From the NCBI RefSeq assembly GCF_000177635.2, contig NC_014836.1, forward strand, positions 911,501 to 975,500: 64,000 nt of DNA, given 5' to 3'. The translations under genes and the position numbers were made by a program. This document shows positions 1 to 64,000 of the stretch, piece after piece (the first letter of the stretch is position 1; the number at the start of each line of letters is the position of its first letter). This stretch comes from Desulfurispirillum indicum S5 (GTDB lineage Bacteria; Chrysiogenota; Chrysiogenetes; Chrysiogenales; Chrysiogenaceae). The notes below the pieces were generated by a model that was given only the letters and a program-made list of their open reading frames with translations, was not told the DNA's origin and ran no database searches.

Positions 1-3000
1 TAGTGTCGTAATCGGTCCACTGGGCCCCTTTGGTGCGGAAGAGTCGCTGACGCTCCTTGAAGGAGATGGCTGGATCGGGATCGGGGTCGATGAAGATGTG
101 CTTGTGGTTGAACGCGGCGATCAGCCGAATCTGACGGGAGAGGAGCATGCCGTTGCCAAAGACATCGCCACCCATATCGCCGATGCCCACAACGGTGAAG
201 GGCTCGCTCTGGATATCCTTACCCATGGCGCGGAAGTGTCGCTTGACAGCTTCCCAGGCTCCCTTAGCCGTGATCCCCATGATCTTGTGGTCGTAGCCGT
301 AGCTGCCGCCACTGGCAAAGGCGTCGCCAAGCCAGAAGTCATAGGCGTTGCTCACTTCATTGGCCACATCGGAAAGATGGGCCGTACCCTTGTCCGCCGC
401 CACAACCAGGTAGGGGTCCTCTTCATCGTAGCAGACCACATTCTGTGGCCGCACCACCTCGCCCTTCACGATATTGTCGGTGATCTCCAGCAGGGCGCTG
501 ATATAGTTCCGGTACTGCAGATCCGCCTCTTCGCGGGCCTGTTCCGGCGAAAGCATTTTTCCGCGGATAATAAAGCCACCCTTTGATCCCGTGGGAACAA
601 TGACGCTGTTCTTGGTCATCTGCGTACTCACCAGGCCAAGAACTTCCGTGCGGAAGTCGTCGGGGCGATCTGACCAGCGCAGGCCACCACGGGCAACTTT
701 ACCACCACGCAGGTGGATGCCGCTCATGTACATGGAGTACACAAAAATCTCGAACATGGGCTTCGGCAGAGGCAAGTCCAGTACTCTCGCCGAATCAATC
801 TTCAGAGAGAGTACGCTCCGCTGGTACTCGCCCTTATAGTAGGAGGTGCGCAGCGTGCACTCCAGGGCGTTGACAAAGCGCCGCAGCACATAGTCCTCGG
901 CGATGGACTCCACGGCCTCGATCTTTTCCGCGATGCCCAGCAAGCGCTTCTCAAGATCCGCAAGGCGTTTTTGCTCGCTGGTCTGGCGGACGGGCGAGAA
1001 TTTCAGGTCGAAGGTGTCCAGCAGATCAGCGGTAATATCACCATGATTCAGGAGCGCCTTGACCGACACCAGCTTGGTGTATTTCATGCCCACCTGATAG
1101 ATATATTCCATATAGGCGCGAATGACGACGATCTTCCAGCAATCAATGCCCTGCTGCAGCGACAGGGCGTTCAGCTCGTCACTGGCAACCCGTCCGTGCA
1201 GCACCGCCAGGGTCGTCTGAATGACTGACTGGCGATTGCGCAGCAGGTTTTCAACCCCGCCGCCCGCTTCTGTCACGCGAAAGCGGTGCACGTAGCCCGG
1301 TATGCTATCACTGGGTTCAATGGTGTACAGACTCTCCTCCAGCACGCGCAGGCCCATGTTCTGAAAGAGGGGAATCAGGTCACTGAGGAAGTACTGGGCC
1401 AGGGAGTAGATCTTCACATAGGCCGACACCTCGTCTTTGCGCTGAATGTCGACCTGATCGGCATTGGCGTCCAACAGGCGCTCCAGCAGGGAAATATCGT
1501 CTGTTGCCTCCTTGGGGGTATTTTCCGCCCGGTAATTCTCGGCAAAGGCGTTGCGGTACTTGAAGCTCAATTGCTCAATATCAGCATCCGCATCGCTGAA
1601 GAAAAAGGCAATGCGTTCCAGCAGGCGACCTGTCCAGTCAATGGTCTGCTCATCAATGCGGTTTTCCAGCGCGCTGAGGTCGACTTCCTTCAGAGATTCG
1701 TCAGGCACCAGATAGATATAGACCTTGATGGCGTCGGTATCGCTGCCGAAGTGGCGATACTCAAAGAGCTGTACCCGAAAGGCATCGCGGATGATATCCA
1801 GCGCGTCGCGCAGACTGCTCTGACTGTAGTTCATGGCCGGCAGAATCAGTAAAAGGCTCTGACCACGCACGTTGAGATTCTCCAGGGGAATAATCTTCAC
1901 CTTGTCAAAGGAGATGATATTCAGCAAATCGGTAACCACTTTGCTCAGCAGCGATGGCTGCATGAAAAAGAGGTCTTCCTTGGGATAGTAGTTGAGAATC
2001 TCGTAGATGCGATTGTAACTGTAGGTCTTGTAGAGGATCTTTTTGTTTTCCAGCACGCGATTGATGCGTGAGCGTAAAAAGTCGATGGAGTTCACTGCGT
2101 CGCGGGAGTACTTGGAACTGTAGAGTCCCAGGAACACATGCTCGCGGAACTCATCGTCGCTGATCTTCTGGCGAATACCGATATAGTCCATGTTCTTGCG
2201 CATGGCGTGATATACCGGGCTCAGGGAGTTGGTCTTGTCCAGCGTGATGTAACGGGAGGAAAACAGAGACTCCTGTTGGGAAGCGGTCAGTGACGCGACC
2301 TTCACCGGCTTGCGGTATTTTGAGGCCTTCTCCTCGCTGAGAATCCCCAGTCCGGACCCCTCCACTGTCTGCAGTGTTGCCTTCTTGCGATCAGCAGCGT
2401 GAAGTACGCGATACTGGCGGTATCCGAGGAAGACAAAGTTCTCCTTCTCCAGCCAGCGAAAGAACTCAATGGTATTCTCTCGCTCCGTATCGCCAATCTG
2501 TGTCGTGGTGTTCACAAAGAGTTCAATTTCCTGGACCTTTTTGAGCATGGGAGCAAAATCACGCACGGCCAACTGAGTACTGGAGAGAATCCGGCGCAAA
2601 TCGCGGCAAAACACCTCCAGCTCCGCTGCCTTTTCGATAGCCTGAAACTGGATAACAATAAATGATTCCAGTTTTTTTGACACTGACGGATCGTTATAGC
2701 GGGTATCCACCGACAGGAGTTTCCCGCGTCCATCGCGCTCCGCGTTGACAATAGGGTGAATCGTCAGAAAATGGGCGATACGCCGGGACTCGAAATAGGA
2801 GTAAATGCTCTTCAGAATAAACGGCGAATCCGGCATGTTAATGAACAGAATACTTGAGTGAAGAATCCCGTAATCGAGATTATCCTCCTCGGGCGTAAAG
2901 ACCTCGAGGTTGATGCTCGTGCCCTTGCGCACCCGCAGAAAATCCAGAAAGCGCTGCAGCTGGACAAAAAGCTGCTCTTCGCTGATAAAGTCCATATATT

Positions 3001-3167
3001 TCCGGGGTGCATTGTCGAACAGCACATCCATCAGGCTGATCAGCAGGGCCGCATCGTCACTTTCTTTCAGCGCTTCACCAATAAGCGCGCCCACGGCTTC
3101 ACGTTTTTGCAGGAGCAGCTCCTGAGCGTTCTGAAACTGATTTTGTCGCAAAACAACTTTACCCATA
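1..3167 (-). CDS. NAD-specific glutamate dehydrogenase, large type (3' end outside window)
   Basis: Oxidative deamination of glutamate to 2-oxoglutarate with NAD+, by the very large (about 1600 aa) NAD-GDH family. The frame is open from an ATG at 3167 to the left edge, giving about 1055 residues; the C-terminus and stop lie outside. A GGGAG ribosome site precedes the ATG. The first ~750 residues are the long N-terminal regulatory part of this family. Around residues 815-855 the catalytic signature appears, with GGLRWSDRPDDFRTEVLGL followed by a conserved TGSKGGF lysine motif. Further on are FGNGMLLS and HKHIFIDPDPDP, also typical. The family is cytoplasmic and usually catabolic. It stands apart from the smaller GdhA at 19-20 kb. 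The family call is firm. Confidence 0.93.
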
Positions 3168-3548
3168 CACTCTCCCGGAAATTGAATTTTACAGAGCAGT
3201 ACGCACCGAAGAACCAACGCAACCAGTGCTTTGTTACAAGTAATATATACGCCCCATGGGGGAATGCAATGGTTTTTGGGCTCCTGCTGCGCACAACTAC
3301 GCTCCCGGCGCCACACCAGGACACCCGGCTGACAGCCTCACCACGTGGTATTGCCAGGGAGGGTTTTCGCGTACATGAAATGAGCTTCTTTAACAGCAAT
3401 ACCTTATGAAATATTTCACAACAGCCGCTTGTTTTTCCCGGCCCAAGACGCCATATTAGAACAAATAGCACTGAAGGCAAAAACACCAGCGCAGCTGTAA
3501 GGGTCAAAGACAACAGCTTCTGAAAAGTCCACCAGGGAGGGTTCTGCC
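3168..3548. other. intergenic region between divergent genes
   Basis: About 380 bases separate the divergently transcribed NAD-GDH and sensor kinase. No open frame here has a convincing start and coding character. A 12-base direct repeat, CCAGGGAGGGTT, occurs near 3353 and again near 3530; the second copy contains the ribosome site of the sensor kinase. A short CCCCATGGGG palindrome lies near 3251. Promoters for both flanking genes must lie here, but no strong -35/-10 pair was picked out. Confidence 0.6.
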
Positions 3549-5099
3549 ATGGGAATCAGGCATACTACCGAAGGAATGACCTTGCAACGCCTGCGCTGGT
3601 GTACCGGAATAGCCATTATCCTCTGGATCACCGTGCTCCTGCTGTCACTGGCATGGAATATCCAGAGTCAGAAGCGACAGACACTGGCGCTGGCGCAAAA
3701 GGAAGCCGTGGCCAGCATGGAGCGCGACATAGCCGTACGCAATTGGCTGGCCAAGCGCGGTGGAATTTACATTCACGCAGATAAGGGCATCGCCCCGAAT
3801 GAGTTCCTGCAACATCCGCAGCGAGATCTCGCCGTCAACGGGATTGCTTTAACCATGGTCAATCCCGCCTACTTCCTGCGCACCCTCATGGAAGACCCCA
3901 TCCTGCAGAGCAGCGTGCGCAGCCGTATTGTCAGCACAACCCCTATCAGGCCGGAAAACACTGCTGACTCCTGGGAAAGCTACGCCCTGGAGCAGTTCCA
4001 CCGCGGTGAACCAGTGGCATTTCAGCTCGTACGCGAGGAGGGGGGCAGACACCTGCGAGGCATGCAGCCCCTCATCACCAGCGATTCCTGCATGAACTGC
4101 CACACCGAGCAGGCATTTGAGCCGGGCAATGTTGGTGGAGGCATCAGCATCATCCTCGACATGGCACCCTTTCTTGCGGCCCAAAACCGCAATATCAGCC
4201 TGATCGCACTCTCACACGTCATACTCGGCAGCCTTGGCCTTTTGGGTATCACCTTCATGTATCGCCACAGCGCCAGTGGCTTGCGACAGGTTGAACACGC
4301 CATCACCACCCTGCGCAACAATGAGGAACAGCTTGAAAAACGCGTGGAAGACGAAACGCGACAGCGGCGTAAAAATGAAGAGCTGCTGGTGCACCAGTCG
4401 CGTATGGCCACCATGGGGAAAATGATCGCCGTTATCGGACATCAGTGGAAACAGCCGCTCAATGTGCTGGCAATCCTCGTTCAGGATCTTCCTGAAGCAT
4501 TCAGACACGGGGAAGTAAACCAGCAGTACCTGGATACCGCCGCCACCCAGGCCATGGAACAGATTGATTTTATGGCCAGTACCATCGACGACTTCCGTAA
4601 TTTTTTTGATCCAGGCAAGCAGATGGAAACCTTCAGCGTCAATGGCGCCATCTCCCTTGCCCTGAAACTCATCCAGGCCCAGTTGACGCACAATAACATT
4701 CAGGCGAATCTCGACAGCCAGTGCGAGTGCTCAGCCAGGGGGCACAAAAACGAGTTTCAACAAGTCATACTGAACGTGCTGGTCAATGCCCGCGATGCCA
4801 TTTACGAAAGGCGCTGCCAGAACCCGGATCACCACGGACTCGCCGGAATCATCGACATTCGCGTCAGCTGTGATGATGGCACTGCCAGTGTGCAGATTTG
4901 TGACAATGGTACAGGTATCGCCGCAGACATCGCAGAGAGGATCTTCGATCCATACTTCTCCACAAAGCCGGGTGAGGGCTCAGGTATTGGCCTGTGGATG
5001 GCAAAGAGTATCATGGAAGAGAGCATGGGCGGCTCCATCAGGCTCGAACCAGACAGACAGGAAGGCGCCTGCTTCACCCTGTGCTTTCCAGTTGTGTAA
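3549..5099 (+). CDS. membrane sensor histidine kinase with c-type haem (Tll0287/DUF3365-like) domain
   Basis: 516 aa. A membrane helix at about residues 18-36 is followed by an extracytoplasmic Tll0287-like sensor region ending in CMNCH (C181-H185), a single c-type haem motif. A second helix lies at about 217-239, then a coiled-coil linker. The kinase core has an H-box of the type GHQWKQPLN with the likely phospho-acceptor at H298. The ATPase domain shows an N box (NVLVNARDAI, about 408), G1 (DNGTGIA, about 452) and a GEGSGIGLWM G2 box. The start has a GGGAGG ribosome site. A covalently bound haem suggests sensing of redox state, oxygen or a haem ligand, but the signal is unknown. No response regulator lies next to it, so it is an orphan kinase here. 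Confidence 0.88.
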   Translation: MGIRHTTEGMTLQRLRWCTGIAIILWITVLLLSLAWNIQSQKRQTLALAQKEAVASMERDIAVRNWLAKRGGIYIHADKGIAPNEFLQHPQRDLAVNGIALTMVNPAYFLRTLMEDPILQSSVRSRIVSTTPIRPENTADSWESYALEQFHRGEPVAFQLVREEGGRHLRGMQPLITSDSCMNCHTEQAFEPGNVGGGISIILDMAPFLAAQNRNISLIALSHVILGSLGLLGITFMYRHSASGLRQVEHAITTLRNNEEQLEKRVEDETRQRRKNEELLVHQSRMATMGKMIAVIGHQWKQPLNVLAILVQDLPEAFRHGEVNQQYLDTAATQAMEQIDFMASTIDDFRNFFDPGKQMETFSVNGAISLALKLIQAQLTHNNIQANLDSQCECSARGHKNEFQQVILNVLVNARDAIYERRCQNPDHHGLAGIIDIRVSCDDGTASVQICDNGTGIAADIAERIFDPYFSTKPGEGSGIGLWMAKSIMEESMGGSIRLEPDRQEGACFTLCFPVV

Positions 5100-5127
5100 A
5101 AGCTGAAATCCGGCAGGCCGCGGAACG

Positions 5128-5151
5128 AAAAAAGCCCCGCGATCGGGGGGC
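5128..5151 (-). terminator. rho-independent terminator
   Basis: GC-rich stem (CCCCG/CGGGG, 5135-5148) with a run of six A on the plus strand at 5128-5133, which reads as a T run after the hairpin on the minus strand. It lies just past the stop of the small basic protein gene ending at 5158 and could also separate it from the convergent sensor kinase. Confidence 0.7.
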
Positions 5152-5157
5152 CCTGTG

Positions 5158-5616
5158 CTATTTCTTGCGGGTGCTGCTTCGCTTTGTCCGGCGCCCCTGA
5201 TTCAGATCCAGAACCTGGAGTGCTTTTACCTTGCGCACTGAGAGATTCGACTTGATCTTGCGCAGATACTGCTCATAACTCAGGCTTCCCTGATCGCGAA
5301 CCGTGATCCCCATTGCCGCAACAGCCGCGTCAATATCCTTTTTCAACTGAGCCACATCAATCGAGGAAAGCGACTTCGTGGTCTTGGTGCCTGACTTCTT
5401 CTTGCCCGCCACCGCATCCAGAATGGACTGCACTTCCTGATCACTCAAGGCGTACTCTTTGCGCAACAGTCCCGTCAGGCCCTTGTCATTCTGCTTCTTC
5501 GCACCTCGAGCCGTCTTGGGCTTTACCGCACTCAAGTAACTGCTGATCAGCTCCGACAGGGTAAGGATTTTCGCCAGCTCATCACTGTAGCGTTTAATAA
5601 CATCAATATTCTGCAT
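5158..5616 (-). CDS. small lysine-rich protein of unknown function
   Basis: 152 aa when started at the ATG at 5616, which has a GGGAG ribosome site; the open frame continues upstream but without such a site. No family recognised. The N-terminal ~45 residues look helical (MQNIDVIKRYSDELAKILTL). The middle holds a segment like LLRKEYALSDQEVQSILDAV that could be a small helical fold. The C-terminus is strongly basic (GRRTKRSSTRKK), which would suit nucleic-acid binding or a disordered tail. It follows the Maf/DUF115 gene in the same direction with its own probable promoter, and ends at a terminator shared with the convergent kinase. Function not assignable. Confidence 0.6.
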   Translation of the reverse strand: MQNIDVIKRYSDELAKILTLSELISSYLSAVKPKTARGAKKQNDKGLTGLLRKEYALSDQEVQSILDAVAGKKKSGTKTTKSLSSIDVAQLKKDIDAAVAAMGITVRDQGSLSYEQYLRKIKSNLSVRKVKALQVLDLNQGRRTKRSSTRKK

Positions 5617-5658
5617 TGAAAGTCTCCCAGGTTCGCGGTTATAAAAAAAGACTTTCCT

Positions 5659-5687
5659 CTTATAATATACATTGGTGATTGATTCAA
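5659..5687 (-). promoter_or_regulatory. probable sigma70-type promoter for the small basic protein
   Basis: Read on the minus strand: TTGAAT (5682-5687), a 17-base spacer, then TATAAG (5659-5664). It lies between the stop of the Maf/DUF115 gene and the start at 5616. Matches to consensus are 4/6 and 5/6 with ideal spacing. Confidence 0.45.
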
Positions 5688-5702
5688 CAATTCCCGAAAA
5701 TT

Positions 5703-7598
5703 CTACTGAATTTTCTCCCGCATGCCATTCAGTTGAGCTCCAGCTCTCCGCAAAACCTTTTCCACCGAAATCGTGTGTTTTCTGCATTCATCAATCCACT
5801 GTGGAAATCTCGCAATAATGTTAATCTTCGCCATATGTGGCGCCTGATACTTGAAAGCCAATTCCTTTTCACGGATAAGTTCATCCAGCACATAGGATTG
5901 AAATACATGCATAATCAGGCACTCGTAGGTCGCGCCGCCACTTTCAACAATCCCCTGTTTACGTTTCAGCAGCGTGTCGTACACCTCATCCACCCGCGCA
6001 GGAGGAATATCGTCGATCTGCTGCTGCAAAAGGGCATTGACTTCACCCTGGATAAATGGCGCTATTTCACCGGACGCCTGTTCGCAGGCCTCAAGAACAC
6101 GCTGGCACTCAGAAATTCCTTGCATAATGCGCTGGGAAAGCTGCTGGTATACCGCTTCACTGGGAAGAAGCCGATGCTCCAGCACATGCGCCTCCATGAC
6201 ATTGCGGAAGTCATGATCATGAAGTGTAAGCCCGGCTATAACTTCCTCAAGTGGTTTCACCGTCGTTCCGCCTATGCGCACACCGCGCAGGGTCGTGTTA
6301 ATCGTTGTGGCCCTGGAGCGGGCAATATCCACCTCGTAGGACTTCACACAGCTGTACCATATCTGATGGGTCAGCACCGGCGTTCCCCGGTTTGAAGGGA
6401 CCGCGAACTTCTGCCGCGATTTTTCAATGGCAATGGCATCTTCCATGGCAAAATTCGCGGCATGGGTAGAACCACTGTCGCCATAACTCAAGTCCTGACC
6501 CACCAGAATAATCGGATCGCACCCCATATAATCCGCGATCACATAAGCCATATTAGCCACCGATGATTTAATATCAAGCATACCCCGTTCAATGCCAATC
6601 CAGTCAAAGTGCTTCACATTCCGATAGGTAATAATTTTCTTTCCGCTGAAACTTTCAAAAGTGTGGCGGTTCTGCAGGGGCGGAGCGCACAGGAATGTGC
6701 GCGAGGCATCAAAGGTCGCGAAAAATTTAGAAATAAGGGGCTTGCGCTCTACCGATGTTACCAGCTGAAAGTCAACACCCGCCTCGACCAGCGGGCGCAC
6801 AGAGGCATCGCAGGCAAAGACCAGGCCACGATGCGCGGCGTCTTTCAGATGGGGCAGCGCTTCGTCGAGAGATGGCCCGGTGGCGACAATAAAGGCCGGC
6901 ACGCCGGCAAAGGCCCCCTTGAAGCAGTTCACGCCCGGGTTTTCGACAATGATATCCAGGTTGTCGAACATGTTTTCAATGCCGATCAGGGAGTCGTGGG
7001 GATCATTGCCATAGTAGATACGCCCTTCATACAAGCCACTGCGAACCTCCTCCAGGTACTTCTGGAAAAAGGGCATACTGCGCTGCATCCTCACCTGGGA
7101 GCCCAGCAGCTGTACCGCCCGGCAAAGCGCCAGCAGGTGCGGCTGGGCAATACAGCGATTGCGCAGTTCAACGGCGAGATTCCATTCCCCTGCGCCTTTG
7201 AGCACAATCAGCATGGAGCCGCTGAGCAGACTGCGGCTGATGTCAAAAAACCGCAGGAACTTGCGCAGGGAGGCCAGCGAGTCTTCCAGAAGGATCAGCA
7301 GGCGTATCTTCGAGATATCGGCACCCTGGTTGCGAACCAGGAAGTCTGTCAGCGTGTCACTGCCAGTAACCACGGTAATGGATTCAACATCGGTGCGCAC
7401 AGGTTCAAATAAAACACCGTCAGCCACCTGATCATCCGCAGACGAAGGAGATTCCAGCGCCAGGGCAAGAGCTGGCAGAACTTTCCTGAGAGCGCTGACA
7501 TTCAGGTTCCATGTCTGTGTATCCCCCAAAGGAGCTCCCCCGGGTCGCTGGGCGTTCTGCTTTTTCCTGGGGACTTTTTTTCGGATTTTTTTCGGCAT
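5703..7598 (-). CDS. Maf-family flagellin glycosylation protein (DUF115 / MptE-like)
   Basis: 631 aa. Contains the DUF115 (6-hydroxymethylpterin pyrophosphokinase MptE-like) core typical of motility accessory factors, which transfer nonulosonic acids to flagellin. The Rossmann-like start PAFIVATGPSLDEALPHLK lies at about residue 231, preceded by YYGNDPHDSLIGIENMF and followed by LVGQDLSYGDSGSTHA, all hallmarks of the family. The N-terminus is very basic (MPKKIRKKVPRKKQ). Start ATG at 7598 with GGGAGG upstream. A paralogue with the same core lies at 25846-28773 beside the pseudaminic-acid genes, so the two probably share a donor or modify different proteins. It stands away from that cluster, upstream of a gene of unknown function. 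Transferase role is inferred from family. Confidence 0.85.
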   Translation of the reverse strand: MPKKIRKKVPRKKQNAQRPGGAPLGDTQTWNLNVSALRKVLPALALALESPSSADDQVADGVLFEPVRTDVESITVVTGSDTLTDFLVRNQGADISKIRLLILLEDSLASLRKFLRFFDISRSLLSGSMLIVLKGAGEWNLAVELRNRCIAQPHLLALCRAVQLLGSQVRMQRSMPFFQKYLEEVRSGLYEGRIYYGNDPHDSLIGIENMFDNLDIIVENPGVNCFKGAFAGVPAFIVATGPSLDEALPHLKDAAHRGLVFACDASVRPLVEAGVDFQLVTSVERKPLISKFFATFDASRTFLCAPPLQNRHTFESFSGKKIITYRNVKHFDWIGIERGMLDIKSSVANMAYVIADYMGCDPIILVGQDLSYGDSGSTHAANFAMEDAIAIEKSRQKFAVPSNRGTPVLTHQIWYSCVKSYEVDIARSRATTINTTLRGVRIGGTTVKPLEEVIAGLTLHDHDFRNVMEAHVLEHRLLPSEAVYQQLSQRIMQGISECQRVLEACEQASGEIAPFIQGEVNALLQQQIDDIPPARVDEVYDTLLKRKQGIVESGGATYECLIMHVFQSYVLDELIREKELAFKYQAPHMAKINIIARFPQWIDECRKHTISVEKVLRRAGAQLNGMREKIQ

Positions 7599-7661
7599 GG
7601 TTTTTCCTCCCTTCCCACAAGATTACACTTCAATAATGAGCAGGGAAAGGGTAAAGTATAA

Positions 7662-7693
7662 ATGTAAACGCACGCGCATGGCAAGGTTCACAA
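7662..7693 (+). promoter_or_regulatory. probable BirA operator upstream of bioB
   Basis: ATGTAAACG (7662-7670), 14 bases, then GGTTCACAA (7685-7693). This matches the known bacterial BirA site TTGTAAACC-N14/15-GGTTTACAA at 7/9 and 8/9 positions with correct spacing. A TATAAA box (7657-7662) abuts the left half, so bound BirA would cover the promoter. It lies about 50 bases before bioB and implies a repressor-type BirA with a DNA-binding domain elsewhere in the genome. Confidence 0.7.
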
Positions 7694-7744
7694 TGAACCC
7701 TTTCACCGTGACATCGCCTGCGCAAGCACATGAAAGGAGTACCA

Positions 7745-8749
7745 GTGAGCACGATTTCCGACACTTCCCGATACTGGCAGCAATGGGCAGACAATGTCCT
7801 GGAAGGCCAGCAGCTGCCCGATGCCATCGCCCTTGAAATTCTCCACAGCGACAATGAGTCTCTCCTGCCTCTGCTTCAGGCCGCCTATACCATACGACGG
7901 CGATTCTTCGGACGCGGCGTCTGGCTCCACGTCATCCGCAGCGCCAAAAGCGGTCTGTGCCCCGAAGACTGTTCCTACTGCAGCCAGTCTGCCAGCGCCT
8001 CCAGCGACATCACCACCTATCCTCTGGAAACCGTTGCCTCCATTGTGGAGGGAGCCCGGGAGGCCCAGTCCAGACAGGCTATACGCTACTGTATTGTCAC
8101 CAGCGGGCGCATGCCCGTGGAGCACGATCTCGAAGTTATCTGCGATGCCGTCAGCCAGATCAAGGCCACCATGCCGCTGCAGATCTGTACTTCCCTCGGA
8201 ATGCTGGACGCCGCCAAGGTGAAACGCCTCAAAGAAGCCGGAGTCGACCGCTATAATCACAACCTGGAAACCTCGGCCGCACACTATGGCAACATCTGCT
8301 CAACCCACTCCTATGAGGATCGCCTGCGCACAGCACGCATGGTCAAGGACGCTGGCATGGAACTGTGCAGCGGCGGGCTGCTTGGCATGGGGGAGAGCCT
8401 GCAGGACAGGGTGGAACTGGCCAGCAGCCTCCGGGAGCTCGACACTGACTCTGTCCCTCTGAATTTCCTGCATCCACGGCAGGGAACACAGCTGGAAAAC
8501 CTTCAGCCCATGGCAGCTCCCGATGCCCTGCGCGCCCTGGCGATGTTTCGTTTTATGCTGCCCTCAAAGGAGCTGCGCATTGCCGGAGGGCGCGAACTGA
8601 TTCTCGGTCCGCTGCAGGCGCTGGGCCTCTACCCTGCCAACTCCATCTTCACCAAAGGATACCTGACAACCGACGGGCAGGGATTTGAAGAGGATAAACG
8701 AATGATAGAAAGCGCGGGTTTCCACATCGCTGAAATCGTTGACGCATAG
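7745..8749 (+). CDS. bioB: biotin synthase
   Basis: 334 aa radical-SAM enzyme that inserts sulfur into dethiobiotin, the last step of biotin synthesis. The radical-SAM cysteines are in GLCPEDCSYCSQS (CxxxCxxC). Other BioB hallmarks are YNHNLETS, CSGGLLGMGES and a C-terminal RIAGGRE motif. An ATG at 7730 is in frame, but the AAAGGAG ribosome site lies inside its first codons, so the GTG at 7745 (5 bases after that site) is the better start. Preceded by a likely BirA operator. No other biotin genes are in the window. Convergent with the RND pump gene. Confidence 0.97.
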   Translation: MSTISDTSRYWQQWADNVLEGQQLPDAIALEILHSDNESLLPLLQAAYTIRRRFFGRGVWLHVIRSAKSGLCPEDCSYCSQSASASSDITTYPLETVASIVEGAREAQSRQAIRYCIVTSGRMPVEHDLEVICDAVSQIKATMPLQICTSLGMLDAAKVKRLKEAGVDRYNHNLETSAAHYGNICSTHSYEDRLRTARMVKDAGMELCSGGLLGMGESLQDRVELASSLRELDTDSVPLNFLHPRQGTQLENLQPMAAPDALRALAMFRFMLPSKELRIAGGRELILGPLQALGLYPANSIFTKGYLTTDGQGFEEDKRMIESAGFHIAEIVDA

Positions 8750-8759
8750 GGGGCGGCTG

Positions 8760-8796
8760 AAAACCGCAGAGAAGCATGGCTCAGGCCCGCGGTTTT
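8760..8796 (+). terminator. possible bioB terminator
   Basis: AAAACCGC (8760-8767) pairs with GCGGTTTT (8789-8796) across a 21-base loop, followed by T/C-rich sequence. It overlaps the last codons of the convergent RND gene. The loop is long, so support is moderate. Confidence 0.4.
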
Positions 8797-11700
8797 TCTC
8801 CCTTCAGAACAAACATCAGCAGGCAGGGAATAACCAGGATGGTAAACACCGTGGACAGGGCCATGCCCCCCACGATAACGCTGCCCAGCCCCCGGTACAG
8901 TTCACTGCCGGGCCCTGGAGCCACCACCAGGGGCAGCATGCCGAAAATGGACGTCAGGGTGCTCATGAAGATCGGACGCAGGCGGTTGCGGGTGGCATCG
9001 AGCACCGCGCCCGCCATCTCCATGGAGTGGTAGCGGATGTTATTCAGGGTCTGGTGTACGATGAGGATAGCATTATTGACCACGACCCCGATCAGGATAA
9101 TAAAGCCCAGCATGGTCAGTATGTCCAGCGCCTGGGGCGCGATCAGCGCGTTGGTCAGGCGCAGGCCCGCAAAGCCCCCCGCTGTGGCCAGGGGGACAGT
9201 GAACATGACCACCAGTGGATACACGAAATTGCCGAAAAGTGCTGACATGAGCAGGTAGATAATCGCCGAGGCCAGCACAAAGTTCATGGCGAGCAGCGCC
9301 ACGGTTTCCAGCAGCTTGTCTGCGGTTCCGCTGAGCTGCACCTGAATCTGGGGGGGGATTTTCCCCTCCTGTTTCAGGGAAGGCACAATGCGTTCCTGCA
9401 CAATCTCCATGGCCTCCTGAATGGTGATATGATCCGGCGGCGTCACCTGGAGCGTGATAGTACGGCGCCCTTCATAGTGGCGTATCTCCGTGATGCCGTA
9501 GCGTTGCTCCATGCGCACCAGGTTGGACAGGGGCACCAGCTGCCCTCCGGGAGCCGCGATCTGTGTCCGGAAGAGATCCTCGGGACTGGAAACACGGGAC
9601 TGGGGAGCAGTCAGAACGAGGTCGATCTTTTTCTGCCCCTCCTGCTTGAACTCACCCACTTTGCGGCCCTCCATCAGCACATCAACAGCGGTCCCCACAG
9701 ACGCGGCATTCATATTGACTGCCCGCACCATATCACGGTCGGGAATCAGGGCCACTTCGGGATAAAGCAGTTCCAGTGATGGAACCGGGCGCACCTGAGC
9801 GCCCGCGATGGACTGCCCTACCGCCGCGAAAAGGTGGGAAGCTGCTGCGACGATTTCATCCAGGTCATCGCCCACCACATCCACGTCAATGGTGCGCCCC
9901 TTGCCCAGCCCCTGCTGAAAGATGCCAATCTGGTTGGATATGCCGAAAATACCGGGGAAGGAGTTGAGAACCGGGCGCATCATGGGAATCAGTTCGCGGC
10001 CGCGCTGCTCATCGGTACTGCTGGTCCCCAGGAGCATGATATTGGCCGTGGCCACGTAGAAGGCATTCTCAATACCGGGTTTCTCATCAACTTCTGTGCG
10101 ATAGAAGGGCCAGATGGCAGCAAAGATCTTCTGACCGATATCCTCCTGTTCTGCCACACTGAGGCCGGGGGGAGGAATGAGAATATTCACGACAAAATTC
10201 TGGTTGCCGTGGGGCAGGTATTCCATTTTGGGAAAGAGCACCCAGGCGACTCCGATGGAAAAAACCACCAGGCCAGCCACCGTCGCAATCCGACTGGTGA
10301 CGGTGCGGCTGGCGCGCTCCACCACCATCATGATCAGATCCACCGCCATGTGGCCCGCGCGCACCGAGGGACGCTCAGGTCCCGGCGCCGTGGTACTTCC
10401 ACCGCTGCGGCGAAATATCTGGGCACTGAGCATGGGAATAACGGAAATCGAGACAAAGAGGGAAAAGGTGACAGCAGAGGTCACCGCCAGCGCGATATCG
10501 CGAAACAGCTGACCCGCCTCGCCTTCCAGGAAGACAATGGGCAGGAAAACCGCGATGGTGGTCAGGCTGGAGGCGATAATCGCCCCCCAGACCTCCCGGG
10601 TACCATCGTAACAGGAGTGAAAGGTGGATTTTCCCAGCTTGCGATGGCGGTCAATATTTTCCAGTACCACGATGGCGCTGTCCACCAGCATACCTACGGC
10701 AAAGGAGATTCCCGCCAGCGAAACGATATTCAGGGAGCGCCCCAGGGCATTCATGATGATAAAGGTACCGATAATACTGATGGGGATGGCAACAGCGACA
10801 ATACCAGTGGATGAGGCGCTGCGCAGGAAGCTCACCAGAATGACGATTGCCAGGACGCCGCCGATCAGAATATTCTGCTGGACCAGTTTGACGGCACCCA
10901 TGATGTACCCTCGCTGATCCCGTACCCAGCGCAGATGCAGATCCCGAGGGTGCAGCAGTTCGTCGTTAAGGCGGTTGACCACCTCCTCCAGGGTATTGGT
11001 CAGCTCCACCACGTTGGTACCCGACTCGGCACGCACTCCCACCACCATCCCCGGCTCTCCCATCAGCATGATGGATGCCGTCTTGCGGGCGTAGGCAAAG
11101 TCCACTTCCCCCACATCACCCAGGCGCAGCCGATGCTGCCCATCGGAGCGAATAATGATATCCCGTATCTCCTGGGGACTTTCAAATTCGGCTACCGTCC
11201 TGATGCGATAGCTGCGCCGGCCCATATCCATCTGACCGGCAGAAATGTTGATATTTTCCCGCTGCACCACACTGATGATCTCGTCATAGGTCAGTCCGAA
11301 GGCAGCCATGCGCTCGGGATCGAGGAGAATATGCATCTCCAGATTGCGGCCACCACCGAAGAAGAGATCCGAGACGCCATCCACTCGCTCGATATGCTGA
11401 CGGACCTCGTTCTCGAAAAAATTCCGATAGGTGTCTATATGGTTGGGATTGTTTTCACGGGCCTGCATCATCATCCAGACCACTGGGCTGGAGGTATCAC
11501 CGGAAGCGTTCACGGAAGGTCGTTCGACTCCCTCAGGATAACTGCGTACCTCTCCAAGCTTATTGGAAACATCCAGCAGGGCGCGGTCCATGGGAGTGCC
11601 GATCTTGAAACGCAGGGTAATGGTTCCCATGTTATTGCGGCTTGAACTCTCGTACTCCACGAGATTGGGAATACTCTTCAGGTAGTTCTCCTGAACTTCT

Positions 11701-11891
11701 ACCACATCGCGTTCAATCTCGTAAGGTGACGCACCGGGCCAGGTGGTGCGAACCGTAATCTCCGGTTCCGACACCTCTGGAGTCAACTGGTAAGGCATAT
11801 TGCCCAGGGAGATGAGTCCAAAGAGAAGAATCAGGATAACCCCGACAATCACGGTGACGGGTTTTTCTATGGAAAATCGGATAAAGTCCAT
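8781..11891 (-). CDS. RND-family inner-membrane efflux pump (AcrB/HAE-type)
   Basis: 1036 aa, usual length for the family. Proton-driven export across the inner membrane and out through an adaptor and an outer-membrane channel. The N-terminus FIRFSIEKPVTVIVGVILIL is the first membrane helix. Twelve helices in two blocks of six are expected, with two large periplasmic loops. The helix 4 proton-relay motif reads VGMLVDSAIVVLENIDRH, with one Asp where AcrB has two. Helices around 340-480 and 870-1020 are evident. The adaptor gene ends 3 bases upstream, so they form an operon. No TolC-like gene follows, so the outer channel must come from elsewhere. Substrate unknown; sequence is closer to hydrophobe-type pumps than to metal pumps by my reading. 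Confidence 0.93.
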   Translation of the reverse strand: MDFIRFSIEKPVTVIVGVILILLFGLISLGNMPYQLTPEVSEPEITVRTTWPGASPYEIERDVVEVQENYLKSIPNLVEYESSSRNNMGTITLRFKIGTPMDRALLDVSNKLGEVRSYPEGVERPSVNASGDTSSPVVWMMMQARENNPNHIDTYRNFFENEVRQHIERVDGVSDLFFGGGRNLEMHILLDPERMAAFGLTYDEIISVVQRENINISAGQMDMGRRSYRIRTVAEFESPQEIRDIIIRSDGQHRLRLGDVGEVDFAYARKTASIMLMGEPGMVVGVRAESGTNVVELTNTLEEVVNRLNDELLHPRDLHLRWVRDQRGYIMGAVKLVQQNILIGGVLAIVILVSFLRSASSTGIVAVAIPISIIGTFIIMNALGRSLNIVSLAGISFAVGMLVDSAIVVLENIDRHRKLGKSTFHSCYDGTREVWGAIIASSLTTIAVFLPIVFLEGEAGQLFRDIALAVTSAVTFSLFVSISVIPMLSAQIFRRSGGSTTAPGPERPSVRAGHMAVDLIMMVVERASRTVTSRIATVAGLVVFSIGVAWVLFPKMEYLPHGNQNFVVNILIPPPGLSVAEQEDIGQKIFAAIWPFYRTEVDEKPGIENAFYVATANIMLLGTSSTDEQRGRELIPMMRPVLNSFPGIFGISNQIGIFQQGLGKGRTIDVDVVGDDLDEIVAAASHLFAAVGQSIAGAQVRPVPSLELLYPEVALIPDRDMVRAVNMNAASVGTAVDVLMEGRKVGEFKQEGQKKIDLVLTAPQSRVSSPEDLFRTQIAAPGGQLVPLSNLVRMEQRYGITEIRHYEGRRTITLQVTPPDHITIQEAMEIVQERIVPSLKQEGKIPPQIQVQLSGTADKLLETVALLAMNFVLASAIIYLLMSALFGNFVYPLVVMFTVPLATAGGFAGLRLTNALIAPQALDILTMLGFIILIGVVVNNAILIVHQTLNNIRYHSMEMAGAVLDATRNRLRPIFMSTLTSIFGMLPLVVAPGPGSELYRGLGSVIVGGMALSTVFTILVIPCLLMFVLKGEKPRA

Positions 11892-11894
11892 GGC

Positions 11895-12968
11895 TCAGTT
11901 ATCTTTCACAGAGGTTGTGGCACCGATGATCTGAACAGCCTGCTGCGGGAAAATGCGCTCATTACCCTTGACAACCACCAGGTGTCCCTCCTGCAGTCCG
12001 GCCACCCGGACCCCCACCTGCAGTTGATCATAGGCGATGATTTCCACCGGCTTCATTTCCGCCTTGCCATCCACCACCACAAAGAGCACATCCTGACCAA
12101 AGCGACGGATGACACTGTCACGGGAGACCAGCAGAACATCAACCTGATCATTGCCGGCAAACATCACCTGAGCCCGCATTCCTTCCATCAACTGGCCGGA
12201 ATGCTCCACCCGTACTTTTACCGGAAAGGTGCGCGTGGCGATGTCGGCCTGAGGAATAACCGCATCCACAACGCCAGCATGGAGCTTTTCCTGAACACGT
12301 ATCTGCACTGGCTTACCCACCTGTATCACGTCCACATCTGCCTGGGAGACGTTGACGATCACCTGCATGGATCCGTGTGCTGCCAGATTGACCACCGGTG
12401 CCCCAGGCATCACCCACTCTCCCGCCTCAGCCAGTCGTTGCAGAACCACGCCGTCAAAAGGGGCAAGGATACGTTTATGAGCCAGCTCCAGCTCCAGGGC
12501 ACGCAGATTATGCTCCTGGGCCACCAGGCGAAACTTGAGCTCCTCCAGGGCATAGTGCGCGTCATCGTAGGCCTGTTGAGAGCTGAGATTCTGCCGGAAG
12601 AGGTTCTCGGCGCGCTTGAAATTCTGCCGGGCGCGCTCAATCTGCACCCGCAGCTCATCAGCCTGGGCCCTGGCGGCCAGGAGCCTCTGGCCCAGAATAT
12701 CTGAACCCAGGCGCACCAGGGTATCACCACGGTTCACCCGCTGCCCTTCACGAACCTGAACCTCTTCGACCCGCCCGCTGACCTCACTGGTCACACGGGC
12801 AGTGCGGTCAAAAAAAACCGTCCCCTGATAGACAAGCGGCTGCGAGAGCACGCCCTGTCTCACCGCTTCAACCTCCACCGGAGCAGGAGGGCGTTCCTGC
12901 TGAGCCCAGACTCCCTCCGCACCGGCCAGCATCAGGCAGAGCACCATAAGACGCGCAATAGTATTCAT
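11895..12968 (-). CDS. RND efflux periplasmic adaptor subunit (membrane fusion protein)
   Basis: 357 aa. Links the RND pump encoded 3 bases downstream to an outer-membrane channel. It has a cleavable-type signal peptide (MNTIARLMVLCLMLAGAEGVWA), a lipoyl/barrel-sandwich half (VEEVQVREGQRVNRGDTLVR), a helical hairpin at about 90-150, the second lipoyl half (ILAPFDGVVLQRLAEAGEWV) and beta-barrel and membrane-proximal domains. Two ATGs lie close together; the second (12968) is chosen because AGGTG is 7 bases from it and too close to the first (12974). Its promoter must lie in the gene-free stretch upstream that holds the hairpin element. Confidence 0.92.
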   Translation of the reverse strand: MNTIARLMVLCLMLAGAEGVWAQQERPPAPVEVEAVRQGVLSQPLVYQGTVFFDRTARVTSEVSGRVEEVQVREGQRVNRGDTLVRLGSDILGQRLLAARAQADELRVQIERARQNFKRAENLFRQNLSSQQAYDDAHYALEELKFRLVAQEHNLRALELELAHKRILAPFDGVVLQRLAEAGEWVMPGAPVVNLAAHGSMQVIVNVSQADVDVIQVGKPVQIRVQEKLHAGVVDAVIPQADIATRTFPVKVRVEHSGQLMEGMRAQVMFAGNDQVDVLLVSRDSVIRRFGQDVLFVVVDGKAEMKPVEIIAYDQLQVGVRVAGLQEGHLVVVKGNERIFPQQAVQIIGATTSVKDN

Positions 12969-13145
12969 GAACATACACCTGTTGTTTTTCGTTTCTCACC
13001 GCTTCCTGAAATACCTCGAACTGAAGTTTCGCATCCCCGAAACGACAGGTTGTCAGCGCTGACCCTGATGTCACGCTGCAATGGCCGAAATGGTTCTACA
13101 CAGACTGCGTCGTTTGACATTATCCTCACCATATATACGAGTTTC
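12969..13145. other. intergenic leader of the RND operon
   Basis: About 180 bases between the adaptor start and the hairpin element. It should hold the RND operon promoter on the minus strand. No clear operator palindrome seen, and no local TetR- or MarR-type regulator gene is present. Open frames crossing this part also cross the hairpins next to it and are not credible. Confidence 0.4.
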
Positions 13146-13563
13146 TTTTGCCACTTTTTACCCGCAAAAAGTGGCGCAAAAGCGGCCCCCAGTGCTGTCC
13201 TTTTCAGCCGTCCGCTTGCCTGGAACTGGGGACCGCAAACAACCGCCTTCCCTGGCTTTTGGTTTGCGGTTGCCGCCGTCGTGGCGTCAACCCTGCGGGT
13301 CCATAGCGTTCCAGTCGGCGCGTCCTGGCTGGGCCAGCACACGGGGGAGAGGCAGAAGCAGGCCGTTCCCCCCTGAGCCCGTCCGGTGAGTGCGACGCCT
13401 GGCTGGCAAGACCCGAACGGGACACCTGCAGGAAGCAGGTGGTCCGGCAGCACTGCAGGGAGGCAGTGTCTGCCGGATCTCCAGAACAGGCGAGCAGGCG
13501 ATCCGGAAAAACGGGCGTTCGGGGGGCGCGTTTTTGTGTCCTTTTTGCGCGGTCAAAAAGGAC
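13146..13563. repeat. hairpin-rich GC element with inverted hairpin ends
   Basis: A 418-base non-coding element. The left end (13146-13181) is a hairpin: GCCACTTTTT pairs with AAAAAGTGGC. The right end (13538-13563) is a hairpin with a perfect 10-base stem, GTCCTTTTTG/CAAAAAGGAC. The reverse complement of the right end aligns with the left end, so the two ends are imperfect inverted repeats of each other. Inside are ACCGCAAAC/GTTTGCGGT (13232-13270), CACCTGC/GCAGGTG (13423-13441) and a 14-base-pair stem with one bulge (13443-13477). CCGGATC (13473-13479) can pair either within that stem or with GATCCGG (13500-13506), an alternative fold. The interior is GC-rich while the flanks are AT-rich. 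Could be a non-autonomous mobile element or a structured RNA; no protein-coding support. Confidence 0.6.
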
Positions 13564-13695
13564 AATATCCGGAGACGAAAAATGGAATACCAGATAAGTC
13601 AAGCATTCAAAATCAATACGGTTTCCGCGAGATAAGTGCCAGTATAATAACAGCTTAACTCAAGACAACAAGGTGCGAAAGTTGAGCTCGAACAT

Positions 13696-13819
13696 GCAGG
13701 CAGCTGAAAACCCACAAGTATAAGGCGCCCGCAGAGCGGCGAAATGAAGCGGACTTCCTGCACCTTGCCCCACGCGAACATCCAGCGGACAGCGCCGCAG
13801 ATATTTTTTCAGCAGCCTG
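13696..13819. repeat. MITE-like inverted-repeat element, copy A
   Basis: Left end GCAGGCAGCTGAAAACCCA (13696-13714) and right end TTTTTCAGCAGCCTG (13805-13819) are imperfect inverted repeats. The interior shares a TCCTGCACCT-type segment with copy B (36653-36717) and a TTGCACCT segment with copy C (63533-63684). It lies just beyond the peroxiredoxin terminator. No coding capacity. Confidence 0.6.
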
Positions 13820-13871
13820 TTGAAGAAGCACTACACATACTTGATTTCCGTGTAACTGTAAACCTGCCACC

Positions 13872-13903
13872 AAAAAAAGGCCCGCAGACTACGTCTGCGG
13901 GCC
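13872..13903 (-). terminator. peroxiredoxin terminator
   Basis: Perfect 11-base stem GGCCCGCAGAC (13879-13889) / GTCTGCGGGCC (13893-13903) with a three-base loop, followed on the minus strand by a run of seven T (13872-13878). It lies 18 bases past the stop codon of the gene ending at 13921. Confidence 0.9.
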
Positions 13904-13920
13904 CTGAAAGTCATCCTGCT

Positions 13921-14502
13921 TCAGTTATTATTTTTGAAAAATTCCTTGGATCTGCTTACATCTGGGACAATGGTGTCCTTGCCGGGAGTCCAGCCAGCCG
14001 GGCACACTTCACCATGCTTCTTGGTGTACTGCAGGGCATCAATACTGCGCAGGATCTCATCAACATTGCGGCCGATGCCCAGGTCATGAACCAGCTCAAA
14101 CTGAACCACCCCTTCGGGATCAATGATATACGTGGCCCTCAGAGCCATGCCACCGGGCAGGAGAATGCCATAGTCGGAGCTGATCTGCTTGGTGAAATCA
14201 GCAATCAGCGGATACTCTATCTTTCCGAGTCCGCCTTCGGAGCGCGGCTGCTGCTCCCAGGCCAGATGGGAAAACTTACTGTCAGTGGAAACGCCCAGTA
14301 CTTCGACACCACGCTGCTTAAACTCACCAACACGGTCGGAAATGGCCGTGATCTCGGTGGGACAGACAAAGGTGAAGTCAAGGGGGTAGAAAAAGAGCAT
14401 CACCCACTTGCCACGGTAGCTTTCCAGGTTGACTTTGGTGAATTCCATATTCGAAACGGCTTCGGCACTGAAGACAGGGGCCTGCTTGCTTACAAGGCTC
14501 AT
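13921..14502 (-). CDS. 2-Cys peroxiredoxin (AhpC/Prx1 family)
   Basis: 193 aa. Reduces hydrogen peroxide and organic peroxides in the cytoplasm. The peroxidatic cysteine is C47 in FTFVCPTE and the resolving cysteine is C167 in GEVCPAGW, both placed as in typical 2-Cys Prx1/AhpC proteins. The start ATG at 14502 has a GGAGG ribosome site 5 bases away; an in-frame TTG further upstream overlaps that site and is rejected. The gene has its own promoter with a Fur-like box and its own terminator, so it is a single-gene unit. No AhpF or thioredoxin reductase partner is adjacent. Confidence 0.95.
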   Translation of the reverse strand: MSLVSKQAPVFSAEAVSNMEFTKVNLESYRGKWVMLFFYPLDFTFVCPTEITAISDRVGEFKQRGVEVLGVSTDSKFSHLAWEQQPRSEGGLGKIEYPLIADFTKQISSDYGILLPGGMALRATYIIDPEGVVQFELVHDLGIGRNVDEILRSIDALQYTKKHGEVCPAGWTPGKDTIVPDVSRSKEFFKNNN

Positions 14503-14529
14503 ATATACCTCCAAAAAAGATGTTATAGT

Positions 14530-14548
14530 GTTAATGATACTGATTATC
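14530..14548. promoter_or_regulatory. Fur/PerR-type operator over the peroxiredoxin promoter
   Basis: The 19 bases at 14530-14548 match the classical Fur box GATAATGATAATCATTATC at 16 of 19 positions. It overlaps the -10 box and part of the spacer of the peroxiredoxin promoter. A Fur-family repressor (Fur or peroxide-sensing PerR) would block transcription here. Which one cannot be told from sequence. Confidence 0.6.
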
Positions 14549-14561
14549 GATTGACTGTCAA
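14534..14561 (-). promoter_or_regulatory. sigma70-type promoter of the peroxiredoxin gene
   Basis: On the minus strand: TTGACA (14556-14561, perfect consensus), 16-base spacer, TATCAT (14534-14539, 5/6). It sits between the ptsP stop (14569) and the peroxiredoxin ribosome site. Confidence 0.65.
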
Positions 14562-14568
14562 GAGAAAG

Positions 14569-16731
14569 TTACTTCACCGGCGCATACTCGCGCTGGACAA
14601 ATCGCTTCAACCCATTGATGACGTAGGGGTTGACACTGAAGGTGCGAAAGCCAAGATCAATAAGGTGACGCAGCATGGCGCGGTCCGTGGCGATCTCCCC
14701 ACAGATTTCCACGGGAATATTCAGGCGCTGCGTCGCGGTAACGATCATCTCCAGCAGGCGGAGAAACGCCTGGCTGTTAGGGTCATAAAAACTGCTGACC
14801 TTTGGGTCTGTGCGATCAAGGGCAAAGAAATACTGGAAGAGGTCGTTGGTGCCGATACTGAAATAGTCGGCCCGGGTAGCCAGCTCATCCATGCAGAATA
14901 CAGCGGACGGGATCTCCAGCATGACTCCGACGCGCGGCACCTCCAGTTCCATGGTGCGGCACTGAGCCTCGATCACATCCCGTATACGGAAAAACTCCGA
15001 TGGCTCGGAAATAAAGGGAACGAGAATATTAATATCCCGGGGCTCATGTTCGCGGCGATACTCAGCAATAACGTGGAGCAGAGCCTTAACCTGCTCCAGC
15101 AGAAAATCGGGCTCTCCCAGCAGCAGCCGCGCACCACGATAACCGAGGGCCGGGTTGTCCTCTTTGATTTCACGGGTGCTCTTTTTATCAGAACCGATGT
15201 CGAAGAGACGGAAGATCACCGGCCCCCGCGAGTAGATATTGACGATCTGACGATACACTTCCACCTGCTGCTCATATTTCCAGTCGCCATCATGCTGCAG
15301 ATAAAATATTTCCGTACGCACCAGACCGATACCACTGGCGTGATCCTGCTCCGCCCGCTGGGCATCCAGCACACTGGAGACATTGGCGTAAAATATGATT
15401 TCATCGCCATCCGGAAGGAGAATGGGCCCCAGGGGAGTCTCACGACGACTGTCGCGGTCACGGCGGCGCTGGCTCGACTGCTGCTGGCGAGTGTACTGCT
15501 CCACGGTCGCGGGCTGGGGATTGACGATTACCAGACCCTGATACCCATCCACGATCAACTGGCGCGCGTACTCCGTCGCTTCAAAGAGCTTCGGAATCCC
15601 GGTAACCGCAGGGATCTGGCGGTTCTTCGCCAGTATGGCCGTATGGGAAGTGGCACCATCCTTCTCGGTGACAAAGGCTTCGACTTTTTCCAGGTCAAGG
15701 GAAGCCGTCTCCCCAGGGGTCAGCCGGTCGGAAATAATAATGCTGTCCGCCTGCAGCTGCGCTTTTCGGCTGAGCACCCCCAGGTGAGTCATCAGGCGCT
15801 GGCAGATATCCTCAATATCAGCAGCCCGCTCGCGCAGGTACGGATCCTGGAATGAGGTGAACTTTTCAATCAGCTTATCGGCCACATGGCGCACGGAGAA
15901 AGCCGCGCTCTTGCCATGCTCATTGATATGACGCTGCACTTCTTTTTTAAAGCTGCTGTCTTCAAGCATCAGCAGGTGGGTGTGGAATATCTCCGACTCC
16001 GCCGCCGCGCCGCGCTTTTCCATTTTTTCCGCCAGCTCCCTCAGGTCATCGGCTGTCTTGACACTGGCTTTCTCGAACGCCTGCAGCTCCACCACCGGAT
16101 CAACCTTGCCCACGGCGCTTTCAATGAAGCGGTAGATAATGCGAACCGGGTGGCCGATGGCAATGCCCTCGGCCAGGGGAACGCCCTGTAAAAGCACTTC
16201 CTGATGGGGATCTTTTCCTTCGTCTGCCTGGGCAGAGCCCTCCACCATGTAGTGACGCAGCACCAGGCCGGAAACCTGGGCGGCAATGGCCGTCAACAGC
16301 TTCTCCTGTATCCTGGTGTTGTTTTTGCGATTTTTGAACTGAAAGACCAGGACGCCAAACGTGTTCAACCTGCTTTTCAGCGGAATGCCGATAAAGGTGC
16401 GGAAAGGCTCTTCACCAATACCGGGGAAGTACTTGAACTGGGGGTGGTGGGAAGCGTCACGGATAAAGGTATAGGTGTTGCTGCGGAAGGCGAGGCCCGT
16501 CAGACCTTCATCGGCAGCCATGCTGACCTGCCCCACCGCCTCCTGACGCAGACCCTCGGTGGCAGCCAGCGTCAGAATGCTCTCACTGGAACGACTCTGG
16601 AGATATATGGAACAGACGTCGCTTTTGAGTTCGCGTTTCAGATAAGTTGTTATCTCGGAAAGGGCGTTCTCGTGGCAGGATGAATCGAGAATAATATTGC
16701 TGACATCGAGGAGTATTTCAATCTTGTTCAC
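14569..16731 (-). CDS. ptsP: phosphoenolpyruvate-protein phosphotransferase, nitrogen-type (GAF-EI)
   Basis: 720 aa. Moves phosphate from PEP to the nitrogen-branch HPr (NPr). Domain order: GAF sensor (about 10-155), PEP-utiliser N-terminal domain, swivelling domain with the phospho-histidine in KDGATSHTAIL (about H363), and the PEP-binding TIM barrel with SIGTNDLFQYFF and the catalytic VEICGEIATD. The GAF domain distinguishes it from sugar-PTS enzyme I. A GTG at 16746 overlaps the queA stop but has no ribosome site; the GTG at 16731 follows GGTGG at good spacing and fits the family's N-terminus. No HPr or EIIA gene is in the window. Probably co-transcribed with queA and pfkA. Confidence 0.93.
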   Translation of the reverse strand: MNKIEILLDVSNIILDSSCHENALSEITTYLKRELKSDVCSIYLQSRSSESILTLAATEGLRQEAVGQVSMAADEGLTGLAFRSNTYTFIRDASHHPQFKYFPGIGEEPFRTFIGIPLKSRLNTFGVLVFQFKNRKNNTRIQEKLLTAIAAQVSGLVLRHYMVEGSAQADEGKDPHQEVLLQGVPLAEGIAIGHPVRIIYRFIESAVGKVDPVVELQAFEKASVKTADDLRELAEKMEKRGAAAESEIFHTHLLMLEDSSFKKEVQRHINEHGKSAAFSVRHVADKLIEKFTSFQDPYLRERAADIEDICQRLMTHLGVLSRKAQLQADSIIISDRLTPGETASLDLEKVEAFVTEKDGATSHTAILAKNRQIPAVTGIPKLFEATEYARQLIVDGYQGLVIVNPQPATVEQYTRQQQSSQRRRDRDSRRETPLGPILLPDGDEIIFYANVSSVLDAQRAEQDHASGIGLVRTEIFYLQHDGDWKYEQQVEVYRQIVNIYSRGPVIFRLFDIGSDKKSTREIKEDNPALGYRGARLLLGEPDFLLEQVKALLHVIAEYRREHEPRDINILVPFISEPSEFFRIRDVIEAQCRTMELEVPRVGVMLEIPSAVFCMDELATRADYFSIGTNDLFQYFFALDRTDPKVSSFYDPNSQAFLRLLEMIVTATQRLNIPVEICGEIATDRAMLRHLIDLGFRTFSVNPYVINGLKRFVQREYAPVK

Positions 16732-16745
16732 AGGTGGCCCACCCA

Positions 16746-17765
16746 CTACGGCAGAAAGAGCATGCCGTCACCATAACTGAAAAAACGGTAACGCTGGCTC
16801 ACGGCATACTGATAGATCTGCTGGATATTTTCACGCCCGTAAAATGCACTGACCAGAAGGATCAGGGTGGAGTCAGGCAGATGAAAGTTTGTTACCATAC
16901 CATCAATCACGGCAAATGAGTAGCCCGGACGGATAAAAATATCGGTGGAGCCCCCTGTTCGCAACGGAGTATGGCCAAAGCAGCTTTCCAGCGCGCGCAC
17001 CACTGTTGTTCCCACGGCAATGACACGACCACCTGAGCGACGGGTGTCCGCAACCAGATCCAGGGTCTGCGCCGGCACGTGAAAGTGTTCGGAGTGCATG
17101 CGATGTTCGTCAATGCGCTCACTTTTCACAGGCAAAAAGGTGCCCAGCCCCACGTGCAGCGTGATGGTGGCAGTGCGCACCCCACGCTGGCGCAGCCCCT
17201 CCACAATGGCAGACGTAAAGTGCAGTGATGCCGTAGGGGCCGCTACCGCCCCATCGCGGGCGGCAAAGACTGACTGATAACGCTGGTTGTCACGGCTGTC
17301 GGCTTCTCGCTTGATGTAAGGTGGCAGGGGAATGGCCCCGCAGGCAAACAATTCCTGATCATCAACACTGAAGCGGGCGACGGCCATCTCCCCATCCCGC
17401 TCCTCAATCACCGCCTCAACCCCATCGCCAATATGAACCAGGGTACCTGGAACCAGTTTTTTCCCCCTGGTCAGGACACGCCAGCACCGGGGAGCGCAGG
17501 GCTCAACCAGAAAAATCTCCACCGCCCCGCCAGTTGATTTCCGGCCCTTCAAGCGTGCCGGAATCACTCGGGTATCGTTAAAGACCAGCAGGTCGCCGGG
17601 CCGCAGATACTCGGACAGCCGGCTGAACGTACTTTCACCGACGATGGCTGGCGCCAGTGCACGGGACAGCACCAGCAGGCGGCTGGCATCACGCTGCGCC
17701 AAGGGCTCCTGGGCAATCAGCTCGGCGGGAATATCCACATGGTAATCGCACAGGTATTCGGACAC
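16746..17765 (-). CDS. queA: S-adenosylmethionine:tRNA ribosyltransferase-isomerase
   Basis: Transfers and isomerises the ribosyl group of SAM onto 7-aminomethyl-7-deazaguanine in tRNA to give epoxyqueuosine. About 340 aa from the GTG at 17765, the normal length for QueA. Signatures include an N-terminal DIPAELIAQEPLAQRDASRL, LLVFNDTRVIPARLKG, and GLGTFLPVKSERIDEHRMH. The frame is open upstream into pfkA, but that extension has no family similarity. The chosen GTG starts one base after the pfkA stop codon; spacing from an upstream GGGA is acceptable, so the start is probable, not certain. Operon with pfkA upstream and ptsP downstream. No other queuosine genes seen here. Confidence 0.94.
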   Translation of the reverse strand: MSEYLCDYHVDIPAELIAQEPLAQRDASRLLVLSRALAPAIVGESTFSRLSEYLRPGDLLVFNDTRVIPARLKGRKSTGGAVEIFLVEPCAPRCWRVLTRGKKLVPGTLVHIGDGVEAVIEERDGEMAVARFSVDDQELFACGAIPLPPYIKREADSRDNQRYQSVFAARDGAVAAPTASLHFTSAIVEGLRQRGVRTATITLHVGLGTFLPVKSERIDEHRMHSEHFHVPAQTLDLVADTRRSGGRVIAVGTTVVRALESCFGHTPLRTGGSTDIFIRPGYSFAVIDGMVTNFHLPDSTLILLVSAFYGRENIQQIYQYAVSQRYRFFSYGDGMLFLP

Positions 17766-17766
17766 C

Positions 17767-18861
17767 TCAGCGTCCCAGGCAGACGCCGATCTCCTCAGCA
17801 GCGCGTACCAGCTGCCCGTCGGGATCAACGAACTTCAGATTCTCTATGGCCTCCTCAAAGGTCACATCGCAGATTTCCGTTCCACGCAGGGTCACCATGC
17901 GACCGAAGTTCCCCTCGTGGATCAGATCGGCTGCCGCCACCCCGAAGCGAGTAGAAAGTACCCTGTCGTAGGCCGTCGGCGCCCCCCCCCGCTGCACATG
18001 GCCAAGCACGGTGGTGCGCACTTCAGCTCCGGTAAAGTGCTCTATTTCCTCGGCCACCTTATAGGCGACGCCTCCCAGGCGCTCCACCGCGCCCTGACCA
18101 CCCTCATGGAGGACCGAGTGACTTCCCCCAACCGGCTTGGCCCCTTCAGCCACCACGACGATGGAAAAGCCTTCGCGCTTCATGCGCTGCCGGATCACAT
18201 CGCAGACACGTTCTATATTATAGGGAATCTCGGGGATGAGAATCACTTCAGCCCCACCAGCAATACCGCTGTGCAGGGCAATCCAGCCCGCATAGCGGCC
18301 CATCAGCTCAACGACCATCACCCGGTGATGGCTGGCTGCCGTTGTCTGCAGGCGATCCAGAGCATCGGTGGCAATGGCCACCGCCGTATCAAAACCAAAG
18401 GTGACATCGGTGGAAAGCAGGTCGTTATCAATGGTCTTCGGCACTCCCACGATGGGTATACCCTTCTTGTACAACTGATTCATGATCAGCATGGTGCCAT
18501 CGCCACCGATACCGACCACGGCGTCTATATGCTCCCGGCGGATATTTTCCACGACCGCGTCGCTGATATCCACCGTCTGCATGCGGCCATCTATTTCCTG
18601 TTTGATTTCAAAAGGGTTTCCACGGTTGGTGGTGCCCAGAACCGTGCCGCCTTTCTGCAGAAAACCCGCCACATTATGGCGATTCAGGGGAATCAGCTTG
18701 GTGGTCGTATCCATGACGCCCTGCAGGCCATCCTTGATACCGACAACTTCCCAGCCATATTTGATGTTTGCGGTTCGCACCACAGCCCTGATAACCGCGT
18801 TCAGCCCCGGACAGTCCCCCCCGCCCGTGGAAATGGCAATTTTCCTGATTTCGATAGCCAT
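17767..18861 (-). CDS. pfkA: 6-phosphofructokinase
   Basis: 364 aa. Phosphorylates fructose 6-phosphate in glycolysis. The N-terminus IAISTGGGDCPGLNAVIRA holds the nucleotide-binding loop. The donor-specificity positions are GGDG (Gly at the 104-equivalent, expected for ATP) and PKTIDND (Lys at the 124-equivalent, where E. coli PfkA has Gly). This is the combination known from the group III/mixed PFK lineage; ATP use is favoured. Also present are MGRYAGWIAL and a GGxPTAYDRVLSTRFG-type C-terminal motif. Start ATG at 18861 with AGGAGG 7 bases upstream; the upstream extension is discarded. Starts the pfkA-queA-ptsP run. Confidence 0.94.
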   Translation of the reverse strand: MAIEIRKIAISTGGGDCPGLNAVIRAVVRTANIKYGWEVVGIKDGLQGVMDTTTKLIPLNRHNVAGFLQKGGTVLGTTNRGNPFEIKQEIDGRMQTVDISDAVVENIRREHIDAVVGIGGDGTMLIMNQLYKKGIPIVGVPKTIDNDLLSTDVTFGFDTAVAIATDALDRLQTTAASHHRVMVVELMGRYAGWIALHSGIAGGAEVILIPEIPYNIERVCDVIRQRMKREGFSIVVVAEGAKPVGGSHSVLHEGGQGAVERLGGVAYKVAEEIEHFTGAEVRTTVLGHVQRGGAPTAYDRVLSTRFGVAAADLIHEGNFGRMVTLRGTEICDVTFEEAIENLKFVDPDGQLVRAAEEIGVCLGR

Positions 18862-18966
18862 AGAGCAACCTCCTGTGAAACCCGAGAGTTCGATCACAAA
18901 ACAGAAACACTCTAGCAAAAAGCGACAAGGCATTCACCAAGAATATGGAACCAGAAGGGATAAAGA

Positions 18967-18994
18967 CAGAAGCCACCCCGCAGGGTGGCTTCTG
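18967..18994 (-). terminator. gdhA terminator
   Basis: Perfect 11-base stem CAGAAGCCACC (18967-18977) / GGTGGCTTCTG (18984-18994) with a 6-base loop, followed on the minus strand by TCTTTAT. It lies 25 bases past the gdhA stop. The T tract is short, so it may be partly leaky towards pfkA. Confidence 0.7.
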
Positions 18995-19019
18995 AAAAGC
19001 TGCATGGAAATGGCAAGGC

Positions 19020-20519
<1,500 letters not shown>

Positions 20520-20541
20520 TCACTTTCCTGACACGAAGGAT

Positions 20542-20559
20542 ATGATTGTATACAATCAT
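20542..20559. promoter_or_regulatory. perfect 18-base palindrome, possible GntR-type operator
   Basis: ATGATTGTATACAATCAT is an exact palindrome between the divergent gdhA and PEP synthase-like genes. Its TTGTATACAA centre resembles operators of FCD-type GntR-family repressors. A related ATTGTATAC half-site lies in the nuo promoter (50982-50990). Confidence 0.5.
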
Positions 20560-20604
20560 CACAAGACTTGCAATGGAAATGTAATAAGTGTCAAAAGTGT
20601 CCGT

Positions 20605-20621
20605 TTTGTCATTATGACAAA
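20605..20621. promoter_or_regulatory. 17-base palindrome next to the PEP synthase-like start
   Basis: TTTGTCAT-T-ATGACAAA, two perfect 8-base arms around a single T, about 30 bases before the start at 20651. The shape suits a dimeric regulator, perhaps CRP/FNR-like, though spacing differs from the classical FNR box. AGTGTC occurs twice just upstream. Confidence 0.4.
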
Positions 20622-20650
20622 TACACCATATCTTAAACCGGAGCACAATA

Positions 20651-23260
20651 ATGAGTTACGCACTTCGTGAGAAAATATCTACTGGCAATAATGGACTTGA
20701 CCTTATTCTTGATCACCTGCGCCTCGGTGACAATGTTGTCTGGAAGGTCGACGAACTCAGCAGTTATCGCCACTTCGTGGGGCAATTTGTCGAACGCTCC
20801 CGCCAACAGGGGCGCAAAATTGTCTACATGCGCTTTGGCAGCGGAGAGCTCCTGATTGAGCCCTGCACGGATGTGGAGATAGTGGAACTCAACCCCAGGC
20901 TGGGTTTTGAGCCCTTTGCCACGGAAGTGCACCGGGTGCTCACCTCACGGGGACGGGGTGTCATCTATGTCTTCGACTGCCTCTCAGACCTCATATCCGC
21001 CTGGGCAACAGACTATATGGTAGGAAACTTCTTCCAGATCACCTGCCCCTACCTGCTCTCCCTGGACACCGTAGCCTACTTCGCCGTACGCAGCCAGAGC
21101 CACAGCCTTGACACCATGCAGCGCATCCGCAAAACCACTCAGGTCTTCCTGAACCTGTACAACCATCAGGGGAGCCACTATGTTCACCCCCTGAAAGTCT
21201 GGCAGCGACACTCGCCGACCATGTTCCTGCCCCACCGCGACCAGGGCGGCGAGTTTGTCCCCCTGGCCCGCAGTTACGAAGCCACCTCCCTCATGAGCCG
21301 CGTCCTGGAAGGAACACGGGACGTCACCCGCCAGCTGGATCACTGGCAACTGCTCTTCCTGAAAGCGGAAGAACTTCTGAGCAACGGTGGACCCGAAGAA
21401 GAGCAGAAGCGCATGGTCGTTCACCTGTGCCGCCATCTCATGGGTAAAGACGAACGCGTGCTTCAGCTGGCCCACCAGTACTTTTCACTGGCCGACCTGC
21501 TGGCGTTTAAACGTCGCATGATTGGAACCGGCTTTATCGGCGGCAAAACCACAGGCATGCTGCTGGCCAGCAACATACTTACTCAAAGCGATCCAGACTA
21601 CTGGCAGCATGCCCTTGAACCCCATGATTCGTACTTTATCGGCTCCAACCTTTACTACTGGTACCTCATCCACAACGACTGCTGGAGCCTCTTCATGGAG
21701 CATAAGGAGCACGAGGACCACAACAGTCCGGCCGCGCAGCAGCTGCGTGCCCGCATCATGCACGGAAAATTCCCCACGGCGATTCGCCAGGAATTTGAAA
21801 CCATGCTCGAATACTATGGACAATACCCCATTATCGTGCGCTCTTCGAGTCTCCTGGAAGATGGCTTCGGCAACGCCTTCGCTGGAAAGTATGACAGCTT
21901 TTTCCTCGCCAACCAGGAGATATCTCCGGAAGAGCGCCTTGAACATTTCGAGGATATTGTCAGGCGCATCTACTCCAGCACCATCGGCGGCGATGCCCTT
22001 GTCTACAGGCGCAAACGCGGGCTGATTGAGCAGGATGAGCAGATGGGACTGCTGGTGCAGCGGGTTATCGGCTCCTACCAAGGGCATTACTATTTCCCTG
22101 ATGCCGCCGGCGTAGGCATTTCCTACAACACCTTCGTCTGGGACAGCGCCATGGATCCCCAGGCCGGTATGCTGCGCCTGGTGGCGGGACTGGGGACCAG
22201 GGCCGTTGATCGCGCTGAAGGCGACTACGCGCGCCTAGTCGCCCTGGACCACCCCGGCAAGAAGCCGTATCATGAAGGCGAGGACACCCGTCGCTACGCC
22301 CAGAAGGATGTGGATGTCCTTGATCTCAACGCCAATGACCTGCGCACGGTGCCCTTCCAGTCCCTGACCCAGAAGCAGATGGAGCATGCCCTCGAGAAGA
22401 TCGCCCTGCGTGAACGGCGCACCATCTCACGCAAGGGCAAGCTCTCCCAGCCCCACATCAACTGGATACCCACCTTTGACCCCATGCTGGCAGACACCGA
22501 CTTCGCTGAGCGCATGCAGAAGGCCATGCAGACCCTGGAGAAGGTGTATCAGTACCCCGTGGATATTGAGTTCACTGTCAACTTCCGCGCCGATGGCAGC
22601 TACTGCCTGAATATCGTCCAGTGCCGACCTCTGCAGACACGGCGCCTGGGGCAACGCATCGATATTCCCAGGGACATCCCCGACTCCCACATCTTCCTGC
22701 GCCAGCAGGGCAACTTCGTGGGTGGCAGTATCTGCTGTGACATCAAGCGCATCATCATCGTCTATCCCCAGGCATATCATGAACTTTCCCTGGCCCAGAA
22801 ACACGAACTGTCGAAAATAGTCGGCGAAATCAATGCCGTCACCAGCCGCACGGAAGAGCCCACACTGCTGCTGGGACCAGGACGCTGGGGCACCACCACC
22901 CCCTCCCTGGGCGTACCCGTAAGCTTCTCCGAGATCAGCAACATGGCGATTCTTGCTGAGGTCGGCTGGGAACGGGGCGGCTTCATACCCGAGCTATCCT
23001 TTGGGACCCATTTCTTTCAGGATCTGGTGGAGAGTGAAATTTTTTACGTGGCCATCTTCCCCGAACGCAAAGAAGTAACTTTCCGTGAACAGTGGATTGA
23101 CACCCTGCCCAATGAACTGGACCAGTTTACGTCTCTGGCCTCGGACTTTGAGCACGCCATCAAAGTCTGCACGGCTCCCACATCCCTGTGCCTGCTGGCC
23201 GATGTACTCTCCCAGCAGCTGATGTGCTTTTCCGCAGAACCGGTCGGCGACAATGCCTGA
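20651..23260 (+). CDS. PEP synthase-like protein lacking the phospho-histidine domain
   Basis: 869 aa. The middle (about 280-665) is a PPDK/PEP-synthase N-terminal ATP-grasp domain: TGFIGGKTTGMLLA, IVRSSSLLEDGFGNAFAGKY, GHYYFPDAAGVGISYN and LNIVQCRPLQTR. The N-terminal ~230 residues begin STGNNGLDLIL and read like a RecA/KaiC fold, but where a Walker A loop should be there is GDNVVWKVDELSSYRHF, without GxxxxGK. The C-terminal ~200 residues carry LLLGPGRWGTTTPSLGVP (about 741) and no swivelling domain with GGxTSHxAI, nor a PEP TIM barrel. It therefore cannot run the full PEP synthase cycle; a partial phosphotransfer, binding or regulatory role is inferred. Start ATG has GGAG 7 bases upstream. 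Divergent from gdhA. Confidence 0.8.
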   Translation: MSYALREKISTGNNGLDLILDHLRLGDNVVWKVDELSSYRHFVGQFVERSRQQGRKIVYMRFGSGELLIEPCTDVEIVELNPRLGFEPFATEVHRVLTSRGRGVIYVFDCLSDLISAWATDYMVGNFFQITCPYLLSLDTVAYFAVRSQSHSLDTMQRIRKTTQVFLNLYNHQGSHYVHPLKVWQRHSPTMFLPHRDQGGEFVPLARSYEATSLMSRVLEGTRDVTRQLDHWQLLFLKAEELLSNGGPEEEQKRMVVHLCRHLMGKDERVLQLAHQYFSLADLLAFKRRMIGTGFIGGKTTGMLLASNILTQSDPDYWQHALEPHDSYFIGSNLYYWYLIHNDCWSLFMEHKEHEDHNSPAAQQLRARIMHGKFPTAIRQEFETMLEYYGQYPIIVRSSSLLEDGFGNAFAGKYDSFFLANQEISPEERLEHFEDIVRRIYSSTIGGDALVYRRKRGLIEQDEQMGLLVQRVIGSYQGHYYFPDAAGVGISYNTFVWDSAMDPQAGMLRLVAGLGTRAVDRAEGDYARLVALDHPGKKPYHEGEDTRRYAQKDVDVLDLNANDLRTVPFQSLTQKQMEHALEKIALRERRTISRKGKLSQPHINWIPTFDPMLADTDFAERMQKAMQTLEKVYQYPVDIEFTVNFRADGSYCLNIVQCRPLQTRRLGQRIDIPRDIPDSHIFLRQQGNFVGGSICCDIKRIIIVYPQAYHELSLAQKHELSKIVGEINAVTSRTEEPTLLLGPGRWGTTTPSLGVPVSFSEISNMAILAEVGWERGGFIPELSFGTHFFQDLVESEIFYVAIFPERKEVTFREQWIDTLPNELDQFTSLASDFEHAIKVCTAPTSLCLLADVLSQQLMCFSAEPVGDNA

Positions 23261-23421
23261 GTCAGTCCGGCAAATTCAGCGGAAGATCCAGTGTCAATTT
23301 TCGGATACTTTTACCTGAAGTGACATTTCCTCCTGTTTCCGCCATATTATCCTTGACCTCACAACGGAAATAGGCAATAACGGAAGAATGCCGCAAAACC
23401 AGGAAGCAAAGGGAGATAGAT

Positions 23422-24195
23422 ATGCAGATTGAGATTCTGGGGATGCACGACTCCATCGCCCCCGGGAAAAGTGGAATGTGCCTGCTGCTGAACCAAACCA
23501 TTGCCCTGGACGCGGGCGCCCTCACTGACAGTCTGCCCCTGGAACGACAGAAAAAGATCGAACATATCATCCTCACCCATTGTCACTTTGACCACATCAA
23601 AGGGCTGCCGTTTTTTGCCGACGGGCTTGCCATGACCTACGGTTCCCACAGCAGCAAACCCGCCCGAGTACACAGCCCGGCCAACGTCATCGACGACCTG
23701 CGCAGACACATCTTCAACAATGTCATCTGGCCGGATTTCACGGCTATCCCACCCAAAAACCCGGTACTGGCATACCATGAAGCACCGGAAACCTTCAGCA
23801 TAGATACCTGCCGCTTCCGTTTTATCCCAGTCACCCACGGTGTCCCCACCTACGCCATCCATATCTGCTGCGAAAACAGGCATGTGCTCTACGTCACTGA
23901 CACTGGCCCAACCATGCAACTGTGGAACTATCTCAATGACCTGCCCCATGCCATAGACGCCATGTTCATCGACGTGGCCTTCCCCAATCGCCTGGAAGAG
24001 CTGGCCATACTCAGCGGCCACCTGACTCCGGGGCTGCTGGCCCGGGAGCTGGAGAAAACCTCGAACCTCCCCGCCATGCTCTACCCCATACACATGAAGT
24101 CGCCTTATCGGGATGTCATCGGCGATGAGCTCGCCCAGACCCTGAAGGCCGGCTCCTACCACATCCCCGAACCCCTGGATATCATCACCTTCTGA
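23422..24195 (+). CDS. metallo-beta-lactamase-fold hydrolase, class II cyclic-nucleotide phosphodiesterase-like
   Basis: 257 aa. Metal-binding motif LTHCHFDHIKG (H53, H55, D57, H58), later VTHGVPTY, a TDTGPT aspartate and an SGHL histidine, as in class II cAMP phosphodiesterases. In that family the product is 5'-AMP. No signal peptide, so cytoplasmic. Start ATG with GGGAG 8 bases upstream. It follows the PEP synthase-like gene after 160 bases without an evident terminator and runs into aat 28 bases later, so a loose operon is possible. If the substrate is cAMP it would link to the PEP-related genes nearby, but this is inference; the MBL fold covers many substrates. Confidence 0.75.
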   Translation: MQIEILGMHDSIAPGKSGMCLLLNQTIALDAGALTDSLPLERQKKIEHIILTHCHFDHIKGLPFFADGLAMTYGSHSSKPARVHSPANVIDDLRRHIFNNVIWPDFTAIPPKNPVLAYHEAPETFSIDTCRFRFIPVTHGVPTYAIHICCENRHVLYVTDTGPTMQLWNYLNDLPHAIDAMFIDVAFPNRLEELAILSGHLTPGLLARELEKTSNLPAMLYPIHMKSPYRDVIGDELAQTLKAGSYHIPEPLDIITF

Positions 24196-24223
24196 GTTCC
24201 TCTGAAGGTGCTTGAGGTACCCC

Positions 24224-24961
24224 ATGATCCTCGTACACGCTGAACCACCAGTATACTACCTGAACCCGCAGCACGTGGCGTTCCCGGACCCGCTGCAGGG
24301 AGCTGGCGATGAACCCATCGCCATTGGCGGAAGCCTCTTGCCACACTGGCTGCTGCACGCCTACCGAAGCGGGATCTTCCCCTGGTTCAGCGAAGACGGA
24401 CTGCCCTATTGGTACTCTCCGGACCCACGCATGATCCTGCCCCTGACTGAGCTCAGCATATCGCGCTCAACCCGGAAATTTCTGCGCAGATCAACATGGG
24501 AAATCCGCTTCGATACGCACTTCATTCAGATCATCAGCCAGTGCGCCAATACCCTGCGCCCCGGACAAAAAGGCACCTGGATCAGCGAGGACTTCATAGA
24601 CGCCTACTCCCGGCTCCATGACATGGGCTATGGACATTGTGTGGGAGTCTACGAAAACGGCTTGCTCATCGGCGGGCTCTACGGATTATCCCTGGGAAAG
24701 GTCTTCTTTGGAGAATCCATGTTCAGCCAGCGGGATAACGCCTCGAAAACCGCCATGATCGCCCTGGTGAAGCACCTTCGCGCATGGGGCTTCGACTTTG
24801 TGGACTGCCAGATACCATCGGAGCACCTGAAGCATCTTGGCGCACAGGAGGTGAGCCGCCGCCAGTACTTCAGGCTTCTGGAGCAGTCTCTGGAAGAAGT
24901 GGATCGAGTCGGAAAATGGAATGTCATCTGCCATGCCAGCGAACTGATCACGGGCCTGTAG
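24224..24961 (+). CDS. aat: leucyl/phenylalanyl-tRNA--protein transferase
   Basis: 245 aa. Adds Leu or Phe from tRNA to N-terminal Arg/Lys of proteins, marking them for ClpS-ClpAP (N-end rule). Family signatures: GIFPWFSEDGLPYWYSPDPRMIL, GYGHCVGVYENGLLIGGLYG, FFGESMFSQRDNASKTA, and FDFVDCQIPSEHLKHLGA. Start ATG at 24224, with GAGG 6 bases away; an in-frame TTG 12 bases upstream contains part of that site and is rejected. Located 28 bases after the phosphodiesterase-like gene; convergent with the M23 peptidase gene. ClpA/ClpS are not in the window. Confidence 0.96.
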   Translation: MILVHAEPPVYYLNPQHVAFPDPLQGAGDEPIAIGGSLLPHWLLHAYRSGIFPWFSEDGLPYWYSPDPRMILPLTELSISRSTRKFLRRSTWEIRFDTHFIQIISQCANTLRPGQKGTWISEDFIDAYSRLHDMGYGHCVGVYENGLLIGGLYGLSLGKVFFGESMFSQRDNASKTAMIALVKHLRAWGFDFVDCQIPSEHLKHLGAQEVSRRQYFRLLEQSLEEVDRVGKWNVICHASELITGL

Positions 24962-24984
24962 AACATTTAACAGGAACAAGCGGA

Positions 24985-25839
24985 CTACGGATCAGAGACC
25001 CCAATCCTTCCCAGATCACGGGAATTCAGAAAGAGCAGCGGCTCAACCCGCACATCGCCCAAGCTGACAGTCCAGTGCAGATGGGGACCCGTGGCGCGGC
25101 CCGTGCGCCCGACAGTTCCAATGACCTCTTCGCGCGCCACCTGTTGTCCCGTGCTCACGTGAATCTCGTGCAGATGGCAGTACATGGTCACCAGCCCATG
25201 GCCATGATCAATGAACACCGTCTTGCCGTTGAAAAAGTAATCCCCCACTTCCACCACCATGCCAGCAGCGGCCGCAACCACCGGGGTACCCTGGGCGGCC
25301 GCAATATCAATGCCGCTGTGGGGGCTGCGCGGCTCGCCATTGAAATAGCGGCGCAGGCCAAAGGGGCTGGAAAAACGGCCCGCGACGGGCAGGCTCAGCG
25401 AGGGCTCACTCACATGCCATGTGTCAGTGCGCGTTGCAAAGGCCGCCAGAATCTGTGGCCGCTCCCGATGAAAGCGGGCCAGATCCTCCTCGGAGAGGCG
25501 TACTGTGCGATCATCGGGCAAGGTGATGCGCTGAGCGGGATACTCCTTGGGCAGAATTTCAAAAAAATAGGAGCGGGCGCGCCCGTCGTCCATTGTCACC
25601 ACGACGCGGTGCTCCCCCGGATTTGCGTCCAGGGGAATACCCACCACGGCTCGCAGTTCGCCATCAAAGAAGCTGGCCAGCACCGGCCGATCGCCAAAAA
25701 GGATCTGGACGGCCCTTTCGCTCTCTGCGGAAAGGGGAACCAGGGCCACGCCTCCGGGAACCGGATCGTGACGGACAAAGGCCTGGGCACTGCCCACCAG
25801 CAGCAGCGCCAAGAGAAGAAGCGGCAGGATTCTGCTCAT
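24985..25839 (-). CDS. M23-family (LytM) peptidase, secreted
   Basis: 284 aa. Signal peptide (MSRILPLLLLALLLVGSAQA), a beta-rich N-terminal domain of about 110 residues, then an M23 domain with the zinc ligands in SPHSGIDIAA and GPHLHW and the usual GMVVEVGDYFFNGKTVFIDHG core. Acts on peptidoglycan cross-links in the periplasm, or may serve as an activator. Both HxxxD and HxH motifs are intact, so an active enzyme is likely. It starts 6 bases after the stop of the Maf/DUF115 gene with GGAG ahead, so it is probably co-transcribed with the flagellin-glycosylation genes; a role at flagellar wall passage is conceivable but not shown. Confidence 0.9.
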   Translation of the reverse strand: MSRILPLLLLALLLVGSAQAFVRHDPVPGGVALVPLSAESERAVQILFGDRPVLASFFDGELRAVVGIPLDANPGEHRVVVTMDDGRARSYFFEILPKEYPAQRITLPDDRTVRLSEEDLARFHRERPQILAAFATRTDTWHVSEPSLSLPVAGRFSSPFGLRRYFNGEPRSPHSGIDIAAAQGTPVVAAAAGMVVEVGDYFFNGKTVFIDHGHGLVTMYCHLHEIHVSTGQQVAREEVIGTVGRTGRATGPHLHWTVSLGDVRVEPLLFLNSRDLGRIGVSDP

Positions 25840-25845
25840 GAATGA

Positions 25846-28773
25846 CTACTCCGCCGCAACCGAACTCTGGGGCATCCAGAAGCCAGGGCGGGTGCCAAGG
25901 GGCTGACTGACAAAGCCCTCTGCCTGCCAGTCCCACAGGAAGACATCGCCGCCATAGCACTGGCCCACGAGGAGCTGTTTACGGCCATTACCGAGAAACG
26001 CCCCGCTGCCCTCCACTCTCAGGTCGTCACCCAGGACTCCAGTGCTCACTCTGGCATCACTACCCACAGCGATCAGTTGCACCTCGCCAGTTTCGCTGTC
26101 ACGCACAACCAGTTCATCCCGGCCAGTGCCGCGCACATCGGCGATAGCGATAACCTGAGACCGGGCCGGAAGCTCCGCCAGAACCATCTCGCTAAACACG
26201 CCTTCAGCGCGATCAAGCACATACCCCATGACATCACCGCCACCCAGGCTCTCCTCGGCCAACCGGGCAGATTCCAGATAACCGGGTGCGATTTTCCAGG
26301 CACTCAGCTCGTGGCTGCGGGTACAGCGCCAGAGTATCTCTTCCACTCCGTCGCCATCCACATCACCGGTTCCCAGCAGCTCAAGCTCAGGTGCCACTTC
26401 ACCCAGCTGAACAATGCGGGACAGTTTCCCTGCCTCCAGAATCCAGAGCAGCACGGCGTTATCCTTATGGCTGCGGATAAGAATATCATCGGAAGCAGGC
26501 CGCAGGCGCACAACTTCAATCTGCCACTCCCGACCCAGTCCTGCCAGTTTGCAGGGCTTGTCGTGCTCAGGATGGTTGGTCAGCAGCAGGTGCAGCTCCT
26601 GGGCAAAGATGTTGCGGTTGCGCAGCAGGATTCCGGTATAGCCATCAAAGGTCCCCGCACCCTCTTCGTAAAGACTGCCACCAATGCGATAGGCTGGTGT
26701 CAGAGCACGCACTTCTGCGTGAGCGGAAAAGCGCCACAGGCACAGCTCATTGTCGAAGTGCTGGCGCCACAGCAGTGAGGCATCAGGCTTTTCCGCACTC
26801 TCCGGTGGCAGCACTACCGCTGTCGGACGTTCCATGGCATCTTTCGTCTCCTGCAGGGTGCGCCGGGCGATATTGGCCAGGTGGATGGCGTTGAGGAAGT
26901 AGTCCTCACAGGTGAGCACTGCTGTCAGCTGCCCCTCGGCCGGGTTATCATAGGCTGCCGGCATGTTGCTGTACTGGGACTCATAGTTGATCAGGTAGGG
27001 TTGCAGCACGTGAAGAACCAGAGCCACATAATCCTCGTTTTTGGTATAGCGGGCTTTGATGCGCAGCTGCTCAAGGTCGTAGTAATCCTTGCGTATCTCT
27101 GCGGCGTCCAGGTCTTCCACCTGTACCCTTTCGTACACATAGTCCGCGTATTTCTCAATCACCTTCCGGGTATAATCAAGACCCTCCAGCAACTCGTGAA
27201 TATTCTTTTCCGCCAGGCCGATGGCGCGGGTGAGTTTGGCGTGAATGCGCTGCTTTTCGCGGTCAACATCAACGGAAAACTTGTCGCGCAGGCGCAGGAT
27301 TTTGTCGTTAATGCGCTCAGGCTGCCGTTTTGCCACATAGGTGCTGATGGCATCGGCAAAGGGAATATGCACCGCCCCGTCAATGGAAGCTCCGCCCTCG
27401 GTGGCGTTGATGGTGATGATGCCCTTGGTATTGCCCTCGGCCACGTCGGTAATATAGTGGTTGCGGAACATCTGCCAGACCCAGGTGCTGTCCACTTCGC
27501 CCCCGTAGTAACCGGGCAGCTTCACCAGGTTCGCCTTGTCCACCTTCTGTTCGGCGATATGGATGGTGCCTTCAGCGTGGGTGCGGTAGTCCTCGCCATA
27601 GGCGTGGTCCTGCCCGATGACGATGATGGGGTTACAGCCAAAGGCCGTGGCCAGGTTGTAACACATGTTCCCCGCCGAGCCCTTGATCCACAGAATACCG
27701 CGATCAACCCCCAGCCAGCGGAAGTGGTGAAAGCCCCGGTAGCCGATGAACATGCTGCCGTTACAGGCATCGAAGACTTCGGGGACAACAACGGGAACCG
27801 GTACATAGTGCATGTCGTCGCCGAAATCAAAGGGGCTGACCAGTTTCTCGACACCGGGTACCCGTTCCAGGGAGGTGACGAAGTTGGGGCGGATACCGGC
27901 ATCGGTTAGAGCGCGCAGCGAAGCCTCGGGGGCCAGAATCAGCACCTTGCCCTGGATCTCCTTCAGCAGGGGCAGCTGTTTTTTCAGACTCGGCCCAGTG
28001 GATGCCACCACCGCCGGCATATTCTTGAACTTGTTGAAGAACAGGTTCACGCCGGGGAGCTGAATAATGCTCTTGAGGTTGAGGAACATGTGTTCAATAC
28101 CCAGCAGCGAGTCATAGGGGTCGTTGCCGAAGAAGATAAAGCTCTGGTAGAGGGCGTGGATGAGATTCTTCGCCACTGCCGAGTAGTAGTCCTTCTCGTG
28201 CTCATACAGGGCATCGTTGAGGATCACACAGGTGGAACGGGCATGGAGCACAATCCACTGCTTCTCCATAAAATAGCGCCAGAGCTTCGAGTAACTCTCG
28301 TCCTGCCGCAGCCCCACGAAAAAATGGGCATTCTGGTTGCGAAACAGGAAAGCTATATTGGAAATGCCCAGGGATATCTTGAAAAGTTCAATGTCCTTTT
28401 CCACAAAGATGGTGGAAAAGGTCTCCGCCTTTTCCTCACTCTGAAAAAATCCGTTGGCATGGTAGGAGAGCCCGATACCCAGGAAGACCAGGTTTTTGCT
28501 GTGGGGCTTGAACTGCTCCTGAAAACTCTTGATGGCAAACTCTTCAGGATGGCCGGAACCATACAGGGGCGAATACTCCTTGCCCTTGCGGACATGCAGA
28601 TTGGGCCAGCGATTTTTATACAGCGACACACCGTACCTGTCAGTGATTCGCGTACGCTTCACCTGCTCATAGAGCTCGGGATAGCGGAGCTTCAAGGCAT
28701 CCATATTGGCCTTGAGGACATTCTGGTCAAATCCGACTTTATTGGCAGGAACAATTTTTGGTGTTGCAGACAA
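25846..28773 (-). CDS. Maf/DUF115 flagellin glycosylation protein with C-terminal FG-GAP/VCBS-like repeats
   Basis: 975 aa. The Maf core is a paralogue of 5703-7598: FFGNDPYDSLLGIEHMF, then VVASTGPSLKKQLPLLKEI (about 253) and IVIGQDHAYGEDYRTHA. An alpha-helical part follows. From about 795 to 965 there are three or more short repeats: GDVDGDGVEEILW with a calcium-type DxDxDG loop, IADVRGTGRDELVVRD, and FLGNGRKQLLVGQCYG; these look like FG-GAP/VCBS beta-propeller blades, unusual for Maf. The start is a TTG at 28773, supported by a GGGAGG site 5 bases away; no nearby ATG fits. It lies next to pseI, consistent with transfer of pseudaminic acid or a relative to flagellin. Transferase role inferred from family. 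Confidence 0.85.
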   Translation of the reverse strand: MSATPKIVPANKVGFDQNVLKANMDALKLRYPELYEQVKRTRITDRYGVSLYKNRWPNLHVRKGKEYSPLYGSGHPEEFAIKSFQEQFKPHSKNLVFLGIGLSYHANGFFQSEEKAETFSTIFVEKDIELFKISLGISNIAFLFRNQNAHFFVGLRQDESYSKLWRYFMEKQWIVLHARSTCVILNDALYEHEKDYYSAVAKNLIHALYQSFIFFGNDPYDSLLGIEHMFLNLKSIIQLPGVNLFFNKFKNMPAVVASTGPSLKKQLPLLKEIQGKVLILAPEASLRALTDAGIRPNFVTSLERVPGVEKLVSPFDFGDDMHYVPVPVVVPEVFDACNGSMFIGYRGFHHFRWLGVDRGILWIKGSAGNMCYNLATAFGCNPIIVIGQDHAYGEDYRTHAEGTIHIAEQKVDKANLVKLPGYYGGEVDSTWVWQMFRNHYITDVAEGNTKGIITINATEGGASIDGAVHIPFADAISTYVAKRQPERINDKILRLRDKFSVDVDREKQRIHAKLTRAIGLAEKNIHELLEGLDYTRKVIEKYADYVYERVQVEDLDAAEIRKDYYDLEQLRIKARYTKNEDYVALVLHVLQPYLINYESQYSNMPAAYDNPAEGQLTAVLTCEDYFLNAIHLANIARRTLQETKDAMERPTAVVLPPESAEKPDASLLWRQHFDNELCLWRFSAHAEVRALTPAYRIGGSLYEEGAGTFDGYTGILLRNRNIFAQELHLLLTNHPEHDKPCKLAGLGREWQIEVVRLRPASDDILIRSHKDNAVLLWILEAGKLSRIVQLGEVAPELELLGTGDVDGDGVEEILWRCTRSHELSAWKIAPGYLESARLAEESLGGGDVMGYVLDRAEGVFSEMVLAELPARSQVIAIADVRGTGRDELVVRDSETGEVQLIAVGSDARVSTGVLGDDLRVEGSGAFLGNGRKQLLVGQCYGGDVFLWDWQAEGFVSQPLGTRPGFWMPQSSVAAE

Positions 28774-28857
28774 GGAAGCCTCCCGTTACTACTGACTGTT
28801 ATTGCGTATACTTATACAGCTACTGTACCACTGGTGCCATGAAATAGAAAGTCTTGC

Positions 28858-29913
28858 TCAGTCACCACTTACCATGTGCCAATCCAGAGCCGAACCGCGG
28901 ACAATGGCCTGCGTGGCCCTTCGCCCAAGCACCTGCTCAAAGTATTTTGGGGCAAGGCCGTAACCGGGCCGAATGCGCCTGATATTCTCAGGGGAAAACT
29001 CCTCACCAGCCTGAATATCCCTCACCGCATAGATGGAGCGACGAAACTTCACATTTGCCTCTTCCGCCGTTTTGCGCTCGTAACCCGCCTTTCCCAGGGC
29101 CAGCCATGCCTGACGGGAGGCATGGCAAAGCTCCCTGAGCTCAGAGGGTTCCAGGGAGAATTCCGAATCGGGCCCTTTGTCGGCCCGGCTGAGGGTGAAG
29201 TGTTTTTCAATGAAGCAGGCTCCCTGGGCCACCGCCGCGATGGCGACCGTTGTTCCCAGGGTGTGGTCAGACAGGCCTGCCACCACACCAAAGCGCTCGG
29301 CCATATCCGCAATGGTGCGCAGATTGGACTGCTCCACCGGAGCGGGGTAAGAGCTGATGCAGTGGAGCAGGATCAGCTCTGTGCATCCACCACTGCGGGC
29401 GGCTTCCACGGCTTCGCCAATCTCCGCTTCGTCGGCCATGCCCGTGGAGATGATCATGGGTTTACCCGTTCTGGCCACATAGCGGATCAGGGGAATATCC
29501 ACCGCTTCAAAGGAAGCGATCTTGTACGCCGGTGCCTGCAGGTGCTCAAGCAGATCCACCGCCGACTCGTCAAAGGGCGTGCTGAAAAGGGTTACGCCCT
29601 TGCTGGCGGCGAAATCAAACATCTTCTGATGCCACTCGAAGGGCGTCTGAGCCCACTGGTACAATTTATAAAGGGTATAGCCGTCCCACAGCCCACCCTG
29701 GATACGAAAATCCGGCAGATCGCAGTCGATCGTCAGGGTGTCGGGGGTGTAGGTCTGAATCTTCACCGCATCCACACCACAGTCGGCGGCGGCGGCAATG
29801 GTCTGCAGTGCCCGTTCAAGGTTGCCGTTATGGTTGGCCGAAACCTCCGCCACCACATAGGGTGGGCTGTCGGGGCCAATGGGTCGACCGTTGATATGCA
29901 CGTTATTTGTCAT
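28858..29913 (-). CDS. pseI: pseudaminic acid synthase (NeuB family)
   Basis: 351 aa. Condenses PEP with 2,4-diacetamido-2,4,6-trideoxy-L-altrose to form pseudaminic acid. NeuB barrel with VAEVSANHNGNLERAL, KIQTYTPDTLTID, and GLWDGYTLYKLYQWAQTP; the last is more typical of PseI than of sialic or legionaminic synthases. The C-terminal ~60 residues form an antifreeze-like (SAF) domain (AVRDIQAGEEFSPENIRRIRP). It overlaps the end of the pseG-pseH gene by 11 bases, so translation is coupled. Followed, after 84 bases, by the Maf gene. Exact sugar stereochemistry cannot be proven from sequence. Confidence 0.92.
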   Translation of the reverse strand: MTNNVHINGRPIGPDSPPYVVAEVSANHNGNLERALQTIAAAADCGVDAVKIQTYTPDTLTIDCDLPDFRIQGGLWDGYTLYKLYQWAQTPFEWHQKMFDFAASKGVTLFSTPFDESAVDLLEHLQAPAYKIASFEAVDIPLIRYVARTGKPMIISTGMADEAEIGEAVEAARSGGCTELILLHCISSYPAPVEQSNLRTIADMAERFGVVAGLSDHTLGTTVAIAAVAQGACFIEKHFTLSRADKGPDSEFSLEPSELRELCHASRQAWLALGKAGYERKTAEEANVKFRRSIYAVRDIQAGEEFSPENIRRIRPGYGLAPKYFEQVLGRRATQAIVRGSALDWHMVSGD

Positions 29914-31438
29914 GACGGGCCTCGCGAAGGTAATGGGTTTCGTCCGTCTGCCGATAGCCGCACCGGGAAAACAGTTTCACGGAAGCAGCATTTTCGGGTT
30001 TGATATGGGCCAGCAGCGAAAGCTGCGCAAAAGCGCGGTTGATGGCAACCAGTGCCTGCTGGGCAAACCCCTGACCATAGTGGTCAGGATCAAGGGAAAT
30101 GGAGGTTTCATACAGATCCTTGCCGCTATCCACCAGGTCAATGCGCACCGTGCCTACGGGCAGCCCAGACTGTTCTATCAGGTACATGAAACTCGAGGGG
30201 CTGTGCAGCCTGGCCTTCAGCCACTCACAGTGCTCCTGCCAGGTCGGCGGAGCGCTGTTGCGGGAATGGCGACGAGTCTGGGGGTGGATCTGCCACTCAT
30301 ACAGCTGTCGCGCGTCGCTCCATTGCACTCTGCGCAGTACCACATCCTGGCGCTCACAGGGCACCGGCACAAGATGGTCAGCAACGCGACTCACCCCGAG
30401 CTGATCGCAGACCTCCCGTGCCCGCAGGCTCAGATTTTCACGCCGTGCCACTGCCTCCATCAGAACCGTGCACAGCGAGTCCAGGGAACGCATCTCCAGC
30501 ATGGCGCCATGCTCTCCCAGCTGTGCCAGAATTTCCCGTTGATTTACCGCCGATCCATACACCACACTCGGCACCCCCAGACAGCAGCGCTCCCAGGTGG
30601 TACTGCCCGCCGCCCCAATACACAGGTCACTGCCTGCCAGAAGCTCAGCCATGTTGCCCACGCCACAGCGTACCTCGGTCTGCCATGGCAGGTTCGCGGC
30701 ATGACGGCGAACCTCGTCGACATGGGGCGAGCCGTGGCCGAGGATAACCGTGATTTTCAGATCAGGCGGGAGCTCGCACCCCCGCAGGGCTGTCAGAACC
30801 AGACTGGTATGGTTGGCAGCGTCAACACCACCCATGGTGACCAGCAGGTGCCGGAACTCTTCGCCGGTTCGTCGCTTGAGACTATACGCCCGCCATCTGG
30901 CAAATTCCGCCCGCAGCAGGGCGTACTGGCTGCCCAGCAGGAACACGGCGTGCTCCGGCACCAAAGGACCATATTGCTCTTCGCAGCGTCCATAGGTCTG
31001 ATCCAGCAGCAGGTCGCAATCATGATGGCGATTGGCCAGATCGTCAATGACCAGAATCTTTGCCGTATGCGGACGCAGCAGCTGCTCCCAGTGCTCATCG
31101 ATGGCGTAGTGATCCACGATGAGCCATGCCACTTCCATGCCCTGCAGAGCTTCCATGGTCTGGCGCGCGTCCTCCCCGGCGGGAGCGCCCAGCCAGGTGG
31201 CGTAATCATCGGCATCGAAGGGCATCACCGGGGGCGGCAGGAGCGTCAACGCAAATCCCCGCGCACGGATGACTTCGCCCATGTGGCCGGGGTGGGCGCG
31301 ACAGAGAAAGTGGACATTCGCGCCGCGCTGGCGCAGTTCTTCGGCCAGGGTCAGGCAACGCATGACATGCCCGGTGCCAATGCCGGTGGAGGCGTCGGCA
31401 CGGATGGCGATACACGGTGATCCTGCCCTGGTTTCCAT
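29903..31438 (-). CDS. bifunctional PseG-PseH: UDP-sugar hydrolase fused to GNAT N-acetyltransferase
   Basis: 511 aa. Residues 1-~340 are PseG: RADASTGIGTGHVMRCLTLA, LLDQTYGR, LLVTMGGVDAANHT, and GAAGSTTWERCCLGVPSV; this removes UDP from the diacetamido altropyranose. Residues ~350-511 are a GNAT domain (VVLRRVQWSDARQLYEWQIH, then YETSISLDPDHYGQGFAQQA), resembling PseH, which acetylates the 4-amino group in the step just before. The fusion thus joins two consecutive pathway steps. Frame and composition are continuous with no sign of a lost stop. Starts 2 bases after the aminotransferase stop. A second free GNAT lies at 34399-34932, so which one acts as PseH is not certain. Confidence 0.87.
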   Translation of the reverse strand: METRAGSPCIAIRADASTGIGTGHVMRCLTLAEELRQRGANVHFLCRAHPGHMGEVIRARGFALTLLPPPVMPFDADDYATWLGAPAGEDARQTMEALQGMEVAWLIVDHYAIDEHWEQLLRPHTAKILVIDDLANRHHDCDLLLDQTYGRCEEQYGPLVPEHAVFLLGSQYALLRAEFARWRAYSLKRRTGEEFRHLLVTMGGVDAANHTSLVLTALRGCELPPDLKITVILGHGSPHVDEVRRHAANLPWQTEVRCGVGNMAELLAGSDLCIGAAGSTTWERCCLGVPSVVYGSAVNQREILAQLGEHGAMLEMRSLDSLCTVLMEAVARRENLSLRAREVCDQLGVSRVADHLVPVPCERQDVVLRRVQWSDARQLYEWQIHPQTRRHSRNSAPPTWQEHCEWLKARLHSPSSFMYLIEQSGLPVGTVRIDLVDSGKDLYETSISLDPDHYGQGFAQQALVAINRAFAQLSLLAHIKPENAASVKLFSRCGYRQTDETHYLREARHDK

Positions 31439-31440
31439 GA

Positions 31441-32730
31441 CTACCGCACCCGGAAGAGGGGTTCCAGGACGCGGCCCTCTATCTTCTGCGCCAGGTTTTT
31501 GCTGGCGACACCTTCCACCACGGCGGGAATGACCTGCCGGTATGCTGCCAGCAACCGGTCGATGTCCTCTTCACTGTGGGCGGCACTGATGTTATGGGTA
31601 CCCAGGGTGAGTATGCCCCGGGCATGCATCTCCTGCATCAGGAAGGTCTTGACCTGCCACATGCTGGCACCTTCGGTGTCCCTGATATTCAGGAAGCTCC
31701 AGGCGGGATGCCCGCTGAGGCTGAAGATATGGCTGGCATCATGCTGGTCAATCACCAGCTGCAACTGCTCCAGCAGGTGCTTGCCAAGATGGTGCATGTG
31801 CTGCAGCAGCGGCTGGGTACGCAGTTTATGAAGCACTGCCCTGGCAGCTGCCAGGGAGATGGTCTCGCCGCCGAAGGTACCGGAGAAGAAGATTTCTTCC
31901 ATGAGCTTCATGATCTCCCGACGACCGACCACGGCGGAGAGGGGATAGCCATTGGCAAGCCCTTTGCCGAAGGTTGCCAGGTCGGGCGTCACGCCAAAGA
32001 GTTCCTGGGCGCCCCCCAGGCTGAAGCGAAAGCCGGTGATGGTCTCGTCAAAAATCAGCAGGGCACCATGCTGCCGGGCCACGCGCGCCACAGCTTCCAG
32101 GTAGCCTTCACGGGGCCACTGGACGTTCATGGGCTCCATGATGACCGCGGCCACCTTGCCCTGATGCGCCTCCAGGATGCATTCCAGGCTCTGTATATCG
32201 TTGTAGACAAAAGTGTGGGTCAGATCCCGCACACATTGGGGTACTCCCAGGTTGCGGGCGGTGGAGCCAATGTACCAGTCCTGCCAGCCGTGATAGCCGC
32301 AGACGGCCACGTGCTCGCGCCCGGTATAGGCCCTGGCCAGACGAATGGCACCGGAGGTGGCGTCGCTGCCGTTCTTGGCAAAGCGCACGGACTCCGCGCA
32401 GGGAATGATTTCTATCAAGGACTCCGCCACTTCCATTTCCAGCCGGTGGGGCAGGGAGAAGATCACCCCGCTCTTCATCTGCTCCTGCACCGCCGCGTCC
32501 ACTTCAGGATCACCATATCCCAGGCTCACGCACAGCAGGGCATTGACAAAGTCGATATACTCGTTGCCATCCACATCCCAGACCCGGCTGCCTCTGCCTC
32601 GTTCCAGGAAATAGGGTGAAACGCCGTAGGGCAGTGCCGTGCGGCTTTTACTGAATGTCTGGCTGCCCAGGGGAATGGACTGTTCGGCCCGCTGCAGCAG
32701 CTCTTCGGATTTCTGATAACGCGTTCCCAC
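31441..32730 (-). CDS. class III aminotransferase, glutamate-1-semialdehyde aminomutase-like, in sugar cluster
   Basis: 429 aa PLP enzyme. The PLP lysine is in TFGKGLANGYPL (about K256) with the Asp in IFDETITGFRFS (about 228) and KNGSDATSGAIRLARA for the phosphate. Closest in type to HemL-like enzymes, but in a nonulosonate cluster it probably transaminates a sugar-linked or small carbonyl compound. PseC, a DegT/AHBA-type enzyme, is not in the cluster, so this gene may replace or add to it. An ATG at 32748 is in frame, but its first codons contain the AAGGAG ribosome site; the GTG at 32730, 7 bases after it, is preferred. True substrate unknown. Confidence 0.8.
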   Translation of the reverse strand: MGTRYQKSEELLQRAEQSIPLGSQTFSKSRTALPYGVSPYFLERGRGSRVWDVDGNEYIDFVNALLCVSLGYGDPEVDAAVQEQMKSGVIFSLPHRLEMEVAESLIEIIPCAESVRFAKNGSDATSGAIRLARAYTGREHVAVCGYHGWQDWYIGSTARNLGVPQCVRDLTHTFVYNDIQSLECILEAHQGKVAAVIMEPMNVQWPREGYLEAVARVARQHGALLIFDETITGFRFSLGGAQELFGVTPDLATFGKGLANGYPLSAVVGRREIMKLMEEIFFSGTFGGETISLAAARAVLHKLRTQPLLQHMHHLGKHLLEQLQLVIDQHDASHIFSLSGHPAWSFLNIRDTEGASMWQVKTFLMQEMHARGILTLGTHNISAAHSEEDIDRLLAAYRQVIPAVVEGVASKNLAQKIEGRVLEPLFRVR

Positions 32731-32734
32731 GGCA

Positions 32735-33508
32735 CTACTCCTTGTCATTCAGGAGAGGTTTGTCCTTCTCCAGTGATTTTGCATATCCTTCATTGCGCTG
32801 GAATTTCCGATTGTGCTGTGAAAGCTCCGGTTGGCGCTTCAGCAGGTTCAGCACTTCATCCATGCCAAAGGCGGGATTGACTGGGTATAACTGCGCATAA
32901 ACGCTTTGTACAAAAGCGAAATCTTCCGGTTCATCCACGGTCCAGCGCAAGCCAGACAGATCGTCGACCTGCCTGTGGTTGCCCTGCCGGTAGCGATGTG
33001 GCTGGGAGTGTATGAATGGGGTCACGTGCTCGCGCTCTGAGGGGAGGGTCGCTTCGCGCCAGGCCTCTTCCAGGCAGGCGAAGCGCACCACTTCCACATC
33101 GAGCCCATCGGGGAATGTGGGGGGAAAGCAGTTGGAGGTGTAGTCGTAGTCTCCATCAAGGTGCAGGGCGATGACGTCGTCCATGACCTCCGGGTCGGTC
33201 AGGGGGCAATCGCCGGTCAGCCGGACCACATGCTCAGGCTGATATTTCCGCGCGGCCTGGCAGAAGCGATCCAGCACGTCTTCCAGGCTGCCCCGGTACA
33301 CGCTTACTCCATGTTCCTCCAGGGTAGCGGCCAGCAGATCATCGCTGGCATCACTGCTGGTGGCCACCACCAGCTTTTCCAGCCGGCTGCTGCGCTCCAG
33401 ACGCCAGATCTGATGCAGCAGCATGGGAAAGCCCTGCAAGGGTTTCAGCACCTTGCCCGGCAAACGGGTCGATGAATAGCGCGCCTGCAATACTCCCAAC
33501 ACCTTCAT
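32735..33508 (-). CDS. SpsF-like cytidylyltransferase-family protein
   Basis: 257 aa. N-terminal nucleotidyltransferase motif VLGVLQARYSSTRLPGKVL, then RLTGDCPLTDPEVMDDVI and TFPDGLDVEVV, characteristic of the SpsF/glycosyltransferase-family-like group found in spore-coat and nonulosonate clusters. Likely activates a sugar acid or related compound with CTP. It is distinct from PseF at 34923-35633, so the cluster carries two cytidylyltransferase-type genes. Two adjacent ATGs occur; the second (33508) has better spacing from AAGGAG. The first directly follows the upstream stop codon. Substrate unknown. Confidence 0.8.
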   Translation of the reverse strand: MKVLGVLQARYSSTRLPGKVLKPLQGFPMLLHQIWRLERSSRLEKLVVATSSDASDDLLAATLEEHGVSVYRGSLEDVLDRFCQAARKYQPEHVVRLTGDCPLTDPEVMDDVIALHLDGDYDYTSNCFPPTFPDGLDVEVVRFACLEEAWREATLPSEREHVTPFIHSQPHRYRQGNHRQVDDLSGLRWTVDEPEDFAFVQSVYAQLYPVNPAFGMDEVLNLLKRQPELSQHNRKFQRNEGYAKSLEKDKPLLNDKE

Positions 33509-33511
33509 CAT

Positions 33512-34402
33512 CTACTCCTTCCAGCGTCTGGGGTCGATAAACTCCTCCAGTGACGCAGCAACTCCAAAATCCAGAATCTCCCGTGGAGCTCCGGCAGCAC
33601 GCTCCCAGGCTTCGGCAATCTCCCGCAGCTGCTCAAGGCTGTTGACGCCCACCACCGCGCGGGAGACTTCCGGCAACTGACGGAGAAAGGCCAGTGCCCC
33701 TTCCAGCGGGTTCAGGCCCTTTGCGGTCAGCCACTGGTGGTAGCCGCGCAGATGGGGCACAAGAGGTGCCAGGGTGCCCGGAATTCGTGAAGGCTCCATC
33801 AGCAGCAGCCCCTGCAGAAAGACCGACCTGACGTGGATTTCCACCCCGCGCCGGGCCAGCATGGACAGGTGACTGCTGCGCAGCAGGCGCTGGTCGAGAA
33901 CATTCAGGGGCAGCTGCACAAAATCCATGGTGTAGCGAGCCAGGAGCTCCTCAATCTGCTGGGCATCGTACAGGGAAAACCCGATGCGCTCCGTCAGCCC
34001 TTCACGCTTCAACTGCTCCATTTCGCGGTAAATGGCTTCGCCACCAACCTGCAGACAGTCGTCGGCGTGATGGACCAGCAGCCCGTACAGCCGGGACTGG
34101 CCGGTACGCTGCAGGCTCTGCTGGCAGGACTGGCGCACCAGGGGGCCAAAGTCGGCGGCACGCTCCTGTGCGCCCATGCGAGGCACCTTACTGACCACAG
34201 CAAACTGGCCACTCAGCGGCAGGCAGCGCCCCAGGACGCTTTCGCTCTCACCATAGGCGGGAGCGGTATCCAGCATATCGATTCCCTGTGCGGCGGCACA
34301 CTCCAGAATGGCACGCACCTCATCCAGGGGAGTCTGCCCCATGCCGTTGCTGATGCCATAATCCAGGCCAAACTGCACAGTGCCAAGAGCCAGCTGTGTC
34401 AT
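33512..34402 (-). CDS. aldo/keto reductase-family protein
   Basis: 296 aa. TIM-barrel oxidoreductase of the AKR family: LALGTVQFGLDYGISNG, DMLDTAPAYGESE (catalytic Asp and Tyr), VSKVPRMG with the Lys, GLLVHHADD with His, and a C-terminal GVNSLEQLREI for NADPH binding. Probably reduces or oxidises a sugar intermediate made by neighbouring genes. Start ATG at 34402 overlaps the stop of the GNAT gene as ATGA; the long upstream extension in this frame lies inside that GNAT gene and is rejected. Followed directly by the spsF-like gene. Confidence 0.85.
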   Translation of the reverse strand: MTQLALGTVQFGLDYGISNGMGQTPLDEVRAILECAAAQGIDMLDTAPAYGESESVLGRCLPLSGQFAVVSKVPRMGAQERAADFGPLVRQSCQQSLQRTGQSRLYGLLVHHADDCLQVGGEAIYREMEQLKREGLTERIGFSLYDAQQIEELLARYTMDFVQLPLNVLDQRLLRSSHLSMLARRGVEIHVRSVFLQGLLLMEPSRIPGTLAPLVPHLRGYHQWLTAKGLNPLEGALAFLRQLPEVSRAVVGVNSLEQLREIAEAWERAAGAPREILDFGVAASLEEFIDPRRWKE

Positions 34403-34932
34403 GGCCGAAACTCTTCGCGCAACAGCTCCATCAGGAGCACATCCACATAGGAGCCACCCACAAAGACGTGCTGCCGCCAAGTGCCCACCTGGCGAAACCC
34501 GTTTTTCTCGAAGCTGCGCAAGGAACCCATATTGGGCTGATAGAGTCCGGCGGTCACCTTATGGAGGTTCAGGCACTCAAAAGCGGCCCGGCAGCACAGC
34601 CGGATCGCTTCCGTACCAATGCCCTTACCGTGGCACTGCCGGTCGCCAATGAGCAGGCCGATATCCCCGTAGCGATACACCGGATGAATGCCTCCCAGCT
34701 TGATATTACCGATGTGGCGGCCACTGGCGCTCTCAAACATGCCGAAGAGAAAATTGGCCCGACCATCGTTGACACTGGCGATATAGGATCGCACGTCGTC
34801 AACGGTGTAGTGCTTCCAGCGCGACTCAAGATACTGGTTCACCAGCGGGTCATTCAGCCAGGCAGCATATTCGCTGCTGGCGTCATCGGGGCACAGGAGT
34901 CGCAGATAAATCTGATTTCCTTCTAGGCGCAT
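34399..34932 (-). CDS. GNAT-family N-acetyltransferase (RimJ/RimL-like)
   Basis: 177 aa. GNAT core: IYLRLLCPDDASSEYAAWLN, FLFGMFESASGRHIGNIKL, GLLIGDRQCHGKGIGTEAI (acetyl-CoA loop) and FEKNGFRQVGTWRQHVFV. Typical of acetyltransferases in O-antigen and nonulosonate clusters. It could be the real PseH, or acylate the product of the aminotransferase in the cluster, given that a PseH-like domain is already fused to PseG. Start ATG at 34932 overlaps the pseF end by 10 bases; stop overlaps the aldo/keto reductase start by 4. Confidence 0.85.
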   Translation of the reverse strand: MRLEGNQIYLRLLCPDDASSEYAAWLNDPLVNQYLESRWKHYTVDDVRSYIASVNDGRANFLFGMFESASGRHIGNIKLGGIHPVYRYGDIGLLIGDRQCHGKGIGTEAIRLCCRAAFECLNLHKVTAGLYQPNMGSLRSFEKNGFRQVGTWRQHVFVGGSYVDVLLMELLREEFRP

Positions 34933-35633
34933 GGTTCACCTGCCTGCTGAAGCTGACGTACCCGGTAGAGGTATTCCACCGCCTGCCAGTCTTCCTCGTC
35001 ATTGATATCCTGGGCCGCAAAGCGGTCAACACGCAGTGCCCGTGTACTGGGGCCAAACAGCTCCGTGTGCTCCAGGAAAGCCCTGATGTTGAACCAGTAG
35101 AAAAGTCCCGCGTCATAGCAGGCCAGCGGAGCGTTCTTGTCATAGGCATCGAAATGCTGCGGAAAAAGTTTCTGCAGCCCACCACGATCATCCAGAGCAA
35201 AACCGCGATAGGGATGAAAGGAGTAGGTTACCACGGGAACCACAGCAGAAGCTTTCTCCCGCTGCAACAGGTCAAGGGCTTCGCGGATCATCGATGCCTG
35301 CAGCAAGGGGGCAGTGGCAAACACACAGCAGACCTCCTGAGGTTCCTGCCCCAGAGAGTGCAGCCAGTGGATCGCGTGACGCACTGGCTCCAGCATGGAG
35401 GTGTGGTCGTCTGCCAGGTGCGCCGGCCGCAGAAAGGGGACATCGGCCCCCCACTGCTGCGCCACGGCGGCAATTCGGGGACAGTCCGTGGAGACCATGA
35501 CCTGCTCAAAGAGCCCCGACTGGCGGGTAGCTTCTATGGAGTAGCTGATCATGGGACGGCCGCAGAATTCGCGGATGTTCTTGCCCGGAATCCGCTTGCT
35601 GCCGCCTCTGGCGGGTATTATCGCTACGCGCAC
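34923..35633 (-). CDS. pseF: CMP-pseudaminic acid cytidylyltransferase
   Basis: 236 aa. Activates pseudaminic acid with CTP to the CMP-sugar used by transferases. N-terminal MRVAIIPARGGSKRIPGKN is the classical CMP-sugar synthetase loop; later FATAPLLQASMI, SFHPYRGFAL, and NAPLACYDAGLFYWF match PseF. Start is a GTG at 35633 with AGGAG 5 bases away. It lies 8 bases after pseB, an order (pseB then pseF) in which pseC usually sits between or next to them; here it does not. Confidence 0.9.
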   Translation of the reverse strand: MRVAIIPARGGSKRIPGKNIREFCGRPMISYSIEATRQSGLFEQVMVSTDCPRIAAVAQQWGADVPFLRPAHLADDHTSMLEPVRHAIHWLHSLGQEPQEVCCVFATAPLLQASMIREALDLLQREKASAVVPVVTYSFHPYRGFALDDRGGLQKLFPQHFDAYDKNAPLACYDAGLFYWFNIRAFLEHTELFGPSTRALRVDRFAAQDINDEEDWQAVEYLYRVRQLQQAGEPCA

Positions 35634-35641
35634 ACAGGCTC

Positions 35642-36754
<1,113 letters not shown>

Positions 36755-36800
36755 CTACAGCACATTCATTTTCCTTGCCAGAACACTTTACCCACTCTGA

Positions 36801-36834
36801 AAAAACCATTTACACCCCACCAGGCACCTGGGGC
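36801..36834 (-). terminator. weak possible terminator after hypA
   Basis: CCCCA/TGGGG stem (36816-36834) with a run of six A at 36801-36806 on the plus strand, that is T on the minus strand, 20 bases past the hypA stop. Short stem, so weak. Confidence 0.35.
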
Positions 36835-36854
36835 TATGGAAAATTTTACCGCTG

Positions 36855-37196
36855 CTATTCCATCTCAAGGCGCATCAGCAGGATATCCTCACCCTTTTCC
36901 ACCCGCACACTTGTGCTGCCGCACTGCTGGCAGGAATAGCGGGGCTCATGAAGGGACGTCAGTGAAGCGCATTGCAGGCAAAAGAGTTCAAGGGGCTGCC
37001 AGTGGATTTCCAGCTCGGCATCGCTACAGACGGTCTGCTGGCGGAACGTGTCATAGGCGCGTTTGAACAGTTCCGGTTCCACACCAGCCATCATGCCGAT
37101 ACTGACATGTATGGCCAGTACCTTGTGCGATCCTGCCTGCTCGGCGTGGTATTCACACTGCTGCAGAAGATTCTGAATCAGGGAAAATTCGTGCAC
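36855..37196 (-). CDS. hypA: hydrogenase/urease nickel incorporation protein HypA
   Basis: 113 aa, the usual length. Nickel chaperone for NiFe hydrogenase (and sometimes urease) maturation. N-terminal MHEFSLIQ supplies the His2 nickel ligand, and the zinc site is two CxxC pairs (C73/C76, C89/C92). The start is a GTG at 37196 with GGAGAG ahead. An ATG one base upstream is out of frame. No hypB, hypC-F or hydrogenase subunit genes are in the window, so it is separated from its pathway here. It follows the nuo terminator on the same strand. Confidence 0.93.
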   Translation of the reverse strand: MHEFSLIQNLLQQCEYHAEQAGSHKVLAIHVSIGMMAGVEPELFKRAYDTFRQQTVCSDAELEIHWQPLELFCLQCASLTSLHEPRYSCQQCGSTSVRVEKGEDILLMRLEME

Positions 37197-37210
37197 ATTC
37201 TCTCTCCGTC

Positions 37211-37253
37211 AAAAAGAAAAAAGGCTCTGCGCCATGGTTGACGCAGAGCCTTT
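37211..37253 (-). terminator. nuo operon terminator
   Basis: 12-base perfect stem AAAGGCTCTGCG (37220-37231) / CGCAGAGCCTTT (37242-37253), followed on the minus strand by T-rich sequence down to 37211. It lies 21 bases past the nuoN stop and just before the hypA ribosome site, so it separates complex I from hypA. Confidence 0.88.
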
Positions 37254-37273
37254 GTACTGTATTTCGGTGGCGC

Positions 37274-38761
37274 TTACAACAGCAGCGACTGAATACTCAG
37301 CCGGGCAGCTTCCAGCAGACTTTCCGCACCGGGGAAAATCACAAGGGTCATGCCGCCTATACCGCCCCAGATCGCTGCCAGCGCGGCGATCCCCGCTCCG
37401 ACCTTGGCATAGACCGGAACCTGTACCTCGAACTCATCTTCAGCGGTACGGAAGTACATGGCGATGATGATACGCAGGTAGTAGTAAAGGGATATGATGC
37501 TGTTGATGATACCGATCACCGCCAGGGACACAAAGCCTGCCTCCACGGCGCTGGTGAAGAGGTAGAATTTGCCGATAAAGCCGATCAGCGGCGGCAGGCC
37601 AACAAAGGACAGCATGAACAGCGAAATCACCGCCGCGATAAACGGATGCTTGCGGGCCATTCCGTTGAAATCGCTGAAGTTGATGCGCTTTTCGCCCTTG
37701 CCCGCCACATAGCTCAGAGCGGCAAAGAGGCCCAGGGTGCTGACCGCGTAAGAGACCAGGTAGAACATGATGGCCGGCGCAGCTGCCGCAGACGCACCCA
37801 GAGCCGTCATGCCGATGAGCAGGTAGCCGGTATGCACGATACCGGAAGCCGCCACCATGCGCTTGACGTTATTCTGGGCTATGGCCAGGAAGTTCCCGGC
37901 GAACATGGTGAAGATGGCTGCCCAGAACATTATCGGCGTCCACACTTCCTCGATGGCCATGAAGTTGGTCATGAACATGCGCAGCACGATGGCAAAGGTC
38001 GCCGCCTTCACCGCCGTCGCCATGAAGCCGGTTACCGGATAGGGCGCGCCGTCATAGACATCGGGAGACCAGGCGTGAAAAGGGAAGGCCGCAATCTTGA
38101 AGAAGATGGCGATCAGCAGCATGGTCAGACCACCGATGAACACGGGAGTGTGCACGGCACCTTCCTCCAGCGCAACGGAGATATGGGAGAGGATAGTGCT
38201 GCCAGTGGCGCCATAGATAAAGGCCGTTCCCATGACAAAGAAGGCTCCCGCAAAGGCACCCAGGACAATGTACTTCAGCGTTGCCTCTGAAGCGCGCAGG
38301 CTGTTGCGGTTGAAGCCGACCATGACATAGATGGACATGGACATGATCTCCAGGGCAATGAACATGGTGATCAGTTCACCAGCCATGGCCATGATGATGA
38401 TGCCGAACACAGAGAACAGCAGCAGCGCGTCAAACTCCACCCGGTGGAACTGATTCTCCTCGAAGTAGGAAGAACAGGTCAGGGTGGTCATGATCCCACA
38501 GGCCAGGGCCAGCAGGATAATAAAGCCGGAAAAGGTATCCCCGATGAGCATGCCGTTAAACAGGCCACCCATGGTGCCATAGCTGTACACGGTTCCCATC
38601 TGGAGGAGCTGGATAACCCCCGCCACGGCCATAATGGCGATGGACAGAGCCGACGATCCACGTACGCCCAGCTTGTTGGACGCGCCGAAGATCATCATCA
38701 CCGTGGCCCCGAGGCCGACAATAATGCCCGGAAGCATCAGTTGGATGTTATCGGTGATCAT
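37274..38761 (-). CDS. nuoN: NADH-quinone oxidoreductase subunit N
   Basis: 495 aa. Antiporter-like proton-pumping subunit of complex I, inner membrane, about 14 helices. Signatures: IALEIMSMSIYVMVGF, EATLKYIVLGAFAGAFFVMG, FPFHAWSPDVYDGAPYPVTGF and the Lys/Glu line AASGIVHTGYLLIG. Start ATG overlaps the nuoM stop as ATGA. Last gene of the 14-gene operon, followed by a strong terminator. Confidence 0.96.
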   Translation of the reverse strand: MITDNIQLMLPGIIVGLGATVMMIFGASNKLGVRGSSALSIAIMAVAGVIQLLQMGTVYSYGTMGGLFNGMLIGDTFSGFIILLALACGIMTTLTCSSYFEENQFHRVEFDALLLFSVFGIIIMAMAGELITMFIALEIMSMSIYVMVGFNRNSLRASEATLKYIVLGAFAGAFFVMGTAFIYGATGSTILSHISVALEEGAVHTPVFIGGLTMLLIAIFFKIAAFPFHAWSPDVYDGAPYPVTGFMATAVKAATFAIVLRMFMTNFMAIEEVWTPIMFWAAIFTMFAGNFLAIAQNNVKRMVAASGIVHTGYLLIGMTALGASAAAAPAIMFYLVSYAVSTLGLFAALSYVAGKGEKRINFSDFNGMARKHPFIAAVISLFMLSFVGLPPLIGFIGKFYLFTSAVEAGFVSLAVIGIINSIISLYYYLRIIIAMYFRTAEDEFEVQVPVYAKVGAGIAALAAIWGGIGGMTLVIFPGAESLLEAARLSIQSLLL

Positions 38762-40266
38762 CGTTTTACCCCCCCGTCAATACGTACTTCAGCCTTGGAA
38801 GCTTCCTGCTGAATCAGTTGAATGTAGTTTTCCACTGTAGGCTCAATCTTGTCGATAAACGGCTTGGGATAAATCCCCATGAAGATAATCAGCACCACAA
38901 TGGGAGCGAGGCCGAGAATTTCACGGGTATTCAGATCCTTGAAGCCTTCGGTCAGCGTGTTGGTTTTCTGGAAAATTACCCGCTGGTACATCCACAGGAT
39001 GTAGGTCACACCCACGATAACCGTCGTGGCCGCCACAACCCCCAGCCAGGTGTTGTACTTGAAGGTTCCCAGGATAATCAGGAATTCACCGATAAAGCCA
39101 TTGGTCCCTGGCAGGCCACAGCTGGCCAGCATGGCGATGGCGAAGAAGGTGGCATACACGGGCGCCACCTTGGCGATACCGCCCAGGGAGTCGATTTCAC
39201 GGGTTCCCAGCCGTTGCTCCAGCAGTCCAACCAGGAGGAAGAGCATGCCCGTCGCCATGGCGTGGGCCACGATCTGGTACACACTGCCCACCATGGCCTG
39301 GGTGTTCATGGCAAAGATACCCACGGCGATCAGCCCCAGGTGCGAAGCCGAAGAGTAGGCCAGCATGCGCTTGGCATCCTTCTGCTGAATGGCGGCAATG
39401 CCGCAGTAGATCATGCCGATCAGTCCCAGTACCAGCAGAACACCGGCGTACATGATGTACTCCTGAGGGTAGACGGGCAGGACAAAGCGGATAACCGCGT
39501 AGACACCGATTTTGGCCATAATGGCGGAAAGCACGAAGGTAGCCGCGGTGGGCGCTTCAGTATAGGCATCGGGCAGCCAGGTGTGCAGTGGAAAGAGCGG
39601 AATCTTGATGGCGAAAGCCAGCATGAAGGCCGCGAAAATCCAGAACGCCGCCGAACCACTCAGAGTGACCTGGGTCAGATCGGCCAGAGCGAAGCTCCAC
39701 TGTCCAAACTGACTGTAGTAGCTGAATGCCAGGGCGAGAATGGCCACAAACATCAGCAGTGAGCCCGCCATGGTATAGATGGTGATCTTGATGGTAGCGG
39801 CAATGCGATCCTTACCGCCATACAGACCCATCATAAAGAAGATGGGGATCAGCATCAGCTCCCAGAAAACGTAGAACAGGATCAGATCGGCGGCACTGAC
39901 GGCACCGATCAGGGCACCCTGGACCAGCAGCAGGTTCCCCCAGAAGCCTTTGGTCTTGCCCTCCCACTGCAGCAGGAAGAGCATGGGAAAGAGCACGGTA
40001 ATGATCATGACCAGCATCAGGCTGATGCCATCAAGGCCCAGGCTGTAGTAGACGCCGTATTCGGCGATCCAGCTGTACTTTTCCGTGAATTGCATATTTC
40101 CGGTGGCAGCAAAGTTCCCAAAGAGCATCAGCCCGAGCAGCAACTGCACCAGAATGACTACCATCCCCAGTGTCCGGGCCGCAGTCACTGCCATGGGCGC
40201 AGCCAGCAGAACAAACCCGGCCAGGATGGGGAGGAATATCATGATGGAAAGCATGGAATTAAGCAT
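38758..40266 (-). CDS. nuoM: NADH-quinone oxidoreductase subunit M
   Basis: 502 aa. Antiporter-like membrane subunit of complex I. Key segments: LGLDGISLMLVMIITVLFPM, VFWELMLIPIFFMMGLYGG (helix 5 Glu), FPLHTWLPDAYTEAPTAATF, and LAYSSASHLGLIAVGIFAMN. Start ATG at 40266 with GGAAGG ahead. Shares four bases with nuoN. Confidence 0.96.
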   Translation of the reverse strand: MLNSMLSIMIFLPILAGFVLLAAPMAVTAARTLGMVVILVQLLLGLMLFGNFAATGNMQFTEKYSWIAEYGVYYSLGLDGISLMLVMIITVLFPMLFLLQWEGKTKGFWGNLLLVQGALIGAVSAADLILFYVFWELMLIPIFFMMGLYGGKDRIAATIKITIYTMAGSLLMFVAILALAFSYYSQFGQWSFALADLTQVTLSGSAAFWIFAAFMLAFAIKIPLFPLHTWLPDAYTEAPTAATFVLSAIMAKIGVYAVIRFVLPVYPQEYIMYAGVLLVLGLIGMIYCGIAAIQQKDAKRMLAYSSASHLGLIAVGIFAMNTQAMVGSVYQIVAHAMATGMLFLLVGLLEQRLGTREIDSLGGIAKVAPVYATFFAIAMLASCGLPGTNGFIGEFLIILGTFKYNTWLGVVAATTVIVGVTYILWMYQRVIFQKTNTLTEGFKDLNTREILGLAPIVVLIIFMGIYPKPFIDKIEPTVENYIQLIQQEASKAEVRIDGGVKR

Positions 40267-40281
40267 TCTGTCCTTCCTCCC

Positions 40282-42198
40282 TTAGACCTGTCGCAGCATG
40301 AACAGGCAGATAATTGATATGCCGACCACCATGTAGAAAGCGTAGAAGCGCAGCTTTCCGGTCTGCGAAACCGCAAACATGGAACCCGTAACCTGATAAA
40401 CCAGTCGACTGCCTCGAACCAGGGCATCGATGATGCCATTGTCGAAGAACTTCCAGATGATGGTGCTCAATGCCCGCAGGGGACGAACGAAGAAGGCGTC
40501 GTAGGCTTCGTCCACAAAGAACTTGTTGTGCACCAGGTTACGCCAGCCATGGGAGTAGACCGGTTCTTTGGCACCATGGAAGAAGAGCTTGTAGGCAATG
40601 GAGATACCAATCACGGCGACACCCACACTCAGCGCCATCAACCCGTATTCGACAGCAGCCGAGGGGTGGGAGACGTAAATGGCCGGTGATGTCTCGCCGA
40701 TCCACTTATGGAACCAGGCATTGCCGCCAAGAACCTTGGGGATGCCCAGCCAGCCGGCGCCAACGGCACCGATGGACAGGATCATCAGCGGACCCGTCAT
40801 GGAAATGGGAGCCTCATGGGCATGGTCATACACATACTTGTCACGGGGCTCTCCGTGGAACGTCAGGAAGAACATGCGGAACATGTAGTAGGCCGTCAGT
40901 CCTGCAGTCAGGATACCCATGGCCCACATGAGGTAATGGCCGTGGGAGAAGGCGCTGAGCAGGATTTCATCCTTACTGAAGAAGCCGGCAAAGGGCGGGA
41001 TACCCGCGATGGCTATACAGCCCAGCAGCATGGTGATGTAGGTGATGGGGAGTTTTTTGCGCAATCCCCCCATTTTCCACACGTCCTGCTGGTGATGCAG
41101 GGCGTAGATGACCGCGCCAGCACCCAGGAAGAGCAGGGCCTTGAAGAAGGCGTGGGTGAAGACGTGGAAGATACCGGCAGAGTAGGCACCCAGACCCACG
41201 CCGACGAACATGTATCCCAGCTGACTCACGGTGGAGTACGCCAGAATTTTCTTGATATCACTCTGCTGCGTGGCAATAACCGCCGCCAGCAGCGCGGTCA
41301 GGATACCGATCCAGGCAATGAACAGGCCCACATCGGGAACCGAGGTGTACACGAAGCTGAAGCGGGCGACCATGTAGACACCAGCGGTAACCATGGTTGC
41401 CGCGTGAATCAGTGCGGAAACCGGAGTCGGGCCAGCCATGGCGTCAGGCAACCACACATAGAGGGGAATCTGAGCCGATTTTCCGGTTGCGCCCACAAAG
41501 AGCAGCAGGGCAATGGCCGTGGCCATGCCGGCACTCAGCATCCCGGAATGCGCCTCCAGAGCCACAAAGCTGAACCCGCCGAAGCCGATGGCCCAGAAGA
41601 GCAGCGCCATGCCGATGAGGAAGCCGAAGTCACCGACGCGGTTGACGATAAACGCCTTGTTGCCGGCCACCACATTATCCTTGTCGCTGTAGTAGAAGCT
41701 GATCAGCAGATAGGAGCACAGGCCCACGCCTTCCCAGCCCACAAAGAGCAGGACAGGGTTGTCAGCCAGCACCAGGATGAGCATGCACCCCAGGAACAGG
41801 TTCAGGTAAGCAAAAAACTTTCCGAAAGCCTCGTCATCACCCATATACCCCGTGGAGTAGATGTGAATCAGGGTTCCGATAAAGGTGACAAACAGAATCA
41901 TCATTCCCGAGAGGGTGTCCCCCAGGAATCCGATATTCAGCGTCAGCGTGCCCACGGCAATCCATTCAAAAGCCGTGTACGTCAGCATGCGGCTGTCGGC
42001 GGGCATCGCCATCAATTGAGAGAAAACCATGACTGCAGCAACAAAACTGGCCGCCGGTCCTGCAACAGCGATAATACCGTACAGGGCATTGGGCAGGCGG
42101 GTTTTATTGCACGTAGCCATGTACATCAGGCCGATAACCAGGGCTCCCACAAGGGGAAAGAGCGGTATCAGTCCAAGCAGTACTGCTTCGTTTTGCAT
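40282..42198 (-). CDS. nuoL: NADH-quinone oxidoreductase subunit L
   Basis: 638 aa. Largest antiporter-like subunit of complex I, with the long lateral helix at the C-terminus (GMLRQV end after a final helix). Key segments: LFVGWEGVGLCSYLLISFYY (helix 5 Glu), PLYVWLPDAMAGPTPVSALI, ATQQSDIKKILAYSTVSQLG, and HAFFKALLFLGAGAVIYAL. Start ATG at 42198 with AAGGGAAG ahead. 31 bases from nuoK. Confidence 0.96.
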   Translation of the reverse strand: MQNEAVLLGLIPLFPLVGALVIGLMYMATCNKTRLPNALYGIIAVAGPAASFVAAVMVFSQLMAMPADSRMLTYTAFEWIAVGTLTLNIGFLGDTLSGMMILFVTFIGTLIHIYSTGYMGDDEAFGKFFAYLNLFLGCMLILVLADNPVLLFVGWEGVGLCSYLLISFYYSDKDNVVAGNKAFIVNRVGDFGFLIGMALLFWAIGFGGFSFVALEAHSGMLSAGMATAIALLLFVGATGKSAQIPLYVWLPDAMAGPTPVSALIHAATMVTAGVYMVARFSFVYTSVPDVGLFIAWIGILTALLAAVIATQQSDIKKILAYSTVSQLGYMFVGVGLGAYSAGIFHVFTHAFFKALLFLGAGAVIYALHHQQDVWKMGGLRKKLPITYITMLLGCIAIAGIPPFAGFFSKDEILLSAFSHGHYLMWAMGILTAGLTAYYMFRMFFLTFHGEPRDKYVYDHAHEAPISMTGPLMILSIGAVGAGWLGIPKVLGGNAWFHKWIGETSPAIYVSHPSAAVEYGLMALSVGVAVIGISIAYKLFFHGAKEPVYSHGWRNLVHNKFFVDEAYDAFFVRPLRALSTIIWKFFDNGIIDALVRGSRLVYQVTGSMFAVSQTGKLRFYAFYMVVGISIICLFMLRQV

Positions 42199-42229
42199 AA
42201 ACTTCCCTTTCCTGTATCAGATGTTGTGG

Positions 42230-42541
42230 TCATCCCCGAAGGATACGGAAGAAGTCCGTATCCAGGGAGCCCCTGTTGCGGAATATCAGAACCACGACGG
42301 CCAGGGCCAGCGCGGCCTCCGCAGCAGCCACCGCCATAACCATGGTCGCGACTATATGCCCTTCCATGCCTTCCCAGAAGCGACTGTAGGAGACAAACGC
42401 CAGGTTGCCGGCGTTGAGCATCAGTTCAACAGACATAAACACCGTAAAGACATTGCGTCGTGCGATCACGCCGAGTATCCCCATGAGAAAGAGGATGACG
42501 CTGAGGGCAAGATATGCCTGAACACCAATAAATATATCCAT
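42230..42541 (-). CDS. nuoK: NADH-quinone oxidoreductase subunit K
   Basis: 103 aa, three membrane helices, normal for NuoK. Conserved glutamates appear in FMSVELMLNAGNLAF and AVAAAEAALALAVVV, part of the proton path. Start ATG directly follows the nuoJ stop; the GAGGAGG ribosome site lies within the end of nuoJ. Confidence 0.95.
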   Translation of the reverse strand: MDIFIGVQAYLALSVILFLMGILGVIARRNVFTVFMSVELMLNAGNLAFVSYSRFWEGMEGHIVATMVMAVAAAEAALALAVVVLIFRNRGSLDTDFFRILRG

Positions 42542-43048
42542 TTATATCCTCCTCTTGGCCAGGACAACGCCGCCGACCAGCGCTACCAGCAGCAGGGCTG
42601 AAACGACTTCAAAGGGCAGAATCCAGTCCGTGAAGAGCATCATGCCAAACTGGTGAATACCCCCGAACCCGTCACCCACTATGGCCGTGGAGACGTAGGG
42701 CAGAGCGAAGATCGCTTTCAGCAGAATCCAGGCAATGGGCACCAGGAAGACGCATCCCCCTGCCATCAGGAAGATTCGGTTTGACTCATCGGGCAGATCC
42801 TCATCACGCACGTTGATAAACATGATGATGAAGAGGATCAGCGACATGATCGCCCCGGCGTAGACGATAATCTGGAAAGCGAACAGAACCTTGGCTGAAA
42901 GCAGCGCGTAGAGTCCTGCCAGCGAAATCAGCGTGATGATGAAGCTCACCGCGCAGTTCAGCGGGTGCCGGAAGAGAATCAGCCCGGCAGCACCGGCGAT
43001 GGAAAGCGTCGCGAAGGCCAGAAACAGCAGTGCGGCAACAATTCCCAT
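42542..43048 (-). CDS. nuoJ: NADH-quinone oxidoreductase subunit J
   Basis: 168 aa membrane subunit with five helices; the conserved YAGAIMSLILFIIMF helix 3 (pi-bulge region) is present. Start overlaps the nuoI stop by one base (TAATG). Confidence 0.94.
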   Translation of the reverse strand: MGIVAALLFLAFATLSIAGAAGLILFRHPLNCAVSFIITLISLAGLYALLSAKVLFAFQIIVYAGAIMSLILFIIMFINVRDEDLPDESNRIFLMAGGCVFLVPIAWILLKAIFALPYVSTAIVGDGFGGIHQFGMMLFTDWILPFEVVSALLLVALVGGVVLAKRRI

Positions 43049-43569
43049 TAGTTCTCCTCCTTCGTGGGTTCGCAGCCAGGCATTCCTGGTGTCTGCATGA
43101 GTTGCTCCTTGGTGACAACCATGTCAGCGCGGTTGTCGGTGACCACAGAGAAAATTCCCGTATCCATGCGGATAGCATCCACGGGGCACGCCTCCACACA
43201 GAAGCCGCAGTAAATGCACTCCAGCAGATCGATATCAAAGCGCGCGGGCATCTTTTCCGTCACCCCGTCTTCACGCTCCGTCGCCTCGATGAAGATACAC
43301 TTGGCCGGGCAGTTGGTGGCGCACATGAAGCACGCAACACACTTGATGCTGCCATCCTCACGGGTTGTCAGGCGGTGACGTCCGCGCCAGCGAGGCGGAA
43401 TCTCCACCTTCTGCTCCGGATAGTCGCGCACGATAATATTCTTGCTGTCATGAAGGTTGCGCAGGAAGTGCCGCAGGGTAATGCCCATCCCCTTGATAAT
43501 CTCCGGGAGATAGAGCCTTTCCATCAGCGTGGATCCTGCCCTTTCAACAGTTCGTACTTTGATTGCCAT
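43048..43569 (-). CDS. nuoI: NADH-quinone oxidoreductase subunit I
   Basis: 173 aa. Carries the two 4Fe-4S clusters N6a and N6b in the connecting arm: KCVACFMCATNCPAKC and ECIYCGFCVEACPVDA, both CxxCxxCxxxCP. The 60 residues before the first motif are usual for NuoI; the ~35 after the second extend past the cluster domain. Between nuoH and nuoJ. Confidence 0.96.
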   Translation of the reverse strand: MAIKVRTVERAGSTLMERLYLPEIIKGMGITLRHFLRNLHDSKNIIVRDYPEQKVEIPPRWRGRHRLTTREDGSIKCVACFMCATNCPAKCIFIEATEREDGVTEKMPARFDIDLLECIYCGFCVEACPVDAIRMDTGIFSVVTDNRADMVVTKEQLMQTPGMPGCEPTKEEN

Positions 43570-43593
43570 AATTCCTTACCTCTTCCCTAATTC

Positions 43594-44880
43594 CTATTGC
43601 AGGCTCAGCACCACAACAGCGGTGACGATAATGTTGACAAGGGCGATTGGAAGCAGAATCTTCCAGCCTAACAGTTGCAGCGTATCATAGCGGAAACGGG
43701 GAAGAGTCCAGCGGATCCACACATAGAGGAAGCCAACCAGGAAGGTTTTCAGAATGAAAACAATGATCTGGATGATCATGGTGAGGATCTGGGCACCCAT
43801 TTCTCCAAGCCCCATGGAAAGCGCCAGCAGCAGAACAAGCTCAATGGCAGCAGCCAGGCCGATGAACACCACAGTCAGCACATTGGCTTCGCGCACCCGT
43901 GGGTCATTGGGCCGGTCGTAATGACAGCGGCTGTTTTTGCGCATCCACAGAATGAACATGGCAAAGAACAGCGGCACCAGTACGAGCAGCGTCTGGGCCA
44001 CCGTGGTGGCGTTCTCCCGCAGGGTTTCGGTATTGAGCCAGGGAATATGGTAGCCACCAAAGTAGAGGGTGACGATGATAGCACTGGAGACAAACATGGC
44101 CACATACTCGCCCATGAAGAAGAGAGCGAATTTCATGGAGCTGTATTCCGTGAAGTAGCCGGCAACGATCTCACTCTCGCCTTCCGCTATATCAAAGGGA
44201 GTCCGGTTGGCCTCGGCCACCGCCGTGATCATGAAGAGCAGGAAACCGATGGGCTGCACCACAATGCCCCAGGCGGGAACAAAGCCCCACAGCAGTTCAC
44301 CCTGATAGCGAACCATGTCATTGAGGTGAACGCTGCCATAGACCCCCAGCAAAGCGATAACGGCCAGGGCCAGAGGGATCTCATAGCTGATGACCTGAGC
44401 CGTGGCGCGCAGGCCGCCCAGCATGGCAAACTTGTTATGGGAGGACCAGCCCGCCAGAATGATGCCGTACACCGCAAAGCCGGCAATACCCAGGAACCAC
44501 AGGATACCCACGTCCATGGGAATGCCCTGCATCATGTAGGTCTTGTCGCCAATGGTGATGTCGTCGGCAAAAGGCACCACGGCAAAAGTCAGCAGCGCGG
44601 CCGCGAAGACAATGGCCGGCGCCAGCATGAAATAGAATTTGTTTCTGATATGTCCGGGCGTCAGATCTTCCTTGAAGATCAGTTTCACCGCGTCCGCAAC
44701 GGGCTGCACCAGGCCGCCCAGGGTGAAACCACCCACATTGGCGCGGTTCGGGCCGCTGCGATCCTGAATATAAGAGGCCCCACGCCGTTCCATCCAGACA
44801 AAGATGACAATAAATGTCAGTGGCACCAGGATGGCGAAAGCCAGACGCAGGACCACCATGAGAATATCAACACCACTCAT
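43594..44880 (-). CDS. nuoH: NADH-quinone oxidoreductase subunit H, with internal insertion
   Basis: 428 aa, about 100 longer than the E. coli protein. Holds the quinone-chamber residues: ERRGASYIQDRSGPNRAN, LIFKEDLTP, EANRTPFDIAEGESEIVAG and FTEYSSMKFALFFMGEY. Extra sequence lies between the WLNTETLR region and the late FVGFLYVWIRWTLPRFRYD helix. That insert includes two added hydrophobic segments (VAQTLLVLVPLFFAMFILWM and NVLTVVFIGLAAAIELVLLL) with a charged loop RKNSRCHYDRPNDPRVRE. Longer NuoH forms are known in some lineages. Start overlaps the nuoG stop as ATGA. Confidence 0.95.
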   Translation of the reverse strand: MSGVDILMVVLRLAFAILVPLTFIVIFVWMERRGASYIQDRSGPNRANVGGFTLGGLVQPVADAVKLIFKEDLTPGHIRNKFYFMLAPAIVFAAALLTFAVVPFADDITIGDKTYMMQGIPMDVGILWFLGIAGFAVYGIILAGWSSHNKFAMLGGLRATAQVISYEIPLALAVIALLGVYGSVHLNDMVRYQGELLWGFVPAWGIVVQPIGFLLFMITAVAEANRTPFDIAEGESEIVAGYFTEYSSMKFALFFMGEYVAMFVSSAIIVTLYFGGYHIPWLNTETLRENATTVAQTLLVLVPLFFAMFILWMRKNSRCHYDRPNDPRVREANVLTVVFIGLAAAIELVLLLALSMGLGEMGAQILTMIIQIIVFILKTFLVGFLYVWIRWTLPRFRYDTLQLLGWKILLPIALVNIIVTAVVVLSLQ

Positions 44881-46448
44881 GCATGTGCCTCCTTCTTGTC
44901 AAGGGCGACTCCACTGGCAGGGAAACTGCTCCAGGGAGCATCGGCAAGCGCTGCCACCTTCCCGGACAGCTCTTCCCGTATGGCAGCCAGGTCACTGTTC
45001 CAGGCATTCCCGGAAAGCTCCCCCATCAGTACTTCAGCGGCCACGGGACCATTCTCGTTGCATACCGCCGCATCAATCTGCTGAAGGATACCGTCGCAGT
45101 TGATCAGCGTGCCGGCGTACTCCGTGAAAGAGGCGCAGGGCAGAAGCATATCGGCAATGCGGCTGCTCTCGGTAAGATGGGAGTCCACGAGAAGAACCTT
45201 CTTGCCTTCCAGCTCCTGGCGCAGCTCCTGAACCTGCTCATCGCTTCTGCCAGCCAGAATGTCGCTGCCCAGCAGGACGATGACTTCGCTTTCGCGCAGG
45301 TAGCGGGTAAAGTGCGCCTTGTCCTGGGAAATCCCCAGCAGCTCCAGGGAAGCGCGGTTGGCCGCCTTGTCGTCCTGAATCAGGATTCCATCGGCATCGC
45401 CTTCCACCACGGTCCCGGTGCTGTACCCGGAGATTTTGCCGTGATAATGGGCAGCCAGCTTTTTGGCACTGTACATCTGCTCAGTGGTCCAGCTCGGGCT
45501 GACCACAAAGAAGACGCTGCCGTCAGCTGCAGCCAGGATACGGGCAGCAGCAGCCACAACGCTGGCAGTGCTTTCAGGGCTTCCGGCGATCTTGGCACTC
45601 TTCAGACGGTTTTCGTTTTCCCGCTGGTAGCTCAATCTCCCGGCGTCACACATGAAGTGACCATTAATCTTATCGTTGGGGCGGGGACGGAAGCGGTAGA
45701 CCTTGTCTTCCTTGTATTTTTCCTGATTGTGGTCAACAAAGATGCTGCATCCCTTGGAGCAGCCATGGCAGACGCTGTTGGCCGTCTGCATGAACCAGAC
45801 CCGCTGCCTGAAGCGGAAGTCGGAACTGGTCATGGCGCCTACGGGGCAGATATCCACGATATTCATGGCATACCTGTTATTGATGGGCTTGTCGGGGAAA
45901 GTCGTCACCCGGGCCAGCTCGCCACGGTTGGTGATACCAAGCTCAGCGGTCTTGGTATATTGACGCAGGAAGCGTACGCAGCGGGCACACAGCACACAGC
46001 GCTCCTGGTCGTGCACCACGTTGCACCCGAAATCGAACTTCTTGCCCTTGGGAACCTTCTTGTCGTAGTCCATGCGGCTCTCGTAGGGGCCAAGCTCCAT
46101 GTAGTAATCCTGCAGCTTGCACTCCCCGGCCTGATCACAGATGGGACAGTCCAGAGGGTGGTTGATCAGGGTGAACTCCAGGGTACGGCGACGCAGGTTC
46201 TTGGAGGACTCCCGCTCGAGATATACCTCCATATCTTCCTGTACCACCGTGTTACATGCTATCTGTGGCCCCCGGGCACCTTCTATCTCCACCAGGCACA
46301 GGCGGCAGTTGCCGTCAAATCCCAATGCCGGGTGATAGCAGAAGTGGGGGATATTGATTCCCACAGTTGCCAGTGCATCGATGAGGTTCTTACCCTTCTC
46401 AACCTCAACGGTCTGGCCATCCACTTTTATTTTTACCAGATTCGCCAT
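44877..46448 (-). CDS. nuoG: NADH-quinone oxidoreductase subunit G, short form
   Basis: 523 aa. N-terminal 2Fe-2S domain (ANLVKIKVDGQTVEVEKG, CRLCLVEIEG), then the HxxxCxxC N5 site (HPLDCPICDQAGECKLQDYY) and the N4 cysteines (ERCVLCARCVRF, DICPVGAM), then a 4Fe-4S motif CHGCSKGC and a shortened molybdopterin-oxidoreductase-like part. E. coli NuoG is about 900 aa, so the molybdopterin-like half is much reduced. ATG at 46448 fits the conserved N-terminus; further in-frame ATGs upstream lack family similarity. Confidence 0.93.
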   Translation of the reverse strand: MANLVKIKVDGQTVEVEKGKNLIDALATVGINIPHFCYHPALGFDGNCRLCLVEIEGARGPQIACNTVVQEDMEVYLERESSKNLRRRTLEFTLINHPLDCPICDQAGECKLQDYYMELGPYESRMDYDKKVPKGKKFDFGCNVVHDQERCVLCARCVRFLRQYTKTAELGITNRGELARVTTFPDKPINNRYAMNIVDICPVGAMTSSDFRFRQRVWFMQTANSVCHGCSKGCSIFVDHNQEKYKEDKVYRFRPRPNDKINGHFMCDAGRLSYQRENENRLKSAKIAGSPESTASVVAAAARILAAADGSVFFVVSPSWTTEQMYSAKKLAAHYHGKISGYSTGTVVEGDADGILIQDDKAANRASLELLGISQDKAHFTRYLRESEVIVLLGSDILAGRSDEQVQELRQELEGKKVLLVDSHLTESSRIADMLLPCASFTEYAGTLINCDGILQQIDAAVCNENGPVAAEVLMGELSGNAWNSDLAAIREELSGKVAALADAPWSSFPASGVALDKKEAHA

Positions 46449-46462
46449 CGAATACACCTCGC

Positions 46463-47749
46463 TCATTTGGGAAAGGGGCATTTGCCCAATTTGATGTGTT
46501 CTTCAAATTCCTGGCGGAACTTCAGAATGTGACTTCTGCACGGCATGGCCGCAGCACCAGAGAGAACACAGACCGTCTTGCCTTCCATGTTGTCACAGAT
46601 TTCGAGGAGCAGATCCAGGTCTTCCATCTTCCCTTTGCCATCCTCAATATCGCTGACAATCTTGTAGATCCAGCCCGTTCCCTCACGGCAGGGCGTACAC
46701 TGGCCGCAGGATTCGTGCTGGTAGAAGTACAGGAGGTTTTTCAGGTTGCGCACCATGCAGGTCTGATCATCGGAGACGATCATGCCACCGGAACCAAGCA
46801 TGCTGCCATTTTCCACCAGTGACTCGTAGTCAAGGGTGCACTTCTCCACGTCCTCGGCATTGAGCACGGGGCAGGAGGAACCGCCGGGAATAACCGCCTT
46901 GAGCTTACGCCCTTTCCAGATACCACCGGCCATCTTGTCGATGAACTCTTTCATGGAGACACCCAGCTCCGTCTCATAGACGCCGGGTTTTTCCACATGG
47001 CCACTGATGCCGAAGAGGAAGGTTCCGGGGCTCTTCTCGGTACCGAACTGACGGTAACCGGCAGCGCCATGCTCAATGATATAGGGCACGGACGCGATGG
47101 TCTGAACGTTGTTGATGATGGTGGGAGCACCATACAGGCCCACCAGGGCAGGGAAGGGAGGCTTGACGCGGGGTTGACCCTTTTTCCCTTCGATGGATTC
47201 CAGCAGAGCCATCTCTTCACCACAGATGTAGGCGCCGGCACCACGGTGTACGGTGACATCCACCCGGTAGCCCTTGCCACAGGCGTTTTCGCCCAGCAGG
47301 CCAGCCGCGTAGGCTTCATCGATGGCGCGCTGCAGGCCTTCAGCCTGGCGCACGTACTCACCGCGGATGTAGATGTACGCATCGTGGGACTTGATGGCGT
47401 AGCAGGTGATGATAATGCCCTCGATGAGCATATGGGGATCTTTTTCGAGAATCTGGCGGTCCTTGAAGGTTCCCGGCTCGGATTCATCGGAGTTCACCGC
47501 CAGGTAGATGGGCTTGTCCGTCTCCTTGGGCAGGAAGCTCCACTTCATGCCCGCCGGAAAGCCTGCGCCACCACGGCCGCGCAGGCCGCTCTGCTTGACC
47601 TCTTCCACAATCTGATCAGGGCTCATGGAAAAGGCTTTGTCGATCTGGGCGTAGCCGCCGTGCTGACGGGCCACATCCAGAGTGAAGGAATTGGCTATGC
47701 CGTACTTGGCACTGAGGACTTTTACTTCTTTGAGTTCTTTTGCTGTCAT
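46463..47749 (-). CDS. nuoF: NADH-quinone oxidoreductase subunit F
   Basis: 428 aa. NADH- and FMN-binding subunit with cluster N3. Glycine-rich NADH loop GLRGRGGAGFPAGMKW, FMN-binding NSDESEPGTFKDR, YICGEEMALLESIEG, and the 4Fe-4S site SCGQCTPCREGTGW. An in-frame GTG at 47758 overlaps the GAGGAGG ribosome site; the ATG at 47749, 8 bases after it, is preferred. Its presence shows the complex is NADH-linked, not the 11-subunit form. Confidence 0.96.
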   Translation of the reverse strand: MTAKELKEVKVLSAKYGIANSFTLDVARQHGGYAQIDKAFSMSPDQIVEEVKQSGLRGRGGAGFPAGMKWSFLPKETDKPIYLAVNSDESEPGTFKDRQILEKDPHMLIEGIIITCYAIKSHDAYIYIRGEYVRQAEGLQRAIDEAYAAGLLGENACGKGYRVDVTVHRGAGAYICGEEMALLESIEGKKGQPRVKPPFPALVGLYGAPTIINNVQTIASVPYIIEHGAAGYRQFGTEKSPGTFLFGISGHVEKPGVYETELGVSMKEFIDKMAGGIWKGRKLKAVIPGGSSCPVLNAEDVEKCTLDYESLVENGSMLGSGGMIVSDDQTCMVRNLKNLLYFYQHESCGQCTPCREGTGWIYKIVSDIEDGKGKMEDLDLLLEICDNMEGKTVCVLSGAAAMPCRSHILKFRQEFEEHIKLGKCPFPK

Positions 47750-47762
47750 CTGCTCCACCTCC

Positions 47763-48272
47763 TCACGGCAACTGGTCGAGAATCTGATCGACCCGCTGGG
47801 GAGTCAGGTTCTCATGGTAGTCGTCATTGAGCTGCATCATGGGTCCGGAGCCGCAGGAACCAAGGCATTCCACCTGCACCAGGCTGAAACGTCCATCAGC
47901 CGTCGTATGACCAGGTGTAATTCCAATCTTGCCGACAATGTGACGCAGAATTTCCTCCTTGCCACGCAGATCACAAGAGAGGGTGCGACACAGCTGAATA
48001 TGGTATTTGCCAACCGGGTGAAGATTATACATGGTGTAAAACGTCGCCACCTCATACACATCGGTGACCGGTATTTCCAGGCGCTGGGCTATGTACTCCA
48101 TAGCCTCTTGTGAAACCCATCCCTCCTGGCGTTGAGCCATCCACAGGCAGGGAAGGTTGAGGGACTTTTTGATGGGGTAGCGCTTCAGGAGTTCCTGAAA
48201 CTGCCGCTCCGTCTCCTCATTAAAGGCAAAGGGCTTGTCAGCCCGCATGGCTTTTCTTTCTGCTGCACTCAT
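47763..48272 (-). CDS. nuoE: NADH-quinone oxidoreductase subunit E
   Basis: 169 aa. Thioredoxin-like 2Fe-2S (N1a) subunit: EVATFYTMYNLHPVGKYHIQ, CRTLSC and ECLGSCGSGP supply the four cysteines. Start overlaps the nuoD stop as ATGA. Confidence 0.95.
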   Translation of the reverse strand: MSAAERKAMRADKPFAFNEETERQFQELLKRYPIKKSLNLPCLWMAQRQEGWVSQEAMEYIAQRLEIPVTDVYEVATFYTMYNLHPVGKYHIQLCRTLSCDLRGKEEILRHIVGKIGITPGHTTADGRFSLVQVECLGSCGSGPMMQLNDDYHENLTPQRVDQILDQLP

Positions 48273-49477
48273 CGGTCCAACTCACCTGCTATGATGTTTA
48301 GGCTTCCAAGGTTGATAACTGCATCGGCCACCATGCCCCCTTCAATCATGTGGGGATAGGCCTGCATCATATAGAAGCATGGTGGACGAACTTTGATCTT
48401 GTAAGGGCGACCGCCGCCATCGGAAACAATGTAAAAGCCCAGTTCTCCGTTGGCCGCTTCCGTGGAGTCGTACATCTCGCCAACGGGAGACTTGATGCCT
48501 TCGAAAATCAGCTTGAAGTGATTCATCAGGGACTCGATGTTGTCATAGACTTCGCTTTTCTTCGGCAGGAAGAACCGCCCGTCTTCAACATTCACCGGGC
48601 CTCCCGGAATGCGTTTAACCGCCTGGCGGATGATCTTCATGCTCTCGAAGCACTCCTCGTAGCGAACCATGATGCGGTCGTAGATATCGCCATGGCTGCC
48701 CACGGGAATATCGAAGTCGAACTCGTCGTAGCCGTAGTAGGGAGCGTCCTTGCGCAGGTCATAGGCCACGCCGGTGGAGCGCAGGCACGGGCCGGTAAAT
48801 CCGTAGGAGAGGGCGTCCTCAGCGGAAATGGCGCAGACACCCATGGTGCGGTCGTGCACAATGCGGTTGGTCTTCACCAGACCCATGGAGTCCAGGATAC
48901 CCTGCTCGCACTTGCTCACCACATCTTCCAGGTCAGCTTCCCAGCCTTCATAGAAGTCGTGATACATGCCGCCAACCCGGGTGAAGGAGTTGGTCAGACG
49001 TGCGCCGGTCAGTTTGGCCAGAAAATCGTAGACAAATTCGCGCTGGTTGTAGAGGTACCAGTAGTTGGTCAGAGCGCCCATATCAACGAAGTTGGCCGCG
49101 TTACAGACCAGGTGGTCGATGATGCGCGAGAGCTCACTGAGGATGATGCGCATGTAACGGCAACGCTCAGTGATCTCGATGCCCATGAACCCTTCGATGG
49201 CCTTGGCCAGGCCAACGTTGTTCATGATGGCAGAGCAGTAGTTCAGACGGTCGGTATAGGGAATACCCTGGTTCCAGGTTCCCGCCTCAACGCTTTTCTC
49301 AAAGCCACGATGCAGATATCCGATCTCCGAAACACCAGCCACGATGCTCTCGCCATCCATAGCCACCAAGGTACGCAGGGTACCGTGGGAAGCTGGGTGC
49401 GATGGTCCCAGGTTCAGGTACATCAGGTCGGTTTTCAGGAACGAGTGCATATCGGCTTGTTCTATTGTTTGGCTCAT
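48269..49477 (-). CDS. nuoD: NADH-quinone oxidoreductase subunit D
   Basis: 402 aa. Hydrogenase-derived 49-kDa subunit that frames the quinone site: NLGPSHPASHGTLR with the quinone-binding His, GYLHRGFEK, YTDRLNYCSAI and RPPCFYMMQAYPHMIEGG. NuoC and NuoD are separate genes here. Start overlaps the nuoC stop by one base. Confidence 0.96.
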   Translation of the reverse strand: MSQTIEQADMHSFLKTDLMYLNLGPSHPASHGTLRTLVAMDGESIVAGVSEIGYLHRGFEKSVEAGTWNQGIPYTDRLNYCSAIMNNVGLAKAIEGFMGIEITERCRYMRIILSELSRIIDHLVCNAANFVDMGALTNYWYLYNQREFVYDFLAKLTGARLTNSFTRVGGMYHDFYEGWEADLEDVVSKCEQGILDSMGLVKTNRIVHDRTMGVCAISAEDALSYGFTGPCLRSTGVAYDLRKDAPYYGYDEFDFDIPVGSHGDIYDRIMVRYEECFESMKIIRQAVKRIPGGPVNVEDGRFFLPKKSEVYDNIESLMNHFKLIFEGIKSPVGEMYDSTEAANGELGFYIVSDGGGRPYKIKVRPPCFYMMQAYPHMIEGGMVADAVINLGSLNIIAGELDR

Positions 49478-50010
49478 CAGTGAACCCCCTTGATTTGCAG
49501 ACGCTGATTCATTTCATCCATCAGGTCGTCAGGTTCCGTGCACAGATGACGGCGGGTGATGGGATAGTCTTTGCGCAGCGGGTGCCCAATGAATTCCTTG
49601 TGATTGAGCAGACGCTTGAGCATGGGGTGACCGCTGAAATGCACGCCATACTGGTCGTAGGCTTCGCGCTCGGCCCAGTTGGCAGATTTCCAAAGACCGG
49701 TAACCGAGGGAACACCCTTCTGGGGGTCGGCCACATAGGTCTTCACCACCAGCAGCTTGTTGGTCTCCCAGCTGCGCAGCATATAGACAACGGCAAACCG
49801 TGCCTCTTTGCGCTGCGGGTAGAGCAGATAGTCAACCACTGTGATATCCAGCAGAAACTGAAAATTGAGTTCCGGGTCATTTTTCAAAAGGGCAAGCACA
49901 TCGACAATAGCGTCAGAGTCGACCACAACGGTCTTCTGGCCGCGATATTCCGTGACCTCTTTGATATGCGAGGAAAAGCTTGACTGGAGTCTGGAAATTA
50001 CCTCTTGCAT
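49477..50010 (-). CDS. nuoC: NADH-quinone oxidoreductase subunit C
   Basis: 177 aa 30-kDa subunit of the connecting arm. Conserved [20 protein letters not shown] and HPLRKDYPI near the C-terminus. Start ATG has GGAGGAAGC upstream and lies 8 bases after the nuoB stop. Confidence 0.95.
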
Positions 50011-50018
50011 GCTTCCTC

Positions 50019-50570
50019 CTAGTCCCTGGCCTTCACCTGGTCGTCCAGGTGATCCAGTATTCCCGTAAAGCCGTTTGGCTTCCGGTTGATGAGAACAGTC
50101 TCTTCCTTCAGCTTCTTCTGGATCAGGAAAAGAGCATCCAGGATGGCTTCAGGGCGTGGAGGGCAGCCAGAGATATACGCATCGACCGGGATAACCTGGT
50201 CAATACCCTGCAGGGTGCAGTAATTGTCATAAAATCCGCCGGAGCACGCGCAGGCGCCCATGCTGATCACCCATTTGGGGTCAGGCATCTGCTCGTAAAT
50301 TCTTTTCAGGACCGGAGCCTGTTTCATACTGATGGTTCCTGCCACCAGCAGCAAATCGGCCTGGCGGGGGGAGAACCGGATAACCTCTGCTCCAAAACGG
50401 GAAAGATCGTGCTGACTGGCTGCGGCACTCATGAACTCAATGGCACAGCAGGCTGTGCCGAATGTCATCGGCCACAGGGAATACTGTCTTGCCCAGTTGA
50501 CTACAGCATCCATCGTCGTGGTGATAACGCTGTCGCCAAATGTGGCTTCTACGCCTACGCCTACTCCCAC
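50019..50570 (-). CDS. nuoB: NADH-quinone oxidoreductase subunit B
   Basis: 183 aa. Holds cluster N2, which passes electrons to quinone: tandem cysteines in [11 protein letters not shown], then MGACACSGG and [12 protein letters not shown]. Start is a GTG at 50570, 7 bases after GGAG, overlapping the end of nuoA. The first codons encode VGVGVGV from tandem GTAGGC units. Confidence 0.95.
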
Positions 50571-50920
50571 TTCAATGCTCCTTTCCTGATGACATAGATC
50601 AACCCTTCAAAGAGGGTCAGCATGAAAATAAGCATGACAATAAAGCCGTACCATCCCAGTTCACGCAGGTTGACTGCCCACGGGTACATGAATACCGCCT
50701 CAATGTCGAAGATGATGAAGAGAATGGCAACCAGGTAATACTTGACGCTGAACCGCTGGGTCGCCGTCCCCACCATGGTGGAAACCCCAGCCTCATAAAC
50801 GTCGTTTTTGATGTTGCCACCGCTTCTTGGCCCGATAAATTTCGTCAATAGAAATATGACGGGGAACAGAAGCGCAATGCCAATGAAAAGCACCGCTGCA
50901 AGTACCAGTTCTGCAGACAT
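50561..50920 (-). CDS. nuoA: NADH-quinone oxidoreductase subunit A
   Basis: 119 aa, three membrane helices, the standard NuoA size. Conserved YEAGVSTM and FDIEAVFMYPWAV loops are present. The ATG at 50920 has GGGGAGG just upstream; a longer open frame upstream is discarded. First gene of the complex I operon nuoA-B-C-D-E-F-G-H-I-J-K-L-M-N. Confidence 0.94.
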   Translation of the reverse strand: MSAELVLAAVLFIGIALLFPVIFLLTKFIGPRSGGNIKNDVYEAGVSTMVGTATQRFSVKYYLVAILFIIFDIEAVFMYPWAVNLRELGWYGFIVMLIFMLTLFEGLIYVIRKGALKWE

Positions 50921-50980
50921 AGGCCTCCCCTTGAGGAAAGAATTGTCGGAATGCATGGCGCTACGATTGTGATCGTATAC

Positions 50981-51010
50981 GGTATACAATTCCATAAAAC
51001 AGTGTATCAA
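50981..51010 (-). promoter_or_regulatory. probable nuo operon promoter with ATTGTATAC motif
   Basis: Minus strand: TTGATA (51005-51010), 18-base spacer, TATACC (50981-50986). The -10 region lies in ATTGTATACC (50981-50990), next to a second GTATAC (50975-50980). A near-identical ATTGTATACAAT forms the palindrome between gdhA and the PEP synthase-like gene. Confidence 0.5.
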
Positions 51011-51082
51011 AAAAAAGAACGAAAGAAAAGCCACATGTTATTTTTTTAACAACCGATGGCAGGAACACGTCTTGCGGCTTTA

Positions 51083-51745
51083 TCAGCCCCCTGACAGGAC
51101 TTTGCGCCGGGCAAACCGACAGGCGTCAAGGGCATGGTCGAAGATGTGGGCAGCATGACAGCGCAGCTGCTCCTCCGCTTCATAACCGCTGGTAACCGCC
51201 AATGGCGTCACACAGGCTCCCAGGGCACTCTGGACGTCCATGGACGTATCACCCACCATGAAAACCCGTTCTGAAGCAACGCAACCTATGCGTTGCAGTG
51301 CCGTCAGCACCGGTTCAGGATGAGGTTTCACATTGACAACGTCCTCGTACCCCACCAGCACTTCAAAATAATCCATAATCCCCAGGTGCTCAAGGATCAC
51401 CCGCGAATAGCTACCGGTCTTGGTCGTCACCACCCCAAGGCGCGCAAAACCCGCCGCCTCTTCAACGGCCTCCCGGGCAAAGGGCAGCAGACTGGTTTTC
51501 GCGGTGGCAACCGTGCGGTAGTGGGTTTTGTAGGCGGCGACATGCTCTTCCAGACGCCCCTGATGGACACCAAGCCGCGCAAACATCACCAGCAGCGGGT
51601 GGCCGATAAGGGCAGTGACTTCATCCGCCGGAGGACAAAGCGAACCACAGCAATGGAACGCTGTTTCAAACGACTCCACGATAGCTGGAGTGGAGTCAAT
51701 CAGAGTGCCGTCGAGATCAAAGAGAACAATCGGGAAATCGTGCAT
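51083..51745 (-). CDS. HAD-family phosphatase, phosphoglycolate phosphatase-like
   Basis: 220 aa. HAD subfamily IA: motif I VLFDLDGTLIDSTP, motif II TTKTGSYSR region, motif III Lys in NVKPHPEPV, motif IV VFMVGDTSMDVQSA. Similar to Gph, which clears 2-phosphoglycolate, but pyrophosphatase (PpaX) or sugar-phosphate phosphatases share these motifs. Stands alone between nuoA and the divergent leuS. Confidence 0.82.
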   Translation of the reverse strand: MHDFPIVLFDLDGTLIDSTPAIVESFETAFHCCGSLCPPADEVTALIGHPLLVMFARLGVHQGRLEEHVAAYKTHYRTVATAKTSLLPFAREAVEEAAGFARLGVVTTKTGSYSRVILEHLGIMDYFEVLVGYEDVVNVKPHPEPVLTALQRIGCVASERVFMVGDTSMDVQSALGACVTPLAVTSGYEAEEQLRCHAAHIFDHALDACRFARRKVLSGG

Positions 51746-51896
51746 GGGATTCTCACATCAGAAGGTCTTCAGCTTGTGTTCAGGGGAAAAATACGATAAA
51801 AGTTTCAGGTTATGGCGAAACCTGATCCGGGGAAAACATCAGGCACCTGCCCGCGGTTCGCCCAGCAGTTGAATTTCTTACGGGAGTATATGTTGT

Positions 51897-54365
51897 ATGT
51901 CAGCACAGAAGCAATATCAATTCGGCGACATTGAACCAAAGTGGCAGGACTCATGGAACAGCGTCGGGGCCTTTCGCGCCCTTGTTGATACCTCCCGGCC
52001 CAAGTTCTACTGCCTGGAGATGCTTCCGTATCCCTCCGGCCGCATTCACATGGGCCATGTGCGCAACTACGCCATCGGCGATGCCATCGCCCGCTATAAA
52101 AAGATGCGCGGCTACAACGTCCTGCACCCCATGGGCTGGGACGCCTTCGGCCTGCCCGCTGAAAATGCCGCCATCGCCCACAACATGGACCCAGGCGAGT
52201 GGACCTGGAGCAATATCGCCTACATGAAGCAGCAACTGCAGAAGCTCGGTTTCAGTTATGACTGGGAGCGCGAGCTGGCCACCTGCTCCGAAGAGTACGC
52301 CGCCTTTGAACAGCAACTCTTCATCGAATTGTACAAAAAAGGTCTGATTTACCGGAAAAAGGCCGAAGTCAACTGGTGCGACCACTGCAAGACTGTGCTG
52401 GCCAACGAGCAGGTGGAAGAGGGGCGCTGCTGGCGCGATGGTTCAGAAGTACTGAAGAAAGAGCTGGAGCAGTGGTTCTTCCGTATTACCGCCTACGCCG
52501 ATGAACTGCTTGAGGGTCTGGACACCCTCACGGATGGCTGGCCCGAGCGCGTCCTGACCATGCAGCGCAACTGGATCGGCAAGTCCATCGGAGCCGAAAT
52601 CGTCTTTGAGATACCGGAAATATCCGAAAGCATAACCGTCTTCACCACCCGCCCCGACACCCTGTTCGGCGCTACCTTCATGACGCTGGCCCCAGAGCAT
52701 CCCCTGGCACTGCGCCTGTGCGCCGGCAAGGAAACGGAAGCCGGCGTGAAGGCCTTTATCGAAAAAGTCCGCAGACAGGACACCATCACCCGCACCAGCG
52801 ACAAGGAAAAAGAAGGTGTCTTCACTGGCGCCTCTGCCATCAACCCCGTCAACGGGCAGTCCATCCCCGTCTACCTGGGCAACTTTGTTCTCATGGGCTA
52901 TGGCACGGGCGCTGTCATGGCCGTACCCGCCCACGATCAGCGCGACTTCGCCTTTGCCCGCAAGTACCAGCTCCCCATCACCGAAGTCATCCAGTCGGAA
53001 CAGGGCGTTGCCGGGGAAGCCTGGACCGGCCCCGGCACCCTGATCAACTCCGGCCGGTTCAACGGCATGGACAACGAGACCGCCAAAAAGGCCATTATTG
53101 ACCATCTGCAGCAGCAGGGCAAAGGCACCGCATCCATCAACTTCCGACTGCGCGACTGGGGCATCTCCCGCCAGCGCTACTGGGGCAACCCCATCCCCAT
53201 GATTCACTGCAGCCAGTGCGGCGTGGTTCCCGTCCCCGCTGACCAGCTACCAGTCAAACTTCCCAAGGGCGTTACCCTGCAGGGAAGCGAAGAGTCGCCC
53301 CTTGCCACCGTTCCGGAATTTGTCAACGTCAGCTGCCCCACCTGCGCCGGCCCGGCCAGAAGAGAGACGGACACCATGGATACCTTCGTGGAGTCCAGCT
53401 GGTACTTCCACCGCTACGCCTGCCAGGAGGACAAAACCCAGCCCATCAACCGTCAGGCCATGGACTACTGGATGGACGTGGACCAGTATATCGGCGGTGT
53501 CGAGCACGCGGTCATGCACCTGCTGTACGCCCGCTTCTTCCACAAGGCTCTGCGCGACCTCGGCTATGTCGGCAGCGACGAACCCTTCACCCGTCTGCTC
53601 ACCCAGGGCATGGTGCTGCTGGGCGGCAAGAAAATGAGTAAATCCCTGGGCAACATCGTCGACCCCGACGAGATGATTCAACGCTACGGCGCTGACACCG
53701 TGCGCCTTTTCACCCTTTTTGCCTCGCCACCGGAAAAGGATCTGGAGTGGAACGAATCGGGCGTCGAAGGCGCCTTCCGTTTCCTGGGCCGCCTGTGGAG
53801 GCTGGTCCATGAAGACACCACCCGCTACGGGCGCTCCGCTGAAAGCCCGGGCGAACTCAGCGATGATGCGCGCAAACTCCAGCAGAAGCTCCACCAGACC
53901 ATCAAGCGGGTTACCCAGAACATGGAAGGCCACTACCACTTCAACACCGCCATTGCCGCGACCATGGAACTGGTCAACGAAATGACCCCCTTCAGCGACA
54001 CTTCCCCCAGCGGTAAAGCCCTGTTTCAGGAAGCGCTGGAAGCCCTGTGCAGACTCCTCGCCCCCTTTGTACCTCACATCTGTGAAGAGCTGTGGCAGGA
54101 TCTGGGACACCGCAGTCTGCTGATCAACGAGCCCTGGCCGGCATTCGACCCCGAGCTGGCCAGCGCCGACGAAATCACCCTGGTCGTGCAGGTCAACGGC
54201 AAGGTGCGCGCCAAAATCGAAGTGGACGCGGGTATCGACAAAGCGCAGATGCAGCAGCTGGCTCTGGAGCATGAGCGCATTCTGCCATACCTGGAAAACG
54301 TAGAGATAAAACAGGTTATCGTAGTTCCCGGCAAACTGGTCAACATCGTGGTTAAACCAAAATGA
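51897..54365 (+). CDS. leuS: leucyl-tRNA synthetase
   Basis: 822 aa class I synthetase. HIGH-type motif [14 protein letters not shown] (about 45-58), the editing (CP1) domain with [20 protein letters not shown], zinc-ribbon cysteine pairs near 440 and 480 (CSQCG and CPTCAG), [10 protein letters not shown], and KMSKS in [11 protein letters not shown] (about 579). C-terminal anticodon-binding domain and [13 protein letters not shown] end are complete. ATG at 51897 with GGGAG upstream. The stop overlaps the next ATG, giving the conserved leuS-lptE-holA arrangement. Confidence 0.98.
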
Positions 54366-54826
54366 AAACCCTCCTGTTGCTCATGATTCTGCTCGCTTTC
54401 CTGTCAGGATCGTGCAGCCACTACTCGGTGACACCGCCATCGGCCGTCATGCAACGCTGCGCCGAAGGCATCGGTGTCCCACCAGTGCGTAACGACAGCC
54501 AGTACCACGAACAGAGCCCCCGCCTGCGCGACGCCCTGATCGGTCAGCTGAACCGCCAGCCGGGCATGCGCTACTCCAGCAATGCCCGTTGTCAGCTCCA
54601 GTGCGTCCTGCTGGGAACATCCCAGCACGTCAGTCGCCGTGACGCCTACGGCACCGCCCTTTCCGAGGATGCCCAGTTCTCCATTGAGTGCGAACTGGTT
54701 GAAGATGGCCTGGTATCGCTGTCCAGACACCAGGTCGCCTTTACCGATGACACCTTCATCCAGACCGATGCCCGCAGCCGCTACGAAAACATGGCTGAAA
54801 GCGTGATCAACCGTGTCCTCCGCTAA
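54362..54826 (+). CDS. lptE: probable LPS-assembly lipoprotein LptE
   Basis: 154 aa. Signal peptide with a lipobox-like FLSGSC, so an outer-membrane lipoprotein. Length and predicted alternating alpha/beta pattern fit LptE, which plugs the LptD barrel for LPS delivery. Sequence similarity is too weak to be sure by eye; the call rests on position: leuS-lptE-holA is the known order in E. coli and relatives. Coupled to both neighbours by overlaps (ATGA with leuS, 14 bases with holA). Confidence 0.7.
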
Positions 54827-55724
54827 CGGCATCCTGCTGATCAGCCCGTCACTGGAAGATGTGCAGGCACACCTGGAAGGACGCTCCTGCGAAGTACTCG
54901 ACTCCCGGGGCCACGGCATCCTCAGCGAACTGGAGTCCCTGCTGGAACCAACCTTCTTCGGCCCTGGAGCCGAAGCAGTTCTTATCCACAGCATGGAACA
55001 GATCGGCGCCCGCCAGGCACTGCAGATCGTGGAGATGGCTCCGAACTATCCGGAAACCTTCTGGGCCTTTCACATCAGCGAACTGAACCCGCCCAAACGC
55101 CAGAAAAAATTTGAAAAAGTCCTCCAGGAAAGATATCCGAAGAAAGCCCTGCGACCGCCATCCATCAGCCAGTTGCGCGACGAATGCCTGCAGAATGCCG
55201 CCCGCCTGGGCGTCACCATCAACCACACCTGCGTGGAACTGCTCATCCAGTGGTTGGGGGCAGATCGCAAGCTGCTGCAGCTGGAGCTGGAGAAGTTCGC
55301 CCATCTGGACAGGCCGGTGGAAATGGATGATATCCTGCAGTCCTACGCCCCCCAGGGCAAGCGCGATCTGTTCTCCCTGCCGCGCAGACTGCTGAATGGT
55401 GAAAAAGAAGCCGTGCTCAGGGACATCCGTTCCATGGAGCCCTTTGAAGACGTTTTCAGCGTCGCCAACGCCTTTGTACATGAACTGAGCAAGATTTACC
55501 TGGTCAAGCTCCTGGGCAGCAAGGCCCGCTTTACCAATACCGGCATCAGCGATTATTTTATCGGCCAGTACCGCAGCGCCTGCCAGCAGCTCAGCGCCGA
55601 GCATGCCGATGAACTCATGGAACTGGCTGCCACGGTCGATTACGAACTCAAGACAACATCGCTGGGCTATGAGCAGGTCTACGCCCTGATAGAACGCATA
55701 GACCTGCTGCGCAAAACCCCATAA
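54813..55724 (+). CDS. holA: DNA polymerase III subunit delta
   Basis: 303 aa. Clamp-loader subunit that opens the beta ring. The protein shows the weakly conserved HolA pattern: an N-terminal Rossmann-like part, LNPPKRQKKFEKVL, a helical middle with LLQLELEKFAHLD, DLFSLPRRLLNGEK, and a C-terminal helical collar. Starts with GTG inside the end of the lptE gene. Identification comes from these features plus gene order. Confidence 0.88.
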   Translation: MSSANGILLISPSLEDVQAHLEGRSCEVLDSRGHGILSELESLLEPTFFGPGAEAVLIHSMEQIGARQALQIVEMAPNYPETFWAFHISELNPPKRQKKFEKVLQERYPKKALRPPSISQLRDECLQNAARLGVTINHTCVELLIQWLGADRKLLQLELEKFAHLDRPVEMDDILQSYAPQGKRDLFSLPRRLLNGEKEAVLRDIRSMEPFEDVFSVANAFVHELSKIYLVKLLGSKARFTNTGISDYFIGQYRSACQQLSAEHADELMELAATVDYELKTTSLGYEQVYALIERIDLLRKTP

Positions 55725-55771
55725 CATTTTCACCATTTGTCCTGAGGGACACAGACAAGGAAACGCCCACC

Positions 55772-57145
55772 ATGAAGAAGAAGCCCATTGTATGTATAAT
55801 CGGACGACCAAATGTCGGGAAGTCCACCCTGTTCAACCGCATCGCCAAAAAGCGCATCGCCATCGTGGAGGACATTCCCGGAGTCACCCGCGACCGCAAC
55901 TACCACGATGTGGAATGGGAGGACAAGGAATTCACCATCGTCGATACCGGTGGCTTTGAATCGGAAACCGGCAAAGGCAGCCTGGAAGCTTCCATGGTGG
56001 AGCAGACAGGCATAGCGGCAGCCGAAGCTGACCGGGTCATTTTCCTGCTCGATGGACAGACTGGCCCCATCGCCGACGACTTTGCCATCATGGACATGCT
56101 GCGCCGCCATGAAAAGCCCGTCTATATCGCCGTCAACAAAATCGATGCCCCGTCCCACGAAAAGATCCTGCTCGATTTCTACCAGCTGGGCGTGGACGAA
56201 GTCTTCCCCGTCTCGGCCGCCCATGGACGTGGTGTCGACGACCTGCTGGACACCGTCACCGAGGGCTTCGCCAGCACTGCCCACCAGGACTCTCCGGAAG
56301 AGATCGATGAAGACAGCATCCCCATAAAAGTCGCCATCGTCGGACGACCCAACGTCGGGAAATCCAGCCTGGTCAACAAGATCTGTGGCGAAAACCGCGT
56401 GGTGGCCTCAGAAGTGCCCGGTACCACCCGCGACACCATTCACACCCCCGTGCGCCGCGAAGGGCGGGATTTCATCCTGCTGGATACCGCCGGCATTCGC
56501 CGCAAATCCAAAGCGTACAGCGAAAACCTGGAGCGCTACAGTGTCTTTCGCAGCATCACCGCCATCGAAGAGGCCCATGTGGTCATCCTGATGCTGGACG
56601 CCACCGAAGGTATCACCGACCAGGATCTCAAGGTCGCCTCCTACGCCTGGGAAGCCGGAAAGCCCATCATTATCGCGGTCAACAAGTGGGATCTCGTCGC
56701 CAAGGAAACCATGACCTACCGTGAGTTTGAAAAGGACATCGAGCATCGCTTCAAATTTTCCACCAAGCCGATTATCCTCTTTATCTCAGCGCTCAGCGGT
56801 CAAAGAGTGGTCAAGCTCTTTGACCTGGCCCGCAGCCTCTATGAGAAAACCCGTTTCCGGGTCAACACCAACGAACTCAACGAGCTCATCCAGAGCGCCA
56901 CGGCCAAACACGCACCACCCGCCGCTCATACCGGGGGCAAACGCCTGAAATTCTACTACGTGACCCAGATATCGCGGCACCCGTTTATTATTGTAATTTT
57001 CTGTAATTACCCTGACTCCGTGCACTTTAGTTACAAACGCTATTTGACAAATGTTGTCAGAGAGGCATATTCTCTTTATAATGTGCCTGTTATACTAAAA
57101 TTCCGAAAGAGGGCCTCCAGTGACCGAGAACAAACTGAAAAGTAG
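55772..57145 (+). CDS. der: ribosome-associated GTPase Der (EngA)
   Basis: 457 aa. Two tandem GTPase domains needed for 50S assembly: first GRPNVGKST (11-19) with DTGGFES and NKID; second GRPNVGKSS (about 190) with DTAGIRR and NKWD. The KH-like C-terminal domain follows (about 350-457), ending PVILKFRKRASS. The last ~150 bases are AT-richer than the rest and overlap a probable promoter for mltD. Stop is 26 bases inside the next gene. Confidence 0.97.
   Translation: MKKKPIVCIIGRPNVGKSTLFNRIAKKRIAIVEDIPGVTRDRNYHDVEWEDKEFTIVDTGGFESETGKGSLEASMVEQTGIAAAEADRVIFLLDGQTGPIADDFAIMDMLRRHEKPVYIAVNKIDAPSHEKILLDFYQLGVDEVFPVSAAHGRGVDDLLDTVTEGFASTAHQDSPEEIDEDSIPIKVAIVGRPNVGKSSLVNKICGENRVVASEVPGTTRDTIHTPVRREGRDFILLDTAGIRRKSKAYSENLERYSVFRSITAIEEAHVVILMLDATEGITDQDLKVASYAWEAGKPIIIAVNKWDLVAKETMTYREFEKDIEHRFKFSTKPIILFISALSGQRVVKLFDLARSLYEKTRFRVNTNELNELIQSATAKHAPPAAHTGGKRLKFYYVTQISRHPFIIVIFCNYPDSVHFSYKRYLTNVVREAYSLYNVPVILKFRKRASSDREQTEK
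57054..57082 (+). promoter_or_regulatory. probable promoter for mltD inside the 3' end of der
   Basis: TTGTCA (57054-57059), exactly 17 bases, then TATAAT (57077-57082, perfect -10). It lies 38 bases before the mltD start within the coding sequence of der, so mltD and the genes after it can be transcribed on their own. Confidence 0.6.
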
Positions 57146-59279
57146 GCTGCTGGCAGCAGGCATGCTCTCCGCTCTGTACCTGAGCGGCTGCGCCATGTCT
57201 GCCCGCAATACCGTCACCCCAGAATCTCTGCCCGCCAGCGATACCCTTTACCGGGCGTGGACAGCGGACAAGCAGCCACCAGACCTCTTCGCCAGGAACC
57301 TGCTGGGCTCATACCGCAAAGAATACAACGGTCTCTTCCGTGAGGAAGATATGGCCTCAGCCCCCATCCTTCCCGACCCGCTGCCGCTGCAGACAGACTC
57401 ATTCGCTATACCGGTCACCGTGGACTACAGCCACGATGAACTGCAGTTTGGCTACACCATCCCCGTCGTCATCAACGATCGTGTCAACCAGTACATCAAT
57501 TTCTACTCCGTACGATACAAGCAGGGCTTCCAGAATCAGCTGCAGCGGGCGAACTACTACCTGCCCATGATTCGCAAAATCTTCCGCGAAGAAGGCGTCC
57601 CCGAGGACCTGGCCTATGTGGCACTGGTGGAAAGCGGCTTCCGCCCCACCGCCCGCTCCCACGCAGGCGCCGTGGGTATCTGGCAGTTTATCCGCCCCAC
57701 CGGTCAGCGCTACGGCCTCGAAGTGAACTGGTGGCTTGATGAGCGGCGCGATCCCATCAAAAGTACCCGTGCCGCCGCCCGCTACCTCAATGACCTGTAT
57801 GGAATATTCGGCGACTGGCATCTGGCACTGGCCGGATATAACTGCGGAGAAAACCGCGTCCTTCGGGAAATGCGCAACTCTGGAGCCGACAGCTTCTGGG
57901 AGCTCAGCCGACTGCCCCGCGAAACCCGCGAGTACGTCCCCGCTATCCTGGCGGCCATTGTCCTGGCCAATAACACCGAAAAGTACAGCATTGTGGTCCC
58001 CCCCAACGAGGAAACCTACAATCCCGACCTCGTCCCCATCAGCCACCCAACCAGCCTCAATGTCATCGCCAATATCACCGGCATATCCATTGACCGCATC
58101 AAAGCGCTGAATCCAGAGCTCAACGGCTACGTGACCCCCCCCAGCAGTTCCTATCGCCTCAAGCTCTTCCCCGGCTACGGAGCGCCCGTGGAAACAGCGC
58201 TGCGCGAAATTCCCAAGGGGCAGCGCGTCTCCTGGATCAAGCACCAGGTGCGCTCCGGTGAAAGCCTCTATGTCCTGAGCCGACGCTACAACATCTCCAT
58301 TGAAGAGATTCGCCGCGCCAACCAGCTCTCCGGCAATCTGCTGCGCGTGAACCAGGTTCTGCTGATACCCTCCCTGCAGCACCCACCCAGCAGCTCATCG
58401 GAGAGAATGATCGCCGGCGTTATCCAGCACCGGGTTTCCCCCGGCGAAAGTCTGTCGGTCATCAGTGAACGCTATCGCGTCTCCATGAACGAAATCCGCC
58501 GCAACAACAACATCAGCGGCGATACCATCCGGGCCGGTCAGACCCTGCTCATCCCCGTGGGCGAACCGCTGACCAGTGCCACGACCGCCAGCGCGTCATC
58601 ACCGGGCGGCATGCTGCGGCACGTGGTCCGTAATGGCGAAAGCCTCTCCACCATCAGCAGCCGCTACAACGTCACCATTGCGCAACTGCGGCAAGCCAAC
58701 AATATCCGAGGCGATATCATCCAGGCTGGTCAGACCCTCAATATTCCTGCCGCTCAGCGCACCATCACCCAGAGTCAGAATACCCGCATGGTACGTCACG
58801 AAGTGCGCGCCGGTGAAAGCCTCTCCGTACTCAGCGACCGCTACAATACCCCCATCGTGGAAATCCGGCGCGCCAACAACCTGCGCGGCGACCTGCTGCG
58901 GGTAGGACAGGTGCTGCAGGTACCGGTACGCCAGCAGGCCAGCACACCCGCCGGTGGGCAGCAGATCGCCGGCGGCATTCAGCATCGCGTCCGCGAAGGA
59001 GAGAGCCTTTCCGTGCTCAGTGACCGCTACAATGTCCCCATCCGGGACATCCGCCAGGCCAACGGCCTGCGCGGTGACCTGCTCCGGGCAGGACAGGTGC
59101 TGATTATCCCCAACCGCTCATCGGCATCCAATATCGTGGACTATGAAGTGCGAAATGGCGACTCCCTCTCGGTGATCGCCCAGAACTTTGATACCACCGT
59201 CGCTCAACTGGTCCGCCTGAATAACCTTGAACACCCGGAGATGATTCGCCCGGGGCAGGTGCTGCGCATTGCCCGCTGA
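57120..59279 (+). CDS. membrane-bound lytic murein transglycosylase with six LysM domains (MltD-like)
   Basis: 719 aa lipoprotein (lipobox YLSGCA). SLT domain at about 150-300 with the catalytic Glu in ALVESGFRPTARS (about E171), then GAVGIWQFIRPTG and ALAGYNCGENRV. From about 373 to the end come six LysM peptidoglycan-binding modules, each starting like VRSGESLxxLSxRYN and ending in LxIP; E. coli MltD has two. A degenerate seventh may lie around residue 310. Cleaves glycan strands in the periplasm. Start GTG at 57120 with AGAGGG ahead. Heads mltD-unknown-pcm-sixA-rnd. Confidence 0.92.
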   Translation: MTENKLKSRLLAAGMLSALYLSGCAMSARNTVTPESLPASDTLYRAWTADKQPPDLFARNLLGSYRKEYNGLFREEDMASAPILPDPLPLQTDSFAIPVTVDYSHDELQFGYTIPVVINDRVNQYINFYSVRYKQGFQNQLQRANYYLPMIRKIFREEGVPEDLAYVALVESGFRPTARSHAGAVGIWQFIRPTGQRYGLEVNWWLDERRDPIKSTRAAARYLNDLYGIFGDWHLALAGYNCGENRVLREMRNSGADSFWELSRLPRETREYVPAILAAIVLANNTEKYSIVVPPNEETYNPDLVPISHPTSLNVIANITGISIDRIKALNPELNGYVTPPSSSYRLKLFPGYGAPVETALREIPKGQRVSWIKHQVRSGESLYVLSRRYNISIEEIRRANQLSGNLLRVNQVLLIPSLQHPPSSSSERMIAGVIQHRVSPGESLSVISERYRVSMNEIRRNNNISGDTIRAGQTLLIPVGEPLTSATTASASSPGGMLRHVVRNGESLSTISSRYNVTIAQLRQANNIRGDIIQAGQTLNIPAAQRTITQSQNTRMVRHEVRAGESLSVLSDRYNTPIVEIRRANNLRGDLLRVGQVLQVPVRQQASTPAGGQQIAGGIQHRVREGESLSVLSDRYNVPIRDIRQANGLRGDLLRAGQVLIIPNRSSASNIVDYEVRNGDSLSVIAQNFDTTVAQLVRLNNLEHPEMIRPGQVLRIAR

Positions 59280-59310
59280 ATCCCCCTCCGTACCATAGGC
59301 AGGCACACCC

Positions 59311-60162
59311 ATGCGGAAGCTGAATTTTCTTGATAACTACCAGAAGGGCTACTATGACATCATTGAAGATGCCATTGAAAAGCCACCTGCCTTCTGGACG
59401 CGAGCAGGCCTGAAGTACTACCTGCTGACCCCGTACTGGCAGGAGTTTCTGGAAGCTGATTTCAGGAAAAAACTCACCATGCTTCGGGGCCTGACCCGCG
59501 AACAGAAATTCCGGCTCATGGCAGCTTCAGCCATCGTGGGCATCCTGGTCGGCATTCTCTTTGCGCCGGGCAAAAAAGTTCCTGAACTGCCCCACGATGT
59601 GACCCAGCAGATGGTCGACCGCGCCCGCATGCACGAAATCGTCCTCGGTCAGCAGGGTGTTCCCGTGGGCAGCTTTACCCTGAGGCAGATCACCAGTCCT
59701 TACCTTCCCGCACAGCAGGATCCGCAGCAGCCCAAAGCCGGGCGCTTGCAGATCTACTACTCCTTTGAAGCGGAGCGTGCCCAGGCCGTTGTCGCTGAGA
59801 TCTCCCGTACCCTCGGCTGGAACCTGCAGGTGGAAGAAGGTGTCACCGACCGCTTTGGCTTCCGCGTTATCGTCGAGGGCTACGGCACCATGCAGATGGC
59901 CGAATCCCTGCGCCGCGAACTGAAGCTCGACCATGTGGTGCGCCGTGAAGACAAGTACTACCCCGCCAGCGGAATCTTTTTCAACAAGGCCAGTGCCGAG
60001 GAGCTGGCGGAAAACATCCGCTACCACCGGGCCATGATCGTCTCCGACTTTGACAAGACCGTCGTATACTCGGTGCTCACCCCACCCCTGGAGCAGGATC
60101 AGATTACCCCTGTCGTCGAACGCCTGCGGCTGCTGGGATATCGCCCCATCAGGATCACCTGA
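59311..60162 (+). CDS. membrane-anchored protein of unknown function
   Basis: 283 aa; family not recognised. About 68 charged cytoplasm-side residues (MRKLNFLDNYQKGYYDIIED), one membrane helix (LMAASAIVGILVGILFAPG, about 69-87), then about 195 residues outside. The outer part contains two stretches shaped like SPOR or ferredoxin-like folds (YYSFEAERAQAVVAEISRTL and VIVEGYGTMQMAESLRRELK). Its position after the LysM transglycosylase and one base before pcm, and the single-anchor topology, suggest an envelope role, but this is inference. Ribosome site is weak (AGGCAGG), so the start is less certain. Confidence 0.65.
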   Translation: MRKLNFLDNYQKGYYDIIEDAIEKPPAFWTRAGLKYYLLTPYWQEFLEADFRKKLTMLRGLTREQKFRLMAASAIVGILVGILFAPGKKVPELPHDVTQQMVDRARMHEIVLGQQGVPVGSFTLRQITSPYLPAQQDPQQPKAGRLQIYYSFEAERAQAVVAEISRTLGWNLQVEEGVTDRFGFRVIVEGYGTMQMAESLRRELKLDHVVRREDKYYPASGIFFNKASAEELAENIRYHRAMIVSDFDKTVVYSVLTPPLEQDQITPVVERLRLLGYRPIRIT

Positions 60163-60163
60163 T

Positions 60164-60829
60164 ATGCTCGAAACCGCCCGCCACATGATGGTAGAGAAGT
60201 ACCTGCGCAACCGCATAGAAGATGAACGGGTACTGAGTGTCATCGGAGAGCTTCCGCGCCATCTCTTCGTCGAGGATGCCCTGCAGGGACGCGCCTACAG
60301 TAATGACGCCCTGCCTATCGGATTCGGCCAGACCATTTCCCAGCCCTTTATTGTCGCCCTCATGACCCAGGAGCTGGAACTTTCCGGCCAGGAGACCGTC
60401 CTGGAAATCGGTACCGGCAGTGGCTACCAGGCTGCCGTGCTCTCCCACCTCGCCCGGGAAGTGCACAGTGTCGAACGCATTCCGCAGCTGGCGCAGCGCG
60501 CCGCTAAAGTCCTTCAGTCCATGCATATTGACAATGTCTGCGTGCATATCGCCGACGGCACTGCCATATCCGGTGACCAGCATCCCCTGCCGGCAAAATT
60601 CGACCGCATTATCGTCACTGCCGGCGGCAATCGTCAGCCAAGCTCACTTTTGCGCCAGCTGCATATCGGCGGCATTCTGCTCATTCCCATTGGCGACAGC
60701 CAGCAGCAAAGCCTTTTCAAATATCGCCGCATCAGCGAAGAGCGCTGGGAGCGGCAGAATCTCCACCAGTGCAGCTTTGTCAAACTGGTGGGCAAAGAGG
60801 GCTGGAGCCCTGGGGAGGATGCACCGTGA
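60164..60829 (+). CDS. pcm: protein-L-isoaspartate O-methyltransferase
   Basis: 221 aa. Repairs isoaspartyl residues in aged proteins using SAM. SAM-binding VLEIGTGSGYQAAVL, ISQPFIVALMTQ, and FDRIIVTAGG with LLIPIG near the end. ATG at 60164 begins one base after the preceding stop; the longer frame upstream lies inside that gene and is rejected. Stop overlaps the next start (GTGA). Confidence 0.95.
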   Translation: MLETARHMMVEKYLRNRIEDERVLSVIGELPRHLFVEDALQGRAYSNDALPIGFGQTISQPFIVALMTQELELSGQETVLEIGTGSGYQAAVLSHLAREVHSVERIPQLAQRAAKVLQSMHIDNVCVHIADGTAISGDQHPLPAKFDRIIVTAGGNRQPSSLLRQLHIGGILLIPIGDSQQQSLFKYRRISEERWERQNLHQCSFVKLVGKEGWSPGEDAP

Positions 60830-61332
60830 AACCGTACCTGCTCTATGTCACCCGCCACGCCAAATCCAGCTGGGATGACCCCGCCAGCCGGGATTTCGAC
60901 CGCACCCTGAACCAGCGTGGCCTGGCCAACGCGCCACAGACAGGGCAGCAGCTCCTGGCCCGAGGGATACACCTGGACTCCATCGTCTCCAGCCCGGCAG
61001 TGCGGGCCAAGGCCACAGCCCAGCTCATCGCCCATGCAATGGACTATTCACCGGAAAACATTCTCTTCCAGCAGCGCATTTATGAAGCCAGCAGCAGCGA
61101 CCTCGCCTCGGTGGTGGCACAACTGGACCCGGCGTGGTATAGTGTGCTCCTGTGTGGCCACAATCCCGGCCTCACCGACTTTATTACCAAGTACAGCGAC
61201 CTCAACCTGGACAACCTGCCCACCGCAGCAGTCGCCGCCTTGCAATTTGAGCTGCCATGGAAGGACATCCATCGGCAAAAGGGCAAATGCCTGTTTTTCT
61301 ACTCTCCACGGCAAGGCTTTATCGAACCATAG
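60826..61332 (+). CDS. sixA: phosphohistidine phosphatase SixA-type
   Basis: 168 aa histidine phosphatase (phosphoglycerate-mutase superfamily). VTRHAKSSWDD with the catalytic His (H11), LNQRGLANA, SSPAVRAKATAQ with the conserved Arg, and LLCGHNPGL with the second His. SixA removes phosphate from phosphohistidine, known from HPt domains and nitrogen-PTS NPr. With ptsP in the same window a PTS-Ntr role is possible, but the genes are 44 kb apart. Start GTG at 60826 with GGGGAGG 7 bases upstream, overlapping the pcm stop. Confidence 0.88.
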   Translation: MKPYLLYVTRHAKSSWDDPASRDFDRTLNQRGLANAPQTGQQLLARGIHLDSIVSSPAVRAKATAQLIAHAMDYSPENILFQQRIYEASSSDLASVVAQLDPAWYSVLLCGHNPGLTDFITKYSDLNLDNLPTAAVAALQFELPWKDIHRQKGKCLFFYSPRQGFIEP

Positions 61333-61353
61333 GAAAAAAGTGATACGAGAGCC

Positions 61354-61995
61354 ATGAACCTGCACGCCCCCCGTTCCCTGGAACAGGACGCCATCTGCAA
61401 AGAGCACATTAACCAGCTGCCCCTGCTGGATTTCACAGGAAATATTGAACTGATCACCACGGAAGAACAATGCCACGAAGCACTGCCCGCCCTGCAGCAG
61501 TGCCCGGTGCTGGGCTTTGATACGGAAACACGTCCCACCTTCCGCAAGGGGCAGTTCTTCCTGCCCTCGCTGATACAGCTGGCAACCCATAACCACGTCT
61601 ACCTCTTCCAGATCAGCCGCTTCAACCTGCCCGCCGGGCTGCTGGAGATATTCTCCAGCCAGCACATCGTCAAGGTCGGAGCCGGCCTGAACTATGATGT
61701 CAAGCAGCTCCAGCAGATTGCCGCCTTTGATGAACAGAGCTTTGTTGACATTGCCCACCTGGCGACCCGCCTCGGCATCAAACAGACCGGCCTGCGCACC
61801 CTGTGCGCCCTGCTCTTTGGCAAACGCCTTTCCAAAAAGGCCCGTTGCTCCGACTGGAGCCGCAAACACCTCTCCGCTGAGCAGATCAAGTATGCCGCCG
61901 CTGACGCCTGGATCAGCCGTGAACTCTATATGGCCCTCAACAGCCTTCTGGAAAAGCAGAACGCCTCTGCTGAACCCATGGTTTCAGGGAAGTAG
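61354..61995 (+). CDS. 3'-5' exonuclease, RNase D-like (DEDDy)
   Basis: 213 aa. A single exonuclease domain: GFDTETRP (first two acids), VGAGLNYDVKQL (third), and YAAADAWISREL (Tyr and last Asp), the DEDDy set. It lacks the HRDC domains of full RNase D, so it belongs to the short RNase D-like or Werner-exonuclease-like group acting on RNA or DNA ends. Last gene of its run; a strong bidirectional terminator follows. Confidence 0.88.
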   Translation: MNLHAPRSLEQDAICKEHINQLPLLDFTGNIELITTEEQCHEALPALQQCPVLGFDTETRPTFRKGQFFLPSLIQLATHNHVYLFQISRFNLPAGLLEIFSSQHIVKVGAGLNYDVKQLQQIAAFDEQSFVDIAHLATRLGIKQTGLRTLCALLFGKRLSKKARCSDWSRKHLSAEQIKYAAADAWISRELYMALNSLLEKQNASAEPMVSGK

Positions 61996-62010
61996 AACCC
62001 CACAAAAGAA

Positions 62011-62040
62011 CAGCCCGCGCCGCAAAAGCGGCGCGGGCTG
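62011..62040. terminator. bidirectional terminator between rnd-like gene and gltX
   Basis: Perfect 13-base stem CAGCCCGCGCCGC (62011-62023) / GCGGCGCGGGCTG (62028-62040) around AAAA. T-rich sequence follows on the minus strand (TTCTTTTG) and a short T stretch on the plus strand. It serves the convergent genes ending at 61995 and 62064. Confidence 0.9.
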
Positions 62041-62063
62041 TGGATTTCATGATTCCATTCCCC

Positions 62064-63506
62064 TCAATTCATCTGCTCCAGTGCCCAGCGCAGACGCCGG
62101 CAGACCACGGACTGGCCCAGCACCGGTACCAGCAGATCAAGCTCCGGACCACGGCACTTGCCGGTCAAAGCCACCCGCAGGGTCATAAAGAGATTCTTCC
62201 CCTTCACACCCACGACCTTGCCCGCTTCCTTGACCATATCCTTATACACTTCCCCATCAAGAGCCTGGGAGAGAGCTTCCACACGCTTCAACACCTCCTC
62301 GACCAGGGGACGGCTGGTTTCCAGCTGCAAAAACGCGCGGCCATCTTCCTCCAGGAGTGGATCGCGGTCGAGGAAAATGGGGTAATAGGTGCTCACATCT
62401 GCCAGCACCGTACAGTTGCCCCGGATAATATCAATCTCAAGCTGCAGCTGATTCTCGTCCTTGGCACCATCTATGAGACCTGTCTGCATCAGGTACGGTT
62501 TCATCAGCGCCGTGATGCGCGGCAGGTCGGCTTCGCGGATGTAGTGGGCGTTCATCCAGTCCAGCTTGGCGTTGTCGAAGACAGCGGCGGCGCGGTTGAT
62601 GCGCTCCAGGCTGAACAGCTCGATGATGCGCTCCACGCTGAACAACTCCTCTTCGCTGCCACTGCTCCAGCCCAGCAGGCTCAGGTAGTTGACCATAGCT
62701 TCAGGCAGGTAGCCCTTTTCCTGGTACTGGCCCACGCTGGTGGCACCGTGGCGCTTGCTGAGCTTGGAGCGATCCTCGCCCAGAATCAGACTGACATGGG
62801 CGTAACGGGGGGGCTCCACGCCCAGGGCTTCGCAGATCATCATCTGGCGCAGGGTATTGCTGAGGTGCTCCTCAGCGCGGATGACGTGGGTGATCTCCAT
62901 GAGGACATCGTCAATGCTGACACAGAAATTATAGACGGGCATGCCGTCGGAACGCATGATGATGAAGTCGCCGATCATGCCATCCTTGAAGGTGACGTCG
63001 CCGCGGATGATGTCGTTGAGGACATAGTCCCGCAGGGGCGCGCGAAAGCGCACGGTGGGCCTGCGTCCCTCTTTTTCAAAGGCGGCAGCCTGCTCCGGGC
63101 TGAGATTTCGGCAGCGGCCATTGTAGTGGGGGGTGATCTTCAGGCGGGTGGCTTCCTCACGGGAGGCTTCCAGCTCTGCATCAGTGCAGTAGCAGTGGTA
63201 AGCCTTGTCAGCCTCCAGCAGTTTGCGGGCGTATTCCAGGTAGATTCCGGTGCGTTCGGACTGGCGATAGGGGCCGTAATCGCCACCCACATCGGGGCCT
63301 TCATCCCACTGAACACCGAGCCAGCGCAGATCTTCCAGCACCATGGCTTCACTTTCACGGGTGCTGCGGGCCTGATCCGTGTCCTCCACCCGCAGGATGA
63401 GCCTGCCCCCCTGGGCTTTGGCATAAAAGTAATTGAACAGCGCAGTTCGCGCGCCACCCACGTGCAGGTGACCAGTGGGGCTTGGGGCAAATCGGACTCG
63501 TACCAT
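62064..63506 (-). CDS. gltX: glutamyl-tRNA synthetase
   Basis: 480 aa class I synthetase. HIGH-type motif FAPSPTGHLHVGG (about 6-18), CYCTDAELE near a possible zinc site, and KLSKRHG (KMSKS-type, about 247). C-terminal helical anticodon-binding domain present. ATG at 63506 with GGAG 6 bases upstream; the longer frame upstream runs into the repeat element and is rejected. Whether it also charges tRNA-Gln cannot be told here. Confidence 0.97.
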   Translation of the reverse strand: MVRVRFAPSPTGHLHVGGARTALFNYFYAKAQGGRLILRVEDTDQARSTRESEAMVLEDLRWLGVQWDEGPDVGGDYGPYRQSERTGIYLEYARKLLEADKAYHCYCTDAELEASREEATRLKITPHYNGRCRNLSPEQAAAFEKEGRRPTVRFRAPLRDYVLNDIIRGDVTFKDGMIGDFIIMRSDGMPVYNFCVSIDDVLMEITHVIRAEEHLSNTLRQMMICEALGVEPPRYAHVSLILGEDRSKLSKRHGATSVGQYQEKGYLPEAMVNYLSLLGWSSGSEEELFSVERIIELFSLERINRAAAVFDNAKLDWMNAHYIREADLPRITALMKPYLMQTGLIDGAKDENQLQLEIDIIRGNCTVLADVSTYYPIFLDRDPLLEEDGRAFLQLETSRPLVEEVLKRVEALSQALDGEVYKDMVKEAGKVVGVKGKNLFMTLRVALTGKCRGPELDLLVPVLGQSVVCRRLRWALEQMN

Positions 63507-63532
63507 CTTTATCTCCAGGGAGTATAATTTAA

Positions 63533-63684
63533 CAGGCTGCTGAAAAACCCTCATCTGCGGCGTTGCTCGCTGTCGCTCGTCATTGCAACGTAGGGGGAGT
63601 GCGCTTCACTCCTCGCTCTGGGAGCGCCTTGCACCTGAGTATTTTTCAATTGCCTGCGAAGTTTAAGGGTTTTTCAGCAGCCTG
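63533..63684. repeat. MITE-like element with perfect 19-base inverted ends, copy C
   Basis: CAGGCTGCTGAAAAACCCT (63533-63551) and its exact reverse complement (63666-63684) bound 152 bases. The centre holds smaller hairpins (GGAGTG/CACTCC, GTTGC/GCAAC) and an internal TTTTTCAATTGCCTGC that resembles the right end of copy B. It lies between the gltX start and the wrbA terminator. No open frame of note, so non-autonomous if mobile. Confidence 0.75.
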
Positions 63685-63698
63685 CCAACAAAGCGAAA

Positions 63699-63720
63699 GG
63701 ATGCCACAGCGGTGGCATCC
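63699..63720 (-). terminator. wrbA terminator
   Basis: GGATGCCAC (63699-63707) / GTGGCATCC (63712-63720), 9 base pairs with a 4-base loop, followed on the minus strand by TTTCGCTTTG. It lies 45 bases past the stop of the gene ending at 63765. Confidence 0.75.
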
Positions 63721-63764
63721 CTTCAACAAAATTATCGGTCAGAAACCTGAGCGAAACGGCTTCT

Positions 63765-64000
63765 TCAGCAGCAGGTCAGCTTGCGGGCAATTCCTGCCAC
63801 ATACTCGCCCTGGAAGCGGGCGCCATCCAGTTCGTTCTGGCTGGGCTGCCGTGAGCCATCGCCAGCGGCAATGGTGGAAGCGCCGTAGGGTGAGCAGCCG
63901 GTGATTTCGTCCACCCGGGTCTGCCCCTGGAAGGCGTAGGGCAGTCCGGCCACCACCATACCGTGGTGCAGCAGGGTGATGTGGAAACTCAGCAGGGTGG
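63765..64000 (-). CDS. wrbA: NAD(P)H:quinone oxidoreductase, WrbA/flavodoxin-like (5' end outside window)
   Basis: The C-terminal ~78 residues are in the window; the start lies beyond the right edge. [20 protein letters not shown] and [20 protein letters not shown], then [15 protein letters not shown], closely match the end of WrbA-type (type IV) quinone reductases, which use FMN for two-electron quinone reduction. Ends in a CysCys pair (KLTCC), unusual but short. Strong terminator follows. Confidence 0.9.

Follow-up and report, generated by a model that had tools for sequence, protein, structure and literature searches.

We propose that the gene at positions 20651 to 23260 (+) of the window, a stretch of 64,000 nucleotides from Desulfurispirillum indicum S5, specifies a barrel-less auto-kinase which derives from the dikinases PEP synthase, PPDK and rifampin phosphotransferase (RPH) and regulates glutamate formation; the probability of this reading is about 0.5. 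Since the gene adjoins glutamate-making enzymes so often, it looks like a regulator of the conversion of ammonia to glutamate, and the link of the family to glutamate and nitrogen metabolism is highly probable. The features of the locus are:

20651..23260, +, whole gene for the barrel-less PEP-synthase-like protein, 869 amino acids
20651..21310, +, KaiC/FlaH-like RecA-fold domain without Walker A, residues 1-220 (model fold, P-loop count)
21428..22648, +, ATP-grasp domain, residues 260-666 (Pfam, model, invariant residues)
22676..23242, +, probable diverged swivelling phospho-histidine domain, residues 676-864 (models in favour, sequence searches without support)
22874..22891, +, GPGRWG motif, residues 742-747 (alignment, conserved)
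23009..23011, +, codon of the invariant His787, the proposed phosphate carrier (101-row alignment)
19020..20366, -, gdhA, NADP-specific glutamate dehydrogenase (GDH), divergent neighbour (NF006929, 785.9 bits against a cut-off of 536)
20367..20650, no strand, intergenic region of 284 bp shared by gdhA and the kinase gene, with two palindromes

The reading frame begins with an ATG preceded by a Shine-Dalgarno-like GGAG and encodes 869 amino acids; its coordinates are exact and its relatives conserved, which bears out the earlier note in treating it as a real gene. A scan of genome contigs revealed at least 574 confirmed relatives of the protein. The best 80 of these are nearly all full-length, show 42-55% identity and come from about ten phyla, namely Desulfobacterota, Planctomycetota, Omnitrophota, Firmicutes, Spirochaetes, Proteobacteria, Elusimicrobia, Deferribacteres, Nitrospira and FCPU426 (labels assigned by hand from the record titles). 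Being the best-scoring of at least 574, these 80 loci form a sample dominated by near relatives and metagenome-assembled genomes. The 75-sequence family alignment has over 100 invariant columns and a mean column identity of approximately 60%; this is a conserved, functional protein under strong selection and not one in decay. Alignment A1 omits six of the 80 loci, five of them cut by contig ends (L030, L064, L065, L067 and L072) and one (L074) which is cut and has an internal stop; all six are retained in the neighbour counts. An alignment of 101 rows takes in eight proteins of Deferribacteres subfamily 2 and three from Bacteroidota, and contains genomes G001 and G014 twice each.

Pfam analysis of the 869 amino acid protein revealed PPDK_N as the sole domain, and no NCBIfam match (PEP synthase, PigC and RPH) exceeded 57.9 bits, where the cut-offs are hundreds of bits or higher. 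A recognised enzyme family with established activity, raised in the earlier note as an objection to its own reading, was looked for and is out, every NCBIfam match being far under its cut-off and PPDK_N standing alone in Pfam. No family-specific paper was found in the open-access PMC literature, judged by titles and the beginnings of abstracts; as far as that literature shows, the family is uncharacterised, generically annotated and widespread in bacteria. An AlphaFold2 model of the whole protein, built from the family alignment, has a mean pLDDT of 87 and a pTM of 0.87.

The ATP-grasp half is intact, as first supposed. PPDK_N spans residues 296-665 (E-value 1.4e-41, 143.3 bits against a cut-off of 27), and the catalytic residues K299, R397, E640, Q657 and R659 are invariant in 101 of 101 rows, including the approximately 25%-identical Bacteroidota proteins. 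In the predicted model, residues ~260-666 superimpose on the ATP domain of rifampin phosphotransferase (5hv6; Z 21.4, 288 residues). ATP-dependent phosphoryl chemistry is predicted to be active in this family, and we consider this quite likely. The protein resembles PEP synthase and PPDK in possessing a PPDK_N domain with these K, R, E, Q and R residues, and differs from them in having neither the barrel nor the canonical GGxTSH swivel motif. The loss of the PEP barrel had been correctly recognised, there being no Pfam match to PEP-utilizers_C (PF02896) in the protein.

Residues 1-220 of the predicted model resemble KaiC, FlaH and RecA (VIA-align Z ~20), and the best Foldseek match of this domain is KaiC (E-value 2.3e-9). 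Asp109, located in a Walker-B-like strand, is invariant. The family N-terminus starts with STGxxGLD, which is also typical of KaiC, so that both fold and start are like those of KaiC/FlaH in the RecA superfamily. Unlike these proteins, the present family has no Walker A P-loop in any of the 75 aligned members, and binding of ATP by the KaiC-like domain is therefore not expected. The N-terminus is thus the KaiC/RecA fold minus Walker A which had been described from the letters alone.

The C-terminal domain is harder to place. Modelled alone it has a pLDDT of 95, and in the models its elements run in the order two strands, helices, strand, strand, a helix started by a histidine, strand and two strands. 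The canonical phospho-histidine domain shows the same order of elements. The histidine, His787, sits at the start of its helix in the predicted model with a strand next to it and, like R745, E770, G785, F788 and F789, is the same in every one of the 101 rows, among which two genomes occur twice. When the whole model is superimposed on RPH (5hv3), the match covers 401 residues and reaches model residue 861 (Z 25.3, rmsd 5.0); with PEP synthase (2ols) it covers 360 residues, positions 260-863 of the model lying opposite positions 13-467 of the chain. Judging by these ranges, the residues beyond the 288-residue ATP domain would fall on the C-terminal domain.

Using VIA-align, the model of the C-terminal domain on its own gave Z-scores of 5.0-5.4 to the swivels of PPDK (5jvn 381-510, 1dik 382-510) and RPH (5fbu 756-867) and 4.5 to EIN-Ntr, values near 5 being within the range of common arrangements. 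The top row was the DRTGG protein 2ioj (Z 6.0), above the swivel domains, and the other matches were the pyruvate kinase extension, RraA, LD-carboxypeptidase and chaperonin apical domains, the last scoring like PPDK. Most of these matches belong, we assume, to the swivelling beta/beta/alpha fold class. Foldseek with the same model returned nothing at E<=0.001, the Pfam swivel model PF00391 matched none of the 75 C-terminal domains, and hhalign against PPDK and EI swivels gave a probability of ~0.1%, which did not change when PtsP was added to the template and the Bacteroidota and subfamily 2 sequences to the query. The Bacteroidota members end in a DGK...GxV-like stretch, similar to the end of the canonical swivel. 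Swivel domains carry the motif T/SxxGGxxxH, according to the accessible text of PMC12167813; this motif (GGxTSH in canonical form) is absent from the C-terminal domain.

Weighing the likeness in fold and the invariant His787 against sequence searches that lend no support, we regard this region as probably a strongly diverged swivelling phospho-histidine domain, with His787 proposed, at the same level of confidence, as the phosphate carrier. The statement in the earlier note that a phospho-histidine domain is missing is thus probably wrong, in view of the predicted fold and the invariant histidine, even though sequence profiles do not recognise such a domain. The GPGRWG motif is present and conserved, and the C-terminal domain bearing it, to which no known role was assigned there, is most probably a phospho-histidine domain in remodelled form. 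The comparison with PPDK and KaiC structures which it suggested has succeeded for the KaiC-like N-terminus and given a weak likeness to the PPDK swivel at the C-terminus.

The gene arrangement was surveyed in the best 80 of the at least 574 relatives. Flanking ORFs were clustered and then counted by strict BLAST against reference proteins, the BLAST counts being used because the 'GltBD' cluster of ORFs was mixed with unrelated members (L060). Reference GltD, GltB, PyrG, PII, GDH, GlnA and NrpR were identified by NCBIfam or Pfam, while Amt, CarA and CarB were named from sequence by us; these are the ten nitrogen genes. GDH lies within 500 bp of the gene in 20/80 loci and within 3 kb in 36/80, a glutamate-forming enzyme (GDH or GltB/GltD) within 3 kb in 48/80, and any of the ten nitrogen genes within 3 kb in 59/80. 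For the 47 loci whose flanks extend 3 kb or more in both directions, the corresponding figures within 3 kb are 25, 34 and 38, leaving nine without any of the ten. By our estimate, chance would place the single GDH gene of a 2.5-Mb genome this close to any particular gene in well under 1% of cases. In the window the two genes are divergent, as had been noted, gdhA (19020-20366, -) starting 284 bp from the kinase-like ORF; what had been missed is that gdhA is a recurrent partner across phyla. The 36 GDH-linked loci comprise 19 convergent, 11 upstream co-directional and six downstream co-directional arrangements, a variety of gene orders which suggests more than one origin of the linkage. In nine loci a NifA-like activator is next to the kinase gene; three were checked, TIGR01817 being the best match in all and one exceeding the cut-off.

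Within the phylum of the window, a close form of the gene is present in 16 of 50 genomes. Genomes with GDH over the cut-off number 15 among these 16 and 20 among the 34 others (Fisher p 0.019, phylogeny being ignored), and 14 of the 16 have GDH within 3 kb of the close form. True PPDK served as a control: GDH is within 3 kb of it in none of the 16 genomes having a PPDK-length frame and GDH over the cut-off. In G001, from the window's own family, the gene is present without an adjacent GDH. In genus g7 the gene and GDH are neighbours in one genome and both are missing from two others; in genus g9 both are present in G017, and G018 and G019 lack the pair and keep subfamily 2 alone.

Two branches are more distant. 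A plasmid-collection search yielded three Bacteroidota relatives which align with roughly half of the query at 25-27% identity and in which receiver-like domains replace the KaiC-like part (PF00072, E-value ~1e-6, just under the cut-off). Two of the three, in Parabacteroides distasonis and Phocaeicola massiliensis, have gdhA adjacent and divergent, as well as a second GDH gene 3.5-4.1 kb downstream; no GDH was found in the 6 kb flanks around the match in Prevotella oral taxon 299. In subfamily 2 (Deferribacteres, L092-L099) a receiver, an ArsR-family repressor and the kinase gene are clustered, with a nitrilase-superfamily gene downstream of the kinase gene, in 8/8 loci; the genes examined with Pfam were one receiver, two ArsR-family repressors and one nitrilase. 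By eye, the receiver sequences show the acidic residues, the phospho-acceptor Asp, the Thr and the Lys, and no GDH was found beside the gene at the subfamily 2 loci. With receivers fused in one branch and neighbouring in the other, the engine is the fixed part, and what accompanies it belongs to signalling. The ArsR-family repressor possesses a CVCE motif, and subfamily 2 is perhaps a metal-responsive variant.

On the reading that we prefer, ATP would be held in the intact ATP-grasp domain and His787, on the swivel-like C-terminal domain, would become phosphorylated. By analogy with RPH and VadK, as described in the accessible texts of PMC4844700 and PMC13400623, phosphorylation by ATP of a histidine on a carrier domain is the most likely chemistry. 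As the acceptor barrel is missing, we propose that a protein partner is acted upon, either by the phosphorylated form or by the phosphoryl group. The target would most likely be GDH (glutamate synthase where GDH is absent) or an adjacently encoded regulator, and the Walker-A-less KaiC-like N-terminus would serve as a regulatory or docking module, other branches having receiver domains as companions, fused or in a neighbouring gene. That the role is regulatory rather than enzymatic we hold to be somewhat the better bet; that GDH itself is the direct target is a tentative suggestion. The earlier guess of a sensor or a kinase of another target is counted as right. Sequence or model shows the ATP-grasp residues, the N-terminal fold, the losses of Walker A and barrel, the invariant His787 and the gene linkage; the kinase activity, the identity of the swivel, the target and the direction of control are our inference.

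A bolder form of this idea, which we put forward as doubtful, is that these proteins constitute a separate class of protein-histidine signalling kinases employing an ATP-grasp domain and a remodelled swivel instead of HATPase, with phosphotransfer and exchangeable sensors. The phospho-histidine might then be passed to receiver aspartates (fused in Bacteroidota, in a separate gene in subfamily 2) or act directly on GDH, and the N-terminal sensor would be either a pseudo-KaiC or a receiver.

Perhaps the protein is instead a metabolic enzyme, a small-molecule dikinase of the RPH, HpeHI or phenylphosphate-synthase type which phosphorylates a metabolite of glutamate or ammonia metabolism bound by its N-terminal or C-terminal domain. 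RPH provides the nearest structures, and a mean column identity of ~60% is more typical of enzymes than of sensors. RPH and HpeHI pair an ATP-grasp domain with a swivel for small molecules (accessible texts of PMC4844700 and PMC12167813); like both of them, the present protein has the ATP-grasp fold and no PEP barrel, and like RPH-Lm it has its histidine domain, a probable one here, in C-terminal position. Unlike them, it is without a rifampin- or phenol-binding domain and its swivel motif is not recognisable; against rifampin phosphotransferase the NCBIfam rph score is 33 bits for a cut-off of 999. No domain resembles a known acceptor-binding domain, the N-terminus is swapped for receiver-like domains in a branch which keeps the gdhA linkage, and the linkage shifts among GDH, GltBD and regulators (NrpR, NifA-like), which fits a regulator better than a single reaction. 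We consider such an enzyme unlikely.

Less probable still is an ATP-binding sensor or scaffold which does not transfer phosphoryl groups, the C-terminal fold being unrelated to swivels, His787 structural and ATP occupancy controlling a partner. The undetected swivel at sequence level and the weak fold similarity of the C-terminal domain would agree with this, as would the KaiC-like domain, domains of this kind being frequently part of assemblies. Such a role does not account for the retention of all ATP-grasp catalytic residues, for a histidine in 101/101 rows, or for a whole-model superposition which runs on through the swivel region of RPH and PEP synthase. Finally, that the protein is half of an ordinary PEP synthase, to which its ATP-grasp domain is indeed homologous, with the barrel encoded elsewhere, can be set aside as far as our searches reach: the partner gene contemplated in the earlier note was looked for genome-wide, no orphan barrel gene was found, and each of the three frames that do encode a barrel (590, 879 and 732 amino acids) has a swivel domain of its own, the 879 amino acid frame also bearing its own PPDK_N as PPDK does.

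The regulatory auto-kinase which we favour has its closest parallel in VadK (Rv1127c) of M. tuberculosis, a barrel-less PPDK encoded beside methylcitrate-cycle genes which, in the accessible text of PMC13400623, auto-phosphorylates His422 and is reported to interact with methylcitrate-cycle enzymes. As described there, VadK shares with the present family a PPDK-derived ATP-binding domain plus histidine domain (probable here), the lack of the pyruvate/PEP barrel and a gene beside the pathway of presumed control, here glutamate-forming enzymes within 3 kb in 48/80 loci. It differs in being simply a truncated PPDK, its histidine domain canonical and its N-terminus not extended, whereas the present family adds a KaiC-like domain and has a C-terminal domain diverged beyond sequence recognition; its context is the methylcitrate cycle instead of glutamate and nitrogen. 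The best reading would be that our family is analogous to VadK at the methylcitrate cycle. If it is regulatory, the two together would suggest that metabolic dikinases have repeatedly given rise to regulatory kinases by losing the PEP barrel.

A partner conserved in about ten phyla is a testable candidate regulator of ammonia assimilation. Ammonia enters metabolism through glutamate dehydrogenase and glutamate synthase, and to our knowledge the control of GDH activity is poorly known in most anaerobes and gut Bacteroidota. Were the signalling-kinase form of the proposal true, many bacteria would possess an unknown post-translational switch on ammonia assimilation.

The region between gdhA and the kinase gene contains two palindromes, which are possible candidate operators of a shared regulator. 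The first, GATTGTATACAATC (20544-20557), has a core, TTGTATACAA, which recurs in the corresponding intergenic region of genome G002 (L084). The second, TTTGTCATTATGACAAA (20605-20621), occurs once in the genome and was rejected as a regulon operator, its own site alone matching at fewer than three mismatches in a genome search. A strict pattern search revealed no sigma-54 promoter between the two genes.

A few neighbouring genes deserve mention. The locus L026, which has no listed nitrogen gene, has an adjoining sodium:dicarboxylate symporter (11598-12914, -; PF00375), a family which includes glutamate carriers. In G005 the GDH near the kinase gene (L101, G005:C2:2066712-2068033) contains an in-frame TAA which interrupts it, and it appears as two separate matches, possibly a pseudogene or a sequencing error. 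Approximately 2.3 kb from gdhA, the window encodes a PtsP-like GAF-domain enzyme I (14569-16746, -; PF05524, PF00391, PF02896 and GAF), and in the relative G001 a 732 amino acid frame with the swivel family PF00391 lies ~4 kb from GDH; the presence of two phospho-histidine proteins near gdhA may be a coincidence. Between the kinase gene and aat (24212-24961), and co-directional, is a gene for a metallo-beta-lactamase-fold protein (23422-24195, +), which matches the RNase Z and class II cAMP phosphodiesterase families far under the NCBIfam cut-offs.
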